IMG/VR virus record: IMGVR_UViG_3300044675_000762
Coordinates: 1-23,611 of that record
DNA from: a virus
Direction: 5' to 3' (one strand)
Length of the DNA stretch: 23,611 bases
Position 1 is the stretch's first letter, and each line of letters starts with the position of its first letter. Below are positions 1-23,611 of this stretch, in pieces. The translations under genes were made by a program, and so were the position numbers. The notes beneath the pieces were generated by a model that was given only the letters and a program-made list of their open reading frames with translations, was not told where the DNA came from and did not search any database.

Positions 1-64
1 CAAAAGGAATATTAGGTAATAGAGTGTTTATCTTCTTTTTAGTTAAGAAGTCGAAAAATGCCAT
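1..64 (-). CDS. 5' end of the gene after terL, probably portal protein (partial)
   Basis: An ATG at 64 opens a frame that runs off the left edge after 21 codons. The visible residues begin MAFFDFLTKKK, a short hydrophobic then basic start. Phage portal genes usually follow terL directly, and this gene begins 35 bases after the terL stop on the same strand. The portal call therefore rests on gene order only; 21 residues are too few to recognise a fold. A TAACTTTG box (minus strand, 88 to 81) lies just upstream and resembles the Bacteroidetes -7 element, but I see no convincing -33 partner. Confidence 0.5.
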   Translation of the reverse strand, partial: MAFFDFLTKKKINTLLPNIPF

Positions 65-99
65 ATTATTAGAATTTAAACAAAGTTATGATTTTTACA

Positions 100-1416
100 T
101 CAAAATACACTTACTTGAAATCTTGGTAAATATTCAAAGAACATTCTCATAGCCAAACAATCACTAAAATCAGGAGAACGACCTATCGCTGCTTTAACTT
201 TATCTTTAGGAATTACTCCTTTTTTCATATCGTTATCTACTGACTTTTGTTTGACTTGTTCTAGTTCCTGAATGATAATTTGTTTTTGTTTCCCATCTGC
301 TTGTATGTAAAGTTCTGCTTTGTTTACCATATCTGCTAATTTAAAATAGCATTGAGACTTTAGGTTATCAAAGTTTTCCTTTTGTCTTGTTACAGGGTTT
401 ACTAATGGAGAACTATTATTGACAAAGCCTTTACACCTAAGAATATCTACAACTCCACCTCCTACTCCATCCTCATCGCAAACAATGTTAGATGTAGGTA
501 CTTTATGCTCTGTTGCAAAGTTGTTTATAAGTTCAGCGACCTCAACAACTGATTTACCATTGAATTGATAAAACCTAACGCGAAAGCCACTCCATATACC
601 AATAACAGTACTATCATTCCCAAAACGTGCCACATCACAAGTAATAAAAGAATCACCAATAGGAACAAACGTATTGGTAAAAGAATCAAGTATTTTATCA
701 TAGTCTATAAGTTGTGCAGGGTCATCTAAGTATTCCCAGTTACCAAATAAAAGCCTCTCCTTTGATACACTATCCAAAGTTAGTAAGTTCTCTTTGTAGT
801 GCTTAGATATGTAAGGATTGTCATCTATCAGGGAAGTTATAAATCTTTTATTCTTAGATATTGTGCCTTCTTGCTCTGGCTTATAGAATTCTGAGTAGGT
901 CCAGTTCTTTGCTGGGTTACAAGTGTAAAGAATCTTAGGCACTAAATCGTTTTGGTCTAGTTGAAATCTTATCCTTGATTTAATAATGTTTCTAGCCTTG
1001 TCATCTACTTGGTTAGCCTCATCAATAAACGCATCTGTAATCTCTAATGAACCTAATTCATCAAAGTTAGGGTCTGAAGGATAGGAGTAAAGGTCTTTTA
1101 GGAGGATAGTAGAACCATTAGGAAATTCTATTGTAGAAGATTGAGCATTGAATTTAAAATGCTTGTTGGCTTCTAGCCCTTGCATTTTAGCTATCTGAAA
1201 GAAGGATACTAAGGTAGTTTCTTTTAGGGTTTTTAACACGGCTCTCCCAATAAGTCCTCTTGTATTGGGATATTTTAATCGCATCTTTAATTGCCAATAA
1301 CACCCCAAAGCTGTTTTTCCCCCGCCTCAACCTGCCCCGCCTCCGAAAAGAACCTCGTTTGTGCGAGTATCTTCAAGAAGGTCAAGGGCAGTAGTTTGTT
1401 TTATTGATAGTTCCAT
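100..1416 (-). CDS. terL: Terminase large subunit, interrupted by an in-frame TGA at codon 30
   Basis: This is the ATPase/nuclease of the packaging motor. From the ATG at 1416 the frame reads 29 residues ending FGGGAG, meets TGA at 1329-1327, then continues in the same frame with GGGKT and about 400 further residues. Walker B is FIDEA near residue 130. The RNase H-like nuclease has Asp in TCDVARFGND (about 261), Asp in NIVCDEDG (about 314) and GRSPDFSD (about 410-419). Everything after the stop looks intact and full length. The only open start after the stop is a TTG at 1308, which would make a protein without the P-loop and hence no working motor. Deleting six bases around the stop gives FGGGAGGGKT. 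Either this is an error or mutation, or the stop is bypassed in translation. TerS lies upstream, the portal start downstream. Confidence 0.9.
1312..1347 (-). other. Walker A region with embedded stop; candidate recoding or error site
   Basis: Minus-strand codons 24-35 read F G G G A G stop G G G K T. A GGT codon (1332-1330) precedes TGA (1329-1327) and GGC (1326-1324) follows it. The stretch is a sharp GC spike in an AT-rich genome, with several runs of two to five G on the coding strand. It could fold as a weak G-quadruplex, and it is also the kind of sequence where base calls go wrong. The GGAGG inside it resembles a Shine-Dalgarno sequence. Confidence 0.6.
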
Positions 1417-1423
1417 AATTGAT

Positions 1424-1486
1424 ATTCGTAGTATTCGTAGTATTCGTAGTAGTCGTAGTAAGTACGAGTGCTACGAGTAGTACGAG
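1424..1486. repeat. Array of seven 9-bp units in the TerS-TerL gap
   Basis: The plus strand reads ATTCGTAGT three times (1424, 1433, 1442), then AGTCGTAGT (1451), AAGTACGAG (1460), TGCTACGAG (1469) and TAGTACGAG (1478). The first four units share CGTAGT and the last three share TACGAG; CGTA and TACG make the two halves partly inverted, so the array can fold back on itself. It fills almost the whole space between the TerS stop (1488) and the TerL ATG (1416). Iterated sites near terS or terL are a common form of terminase recognition site, which makes this a candidate pac/cos element. The function is inference. Confidence 0.75.
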
Positions 1487-1487
1487 G

Positions 1488-1835
1488 CTATATACTTCCT
1501 TTCTTTTCTACATAGGTTTTTTTCTCCTCCCAATTTATTTGCAGTCCTCCTGATAGTTCTATCTCGTTGGTTTGTTTGGCTCTGCCTTCTAGTCTATCAA
1601 GAATCTCTTGATAAGCACGAATGTCAGATTTCATTGCCTTCGCAATTATCTTCATATCTAATTGTTCGGCTATTGTAAATTCCTCATCTTCTCCTGTAAC
1701 TGGGTTACGCACTTTGGTAACTAATTGCAGTAAACGAAGTAATCTTGTTTTACTATGTTCAACTCCTTTAGGTTTACCTGCTGGATTGCCAGATACTCCT
1801 TTTGGGAATGGTGTTAAATTTTGTTCGTTAGCCAT
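1488..1835 (-). CDS. terS: Terminase small subunit candidate, DUF5681-like
   Basis: A 115-residue protein with the N-terminal signature FPKGVSGNPAGKPKG (about residues 10-24), characteristic of the DUF5681 family, whose members often sit beside terL. The rest is charged and helical. It would bind the packaging start site and hand DNA to TerL. It begins 23 bases after the ParB-like gene and is followed by the 9-bp repeat array and TerL. The TerS role comes from this signature plus position; no structure-based signature is visible. An alternative is a general phage DNA-binding protein. Confidence 0.7.
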   Translation of the reverse strand: MANEQNLTPFPKGVSGNPAGKPKGVEHSKTRLLRLLQLVTKVRNPVTGEDEEFTIAEQLDMKIIAKAMKSDIRAYQEILDRLEGRAKQTNEIELSGGLQINWEEKKTYVEKKGSI

Positions 1836-1857
1836 ATATCACTGAATTTTCACTGAA

Positions 1858-2286
1858 TTACAAAGTTACACCACAATTAGGACAAGTCTTGCCACCTTTG
1901 GCATTATCCTTTGGTTGTTCTATATCGTTATTAGCAAAAGCTGGTATGTCTAAACCCCATTCATCTAGTTCTATAATGTTCCATTCATTAGCTAAAGAAT
2001 CCCAGTCGTGTTCACCAAATGATATATTATCCTTGATAATAAATTCTTTCTTTTGTGCTTCGGTTAGATTGTTAGCGTGTATTACAGGAACATCAGTTAA
2101 CCCAGCCTCAAGACAAGCCTTTAGCCTCATATTGCCACCTAAGACCATATTGTTCTCATCTATTACAATAGGTCTAAGTTCTAGCATTTGTGGGAAGTCT
2201 TGAATAGACTTTACAAGTTGCTTAAACTTATGGTCTTTAATTAATCTAGGATTATTAGGATTTGATTTTAATTCGTTAATCTTCAT
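1858..2286 (-). CDS. ParB/Srx-fold domain protein
   Basis: A 142-residue protein with the ParB N-terminal nuclease-like fold: LKSNPNNPR at about 6-14, then VLGGNMRLKA at 48-57, the G-G-x-R-x-x-A box that binds nucleotide in ParB-like proteins, followed by DVPVI. The C-terminus ends CPNCGVTL, half of a zinc finger. In many phages this domain is fused to a DNA methyltransferase; here it stands alone with no methyltransferase next to it. Its position just before TerS suggests a role at packaging or in DNA modification. Its ATG overlaps the end of a 35-aa membrane peptide gene. The fold is confident, the job unknown. Confidence 0.75.
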   Translation of the reverse strand: MKINELKSNPNNPRLIKDHKFKQLVKSIQDFPQMLELRPIVIDENNMVLGGNMRLKACLEAGLTDVPVIHANNLTEAQKKEFIIKDNISFGEHDWDSLANEWNIIELDEWGLDIPAFANNDIEQPKDNAKGGKTCPNCGVTL

Positions 2287-2383
2287 TATTTATATCCTTT
2301 TTTTTATTTTTATCAATTAAATAAACCCATATTGCTGATAATATCATTGATACTAAAATTGATATAATAGGTATTATTAGCAT
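2276..2383 (-). CDS. 35-aa single-span membrane peptide
   Basis: ATG at 2383, TAA at 2278-2276. The product starts MLIIPIISILVSMILSAI, a hydrophobic span of about 22 residues, then a short charged tail of Lys and Asp. It overlaps the ParB-like gene start by 11 bases and the preceding 40-aa basic gene by 7 bases, so it fits the overlapping layout of this operon. I do not recognise a family. The membrane span is clear; that it is expressed is inferred from its tight placement. Confidence 0.5.
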   Translation of the reverse strand: MLIIPIISILVSMILSAIWVYLIDKNKKKDINNED

Positions 2384-2499
2384 CTGCCTTGTCTGTTATA
2401 AGGTTTAGTAGGTTTGTCTTTAGGACCAGATGTCTTTTTAGCCTTTCCTTTTTTTCTTGACCCAAAGGAAACCTTGCCATTAGGATTTAGTTTCGCCAT
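2377..2499 (-). CDS. 40-aa lysine-rich basic protein
   Basis: ATG at 2499, TAA at 2379-2377. It starts MAKLNPNGKVSFGSRKKGK and continues with many Lys, Pro and Gly residues and a C-terminal RQGRC. The strong positive charge and lack of hydrophobic core suggest an unstructured nucleic-acid-binding peptide. It overlaps the last 20 bases of the NinG-like gene and the first bases of the 35-aa membrane peptide gene, as expected for translationally coupled phage genes. The family is unknown to me. Confidence 0.55.
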   Translation of the reverse strand: MAKLNPNGKVSFGSRKKGKAKKTSGPKDKPTKPYNRQGRC

Positions 2500-2863
2500 A
2501 CTTTTCGTTTATTTCGTTTAACTCGGTTCTAGTCCATTTCTTTATAAGTCTTGACTGACTTTCTAAGTGTAATACCATTCTTTCTCCTATCTTATCTATT
2601 AGGTTTTTTCGGTAACCTATTAGGTGGAATTGGTCAAATCCATTACAAGCCTTGCACTCTCCGTTTACATTGTATTCATCAAATCTTAAAGCTGAACTAT
2701 TCTTGACAGGCACATAATGACCTGCATCCATTTGGGAGGTATCTTTAGTAGAGCCACACGATATGCAAGTAAAGTAACCATTTTGACTATCTCTTTGTCG
2801 TATATAACGATTAAAAATTGTTTGTGTCTTTCCTGTAAGTTTTGGAATGGTTTGTAATGCCAT
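2480..2863 (-). CDS. ninG: NinG/Rap-like recombination nuclease
   Basis: A 127-residue protein of the lambda NinG (Rap) family, structure-specific nucleases that act on recombination and Holliday-junction intermediates. Seen: CISCG (Cys33, Cys36), DAGHY (His49), then CKACN (Cys70, Cys73), the zinc-binding HNH-like core, followed by a helical C-terminus. The length is shorter than lambda NinG, as is usual for Bacteroidetes versions. It belongs with the ERF single-strand annealing protein further up the same operon: ERF would make the joints and NinG resolve them, which also matters for making concatemers for packaging. Confidence 0.85.
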   Translation of the reverse strand: MALQTIPKLTGKTQTIFNRYIRQRDSQNGYFTCISCGSTKDTSQMDAGHYVPVKNSSALRFDEYNVNGECKACNGFDQFHLIGYRKNLIDKIGERMVLHLESQSRLIKKWTRTELNEINEKYGETKS

Positions 2864-2877
2864 AGCACAAAATTAAA

Positions 2878-3084
2878 TTATTTCTTAATACGGAACGCTA
2901 TTTGTCTATTTTGGTACTCAAATCTTTTTTTCTTAACTGGGTTAAGGCTTTCCTTTATTTGGTACTCATTTACTCCAGTTACTCTCTTTGCGTAGGCTAC
3001 TGACTTAAACTCTATTTCCTCTTTTGTATCTATAAATATTAATCTTATTGGTTGTGCGTTCTCGTGTCCTCTTATCTTACTCAT
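2878..3084 (-). CDS. Small protein with possible NUMOD1-like helix-turn-helix
   Basis: A 68-residue basic protein. The stretch FKSVAYAKRVTGVNEYQIKESL (split: FKSVAYAKRV, then TGVNEYQIKESL) looks like the short helix-turn-helix found in NUMOD1-type modules of phage endonucleases, preceded by two beta strands and followed by a basic tail. No nuclease domain is attached. It starts with ATGAG overlapping the stop of the 36-aa membrane peptide gene. It may be a small DNA-binding regulator or a remnant of a homing endonuclease; I cannot decide between them. Confidence 0.6.
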   Translation of the reverse strand: MSKIRGHENAQPIRLIFIDTKEEIEFKSVAYAKRVTGVNEYQIKESLNPVKKKRFEYQNRQIAFRIKK

Positions 3085-3187
3085 AAAGTTCTTTAAGTTC
3101 TACATAAATCATAACAGTACAGTAAACACATAGGAATACTGGTACTGATATAAAAAAGAATTTTAGCATTTGTAATGTTTCTTTCAT
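3077..3187 (-). CDS. 36-aa membrane peptide, second of an MKET pair
   Basis: ATG at 3187, TAA at 3079-3077. It starts MKETLQMLKFFFISVPVFL and contains a hydrophobic span of about 20 residues rich in Phe and Val with two Cys, ending in an acidic tail. Its ATG overlaps the TGA of the gene before it, and its stop overlaps the ATG of the gene after it. Its first twelve bases, ATGAAAGAAACA, are identical to those of its neighbour, suggesting an old tandem duplication or a shared translation-start context. No family recognised. Confidence 0.5.
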   Translation of the reverse strand: MKETLQMLKFFFISVPVFLCVYCTVMIYVELKELYE

Positions 3188-3270
3188 TTGTCTTTGTTTA
3201 ATGGTGCGTTTCTCATCTCATAGATTATCCAAATCCAAAGGATAATTAGAACTAATAGTGTTTCTTTCAT
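3184..3270 (-). CDS. 28-aa membrane peptide, first of an MKET pair
   Basis: ATG at 3270, TGA at 3186-3184. It starts MKETLLVLIILWIWIIYEM, a single hydrophobic span followed by a short charged tail. The first half overlaps the 3' end of the 70-aa gene before it by 53 bases in another frame. The twelve start bases are shared with the next gene. The hydrophobic run and ATGA coupling support a real peptide; the function is unknown. Confidence 0.45.
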   Translation of the reverse strand: MKETLLVLIILWIWIIYEMRNAPLNKDK

Positions 3271-3430
3271 TTTGATATTTTTTAGGTTTATTAATTTTTA
3301 CTTTGCCTTTCTCGGTCATATAGATTCCTTTAATAGATTCTTTAAATTGTTCCTTTTCTTGTTTGCTTATATCTGGATGGTACTTAATCCTGATAAGCAC
3401 ATCCTCCATAGGTATATAATTCTCTATCAT
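3218..3430 (-). CDS. Hypothetical 70-aa protein
   Basis: A basic, Lys-rich protein with a predicted helix around residues 5-40 (VLIRIKYHPD then KQEKEQFKESIKGIY). No family recognised. Its ATG overlaps the stop of the 232-aa gene (TCAT on the plus strand at 3427-3430), so it is probably translated from the same message. The last 17 residues overlap the start of a 28-aa membrane peptide gene. It sits in the replication and recombination part of the early operon, but that alone does not assign a role. Confidence 0.6.
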   Translation of the reverse strand: MIENYIPMEDVLIRIKYHPDISKQEKEQFKESIKGIYMTEKGKVKINKPKKYQNERNTISSNYPLDLDNL

Positions 3431-4125
3431 AATTCGTTGTCGTAATAAAGTTTAAGGGAATATTTTTTGCATTGTTGCCTCATAGTTTCCTCATCTACTA
3501 ACATATCCTCTGGCTTTTTAGCCTGTGCCAAATGATAGGCTTTTACTTTAGATTTTATGTACTCAGCTTTATCAGGGGTTATCTTTAGTAGCTTCCGTTT
3601 CCATAGATAGTCAAAGCATTGATAGTTTAGGAATCGCCAGTCCTTTTTAGATGTTTTCCAATACTCGGCTTCCTCTCGCATTACTTGTTCTTCATCTACT
3701 TGCATAACTATTTCTTTTGGTTCTTGAATTGTTTTGTTTCTTACTTGTACTGCTATCTTTTTATAGGCATTCATTACCTCTCCAATTAACTTAGGACTAA
3801 AGTTTATATGATTGCCAATAGTAAACTTATCCTCTGCAAACATCTTAAATGCTACACCCAGTTCCTTTAGTTTGTACTGTCCGTATGATTCTATTGTAAA
3901 GGAAACGCATAGATTAAATATTTGATTTGTTGGCACTTGCATACCACTCAAAGCAATACAAGTCTTTAGATGCTCTGTTACTTCTATTCTTGAGCATTTG
4001 CCTATGTGCATAGATTCCATTGCCTTATAAACCTTCAATTCATCCTTATCCAAGATTTTTAAGTCGTTCCCATTCAAGTTCTGCGTAGCTAAGTTTTGTA
4101 CTAATAGTTCGTTCAATAATTTCAT
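3427..4125 (-). CDS. Hypothetical 232-aa protein, possible replication partner
   Basis: An alpha-helical protein with no motif I recognise. It directly follows, and overlaps by 80 bases, the DUF1376-like replication protein gene. In many phages the second gene of such a pair is a helicase loader or other replisome partner; that is inference from position, and I see no Walker motifs for a DnaC-type ATPase. An internal Met near residue 36 (4020) would remove the overlap, so the true start is uncertain. The C-terminal third is charged and Lys-rich. Confidence 0.6.
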   Translation of the reverse strand: MKLLNELLVQNLATQNLNGNDLKILDKDELKVYKAMESMHIGKCSRIEVTEHLKTCIALSGMQVPTNQIFNLCVSFTIESYGQYKLKELGVAFKMFAEDKFTIGNHINFSPKLIGEVMNAYKKIAVQVRNKTIQEPKEIVMQVDEEQVMREEAEYWKTSKKDWRFLNYQCFDYLWKRKLLKITPDKAEYIKSKVKAYHLAQAKKPEDMLVDEETMRQQCKKYSLKLYYDNEL

Positions 4126-4702
4126 CGTTGAAAGATTTGTTGTTTAGATAGGTTGTAGGATGTTTACGGAATTGTTTATCAGGTGTTGATTGAGCATATA
4201 CAGGTGCGTGTTGTAAAGCTAAAGCCTTTTCCTCTTGATTTAAAGTTTTCCAAGCCTTTTCTGCTTTATCCCTAGATTTCTTATAATCGTATAAATCCCA
4301 AAATTCCTCAAACTGCTCATCTAGTATTTTAGTTTTATTTATAGTTACAGTTCTAGTTTCAGTTTCAGTTTCAGTTTCCATATGCTTAGCATATGCTTTG
4401 CTAGTGCTTTCGCTTTTAGGGGTTAAAGCGTTGTTTCTCCTACTTTCTGTAAACTTTTGCCTACGAATTGTCTCGTTTGACATCTTTTCGTTAAGGTAGA
4501 ATCCATCTATAATCTTAAATTTATCCCAAATCTCGGAATCATATGCAGAGCATATGCTTAGCATATCCTTTTCAGTTAATCTTCCTTTTTGATGCTGAAG
4601 GCATAATAATCTAATGTATTTGCCAACCTGTTCGTTAGTCATAGTAAATGTTCCACTTAAAAAATCAGAAGTGTAAAACAATACTGCTGGGTCTTTACTC
4701 AT
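4046..4702 (-). CDS. DUF1376/YdaU-like replication protein
   Basis: A 218-residue protein. The N-terminus (about 1-85) has the pattern DPAVLFYTSDFLSGT, then MTNEQVGKYIRLLCLQHQKG and IDGFYLNEKM, typical of the DUF1376/YdaU winged-helix family found in phage replication initiators. A low-complexity linker follows (METETETETRT, about 108-118), then a helical C-terminal domain with EEFWDLYDYKKSRDKAEKAW. The product probably binds the phage origin and recruits host replication proteins. The gene itself holds two clusters of 11-bp DNA repeats, as gene O of lambda holds its origin. A structured leader lies just upstream of its ATG. The family call is fairly firm, the initiator role inferred. Confidence 0.7.
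   Translation of the reverse strand: MSKDPAVLFYTSDFLSGTFTMTNEQVGKYIRLLCLQHQKGRLTEKDMLSICSAYDSEIWDKFKIIDGFYLNEKMSNETIRRQKFTESRRNNALTPKSESTSKAYAKHMETETETETRTVTINKTKILDEQFEEFWDLYDYKKSRDKAEKAWKTLNQEEKALALQHAPVYAQSTPDKQFRKHPTTYLNNKSFNDEIIERTISTKLSYAELEWERLKNLG
4346..4378. repeat. Short tandem AGTTTC repeat
   Basis: The plus strand carries consecutive 6-bp AGTTTC units, preceded by a degenerate copy, and encodes the Glu-Thr run of the replication protein linker. It abuts the iteron cluster that begins at 4379. Such simple repeats change length easily by slippage in steps of two codons, so the linker is likely to vary between relatives. Confidence 0.7.
4379..4411. repeat. Iteron cluster 1: three 11-bp units, candidate origin element
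   Basis: CATATGCTTAG (4379), CATATGCTTTG (4390) and a diverged CTAGTGCTTTC (4401) lie head to tail at 11-bp spacing, one helical turn. Bases 4379-4395 also form a perfect 8-1-8 palindrome. The spacing is not a multiple of three, so codon use does not explain the repeat. Confidence 0.7.
4540..4572. repeat. Iteron cluster 2: three 11-bp units, candidate origin element
   Basis: CATATGCAGAG (4540), CATATGCTTAG (4551) and CATATCCTTTT (4562) are spaced 11 bp apart. Bases 4551-4566 are identical to 4379-4394 of cluster 1, but the offset of 172 bases puts the two copies in different reading frames. One encodes KAYAKHM, the other DMLSIC. This argues for a DNA-level function such as initiator binding. 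Confidence 0.7.
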
Positions 4703-4706
4703 AAAT

Positions 4707-4759
4707 AAAAAAGGCTCTCGGCTTCCACCCCAGTAGGATTAGGGTTTCAGCTTTGAGCC
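4707..4759 (-). terminator. Structured leader or attenuator before the replication gene
   Basis: On the minus strand GGCTC (4759-4755) pairs with GAGCC (4717-4713), and inside this ACCC/GGGT (4745-4742 with 4730-4727) forms a second stem. A run of T follows directly, at 4712-4707, and the ATG of the replication gene lies at 4702. Two stems and a U tract fit a Rho-independent terminator, or an attenuator because it sits in the leader of the next gene. It could also be a regulatory RNA element; I match no known riboswitch. Confidence 0.6.
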
Positions 4760-4794
4760 AATAAGTTTTAAAATGGATATCCTACATCCTGTTG

Positions 4795-4802
4795 CAAATA
4801 TA
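4795..4802 (-). promoter_or_regulatory. Candidate -7 box TATATTTG
   Basis: The minus strand reads TATATTTG, matching the Bacteroidetes -7 consensus TAnnTTTG, at the junction after the HTH gene and about 36 bases before the structured leader. No good -33 TTTG is seen at 19-21 bases upstream, so this is a weak call supported mostly by position. Confidence 0.35.
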
Positions 4803-4804
4803 AA

Positions 4805-4999
4805 CTATTTTAATGAATATTGGGCTATTTGCTTCTTGTTCTCTAGCTTGATAATCTTTGTTTTTATATTCATTCCTTCATTCCTTAAATCGTTTATTCG
4901 TGATGCTAATCTAAAGCATCCGAATTTATTTAAGGCATCAAGAGTAGTTAGCTTTTTACCTTTATTTAGGTAGTCTGCAATTTGTTTGTTTTGGCTCAT
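4805..4999 (-). CDS. Helix-turn-helix protein (HTH_39-like)
   Basis: A 64-residue protein that reads QIADYLNKGKKLTTLDALNKFG, written as QIADYLNKG then LTTLDALNKFGCFRLASRI and LRNEG. This matches small HTH_39-type domains common in phages, with the recognition helix in the CFRLASRINDLR segment. It ends immediately before a candidate -7 box and the structured leader of the replication gene, so local control of replication is plausible. A leader ATCTAAAAAC precedes its ATG. It could equally be a structural accessory of the replication complex. Confidence 0.75.
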   Translation of the reverse strand: MSQNKQIADYLNKGKKLTTLDALNKFGCFRLASRINDLRNEGMNIKTKIIKLENKKQIAQYSLK

Positions 5000-5022
5000 A
5001 GTTTTTGTTTTTAGATAGTTAA

Positions 5023-5259
5023 TTAAAACGGCAAATCATCTTCGCTTTCTTGTTGGTTTACTGGAGATGCGTACTCCATTTTTGTCTCTGCTTTTGGTTT
5101 GTAATCATTAGGATAGATTTTGTAATCTGGTTCTTTTGATTCAGGCTTTTTGTATTGATTTAACCACATTGAGTAGCGTTTGTCCTCAATAGTAAATTCA
5201 ATTACTTCTCCTTTTGATGTTGTTTTTTTCCAAGCACCATAGTTTTGTTTCTTTTCCAT
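5023..5259 (-). CDS. 78-aa protein with SSB-like acidic C-terminal tail
   Basis: The N-terminal half (GAWKKTTSKG, then IEFTIEDKRYSMWLNQYKK) looks like a small beta-rich unit. The C-terminus is a flexible Gln/Glu/Asp stretch ending SEDDLPF. That ending is the hallmark of bacterial single-stranded DNA-binding proteins, where the D-D-x-P-F tip docks partners such as RecO, PriA and exonuclease I. The protein is about half the length of an SSB and I cannot show a full OB fold. It may be a mini-SSB or a decoy that uses the SSB docking tip. Its neighbours are the zinc ribbon protein and the HTH protein; the ERF recombinase lies upstream in the same operon. Confidence 0.65.
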   Translation of the reverse strand: MEKKQNYGAWKKTTSKGEVIEFTIEDKRYSMWLNQYKKPESKEPDYKIYPNDYKPKAETKMEYASPVNQQESEDDLPF

Positions 5260-5269
5260 TTTGTTTTGT

Positions 5270-5455
5270 TTATTGATTATGTAATTTTTCCTCTGCTTCT
5301 CTTAGCATTATTTCATCTATTTCGTTTTGTTCTTTCTCATCCTTTGCGATTTCATCTTCATCCTCATCCTCCCAGTCGCAATGTTCCATACATTCAGGAC
5401 ATATACCTATTTCATCCATATCGGTTTCTGCTCCACAGCAAGTACTAATAGCCAT
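5270..5455 (-). CDS. 61-aa zinc ribbon protein with acidic tail
   Basis: The N-terminus has CCGAE (Cys6, Cys7) and CPECMEHC (about 19-26), a zinc ribbon layout, followed by an Asp/Glu run around residues 28-45 and an acidic helix. Small CC...CPxCxEHC proteins of this kind recur in Bacteroidetes phages; I know of no assigned function. It could bind a host protein through the acidic helix. A leader ATCTAAAAAC precedes its ATG. Confidence 0.7.
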   Translation of the reverse strand: MAISTCCGAETDMDEIGICPECMEHCDWEDEDEDEIAKDEKEQNEIDEIMLREAEEKLHNQ

Positions 5456-5456
5456 A

Positions 5457-5636
5457 CTAATTGTTTTTAGATTTAAAATAATTCATTTCTTCATTTTTAA
5501 TATCTAAAGCTAATCTCATTGCTGCATACAATGTTTTTAGTACAAAGTTTTCGCTTGACATAGATGTAGCTTCAATATCCTTTATTGATTTATTTAATTG
5601 ACCTATCATTAAGTCAATGCTAGGAAATTCATTCAT
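5457..5636 (-). CDS. Hypothetical 59-aa helical protein
   Basis: ATG at 5636, TAG at 5459-5457. It starts MNEFPSIDLMIGQLNKSI and continues as an amphipathic, likely all-helical protein with KTLYAAMRLALDIKNEEMN. It overlaps the end of the 76-aa gene before it by 8 bases and stops just before the zinc ribbon gene, closing what would otherwise be a 170-base gap. No family recognised. The tight packing supports it being real. Confidence 0.6.
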   Translation of the reverse strand: MNEFPSIDLMIGQLNKSIKDIEATSMSSENFVLKTLYAAMRLALDIKNEEMNYFKSKNN

Positions 5637-5859
5637 AGTTTTCGTATTGTTCAGTCCAAGTATCCATCCTTGAGAATGGCTTAGGCTGGGTTAATAATGG
5701 GGTTGATGGGTAATGTTTAGTCTTGTATTCCTTTAGGTTTTGTCTTGCCTTTACAAGTTCTTGATATGTTTCATTTATCCAAAACTTATGACAAGCACTA
5801 TGTTTCCATTCCCAATAAGAAACTAAGTCTCTTAGTTTTATTAGTTTTTGGTCAATCAT
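5629..5859 (-). CDS. Hypothetical 76-aa protein
   Basis: A Trp- and Tyr-rich helical protein starting MIDQKLIKLRDLVSYWEWKH, with a Pro-rich segment near residues 50-62. It starts in an overlap with the ERF recombinase stop (plus-strand TCAT at 5856-5859), so it is co-translated. No family recognised. Confidence 0.6.
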   Translation of the reverse strand: MIDQKLIKLRDLVSYWEWKHSACHKFWINETYQELVKARQNLKEYKTKHYPSTPLLTQPKPFSRMDTWTEQYENYE

Positions 5860-6410
5860 AATTTAGATTTTTTACTTGTGAATAATGCAGTTATCCCTTC
5901 ATTCATTAAATCCTTGTTTAAAGAATGCAGTTTAGATAACTCGTTTAAGTTTTCGCACATATCAATAGCTAATGTTAAATCAAGTATTGACTTGTGTTTC
6001 TTGATAAATACTGATGCAGCTTTCTCTCCAGAGGCATCGGTATCTTTATCAGTTACCAACCCAAGAGCAGCAGATAAAGCATATCTTCTGTAATAGGTTA
6101 TCCCACTACCGAATGATTGATACTCATTCATACCCCTAAGAGTAATTTGTGGAATCGTTGCATTAGACTCAATTGATTCTCCACTAATAGTGTGAAAGAT
6201 AACTGTCTTTAATCCATCCTCAATAAGAAGCTGGGTAAATCCTAGATTGTGCTTCTTGAGTATCGGATTGATTACTTCAAGAATTGTAGGGAAATCGGCA
6301 TAGGTGTAATTATGACCTGTTGTTCCCTTGTGAATTACAGGGCAATCTTGCTGAAAGGATGCTAAAGCCTTGTAAATGTTGATAAGTGAGTTTGTTTGTA
6401 AGTTAATCAT
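5856..6410 (-). CDS. erf: ERF-family single-strand annealing recombinase
   Basis: A 184-residue protein of the ERF superfamily, which anneals complementary single strands in phage recombination. Seen: a helical N-terminus; HNYTYADFPTILE near 33-45, the usual conserved aromatic/Asp segment; and the signature GSGITYYRRYALSAALGL at 101-118 followed by an acidic DKDTDASG. The C-terminal third is helical. It is shorter than P22 Erf and lacks an obvious second domain. NinG lies downstream in the same operon. No exonuclease partner is seen, which is common for ERF systems. Confidence 0.9.
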   Translation of the reverse strand: MINLQTNSLINIYKALASFQQDCPVIHKGTTGHNYTYADFPTILEVINPILKKHNLGFTQLLIEDGLKTVIFHTISGESIESNATIPQITLRGMNEYQSFGSGITYYRRYALSAALGLVTDKDTDASGEKAASVFIKKHKSILDLTLAIDMCENLNELSKLHSLNKDLMNEGITALFTSKKSKL

Positions 6411-6469
6411 ACTATGGTTTTTTGGTAAATAATAATTAAAAATAAGACTATTTTGTGAATAACAAAAAT

Positions 6470-6811
6470 TTATATTATTCTTTTAATTTCGTTTAATTCA
6501 TCCTTTAAATCGGTATCGTAATGCAAGTCTAAAGTGTTTTGTATGGTTCTTAACGAGTGTATAATTGTAGTATGGTCTCTGCCTACCATATCTGCAATTG
6601 CCTTCAATGTTAAAGTTGTGTTATTTTTTATACAATACATTGCTATAAATCTAGCCTTAACAAAATGCCTTTTACGGCTTTTGCCTTTAATGTCCTTAGG
6701 AAGTATCTTGTAATATTCTGCAATCTTATCTATAATTGTTTCAGAATACTTTATCATTTCCTTCGTTGTCAGTCTGCTCTCCTTTTGACTTGGTATTGCC
6801 CAGTAGTTCAT
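6470..6811 (-). CDS. Standalone DnaA domain IV-like DNA-binding protein
   Basis: A 113-residue protein whose second half matches the C-terminal DNA-binding domain of DnaA: a basic helix KSRKRHFVKARFIAMYCIK (about 44-62), then LTLKAIADMVGRDHTTIIHS with GRDHTTI at 77-83, the DnaA signature loop that reads DnaA boxes. There is no AAA+ domain, no Walker motifs and no DnaB-binding domain I. It could bind DnaA boxes on the phage or host chromosome to steer or block initiation. The gene upstream overlaps its start by 71 bases. Confidence 0.85.
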   Translation of the reverse strand: MNYWAIPSQKESRLTTKEMIKYSETIIDKIAEYYKILPKDIKGKSRKRHFVKARFIAMYCIKNNTTLTLKAIADMVGRDHTTIIHSLRTIQNTLDLHYDTDLKDELNEIKRII

Positions 6812-6920
6812 TGATTTCTAGTTTAATTTTTTTAATTTGGTTTCTAAGCATTTCATTCTCTACCTCTAAAATGTAGTTTTCTCGTAATAATTGGGATTTG
6901 GTATTGTCTATGTAACTCAT
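6741..6920 (-). CDS. 59-aa coiled-coil protein overlapping the DnaA-like gene
   Basis: ATG at 6920, TGA at 6743-6741. It starts MSYIDNTKSQLLRENYILEV and has a heptad pattern of Leu, Ile and Val (LLRENYILEVENEMLRN, then IKKIKLEINELL), so a coiled coil or leucine zipper. The last 24 codons overlap the start of the DnaA-like gene in another frame. It fills the gap between two accepted genes exactly. It may pair with one of its neighbours; the function is not known. Confidence 0.55.
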   Translation of the reverse strand: MSYIDNTKSQLLRENYILEVENEMLRNQIKKIKLEINELLGNTKSKGEQTDNEGNDKVF

Positions 6921-6921
6921 A

Positions 6922-7227
6922 TTAAAAATGTAAAAGGTTTATTGGTAACATAAAATCTTCGGTTATCTCGTAAAGGTCCAGTATCAGAAAGTGATAAGAC
7001 TTTAAGATTCGCTTTTGTATTTGGTTCATTCTAGCAATCTTAATAAGGTAGTCATCTTCGTACTTGTTCATTAGTTTAATAGGATTATCCCAAGTTGCTC
7101 CTCTCCATTTAATTAGGTCTGATTCAATGCTAGATTGCCTTGCTTGAGCCTTCTTTAATAGTTCTAATAGGCAAGTTGCTCTCTGGTGAAGTTTTAGTTG
7201 TTTTCCTTGATAGATTAATGGTTGCAT
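6922..7227 (-). CDS. Hypothetical 101-aa helical protein
   Basis: A basic, helical protein starting MQPLIYQGKQLKLHQRATCL, with a Trp-containing middle (IKWRGATWDNPIK) and a helical second half. No family recognised. It starts after an ATCTAAAAAC leader and ends one base before the coiled-coil gene. It belongs to the early operon that begins near 7.85 kb. Confidence 0.6.
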   Translation of the reverse strand: MQPLIYQGKQLKLHQRATCLLELLKKAQARQSSIESDLIKWRGATWDNPIKLMNKYEDDYLIKIARMNQIQKRILKSYHFLILDLYEITEDFMLPINLLHF

Positions 7228-7231
7228 TGGT

Positions 7232-7378
7232 TTAGTTTTTAGATTCGTAATATTTTTGTACTATTATGGACACTAATTTACTTGCTGCTAAATACATCTT
7301 TTTAGCTTCGGCATCTACTTTTTTCTTGATTGATTCTGGCAGTCGGATGCAGACTACTTCTTTTTTTTCTACTTTCAT
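7232..7378 (-). CDS. 48-aa ribbon-helix-helix (CopG/Arc-like) protein
   Basis: ATG at 7378, TAA at 7234-7232. It starts MKVEKKEVVCIRLPESIKKK and continues VDAEAKKMYLAASKLVSIIV. The short beta strand (VVCIRLP) followed by two helices is the ribbon-helix-helix pattern of CopG/Arc repressors and antitoxin DNA-binding domains. As a dimer it would bind an operator. It overlaps the 3' end of the 90-aa gene by 77 bases in a different frame. It lies within the first 700 bases of the early operon, a natural place for an early regulator. No toxin gene accompanies it. Confidence 0.65.
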   Translation of the reverse strand: MKVEKKEVVCIRLPESIKKKVDAEAKKMYLAASKLVSIIVQKYYESKN

Positions 7379-7574
7379 ATTTTGATTTAATTTTGTTTGT
7401 TAATATTAAAGATTTCATTTTATTTTTTGCTTCTAGTTTATCAAACCCTATAAATGTTTGAAAGTAATTTTTGCCTTCGTGTTCTGCATAAACCTCAAAT
7501 TGTGGTAATGTAAAAGAATATCCAAACATTTCTTTTGATACCCAATGTTTAATTTTTTTAATAGTTACTTTCAT
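7302..7574 (-). CDS. Hypothetical 90-aa protein
   Basis: The first 60 residues look like a small mixed alpha/beta domain (IKKIKHWVSKEMFGYSFTLP, then QFEVYAEHEGKNYFQTF). The last 30 residues are basic and lie within the overlap with the ribbon-helix-helix gene, where the codons are constrained by the other frame. No family recognised. Its ATG begins MKV, like the overlapping gene, which is a coincidence or shared start context. Confidence 0.55.
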   Translation of the reverse strand: MKVTIKKIKHWVSKEMFGYSFTLPQFEVYAEHEGKNYFQTFIGFDKLEAKNKMKSLILTNKIKSKYESRKKRSSLHPTARINQEKSRCRS

Positions 7575-7582
7575 ATTTTGGT

Positions 7583-7669
7583 TTAAATGTTTTGTAAGAT
7601 TCCTGTTACAATAAAGACAAAGATTAAAATAACAATTGCCTGAAAATTCCTGTTTTGTTGTTGGTTCAT
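7583..7669 (-). CDS. 28-aa single-span membrane peptide
   Basis: ATG at 7669, TAA at 7585-7583. It starts MNQQQNRNFQAIVILIFVFI, with a short polar Gln/Asn head and one hydrophobic span. An ATCTAAATT leader precedes its ATG, the same as at the 76-aa gene at 5859. Together with the 28-aa peptides at 3184 and 10769 it forms a class of tiny membrane proteins in this phage. Function unknown. Confidence 0.45.
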   Translation of the reverse strand: MNQQQNRNFQAIVILIFVFIVTGILQNI

Positions 7670-7672
7670 AAT

Positions 7673-7852
7673 TTAGATTTTTTCGATTGAGATAATGATT
7701 TGATTGTTTGCGAGGTCAATAGTCCTAAACTTTACTACAAAGAACTTAGTATCTTCTATTGTATAGTCTAAGAAAATGTTGTCCCCAGATTGAGGAATAA
7801 AGTTCCCGTTGTAGGGATAAAAATTGTTGTTGAGGCTTAATAGTGTTTTCAT
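7673..7852 (-). CDS. 59-aa first gene of the early operon
   Basis: The start is taken at the ATG at 7852 (MKTLLSLNNN). A longer frame from a TTG at 7888 would start upstream of the likely transcription start of the promoter at 7874-7903, so I reject it. The product is beta-rich (FYPYNGNFIPQSGDNIFL, then FFVVKFRTIDLANNQIIISI) with no recognised family. As the first gene after the promoter it is probably the earliest expressed protein here, a usual place for host-takeover functions, but that is position only. Confidence 0.6.
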   Translation of the reverse strand: MKTLLSLNNNFYPYNGNFIPQSGDNIFLDYTIEDTKFFVVKFRTIDLANNQIIISIEKI

Positions 7853-7873
7853 ACTAATTTGGTTTTGTTTCAA

Positions 7874-7903
7874 CAAAGATACAAACAATTACAATACAAA
7901 CAA
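7874..7903 (-). promoter_or_regulatory. Bacteroidetes-type promoter for the early operon
   Basis: On the minus strand TATCTTTG (7881-7874) matches the -7 box TAnnTTTG, with TTG (7903-7901) 19 bases upstream as the -33 element. The region around it is very AT-rich. Predicted transcription would start near 7868 and read into the 59-aa gene at 7852. This is the best promoter in the window. Confidence 0.7.
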
Positions 7904-7937
7904 TAAATTATTTAAATTTCTTTTTATCAGTCTAAAA

Positions 7938-7966
7938 TGAGCCAATTATCGGTCAAATACGGCTCA
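7938..7966. promoter_or_regulatory. Inverted repeat TGAGCC-N17-GGCTCA
   Basis: TGAGCC (7938-7943) and GGCTCA (7961-7966) form a 6-bp inverted repeat with a 17-base spacer, about 35 bases upstream of the early promoter -33 box. It could be an operator or activator site. Function is inference. Confidence 0.4.
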
Positions 7967-7994
7967 AAGTTGCCTTATTGGGTAACTTAAGGGC

Positions 7995-8027
7995 AAAAAA
8001 AGGGAGGCATCGTAAAAACGAACCTCC
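7995..8027 (-). terminator. Rho-independent terminator
   Basis: On the minus strand GGAGG (8027-8023) pairs with CCTCC (8007-8003) and TCG with CGA inside it, followed by a run of seven T (8001-7995). It would stop the transcript coming from the lysis and accessory genes before the early promoter. Confidence 0.8.
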
Positions 8028-8063
8028 GTTAAACCATTAGTATATCTAGATACAAATATAAGC

Positions 8064-8093
8064 AAAACTCCCCAGCTTTTTAGGGCTAGGGAG
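8064..8093 (-). terminator. Second Rho-independent terminator
   Basis: On the minus strand CTCCCTAGC (8093-8085) pairs with GCTGGGGAG (8076-8068) with one mismatch, followed by TTTT (8067-8064). It lies 32 bases after the metalloprotease gene stop and upstream of the stronger terminator, giving a tandem stop. Confidence 0.7.
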
Positions 8094-8124
8094 AACCTGA
8101 TATGAGAACCAAGAAAAAACAACC

Positions 8125-8394
8125 TTACATTGACCCATCCTGTAATGGCTCATCGTTTGAATCATCAACCCTACGATAGCCTTCATTCCACAGAATCTTA
8201 GTCAAAGTTACACTTTTACGAATTATGGTTTTTTCATCATCCTTTGGATTTAGTAAATGTAGTATCTCGTGAATCAATATCTCACAATGCTTCTTACCTT
8301 TTAGCCTTTCATCAATCTCTATTACACCATCACTTGAGGATATGCCGTAAGCCTGTTCCTTACCAAGTTTACGATATATGATTTTGATTCTCAC
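8125..8394 (-). CDS. Mini zinc metalloprotease-like protein
   Basis: An 89-residue protein with HEILH at 42-46, the HExxH zinc-binding catalytic motif, inside an apolar helix (CEILIHEILHLL). The N-terminal half is beta strands (IKIIYRKLG, then GVIEID), the C-terminal half is helical with ILWNEGYR. This layout recurs in very small phage zincins of unknown substrate. A third zinc ligand is not obvious; Asp or Glu of the PKDDE loop may serve. It is the last gene before the tandem terminators. Confidence 0.7.
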   Translation of the reverse strand: MRIKIIYRKLGKEQAYGISSSDGVIEIDERLKGKKHCEILIHEILHLLNPKDDEKTIIRKSVTLTKILWNEGYRRVDDSNDEPLQDGSM

Positions 8395-8576
8395 GCTTTA
8401 AGTAAGGCTTCATCTGGTCTTTCAATCTCCTTTACTACGATTCTATTGCCACCTCTTATCTTGGCTAACATCTTAGATACTGATTCTACTTCGCTTATCA
8501 TTTCTTGATACTTCTTAACTAACCAGCTTTCTTGTTCGCTTAAATTAAGTTTATTCCAATTCTTAGGCATCTTCAT
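8391..8576 (-). CDS. Hypothetical 61-aa helical protein
   Basis: A mostly helical protein (LSEQESWLVKKYQEMISEV, then VSKMLAKIRGG) with a short basic C-terminal segment. No family recognised. Its ATG overlaps the stop of the homing endonuclease gene (minus-strand ATGA) and its stop overlaps the ATG of the metalloprotease, so the three genes are translationally coupled. Confidence 0.6.
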   Translation of the reverse strand: MKMPKNWNKLNLSEQESWLVKKYQEMISEVESVSKMLAKIRGGNRIVVKEIERPDEALLKA

Positions 8577-9142
8577 AGTTTTTTATATATTTTAAAATGA
8601 TAATCTTTATATGTTTTTAAATTGCCTCTTAAGTATTTTAATATTGAGCTTTGATGAATATTTAAAACCTTTGCACAATGACCTGAACCATCAAATTTAC
8701 CTAAAAATTCACCATTTTTATAAGCATTAATATAATATTTGAACGCACTTGCTTTATCCCCATTAATTTTAGATAACTTTTGTTTTGTATCTAATGAACG
8801 TTTTATACCAGTAGTTTTTATTGATATTTTTTTCTTTGTGCTTTCTTTACATATTTTACCTAATGCACCATCCCCCCCATTAGTCATATTAGATAAAGAA
8901 CCTGTCTTAATATCAATTCTACCATATAAACTTATAAATTCAATTTCCTTTTGACAAGCCTGTTCCCAAGTTAAATTGTCTGCAATTATTTCAATATCAT
9001 AATCTGTTTTATTGACTATTTGCTTCCAAATTACATTTCTAATGCTTTTTAAATATGCCCTTTTATAATTGTTAATTTTACCTATTCCAATATAAAATGG
9101 TTCATTCTTATCAAGCCTAATATGTCTATAAACATAAGCCAT
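8573..9142 (-). CDS. Free-standing GIY-YIG homing endonuclease
   Basis: A 189-residue protein with the GIY-YIG nuclease fold: VYRHI at 4-8 and FYIGIG at 16-21, a basic KRAYLKSIRN stretch, and Glu in QKEIEF (about 66-68) for metal binding. A NUMOD3-like basic segment lies at about 95-135 and a NUMOD1-like HTH at 140-185 (GSGHCAKVLNIHQSSILKYL). This is the layout of Seg-type phage homing endonucleases. The gene is visibly more AT-rich than its neighbours. It begins straight after the metallophosphoesterase stop, and its own stop overlaps the next ATG, so it fits the operon without a gap. No intron is evident. Confidence 0.9.
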   Translation of the reverse strand: MAYVYRHIRLDKNEPFYIGIGKINNYKRAYLKSIRNVIWKQIVNKTDYDIEIIADNLTWEQACQKEIEFISLYGRIDIKTGSLSNMTNGGDGALGKICKESTKKKISIKTTGIKRSLDTKQKLSKINGDKASAFKYYINAYKNGEFLGKFDGSGHCAKVLNIHQSSILKYLRGNLKTYKDYHFKIYKKL

Positions 9143-10159
9143 TTAAAATACTTTGTTTTTAATTATTCTATGATTGCGAACGCGATAGTCTCCACTTGAT
9201 TCTTTCTCAAGAATTGCAAAACCTTGATTATATTGGTCAACGTGTTTGCAGTATTCTACGTTAGGGTGCATTAAATGACCTGTTGTATAACAAGTAAAAA
9301 TCTCGCCATCAAATTGGTTCTTTGTTGTGTACTCGCTTGTCCTATGAACGTGAGATGCAATAGCCGATTGCTTAACCCTATCGTAAAGGGTCTTAGCAGG
9401 GCTTACACCACTTCCTCTCTTAAAAGTAGTATCTCCGTGTATAATTGGCAACTTGCCAAATTTAACGTGGTCTAAGTTCTTTAGAGGCTTTATCCCAAAT
9501 TCATTTAGCTTCAACAAATCTTCTAACTCAAACAATTGCAAACTTAACAATTCTGGAGCTTTTGTCCTCATATATCTTTCGTAGCGAAATTCGTGATTTG
9601 CATCCAGATTGTAATAAATAATTAAATTAGGGAATGACCTTCTTATAAATCCTAGCATCTCTAATATGCTTTCGTATTCATCGTTAAACTTTCTTACTCT
9701 TGGGTCTTTTTGGAAGTCGCTTAATTGGTAGAAATCCACTAAGTCGCCATTTATAAATAACGTATCTATCCCTTCTTTGTTTAAGTAGTTAAAACAAACA
9801 TCTATTGCTTTTGGGTCGTGGAATGGGACTTGTATATCACTAATAAATCCCATCTTCTTAATACCTAATGGTAAATCAAATACAACCTTTTCCTCTGCCC
9901 AAGTATCAGGTTGCACAAAATGACTGCAACTTCTTTTAGTCTTTTCTAAATATTCTTTATTGTTTACTGAAATCTTATCTGTACCAGTCTTGCCTCTGTA
10001 ATAGCGTATTAGATAACGCACATTTTCTTGGTCGCTAAAGTGATTCTTATTCTCTTTAAGGATTAAACTAGCTAATGTATTTGAGGGCATCCACGCAGGA
10101 TACTTTGCCAAGTAGTCTAAGACTATTTGACCACTCATTGTTGGTTTACTTCCAGCCAT
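9143..10159 (-). CDS. Calcineurin-like metallophosphoesterase with N-terminal helical domain
   Basis: A 338-residue protein. Residues 1-95 are a helical domain, perhaps DNA-binding. From about 100 the metallophosphoesterase core shows SDIQ (107-110), NGDLVD (137-142), ANHE (187-190), HGD (241-243) and SHVH (269-272). Residues for two metals are all present; the usual GNHE is ANHE and the GHxH is SHVH, both mild substitutions. Such phage enzymes act on DNA ends, cyclic nucleotides or similar phosphate esters; the substrate cannot be read here. It lies between the endolysin and the homing endonuclease. Confidence 0.85.
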   Translation of the reverse strand: MAGSKPTMSGQIVLDYLAKYPAWMPSNTLASLILKENKNHFSDQENVRYLIRYYRGKTGTDKISVNNKEYLEKTKRSCSHFVQPDTWAEEKVVFDLPLGIKKMGFISDIQVPFHDPKAIDVCFNYLNKEGIDTLFINGDLVDFYQLSDFQKDPRVRKFNDEYESILEMLGFIRRSFPNLIIYYNLDANHEFRYERYMRTKAPELLSLQLFELEDLLKLNEFGIKPLKNLDHVKFGKLPIIHGDTTFKRGSGVSPAKTLYDRVKQSAIASHVHRTSEYTTKNQFDGEIFTCYTTGHLMHPNVEYCKHVDQYNQGFAILEKESSGDYRVRNHRIIKNKVF

Positions 10160-10173
10160 ATTTTAGGTTTTTG

Positions 10174-10779
10174 TTATGCTAACGAATCGCGAATCAAGTC
10201 TGCCTCTGCTTCCCTTCTCACTACTAAACCATCTAATCCTTTGCCTTCCCAATGTCTTTTACTGCTCTCTATCAGCTCTGCTATTCCTTCATAGTTCTTG
10301 GTCTTAACCATCTCTACTATTCGCTTCATCTCAACCCTAGAATCACCTTCTAGCTTATTGCCTCTATTGTAAACCATAGAAACCAACGCACCCTGAGTGT
10401 CCTCATTTAACGTTTCTAGTTCTGGGTATATTGCCTTAGTCATTTTAAAATACTTAGGTACTGAGCATTTAACGAATACCTCGTATGCAATATTGTATGA
10501 GATTTTAACCTGCATTAATTCCCCTCTAAGCATTTGTTTAGCTTGTATGCCTTTAAGTCCAATAGTCTTTCTTAATGGCTCTAAAAAGTTAGGAGTAAGT
10601 TTATTACCCCAGTCTAAAAAGAATTGCTTTTCGTTTACAAAACCACAATCGTAGCCCATTCCGATAGTGATACCTGATTCGCCACCTGCCCAAATAGGAG
10701 ATTGTAGTTTCTTATCATAGTATGCTCTGCCTCCAACCTCAAATTGGATAATTAGGTCTATTGCTTTTTTACTTAACAT
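10174..10779 (-). CDS. Lysozyme-like endolysin
   Basis: A 201-residue protein with the phage muramidase pattern: catalytic Glu in IIQFEVGG (about 14), then WAGGESGITIGMGYDCG (30-46), where the conserved Thr and Tyr-Asp sit, and a helical C-terminus with ALVSMVYNRGNKL and GLVVRREAEADL, the Arg-rich ending of this class. It would cut the cell wall glycan at lysis. There is no signal peptide, so release depends on a holin. The holin candidate and the 28-aa membrane peptide sit just upstream. Confidence 0.8.
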   Translation of the reverse strand: MLSKKAIDLIIQFEVGGRAYYDKKLQSPIWAGGESGITIGMGYDCGFVNEKQFFLDWGNKLTPNFLEPLRKTIGLKGIQAKQMLRGELMQVKISYNIAYEVFVKCSVPKYFKMTKAIYPELETLNEDTQGALVSMVYNRGNKLEGDSRVEMKRIVEMVKTKNYEGIAELIESSKRHWEGKGLDGLVVRREAEADLIRDSLA

Positions 10780-10855
10780 AAATTGCCATTATAAAGAATA
10801 TTAATAATACAAACCAAATCACTAAGGCTAGTCTAAGGATTGCTTTTTGTTTCAT
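10769..10855 (-). CDS. 28-aa single-span membrane peptide in the lysis cluster
   Basis: ATG at 10855, TAA at 10771-10769. It starts MKQKAILRLALVIWFVLLIF, one hydrophobic span with a basic head. Its ATG overlaps the holin candidate stop and its end overlaps the endolysin start by 11 bases. Placed between a holin candidate and an endolysin, it may be a second holin, an antiholin or a pinholin. The coupling is seen; the role is inferred. Confidence 0.5.
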   Translation of the reverse strand: MKQKAILRLALVIWFVLLIFFIMAIYVK

Positions 10856-11067
10856 TTTGAGAATTTATCTATCGTTGTAGTTCCCATTGCAGCAATACAA
10901 ATTACCATAACTGCATCTACTAATTTATCACTAGGTGCTACTTCTATATGACTAAATGAATTAGCTATCAAAGTAATACATAAAAATAATGCAGATACTA
11001 AAGCAATTACTCTTTTAGTGCTTATGCTTCCTCTTTCATCACTAAGTAAATTTTTTATCCATTCCAT
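10852..11067 (-). CDS. Holin candidate, 71 aa, two membrane spans
   Basis: Two hydrophobic spans (about 20-40, RVIALVSALFLCITLIANSF; and 50-65, AVMVICIAAMGTTTI) separated by a short loop, with charged ends (EWIKNLLSDERGS at the start, DKFSK at the end). This matches class II holin-like proteins. It directly precedes the 28-aa peptide and the endolysin gene. Assignment is by topology and place, since holins share little sequence. Confidence 0.65.
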   Translation of the reverse strand: MEWIKNLLSDERGSISTKRVIALVSALFLCITLIANSFSHIEVAPSDKLVDAVMVICIAAMGTTTIDKFSK

Positions 11068-11069
11068 AT

Positions 11070-11462
11070 TTAAAGTTTGCTAAATTGTAAAATAATTATA
11101 AAGATTAAAAGGTATTTGCCTATTTCTTTGGCTTTGTCGTCTTTTTCGTGGTCTTGGGTTCTATAATTGGTAAGTTCTCTTGCAGCTTCATACCTAACTT
11201 TCCATAGATAGATAGAATCAGTTTTCTCAAATATTTTTTTATTAAGTTTTGCATAGTTTAAGTTTGAATTGATTATTGAATCATTTAATTTAACAATTGA
11301 ATCGTTGTAATTCTTGTATAGGTTGTTTATGTTATTTGCTTGGTCAATAGTTATTATGATAACAGAATCAGCACCTATTCTTTTACTTCTTGGGTATTGG
11401 CAATAAGCTGAATGAACTTCCAGTATCAATAGTAATAGAATCCAACCTAGCTTTAACCTCAC
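11070..11462 (-). CDS. Secreted/membrane coiled-coil protein, spanin-like candidate
   Basis: A 130-residue protein with an N-terminal signal or anchor (LGWILLLLILEVHSAYC), a long coiled-coil middle of Asn/Lys/Asp heptads, and a hydrophobic C-terminal end (IGKYLLIFIIILQFSKL). Its first 80 bases overlap the lipoprotein gene in another frame. Overlapping inner- and outer-membrane spanin genes are a known pattern in phage lysis cassettes. Two hydrophobic ends are unusual for an Rz-type spanin, so the call is tentative. Confidence 0.5.
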   Translation of the reverse strand: MRLKLGWILLLLILEVHSAYCQYPRSKRIGADSVIIITIDQANNINNLYKNYNDSIVKLNDSIINSNLNYAKLNKKIFEKTDSIYLWKVRYEAARELTNYRTQDHEKDDKAKEIGKYLLIFIIILQFSKL

Positions 11463-11679
11463 TTAATTCAGTTTTTAAATTGTTAATATTATTTATCGTA
11501 TTAGTAATTATTTTCTTTTCTTTTTTAGATGCCTCTTTTTGAACTAAAGATGAATTAACATTGTTTTCATTTACTTTGTTAAGCAATAATTGAAACTCAT
11601 TATCTATCTTTTGTTCTTTACTTGGCTCTTGAGCAGTCAAATTACAACCACACAAAAATATGAATAATAAATACCTCAT
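11383..11679 (-). CDS. Lipoprotein, outer-membrane spanin-like candidate
   Basis: A 98-residue protein with a lipoprotein signal MRYLLFIFLCGC: LCGC is a lipobox, with Cys12 as the acylated residue. A charged coiled coil follows (KEASKKEKKIITNTI, then LKTELSEVKARLDSI). The stop lies inside the gene for the next coiled-coil protein. Lipobox plus coiled coil plus overlapping gene fits an o-spanin, though the usual short Pro-rich Rz1 sequence is absent. Confidence 0.55.
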   Translation of the reverse strand: MRYLLFIFLCGCNLTAQEPSKEQKIDNEFQLLLNKVNENNVNSSLVQKEASKKEKKIITNTINNINNLKTELSEVKARLDSITIDTGSSFSLLPIPKK

Positions 11680-11942
11680 TATTTTGGTATCATTTTAAGG
11701 TCAGTTAGCACCTGAAGTTTAGTAGTAGAAACTGCACTCAATGAATCCGATTTCCTTAATGCGTTTTGTACTAAATCTAATCTACCCTCTACCTTTTCTA
11801 TTCTTAAATTTTGTGCCTTAGCTTGGTCTTGAAACGTTGACCTTACATCTACATACAAAGCCGATATTCCACATAAGACTATGAATAAAGTAGCCACAAT
11901 GGGTTGCTTAACAAACTCTTTATATGATACAGGTAGTTTCAT
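11679..11942 (-). CDS. Hypothetical membrane protein, one span plus coiled coil
   Basis: An 87-residue protein: a membrane span at about 15-32 (IVATLFIVLCGISALYV), then a heptad region (AKAQNLRIEKVEGRLDLV). The periplasmic/cytoplasmic side cannot be told. It starts and ends by single-base overlap with its neighbours, so it belongs to the lysis/envelope run. No family recognised; a spanin-related or tail-tip-accessory role are both possible. Confidence 0.55.
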   Translation of the reverse strand: MKLPVSYKEFVKQPIVATLFIVLCGISALYVDVRSTFQDQAKAQNLRIEKVEGRLDLVQNALRKSDSLSAVSTTKLQVLTDLKMIPK

Positions 11943-12475
11943 TAGAATTTTTTGTAATATCCGATTGAATATTGATTAGTAGTAGCCGATATTGTAAATA
12001 AGCCCTTTTTAGGCATTTTAAACGCCAAACCAACTCCTATCCCCACTTTATTGTCAAATGCCCTTAAATCGGCTAATATACCACAATAAAGCTCATTTTT
12101 GGATGGTATTGTCCTAATGGTTTCCACTTTTATCGTTTTTTGACTTATGTCTGCGTAAAAACCACGATTTTTTATCTTGTTTTGGCTGATTGTATCGTTA
12201 ATAATAAAAGTGCTTGAGTCTATCTTTATAGTGTCCGAGTAGGCTCGTACGTACGCATAATCTTGAACTATACGTACAGTATCGTGTACAATGGTTGTAT
12301 CAATACCTAAAACGACAAAAGGGATAGAATCCCCTTTAATATATTTCTTTGTTATGTCGTGCTTATAAATAGTATCGGTATGCGTTACTATTGTAGGCTC
12401 ATTTCCGTTATACCTTCCGTTGAAGATGAAGATAAGTGCTACTGCAATCACTAAAGTAATTACAATGTCTCTCAT
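11942..12475 (-). CDS. Hypothetical 177-aa membrane-anchored protein
   Basis: An N-terminal anchor (IVITLVIAVALIFIF, about 4-18) is followed by a Thr/Asp-rich stretch with repeated short segments such as THTDTIYKHD, TTIVHDTVRIVQ and SDTIKID, and a beta-rich end (VGIGVGLAFKM, SATTNQYSIGYY). Repeating D-T-I/V units suggest an extended beta structure outside the membrane. Located between two small membrane coiled-coil genes. Function unknown. Confidence 0.55.
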   Translation of the reverse strand: MRDIVITLVIAVALIFIFNGRYNGNEPTIVTHTDTIYKHDITKKYIKGDSIPFVVLGIDTTIVHDTVRIVQDYAYVRAYSDTIKIDSSTFIINDTISQNKIKNRGFYADISQKTIKVETIRTIPSKNELYCGILADLRAFDNKVGIGVGLAFKMPKKGLFTISATTNQYSIGYYKKF

Positions 12476-12690
12476 TATCTGTCTTGTTTATTTTGTAAAT
12501 CAATAGACAAGGCATTTAAAGTAGCTTGAATCTGGTCTAGTTTCTTAGCAATTATGTCATCTTGTTTCTCAACCATACTTACCCTTACTTCTAGTTCTTT
12601 TAGTTTAAGGGAAACCTTAACATAAATACTTACTAATCCAATAAGGATAAATATGGCTTGTCCTGCTATGAAAATGACTACTGATTGCAT
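12475..12690 (-). CDS. 71-aa membrane protein with coiled coil
   Basis: A hydrophobic span (VVIFIAGQAIFILIGLVSIYV, about residues 4-24) is followed by a heptad coiled coil (LKLKELEVRVSMVEKQDD, then IQATLNALSIDLQ). The layout resembles small XhlA-type lysis-associated proteins. It is the first clear gene of the run after the 48-aa gene. The lysis role is inferred from context. Confidence 0.55.
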   Translation of the reverse strand: MQSVVIFIAGQAIFILIGLVSIYVKVSLKLKELEVRVSMVEKQDDIIAKKLDQIQATLNALSIDLQNKQDR

Positions 12691-12836
12691 TAGTCCACTT
12701 TTGCTTCCTCTATTGGAGGATTTTGTTCTGCATTTAATTTACCTAAAAACTGCAATAGGGGTAAGCCATACTGAGTTGGAATCTGATTAATAAATGCTTC
12801 TAATTCTTTGATTTGTTGCTCGTTGATTGTTATCAT
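12690..12836 (-). CDS. 48-aa protein at the start of the lysis region
   Basis: ATG at 12836, TAA at 12692-12690. It starts MITINEQQIKELEAFINQIP and continues with YGLPLLQFLGKLNAEQNPP. Helical with an acidic, Pro-containing end; its stop overlaps the next ATG. It follows the fiber gene after a 31-base gap that holds a candidate -7 box. Family unknown. Confidence 0.55.
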   Translation of the reverse strand: MITINEQQIKELEAFINQIPTQYGLPLLQFLGKLNAEQNPPIEEAKVD

Positions 12837-12851
12837 AATATTGATTTTTTA

Positions 12852-12859
12852 CAAATATA
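12852..12859 (-). promoter_or_regulatory. Candidate -7 box TATATTTG before the lysis run
   Basis: The minus strand reads TATATTTG, fitting TAnnTTTG, in the short gap after the fiber gene, 16 bases upstream of the ATG at 12836. No clear -33 TTG at proper spacing. Placement at the only gap between tail and lysis genes supports it. Confidence 0.4.
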
Positions 12860-12867
12860 AGTATTTT

Positions 12868-15800
12868 CTACAACCCTGCTTTGTTTAATCTTTCATTTAA
12901 TTCTTGAATGATTTGGTTTTGCTCTTGCATAGCCTTTATAAGTATTGGAACAAATTGGTCATATCTTAAACCCATAATTCCTGTTTCTTCATCTTCAATA
13001 AATCCACCAAAGTCAACACCATTTAAAGCCTCTTTTACTTCTTGTGCAATTAAGCCATAATGTTTTCTTTTACCTTCTCTTGGAGTAATCACTTGTTCAT
13101 TTTTTTCACTACCATCTACATCAATTACTTTTTTAGTTGAAACTTCATTATGTCCAACAATCCATTTAAAAGAAACAGGGTTTAATTTAGAAATAAAATT
13201 TAATCCTAAATCACTTTCTTTAATATCTTTTTTCTCTCTTTTATCTGAAGTTTGAATAGTACCATTTGCTGCCCAAATAACTGCCCATCTTATACCACTG
13301 CCACCAAAACCATATGAATTATCTGCACCAGGATTCATCTGGCCATTTGCAAGAATACGCATTCTTTCTGCATCATTAGTATAGAATAACATATCGTCAT
13401 TCTTTTGATTGATAATATAAAATTTATTATCAGGTCCACCATATCCAAAATAACCCATATCACCACTACCATTTGCAAATTGCATATAATTTCTACCTGC
13501 TGCAATAGATGTTTGCATACGAAAATTTTGTCCTCCTGAAGCAGAACTTTGAAGATGTAATAATGAAGCTGGACTACTTGTACCAATACCTACATTACCA
13601 TTTCCTACAAGAGTCATAACATCTACAAAAGTTGTAGCACCACTCGCAATAGAAAACTTCATTTTTTGATTAACAACATTACTACTTAAAGAATTAGATA
13701 TTTTATTTCTATAATTTGTTCCTTCTGAATTACCACCAAAGAATATGGAATCAGCAAAAGAACCATCATAACCACCACCTGTAATAGTTAATTGGTTATT
13801 ATATACTACTAAACTTGTTGCCCAACTACTAGGGCTTAAAGTACCAATCCCAACATTACCACTTGTAGTAGCAAAATAAGCTGAAGTTGTATTCCTTAAT
13901 GTACCACTAACATCTAATGTATAAGAGGTATTAGTATTACCAATTCCTACATTAGTTCCATTATCAAATATTAAGCTATTGCCTATGGTATTAGTTCCTG
14001 TCCATTTAGAAACGTAGTTTGTAGTACCTGTTCCTAAAGCTAAAGTACCAGTTGCACTGGGTAAAGTATAAGTATATGCACCTTGTCCTATTGTTCCACC
14101 AAATAATACGCCTTGACTATTACTATCAATTACTATTTTATTAGATGGACTCATTGATATCATTGAAGCATAGCTACTTGTACCAAATAATTGCCCTGAT
14201 ATAGCTAGATTATTATTTAACAATATACTTCCAGTCATTATTCCACCTGTTAAAGGCAAATAACCACCTAAATCACTTGTTAAAGCTAAAGTTCCACTTG
14301 CATCTGGAAGTGTGTAAGTTCTTTCAGTATTATTTGTTAAAGACCCTAATTGGAAACTTGCTGATTTATAATTTGTTCCATCTGCATCAGAAATTAATAC
14401 ATATTTTGTTGAATTTGCATTAATACTATTATAACCTACAACATTACCAAGATATGTAGTGCCTTGTTTAATAATAATATAACCACTATTAGTTCCACTA
14501 CCACGAGCCGTAAAACCTAACGAATTTACACCTGATGCAGTTAAATTATAAATACCCAAGTCAACACTTGCAGTTGCTCCTGTGTATGGAACGTAACTAG
14601 ATAAACTTGAAGTAAGTGCTATTGTGCCACTTGATGCTGGGAATGTATAAGTTTGAGTAGAGTTATCAAATAGTAATTTAGCCTTACTATTTTGGTCTTG
14701 TATAACTAAATTATTTGATGTTGATTCTGTATATAAATTTGTAGTTATAGTACTAAAAATAGTTGGGACAGTACCTTTAAGAAATATAATACCTTGGTCA
14801 AACTTTGATGTTAATGGAGAATAAATGCCATAATCAAATTGAGTTCCAAATGTACTTGTAAATGTTTTTGCACCACTAATTGTTTGCGTAGTAGTTAAAG
14901 TAACATAACTAGATAAATCACTTGTTAAAGCTACTGTTCCACTTGCATCTGGAAGTGTGTATGCTCTATTTGTATTATTAGTTAATGAACCTAAATTAAA
15001 ACTTGCATATTTATAATTAGTTCCATCAACATCAGATATTAAAATAAAGCTACTTGAAACTGCAGCTATTAATCCATAATTAGCAGCGTTAGTAAAAAAT
15101 GGAGATACTCCTTTCTTTAAATATAAGTTTGCAGGATTTGAACCATTACCATTTAAAACACCATTTGTAAATGTTCCTATGCCTCCTGTAATTGAAAAAG
15201 TACCTAAATCTACATTTGCAGTTGCTCCTGTGTATGGAACATAACTAGATAAATTAGAAGTAAGTGCTATTGTGCCACTTGCGTTAGGAAATGCATAACT
15301 ATTACTTGAATTACCAAAATCTAAATTATTAGTATATACAGTTGAACCTACTTTACTTATTATTGAAAGTCCTGAACCACTACCTGCTAATCCTGTATCA
15401 CCAGCAGTTGGTACTGGATAAAATCCACCTTTTAAAGATAAACCATTATTAAATGTATTTACATCAGTAAATGTTTTTGCTCCTCCTATTGTTTGAGTTC
15501 CTGTTGTAATCAATCCTCTTGCACTTGCACTAGCATCTGGAATATTAAAAGTATGAGTAGCCGTTACACTTGAGATATTAAAATCACTTCCACTTGTGCC
15601 TGTCTGAAAGAATTGTACTTGTCTTGTTAAACTATTTAATGTAGTCAAACCCTTAGAAAAGGTCGTAACTACTTGACACAAATGATTGTTCTCAGTATGT
15701 AAAGTAACAGTTCTACCATCTACATTTACAAATATTCTAATTGCTATTCTATCCGTTATTGTTAAAACCGAAGTAGCAACAGGAATAGCAAAATAATAAG

Positions 15801-16302
15801 GGCTTAATGTAGTTCCATTAGTTAAATACTCAGGTACACTTTGACTACTACCTAATAAAGTAAAAGTTGTTCCGTCATACTTATAGACTTCAGCATAAAC
15901 ATAAGGATTGTGAGCATTAGAGTTTACACTAAAATAAAACTCACAATTAAAGTTTCCAGCAGGTACTTCTAATAAAGCAGGGTCATTTGCATCCGTAATA
16001 TAACTCGCTATGTAACCATTAGCCGAAATAGTAACATCAGTTCCAGCACCACTAATAGGAACTTTACTTAATTGTTTATAAGCAACCCCACCTATCGTAC
16101 CTTGACTTACACTTGTATTAAGATAATAAGAAACCGAACTACCTCCACCTGTTGATGTAGGAAAATCAGCTAAAGTACCATCTCCTCTAACATATTGAGA
16201 AGCATCGCCATCTAAGGCACTTATTACACCACTATTAGCCACTACTGGACCTTGTATATTCCTAATCTTTGCTGCTCCTGATATTTGTAATTGATTGCTC
16301 AT
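12868..16302 (-). CDS. Tail fiber with C-terminal S74 autoprotease/chaperone
   Basis: A 1144-residue protein. The N-terminal part (about 55-215) is a beta-rich module shared with the preceding tip protein (YLN..VS.GTIGG near 61-73, IASYITDANDP, VTTF). The middle is a repeating fiber: ASGTIALTSNLSSYV-like units recur at least five times, and GATANVDLG twice. Near the end come VGIGTLSPSS-type turns. The last about 130 residues are the Peptidase S74 intramolecular chaperone: SDKREKKDI with Ser near 1019, then HYGLIAQEV and a coiled coil to the end. It trimerises, then cleaves itself off. Likely host-binding fiber. Confidence 0.9.
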   Translation of the reverse strand: MSNQLQISGAAKIRNIQGPVVANSGVISALDGDASQYVRGDGTLADFPTSTGGGSSVSYYLNTSVSQGTIGGVAYKQLSKVPISGAGTDVTISANGYIASYITDANDPALLEVPAGNFNCEFYFSVNSNAHNPYVYAEVYKYDGTTFTLLGSSQSVPEYLTNGTTLSPYYFAIPVATSVLTITDRIAIRIFVNVDGRTVTLHTENNHLCQVVTTFSKGLTTLNSLTRQVQFFQTGTSGSDFNISSVTATHTFNIPDASASARGLITTGTQTIGGAKTFTDVNTFNNGLSLKGGFYPVPTAGDTGLAGSGSGLSIISKVGSTVYTNNLDFGNSSNSYAFPNASGTIALTSNLSSYVPYTGATANVDLGTFSITGGIGTFTNGVLNGNGSNPANLYLKKGVSPFFTNAANYGLIAAVSSSFILISDVDGTNYKYASFNLGSLTNNTNRAYTLPDASGTVALTSDLSSYVTLTTTQTISGAKTFTSTFGTQFDYGIYSPLTSKFDQGIIFLKGTVPTIFSTITTNLYTESTSNNLVIQDQNSKAKLLFDNSTQTYTFPASSGTIALTSSLSSYVPYTGATASVDLGIYNLTASGVNSLGFTARGSGTNSGYIIIKQGTTYLGNVVGYNSINANSTKYVLISDADGTNYKSASFQLGSLTNNTERTYTLPDASGTLALTSDLGGYLPLTGGIMTGSILLNNNLAISGQLFGTSSYASMISMSPSNKIVIDSNSQGVLFGGTIGQGAYTYTLPSATGTLALGTGTTNYVSKWTGTNTIGNSLIFDNGTNVGIGNTNTSYTLDVSGTLRNTTSAYFATTSGNVGIGTLSPSSWATSLVVYNNQLTITGGGYDGSFADSIFFGGNSEGTNYRNKISNSLSSNVVNQKMKFSIASGATTFVDVMTLVGNGNVGIGTSSPASLLHLQSSASGGQNFRMQTSIAAGRNYMQFANGSGDMGYFGYGGPDNKFYIINQKNDDMLFYTNDAERMRILANGQMNPGADNSYGFGGSGIRWAVIWAANGTIQTSDKREKKDIKESDLGLNFISKLNPVSFKWIVGHNEVSTKKVIDVDGSEKNEQVITPREGKRKHYGLIAQEVKEALNGVDFGGFIEDEETGIMGLRYDQFVPILIKAMQEQNQIIQELNERLNKAGL
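14275..14635. repeat. Fiber-gene duplication, copy 1
   Basis: This segment resembles 14920-15285, about 645 bases away. Shared blocks include TTCCACTTGCATCTGGAAGT near 14290 and a stretch of about 65 bases at 14568-14633 that differs from 15216-15281 at only a few bases. It encodes the LISDADGTNYK to SLTNNTERTYTLPDASGT unit of the fiber. Confidence 0.75.
14920..15285. repeat. Fiber-gene duplication, copy 2
   Basis: Second copy of the unit at 14275-14635, encoding LISDVDGTNYK to SLTNNTNRAYTLPDASGT. The blocks most alike at DNA level are where unequal recombination could lengthen or shorten the fiber. Confidence 0.75.
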
Positions 16303-16307
16303 ATTAA

Positions 16308-17468
16308 TTATTGAAATATTCCTCTAATAAATTCATCTGCTTCTAATGCCCTTCCAAAAGTAACCACACCACTTGCACTTGTAAACTTAATTTGGTCGTT
16401 TGTAGGAGTTCCTGTTGTAAGTATCTCTCTTACCTCTACACCACCTCTTGTAAAGCCTAAACAAGTCTTTCCTATCATATCTGCAAAAGTAATAGTAGTC
16501 TCTCCACCAGCAGCCGTTGCAGATTTCATATACACTTGACTACTTGCCGTTATTATCACACCATTTTGATTTATTGAAACTCCTGAAGTTGTATAAGGAC
16601 CAGAACCTTGTAAACCTACTGAATAAGTACCTATGTCCTTGTAAGGAGCATTGATTTGTAAACTCGTAAGATTACAATTTCCACCTATAATTACTAAGCC
16701 ATCTACTCCATTGTCAATAGCAAATTTAATGGCTATTTGTGTTCTATTTTGTTGCGTTTGTAATAGGTATAAATATCCGTAATTCTCTAATGTTATTAAT
16801 CCATCGCAATTTACACTCCAGTTAGCTATGTCGTTCTTAAATTCTCTATACCAAGCACTCGTTTGAGATGTTACCTCTTTTTGGTCCACACTAACTGAAA
16901 AAGAACAATTCGTAGAACAAGCAAAAGGAATGTCAGTAGGTATTGTAGTCGTTACTTTAGACACATTAGTTCCTTGAGTATAGAAAGTAATATCTCTTGC
17001 ACCTACATTTAAAGGGTAGACAGTTACTACTATTCTTTCAGTTGCACCAAGTGAAGTAGCTGGGAAAGTTAACGAAGTGGTATATAAGGTCTTACTAAGT
17101 GAAGTTAATGCAGTAGTAGAACTTGTTGCTATTGTTGTAAATGTACTTCCGTTGTACTTAGATACGACAAAGTAAAATGAAGGTGAATAATCTAAACTAT
17201 AAGTTAATGAAACATAAGAACTAAAAGTCCAAGTTCCAGCAGGAATTGTAGTCATATTAGGCTTATTTACATCTGTAATAAACCTAGCTATAACATTATC
17301 CCCAGTTGCAGTAAAGTCAACACTAGCTCCTACATTTTCAGTAGAACTAAATTGATAGTAAGAATTACCACCTATTGTGCCTTTTGACACCCCTCCGTTT
17401 AGATAGAATTGTCCATTGGGATTTTGCCAATAGAGAATCATATTATTACCTTGTACTTTATCTGCCAT
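16308..17468 (-). CDS. Tail tip protein: adhesin-like module plus tail-tube-like domain
   Basis: A 386-residue protein in two parts. Residues about 20-180 are homologous to the N-terminal module of the fiber that follows (FYLNGGVSKGTIGG, then ARFITDVNKPNMTTIPAG and VTTTIPTDIP). Residues about 185-300 read like a tail tube protein: SVSVDQKEVTSQTSAW, NWSVNCDGLI, LTSLQINAPYKDIGTYSV, LQGSGPYT. A third, smaller beta segment follows. So it may cap the tube and carry a sugar-binding or fiber-attachment module. The two-part reading is by eye; no enzyme motif is seen. Confidence 0.65.
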   Translation of the reverse strand: MADKVQGNNMILYWQNPNGQFYLNGGVSKGTIGGNSYYQFSSTENVGASVDFTATGDNVIARFITDVNKPNMTTIPAGTWTFSSYVSLTYSLDYSPSFYFVVSKYNGSTFTTIATSSTTALTSLSKTLYTTSLTFPATSLGATERIVVTVYPLNVGARDITFYTQGTNVSKVTTTIPTDIPFACSTNCSFSVSVDQKEVTSQTSAWYREFKNDIANWSVNCDGLITLENYGYLYLLQTQQNRTQIAIKFAIDNGVDGLVIIGGNCNLTSLQINAPYKDIGTYSVGLQGSGPYTTSGVSINQNGVIITASSQVYMKSATAAGGETTITFADMIGKTCLGFTRGGVEVREILTTGTPTNDQIKFTSASGVVTFGRALEADEFIRGIFQ

Positions 17469-17477
17469 ATTGCAAAG

Positions 17478-19430
17478 TTAAACTATATTAATATTAAATT
17501 GTGCTATCCAAAATGGACCAAGTTGACCTGTATCTGTTATGTAATTAGGAATGATAAATGCAGATACTTCAGCGACACTTACCTCAATTAATTGAACTGA
17601 GTTTAATTCGTTTACATAAGCATTTTGGCTTACCCTATTCATAATGAATTTTTTACCATTATAAGACAAATTACCTGTAACTGTGTCCGTTGTAGTAAAT
17701 ACCTTATCTAAATAAACAAATCCTGTACTACTTATATGTTCTCCTAAATCACATTCAACAGTTGCCACGTTCTTATTTAAGTTTCTTATGTTTTGATAAG
17801 TCATAAAAGTTATCAAATCTACTGCTCCTAAAGGAGTACCACTAGGACAAGATGAATACCAATTCTCTAAGAATGTGCCATCGGAAGCACATAAAACACC
17901 TTTATTAGATGAATAATTATAAGTTGTAGGATAGTTATTGCCATAAGGTTGTTCAAATACTTTTAAAGTAGATTGAATAGTATTATCAGCTACAAAGTTT
18001 GCTTCGATAAACTTTACTTCACTATCTCCTCTTTGTATGATAAAGTTTTGAAGTGATGTTGATTGACCTGATGCATCACAAACTATTTTAAACTTTAAAT
18101 ACCCAAATATTGCAACACCTGATACAAAATATGGTGGAATATCTCTACTATATGTAGATAAAGTTTCAGATGGATTTATTGTTATATTTTGTAATGTAGT
18201 TTGCCATTGCCCATTAGTATCTAAATATCTAAGTCCTCCTGCCGTATTCATTGAAATTTGCAATTTAGCACCTGTTGAAGTTATATGTTCAAAACTTAAC
18301 TTAAAAGGTACTTCGCCAATGTAAGGAAGGAAATAATTTATAGCAATTAAATTACCATTTTCAATACTAGCAGAACCACTTGTATTTCTTACTAAAGAAA
18401 CTCCATCAAATTGACCTGCCGTATCTGGTACTATTGTTGCCGTTGAATCTCCTGTTGCAGCTAGAATAAACCCAGTCGCAGTATTAGTTGGGAATGCATT
18501 TAACTTTAAGTTTCCATTGTCGCAATAGTTTAAAGCTGATTCATAAGCACCTCTACCTTGTATATTGTAAAATCCTTTCTTTAATAGCTTTATTTGACTA
18601 TTATTTATAAAATGCACATTGCCATCTGCATAAGGAAGTATGTTAACTGTATTGTTTAAAACACCACTACTTGTTATTGTAGGAGTAGCTAAAATATTAT
18701 ATTTAGTAAAATAATTTGTAGATGCTGCCATCTCATTCATTGAAAATATACACCAGTCTCCATTGGCTTGAAACATTCTACAATTAAATGATGTCATTAT
18801 TTTGCCAATAATATCATAGTATGATTCACCCATAAAATCCCTTCTATACTGATAGATTTGGCTAAATGGCTCGTTACTTACTGCATCTTGTCTATCAAGC
18901 ATACCCCCTGCAAAGTATGAACAAGCCACAACTAAATTAAGTACATCTGGATAGCCTAATAACTTTAAGCCATCACTAATTACATTTAATTGAGTGTCTA
19001 ATTGATTGATACTATCATCTCTTACATACTCAATATTTTGCATAAAAGAGATACCATCAATACAAGTAAAGTCTGCTTGAGTTATGCCTGTTGAAAAACC
19101 CATTTGAGTATAATCATTAAACATATAACCTCTCCACATTACGTTTGTACTTTCTTTAAGTACTACATAATACTTCCTATCATCTTGACTAAGTACATTT
19201 GGGAATTGGTCGTAATCATCTTGCGTTTCTAATAATATAGAAAAGTTAACTTGAGTAGATATTATTGTAGGGTATGGATATTCCTCGTTTGAGTTAGGTT
19301 GAACTATTATTGATACTGGCTTATAGGTTTTAACTACACCAGCAGCATAATCTCTTTCATAAATCTCAATTACTTGGTTAGTACCATTCCTTAAGATTTG
19401 AGTTATTGTATATCTTAATCCGTAAGGCAT
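17478..19430 (-). CDS. Tail tip/baseplate hub-like protein, 650 aa
   Basis: It follows the tape measure gene, where Dit/Tal-type tip proteins lie. The N-terminus (MPYGLRYTITQILRNGTNQV, then IEIYERDY) and the segment VMWRGYMFNDYTQMGFSTG then ADFTCIDGISFMQNIEY are typical of Bacteroidetes siphovirus tip proteins, with a hub-like fold guessed from the beta pattern. The rest is beta-rich with a carbohydrate-module look (SFEHITSTGAKLQISMN near 400). No peptidase motif found. It shares one base of overlap with the tape measure gene. Confidence 0.65.
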   Translation of the reverse strand: MPYGLRYTITQILRNGTNQVIEIYERDYAAGVVKTYKPVSIIVQPNSNEEYPYPTIISTQVNFSILLETQDDYDQFPNVLSQDDRKYYVVLKESTNVMWRGYMFNDYTQMGFSTGITQADFTCIDGISFMQNIEYVRDDSINQLDTQLNVISDGLKLLGYPDVLNLVVACSYFAGGMLDRQDAVSNEPFSQIYQYRRDFMGESYYDIIGKIMTSFNCRMFQANGDWCIFSMNEMAASTNYFTKYNILATPTITSSGVLNNTVNILPYADGNVHFINNSQIKLLKKGFYNIQGRGAYESALNYCDNGNLKLNAFPTNTATGFILAATGDSTATIVPDTAGQFDGVSLVRNTSGSASIENGNLIAINYFLPYIGEVPFKLSFEHITSTGAKLQISMNTAGGLRYLDTNGQWQTTLQNITINPSETLSTYSRDIPPYFVSGVAIFGYLKFKIVCDASGQSTSLQNFIIQRGDSEVKFIEANFVADNTIQSTLKVFEQPYGNNYPTTYNYSSNKGVLCASDGTFLENWYSSCPSGTPLGAVDLITFMTYQNIRNLNKNVATVECDLGEHISSTGFVYLDKVFTTTDTVTGNLSYNGKKFIMNRVSQNAYVNELNSVQLIEVSVAEVSAFIIPNYITDTGQLGPFWIAQFNINIV

Positions 19431-21259
19431 TATGCTAAACTGATTGATTGTCCTTTAATATTTGATGCCTTTTGACTTCTATTTACTGCAAGTAATAAAT
19501 CTTGACCTCTTAATACAAATTGACCCCCACTACCAGCAGAACTACCACTCATTGCTCCTGCGTTAAAAGAAGTATTTAAGAAACTTGATAACTTACTTAA
19601 AGGCATAATTGCCTCAGGTCCAGCCTCTCCAATTAAACCTAAAGATGGTCCATTAGTAATACCTCCTTTAGCATTTTTAGTAACACCAAGACCTAATAAA
19701 TTCATTAGCATATTTAAAATTCCTCCTCCTCCTGCTGCTGCACCTGCTAATCCTGTTCCACTTGTTGCAAGACCTGCTTGTATATAAGCTAATAATTGTG
19801 CTCTAATAATTGCAAATCCTAAATCTGCTGCAAATTGCAATACTGAATTACTTAATGCTTCAAATACATTTTCTCCTTTCATTAAAGCATCAAAAGCACT
19901 TTGTAATGAATTTGTAACTCCACTTGCCATTTGATTAGCAAATTGATTAGCTTCCATATTTGCTTGAGCAAACCCTTCTTTAGTTTGTTTAAGGAAATCA
20001 CTTAATTCATTTTTGGTAGTTCTAATCTTACCATTCAAATTTTCATCAAACATTCCAAATAAAGTACCAGTACCTATATTTGCTGCTTCAGGAATTTTAC
20101 TTACAAATGGTGTTTTACTTAATTGCTCTCTTGCTTGTTCTTCTAAAGATGCATCATAAACTCCATCAGATATTAACTTTACAGGAGATTTAATTTTTGG
20201 TTCTTTCTTAGGTTTTACAATCTTATCTGGACTAGGTAATAAAGTAATATTTTGTAATGCTTTAAAAGTTCTAGCTTCTAAATTAGCAATATTTTTTTCA
20301 ATTTCTTTACCTAAAATATCATATTGAGTATTTACTTCTAATTTTAATTCATCAATTCTTTTTTGATAAGCACCCTTACCAGCTTTAAAAAATCCTAAAC
20401 CTTCACCTTTATCTAATTTTTGTAACTCTGCATTTCTTTTTTGTTCATTTTGTATTTGCTCTGCATACAATTTATCTAATTGTGCAGCATTATTTTTTTC
20501 AGTAGCTACTGCACCACTTTGAATTGCTGCTTGGTTTACTAAAGTAGTATAGAAAGCCTTATCTGCTCCAAGTTTTGCATCTTGTATAGCCTTACTATCT
20601 CCATATAGTTTTTTTAGTTGCTTTAATGCTTCTTGTTGTTGTGTTTTATTTCCACCTGTAATAAGTTCAACTAAAAGTATTCCTTTAGTTCTTTTAGTTT
20701 GTTCTTGACCTATTAACTTATAAATTTCTTGTGCAACTTTATTTAATTCATCTCTAAACTTTTCTAGTTCGCTAGTTGGTCCTTTAAAGAATTCTGATAT
20801 TTCTTTGCTAAAAGTAACTGCTAAAGAAGATACTACACCAATTGCAACTCCAATACCTGCTGGTCCCATTAATCCAGAAACCATTGCTTGTAATGCCTTC
20901 TTAGTTCCACCTTCGGTTTGTGCTAATCTTTGGAATGACTCAACCATAGGGTTTAAGTTATTCGCAATACCCATTATACCATAAGGAGCATCTTGAGCAA
21001 TTCTAGAGAAGTTTATAAGAGATTGAGATGCATCTCCTAAAGGCTTACCTAATTGATTAGCTTGTTGCTTTAAACCAGTAATTGTAGTATTTAAATTAGC
21101 TATGTTTTTATTTAAATAGTTAATTTCTCCAATACTTGTAGCTTTCTTTAATGCACTTTCAAATTGGGCAAGTGTATTTTCGGCAGCTTTTAAGCTAGAT
21201 TGTAACGATGAAACATCTGCATCAATGCTAATGCTAAACTTATCAAAATTTTCTGCCAT
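19430..21259 (-). CDS. Tape measure protein
   Basis: A 609-residue protein: an N-terminal alpha-helical region with ISIDADVSSLQSSLKAAE, a hydrophobic helix at about 130-150 (GPAGIGVAIGVVSSLAVTF), long coiled-coil middle with many Ala, Gln, Lys and Asn, and near the end GGITNGPSLGLIGEAGPEAI, the signature ending of tape measure proteins. Length fixes tail length: at about 1.5 angstroms per residue, near 90 nm. It follows the chaperone pair and precedes the tip protein, the standard order. Confidence 0.9.
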   Translation of the reverse strand: MAENFDKFSISIDADVSSLQSSLKAAENTLAQFESALKKATSIGEINYLNKNIANLNTTITGLKQQANQLGKPLGDASQSLINFSRIAQDAPYGIMGIANNLNPMVESFQRLAQTEGGTKKALQAMVSGLMGPAGIGVAIGVVSSLAVTFSKEISEFFKGPTSELEKFRDELNKVAQEIYKLIGQEQTKRTKGILLVELITGGNKTQQQEALKQLKKLYGDSKAIQDAKLGADKAFYTTLVNQAAIQSGAVATEKNNAAQLDKLYAEQIQNEQKRNAELQKLDKGEGLGFFKAGKGAYQKRIDELKLEVNTQYDILGKEIEKNIANLEARTFKALQNITLLPSPDKIVKPKKEPKIKSPVKLISDGVYDASLEEQAREQLSKTPFVSKIPEAANIGTGTLFGMFDENLNGKIRTTKNELSDFLKQTKEGFAQANMEANQFANQMASGVTNSLQSAFDALMKGENVFEALSNSVLQFAADLGFAIIRAQLLAYIQAGLATSGTGLAGAAAGGGGILNMLMNLLGLGVTKNAKGGITNGPSLGLIGEAGPEAIMPLSKLSSFLNTSFNAGAMSGSSAGSGGQFVLRGQDLLLAVNRSQKASNIKGQSISLA

Positions 21260-21265
21260 CTTATA

Positions 21266-21596
21266 TTAATTTACTCCGTACAATTTTAATGTCCTTGCCA
21301 ATTGGTCGTTTGTTAACATTACCTTTTCCTCTTCAATATCTAAATCATCAATAGCTGGTATGCTCCAAAATGACTTAATTGATTTAGGAGATTTTTCAGT
21401 AGTGTTACTTAAATATACAATATAGGCAAGGTTTCTAGTCCTTGCCCATTCGTTTAACTCTTGCCTTTCTTTACCCATTACGATAATAGAAAAGTCTTTC
21501 CAAGTCATCTCCCAAAACTCGTTTGGGCGTATATTACATTCAGCAGCCTTAACTAAAATATCATCCCAATTTAGCTTTGTTAGACTTTTTTTTTTC
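21266..21596 (-). CDS. Tail chaperone second part (T of G/GT), reached by frameshift
   Basis: This frame has no credible start of its own: the ATG at 21640 lies inside the first part, and its first codons are just the first frame read out of register. After the A10 tract it reads KLNWDDILVKAAECNIRPN, then EFWEMTWKDFSIIV, the typical G-T C-terminal pattern with W and FWxMT, and ends LKLYGVN. Joined to the first part it gives about 221 residues. It binds the tape measure in the chaperone complex. The frame is +1 (or -2) relative to the first part. Confidence 0.75.
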
Positions 21597-21932
21597 CTCT
21601 TTAGGAGTACCTTGCACTGCCGTAATTGTGTTTTGCACAATATACTTTAAGTAACCAAGTACTTGCCCTTCGGATTGAAAAATTGAGCCTATTTCATCCA
21701 TCCAATCGCAAACATCGTTTTCAGTATATTCAACTTCTTGTTTATTTGTTAAACAAGCTGATTTATATCCGATATATATTAATTTAACAATAATATCTAA
21801 ATCAAATTGATTATTACCTAGAACTTCAAAGTATTTGTCTATTGTGATATTTCGTTCGTTACAAAATTCACGCATTGACCAAGTACCCCATTTTAATTGA
21901 ATTGTGTTGTTGTTTAGTCTTAATTCAAACAT
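21561..21932 (-). CDS. Tail assembly chaperone first part (G)
   Basis: A 123-residue protein (MFELRLNNNTIQLKWGTWSM, then REFCNERNITIDKYFEVLGN) located between the tail tube and tape measure genes, the place of lambda G. It ends EEKKKSNKAKLG at a TGA (21563-21561) shortly after the A10 tract. It shows mixed helix with a Trp/Cys-containing C-terminal half. Most ribosomes would make this form, a fraction the longer one. Confidence 0.75.
   Translation of the reverse strand: MFELRLNNNTIQLKWGTWSMREFCNERNITIDKYFEVLGNNQFDLDIIVKLIYIGYKSACLTNKQEVEYTENDVCDWMDEIGSIFQSEGQVLGYLKYIVQNTITAVQGTPKEEKKKSNKAKLG
21586..21596 (-). promoter_or_regulatory. Slippery A10 tract of the G/GT frameshift
   Basis: On the minus strand GAGGAAAAAAAAAAGTC gives ten consecutive A (21595-21586). 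The first frame reads GAA AAA AAA AAG, the second AGG AAA AAA AAA AGT. The switch is +1 or -2. Slippage by RNA polymerase (losing one A or gaining two) or by the ribosome would join the frames; a miscounted homopolymer would too. Confidence 0.7.
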
Positions 21933-21942
21933 AGGTTATTGT

Positions 21943-22383
21943 TTATGCAGTTTCAGTTTGTGTTAATGGTGGTACAGTTACTACAAAAGTTGCAGTAAAT
22001 TTAACATCATCTTTATCGTCAGCGTTTACTTCAAAATCGCTAATAAATACTTGACCTGCATAAACTATATCACCAGAGGTTGGAGTTGCTTTACCCATCT
22101 TCATATTGAAAGATGTTCTTGCAGCGTGAGCAGCATACAATTGTTGGTAAGAATCCTTACTTGGAGTTCCTGTTTCATCAATTGCAAAACCATCACCTTT
22201 GAATGATTGAGTAAATGAAGGACCAGCTTGATATTGGTCTCCACATTTTGAAGTTGCATCAATAGTGTTAACATTTGATGTCATTGAGTTAGTTGTAAGA
22301 CAAGCGACAGGTTTGAATGTTCCGTCGTTATCTATGTCAGCTAAAAGGATATAATCTCTTGCTGATACTTTTGTTTCTGGCAT
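21943..22383 (-). CDS. Major tail tube protein
   Basis: A 146-residue protein (MPETKVSARDYILLADIDND, then CLTTNSMTSNVNTIDATSKCG) with the tail-tube fold pattern: strands, QSFKGDGFAIDETG, then AHAARTSFNMKMG and DIVYAGQVFISDFEVNADDKD followed by VKFTATFVV. It would form the hexameric rings of the tail tube. The order tail terminator, tube, chaperone, tape measure is the standard one and supports the call. Confidence 0.8.
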   Translation of the reverse strand: MPETKVSARDYILLADIDNDGTFKPVACLTTNSMTSNVNTIDATSKCGDQYQAGPSFTQSFKGDGFAIDETGTPSKDSYQQLYAAHAARTSFNMKMGKATPTSGDIVYAGQVFISDFEVNADDKDDVKFTATFVVTVPPLTQTETA

Positions 22384-22389
22384 TTTATT

Positions 22390-22797
22390 TTAATTTTGAG
22401 TTATTATTAAATTATAAGTTATTATTGTTCTAAATATATTGTCCGAAGGTTCTAAGGCATCTAAGTTTCTAATTGCACCTACCACTAAACTTGAAGCATA
22501 AAACCCATTTGTAAGGGTTATTGCAGTTTGTGAATTGATTGCAGCTAGTATTAAATCACTTATAGTTTCGGCTCTTTTATAGCCAAAGTTACTATTTTTT
22601 ATTACAATGTCAACATCAATGGTAACTCCATTAGTGTAACTGATTTTACCTTGCTCTTGCGTTGATGCTCTGCCGTTCATAATGATATATTCATTTACCC
22701 CATTATTAGGAGCATAACCATCATATACAGGCAATCCACTTGAACTTGTCAAGTTGGTATAAAACCACTTCTTTATTTCAATATTAGGATTTAACAT
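22390..22797 (-). CDS. Tail terminator/completion protein (DUF3168-like)
   Basis: A 135-residue protein starting MLNPNIEIKKWFYTNLTSSS, with YDGYAPNNGVNEYIIMNG then VTIDVDIVIKNS and AETISDLILAAI, the DUF3168-like pattern of tail terminators that cap the tube at the head-proximal end. It overlaps the end of the HK97 gp10-like gene by 14 bases and lies just before the tube gene, as expected. Confidence 0.75.
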   Translation of the reverse strand: MLNPNIEIKKWFYTNLTSSSGLPVYDGYAPNNGVNEYIIMNGRASTQEQGKISYTNGVTIDVDIVIKNSNFGYKRAETISDLILAAINSQTAITLTNGFYASSLVVGAIRNLDALEPSDNIFRTIITYNLIITQN

Positions 22798-23224
22798 TAG
22801 CTATTACATTTTTTATGTTCTTTCTTAAAATAGGAATTTCACTTTCAAATGCTGGTATTAAATAAGGTCTTGCTCTTAAGTTTATTTTTCTAATTCCTTT
22901 ACCCTTAAATTGTATTGCAAATGATTCATAACCAGCAGGTACATTAACTAAGCCACCTGTACCAAATTCAACATAAGGAGCATATTTTAAAGCACTTCCT
23001 ACTGTATAAACTATCTTATTACCTTGATTAATTTCCTTTAATTGTATTGAACTTCTTAGCGTAGAATTGTCAACTTGAACATCTCTTTTAGCTTTGCTTT
23101 GTATAGCCAATGCAGAGGCATTTACTTCCATAGCAACCTCTTTAGCAATCTTAGGGGATAATTTCCCTAATCTTTTAATAAGAGCATCTAAACCTTCAAT
23201 CTTAAAAGAAATTTGGTCTGCCAT
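22784..23224 (-). CDS. HK97 gp10-like tail/neck protein
   Basis: A 146-residue protein with IEGLDALIKRLGKLSPKIAK, then ALAIQSKAKRDVQVDNSTLRSSI and YAPYVEFGTGG followed by ARPYLIPAFE. VEFGTGG and RPYLIPA are the family signature of HK97 gp10. It acts in joining head and tail or in tail completion. The single-base overlap with the head closure gene supports co-translation. Confidence 0.9.
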   Translation of the reverse strand: MADQISFKIEGLDALIKRLGKLSPKIAKEVAMEVNASALAIQSKAKRDVQVDNSTLRSSIQLKEINQGNKIVYTVGSALKYAPYVEFGTGGLVNVPAGYESFAIQFKGKGIRKINLRARPYLIPAFESEIPILRKNIKNVIANVKS

Positions 23225-23565
23225 TAGAAGTACATTAATATTTCGTAAAATCTAAACTGGTCCTCTACATCCTTAATAGAATGTATTGTATATCTTTCGT
23301 TTTCTACCTCTATTTCGTAATTATTGTTGATTGTTACATCGCACCTAATAAATAACTTAGCCATACGAGTAAATTTTATTTGTGCCTCTTGTAGTTTTCT
23401 ATTTTCGTTTTCAGGGCGAAAATCACCAAATACAACTTCTTGTAAGGCAAAGGTAGTGGTAAAGCCACCTTGCCCATCAGATACCCTTGTAGGCACATAT
23501 AAGCCTATTTCAGAGTACATTGTATTGGCATCCACATAATTTGCTTTCTTGCTTCCTAATCTCAT
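23224..23565 (-). CDS. Head closure/head-tail connector protein
   Basis: The start is taken at the ATG at 23565 (MRLGSKKANYVDA), 113 residues; the frame stays open further up to a TTG at 23607 near the window edge, which probably belongs to the previous gene. The pattern YVPTRVSDGQGGFTT, then VVFGDFRPEN, AKLFIRCDVTINNN and YTIHSIKDV resembles the SPP1 gp16/Phage_H_T_join family: a small beta barrel that plugs the portal after packaging. Its place before the HK97 gp10-like gene supports this. Confidence 0.75.
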   Translation of the reverse strand: MRLGSKKANYVDANTMYSEIGLYVPTRVSDGQGGFTTTFALQEVVFGDFRPENENRKLQEAQIKFTRMAKLFIRCDVTINNNYEIEVENERYTIHSIKDVEDQFRFYEILMYF

Positions 23566-23611
23566 AATATTGGGCTTATTCTTGTCCAGCGTTGACAGGC
23601 TTTCCAAGACT

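Follow-up and report, generated by a model that had tools for sequence, protein, structure and literature searches.

The gene for the large terminase subunit (terL) of an IMG/VR virus record, which was analysed over its whole length of 23,611 nt (the window), is interrupted by a TGA inside the Walker A motif. The interruption is neither a sequencing error nor a dead gene. A programmed short ribosomal bypass ("stop-hopping") that is tied to homing is the best explanation and very probably the correct one; the bypass itself is inferred, and no protein or RNA data are at hand. An earlier note on this DNA had raised a Gly-to-Gly hop and rated it as not the likeliest reading. The hop is now the best-supported reading, based on recurrence, mixed insert lengths, selection and a stem-loop, and the low rating is not upheld.

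The interrupted terL gene of the window

The PHROG match of the gene is the terminase large subunit. On the minus strand, the start codon is followed by MELSIKQTTALDLLEDTRTNEVLFGGGAG and then by the TGA (Table 1), so that 29 codons ending in FGGGAG precede the stop in the codon context GGT|TGA|GGC. On its 3′ side the sequence GGC GGG GGA AAA ACA encodes GGGKT, and 405 open codons were counted from the lysine onward to the terminal TGA. This reading bears out what the earlier note had described, a TGA at codon 30 with the TerL frame intact on both sides, located at 1312-1347, which matches the Walker A segment from the Phe to the Thr codon. The deletion of six bases gives FGGGAGGGKT, as had also been stated, and this is identical to the product of the non-interrupted relatives. 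The peptide before the hop site is short (29 residues) and its sequence is constrained by TerL itself. No second terL was found in the window or in the other records searched whole, which gave one TerL match each (several of these records are fragments).

Table 1. Features of the terL region in the window.
Feature	Position	Strand	Basis or remark
terL, interrupted	100..1416	(-)	ATG at 1416, TGA at codon 30, stop TGA at 102-100; C-terminal part full-length
Walker A (P-loop) segment FGGGAG∗GGGKT	1312..1347	(-)	Phe codon to Thr codon
Proposed take-off codon GGT (Gly29)	1330..1332	(-)	Sequence
In-frame TGA directly after the take-off codon	1327..1329	(-)	Sequence
Proposed landing codon GGC, Gly not decoded twice	1324..1326	(-)	Inferred from codon matching across insert types
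Insert of six bases, TGAGGC, absent in canonical relatives	1324..1329	(-)	Comparison with relatives
Codon at which decoding would resume, GGG	1321..1323	(-)	Inferred
Stem-loop 5′ arm, terL codons about 9-18	1364..1391	(-)	Folding and covariation
Stem-loop 3′ arm, ends at first base of take-off codon	1332..1357	(-)	Folding and covariation
terS-terL spacer with ACTACGAAT repeats	1417..1487	(-)	HNH homing endonuclease gene here in sister alleles, absent in the window
Probable terS, upstream of terL	1488..1835	(-)	Inferred from position and FPKGVSGNPAGKPKG type sequence

Stop-led inserts in the TerL family of the window

For an unbiased set of relatives, the query against IMG/VR was restricted to the protein encoded after the stop, and the upstream DNA was read afterwards (n = 80). 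A stop-led insert at exactly this site was observed in 16 of the 80 TerLs; the other 64 lack it and encode FGGGAGGGKT. The inserts of the 16 are TGAGGC (11), TGAATAAGGT (3), TGAAGC (1) and TGAATGGT (1). No interruption was found at other positions of terL in the tblastn matches (402 residues, 80 relatives).

With exact and degenerate pattern scans, the set grew to 88 different alleles, of which 34 are interrupted and 54 canonical; new among the inserts were TGAAGGGC, TAACCAAAGC/TAACCAAGGC, TGAAAATTGC and one of 16 nt in L285. These scans inflate the proportion of 34 in 88, and 16 of 80 is the unbiased figure. Insert lengths of 6, 8, 10 and 16 nt were observed directly in this family. All interrupted sequences are from uncultured viruses. 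The comparison of TerL with its relatives, which the earlier note had suggested, shows the same six bases (TGAGGC) in 17 different terL sequences that come from many samples; they are not private to the window, and the miscall considered in that note can be set aside.

Purifying selection and codon matching

Both halves of the interrupted terL are under purifying selection. In groups with several members, pN/pS was 0.05-0.14 downstream of the insert; upstream it was 0.00-0.11, with the exception of 0.23 in one three-member group. It is not raised to about 1 in interrupted lineages, and synonymous differences reach up to 0.65-0.68 per site within groups sharing one frame-breaking insert. This strong selection on both sides of the insert speaks against a killed gene, another alternative of the earlier note.

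Codon matching was analyzed for 20 insert types in which skipping to the landing triplet restores the canonical P-loop length. These types are related within families and are not 20 independent origins, and the computed probability overstates their independence. Take-off codon and landing triplet stand for one and the same amino acid in 17 of the 20 types: eight have identical codons, and nine pairs differ only in the third base. The three mismatched landing triplets (AGC twice, TGC once) are one base off each. Both codons are pyrimidine-ending in all 20 types. The matching persists at sites with Ala codons (GCY to GCY). The differences in the third base speak against a simple duplication of the target, and by inference they fit the re-pairing of one G34 tRNA. 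In the window, the landing codon can pair with the same tRNA (GGT to GGC).

Several alleles do not fit a simple hop and are left without explanation. A strict hop would leave the P-loop one residue short for the TA inserts of L382/L441 and for the TA and TAAA inserts of the myophage-like family described below, and it would make the P-loop one residue too long in L282.

A stem-loop upstream of the interruption

A strong covarying stem-loop was found in every interrupted allele of the window family and in no canonical one. Its stem pairs terL codons 9-18 with codons of the P-loop. For the folded segment (87 nt, from the ATG to the codon after FGGGA), the mean minimum free energy was -29.7 kcal/mol in 20 distinct interrupted alleles, including L359, and -13.1 kcal/mol in 39 canonical ones, without overlap (p = 4e-10). 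Compared to synonymous-codon shuffles, the z-scores range from -1.3 to -6.0 in interrupted representatives, whereas their mean is +0.66 in canonical alleles. The GC content of 0.44 in interrupted versus 0.35 in canonical alleles explains a part of the energy gap, but not the shuffle scores or the covariation.

Compensatory changes at third-codon positions of the interrupted alleles were observed in columns 27-84 (U-A 10, A-U 5, C-G 4, G-U 1) and in columns 30-81 (C-G 11, A-U 7, U-G 1). This covariation was exceeded by none of 500 shuffles; the canonical alleles have no excess over shuffles. RNAalifold gave 15 pairs in interrupted alleles and none in canonical ones.

In the second TerL family (see below), the 5′ arm is nearly the reverse complement of the P-loop codons and is located about 109-126 nt upstream of the stop, where it lies upstream of the terL coding start or overlaps it. 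L251, L282, L331, L644, L651, L653 and L658 fold at -21 to -35 kcal/mol, compared to a canonical mean of -15.7 and a minimum of -23.6. L191 folds at -65 kcal/mol. Folding revealed no stem-loop in L382/L441, in L367/L345/L402/L362 and in most myophage-like alleles, and no excess of RNA structure was found downstream of the site.

Linkage to homing endonuclease genes

Within the window family, 10 of 32 interrupted alleles and none of 51 canonical ones have a homing endonuclease ORF whose end immediately precedes terL. In the second family, such a gene is located directly upstream of terL in 4 of 7 interrupted and 0 of 69 canonical alleles, and two of these four carriers (L644, L651) came from the protein search and not from the stop pattern. 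With both families pooled, an endonuclease gene adjoins terL in 14 of the 39 interrupted alleles and in none of the 120 canonical ones; related alleles in these counts are not independent. The endonuclease domains, assigned with Pfam and PHROGs, are NUMOD4/HNH_3, HNH_3, GIY-YIG and other endonuclease families.

In the alleles of group A, a shared tract takes in the HNH gene that separates terS from terL, the N-terminal part of terL and the insert. Over this tract the identity between phages is about 96-100%, compared to roughly 50-90% in the flanks, and synonymous divergence is 0.03 in the terL N-terminus versus 0.36 downstream. A co-conversion tract around the insert was thus observed directly. 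Beyond what the earlier note had described, the insert very probably travels in a mobile cassette linked to a homing endonuclease, and unrelated TerL families carry such inserts as well.

In the window, no endonuclease gene is located beside terL and the spacer has about 70 nt. We infer that the window has lost the endonuclease gene and kept the proposed hop element. Tandem ACTACGAAT-like repeats occupy the spacer, at the place where sister alleles hold the endonuclease gene. A free-standing GIY-YIG homing endonuclease gene (phrog_314) is encoded at 8573-9142 (-) of the window. In L394, a tRNA-like stretch (about 2080-2200, ending in GGTTCAAATCC...) was found between terS and terL of an interrupted allele; it was not called by ARAGORN.

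Interrupted P-loops in other TerL families

Inserts of 2, 4, 5, 6, 8 and 9 nt were identified in other, unrelated TerL families. The listed matches of the broad P-loop insert pattern were mostly noise, yet they revealed further TerL families. In the second, Bacteroidetes-phage-like family (alignment A1), 7 of 80 TerLs are interrupted, with the junctions GGT TAA GGC, GGG TA GGT, GGG TA GGA, GCT TA GCT, GCC TA GCT and GCC TA GCC. At its Ala-codon junctions (GCY to GCY), a hop one position earlier would still give FGGGAGGGKS. A PBSX-like family has the junctions GGT TA GGT AAG, GGT TAA GGT AAG and GGC TA GGT AAG. In a myophage-like family the junctions are GGC TA GCC and GGC TAAA GCN, and in the cultured relatives closest to it the motif GGAAGAGKS is uninterrupted. 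Four unrelated TerL families are a lower bound on the number of independent origins, and more origins within families are likely (no tree was used).

The TerLs of the cultured 11b, phi10:1, P12002L, BS-TP1, Pakpunavirus and PAK_P5 are all canonical. A pattern scan of genome contigs yielded no TerL-like match and no named bacterial host among the 120 matches listed. MT838643 and MW202627 only looked interrupted and were rejected; L284 and most of the out-of-family pattern matches were rejected as chance. L271, which has an isolate-style IMG identifier, carries a 21-nt in-frame P-loop insert with a TAG one codon after the Gly (about 1414-1463, minus strand), and a GIY-YIG endonuclease is encoded upstream of its terL (1627-2559, minus strand). 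It was kept as uncertain, outside the 20 insert types.

Proposed mechanism and alternative explanations

We propose that TGAGGC is a short programmed translational bypass element. With the ribosome at GGT (Gly29) and its A site at TGA, the peptidyl-tRNA-Gly would quit GGT and re-pair with GGC six bases downstream, and decoding would restart at GGG, which would give the canonical P-loop FGGGAGGGKT. By analogy with T4 gene 60, the stem-loop of the preceding codons may re-form behind the ribosome and probably drives the forward move. The insert would spread in a cassette with the endonuclease gene between terS and terL and the co-converted terL N-terminus, and it presumably destroys the endonuclease target, making the carrier immune. 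A disrupted target and an immune carrier have reportedly also been suggested for the T4 pair of mobA and gene 60. That a hop takes place, how efficient it is and where the endonuclease cleaves are all inferred.

In a wider sense, stop-hopping is probably a common natural mechanism. Mobile cassettes of an HNH or GIY-YIG endonuclease, an RNA stem-loop and a stop-led gap of 2-16 nt, which form a large class, would have settled in the TerL P-loop in several phage families that are not related to each other, and tRNA-Gly or tRNA-Ala would make the hops. The subclass with 2- and 4-nt gaps would need a decoding step that has not been described.

Compatible with this mechanism, the bypass may be real and still be only a by-product of endonuclease resistance that is tolerated because little TerL is needed, without any regulatory role. 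We lean slightly towards this idea. TerL is needed in few copies, the inserts are linked to endonucleases, and interrupted alleles without an endonuclease persist. A dedicated covarying stem-loop suggests, on the other hand, selection for efficient hopping, though it also fits the repair of a damaged essential gene.

An excision of the segment from the mRNA, with joining of the ends before translation, would cope with any insert length. Deleting TA or TAAA in the 2- and 4-nt cases would give exactly canonical P-loops, and the stem-loop adjoins the site. However, no machinery is known that would cut segments of 2-16 nt out of a phage mRNA, the loci tested gave no Rfam intron at the site, and the stop-first rule as well as the matched, pyrimidine-ending flanking codons would be left unexplained. 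Removal at the RNA level is therefore regarded as improbable.

Even less can be said for readthrough of the stop codon, which would make the P-loop two residues longer. The frame of the group A alleles is continuous across the TGA, but readthrough cannot be the general answer, because the 8-, 10- and 16-nt inserts of sister alleles shift the frame. Moreover, the P-loop length is constant among canonical alleles, and no tRNA gene was found in the window and none of suppressor type in the loci scanned. A dead terL or an assembly error, the usual meaning of a stop in an essential motif, is hardly conceivable with the same insert in many independent assemblies, a low pN/pS despite many synonymous changes, and a gene without another lesion, of which no second copy was found in the records searched whole.

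Comparison with known systems

Efficient translational bypassing has so far rested essentially on T4 gene 60, and in 2020 bypassing was still described as observed in T4 only (PMC7576135). The resemblance to gene 60 that the earlier note had pointed out also includes the 5′ stem-loop. In gene 60 and mobA of T4, as here, a Gly take-off codon is followed at once by a stop, the Gly landing codon is matched, a stem-loop lies on the 5′ side, and the insert is located in an essential ATPase gene with an HNH endonuclease gene directly 5′ (PMC5009743; PMC3014915). The bypass of gene 60 depends on the 5′ stem-loop, which is thought to act as a motor (PMC5009743). In contrast, the gap of T4 gene 60 has 50 nt compared to 2-16 nt here, where no gap hairpin is present, and the inserts described here are of many types, occupy the Walker A site of TerL in unrelated families and are accompanied by HNH as well as GIY-YIG endonucleases.

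Synthetic stop-hops, in which matched codons flank a stop and 9 nt are decoded as one amino acid (Weiss et al., 1987, as cited in PMC5009743), have direct counterparts in GGT TGA GGC of the window and GGT TAA GGT of L345, and the +5 hops in GGT TA GGT and GCT TA GCT. They were reporter constructs and not natural genes, and a 2016 review knew stop-hops from synthetic constructs only and no natural in-frame stop-hopping (PMC5009743). The same review mentions a possible bypass in the terminase of phiHau3, linked to UUA decoding of the host. We found that the gap of phiHau3 (L692, JX182369; about 2605-2630) lies in Walker A: KGWG(GGC) TTACTCC GGT AAG. It shares the Gly-to-Gly hop, an HNH gene upstream and a 5′ stem-loop (z -2.2), but its pause codon is the rare TTA without a stop, and it was attributed to UUA decoding and not to a deleterious insert. 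The phiHau3 bypass may belong to the stop-hop class rather than being a UUA adaptation. The byp elements of Magnusiomyces mitochondria are likewise short mobile blocks that are skipped in translation, with codon matches that are sometimes imperfect (PMC5009743), but they occur in an organelle with relaxed decoding and do not require a stop. No report of short stop-led hops in TerL P-loops was found in the literature searched (bioRxiv and most subscription papers were outside its scope).

If the interpretation is true, a one-off curiosity of T4 becomes a widespread mechanism across many unrelated bacterial viruses. Natural short hops that vary in gap, take-off codon and stem would allow a comparative test of the determinants of hopping, and in addition to introns and inteins they would be a third strategy by which selfish elements persist in the active site of an essential gene. 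Many phage packaging genes will be misread by annotation pipelines that label such genes as broken or truncated.

The P-loop of TerL is already known as a target of homing. Inteins occur there in mycobacteriophages (PMC5050341), a mini-intein-like sequence was found in L626 (about 1020-1780) between FGGAAG and SGKS at the same position as the inserts, and a group I intron lies within the TerL P-loop of Barbavirus, cultured phages of Rheinheimera (L482, MK719726; 2239-2458). These elements share the target site with the stop-hop inserts; however, protein or RNA splicing takes them out, for which the inserts described here are far too short. A group I intron at the insert was also considered and rejected, as the window, L050, L144, L251, L331, L612 and L644 gave no covariance-model match. 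The annotated terL of MK719726 begins after the P-loop and is hence truncated. In the myophage-like family, a group I intron (RF00028) was identified in terL about 92 codons past the P-loop, at 2097-2406 in L424, 602-906 in L409 and 952-1224 in L214.
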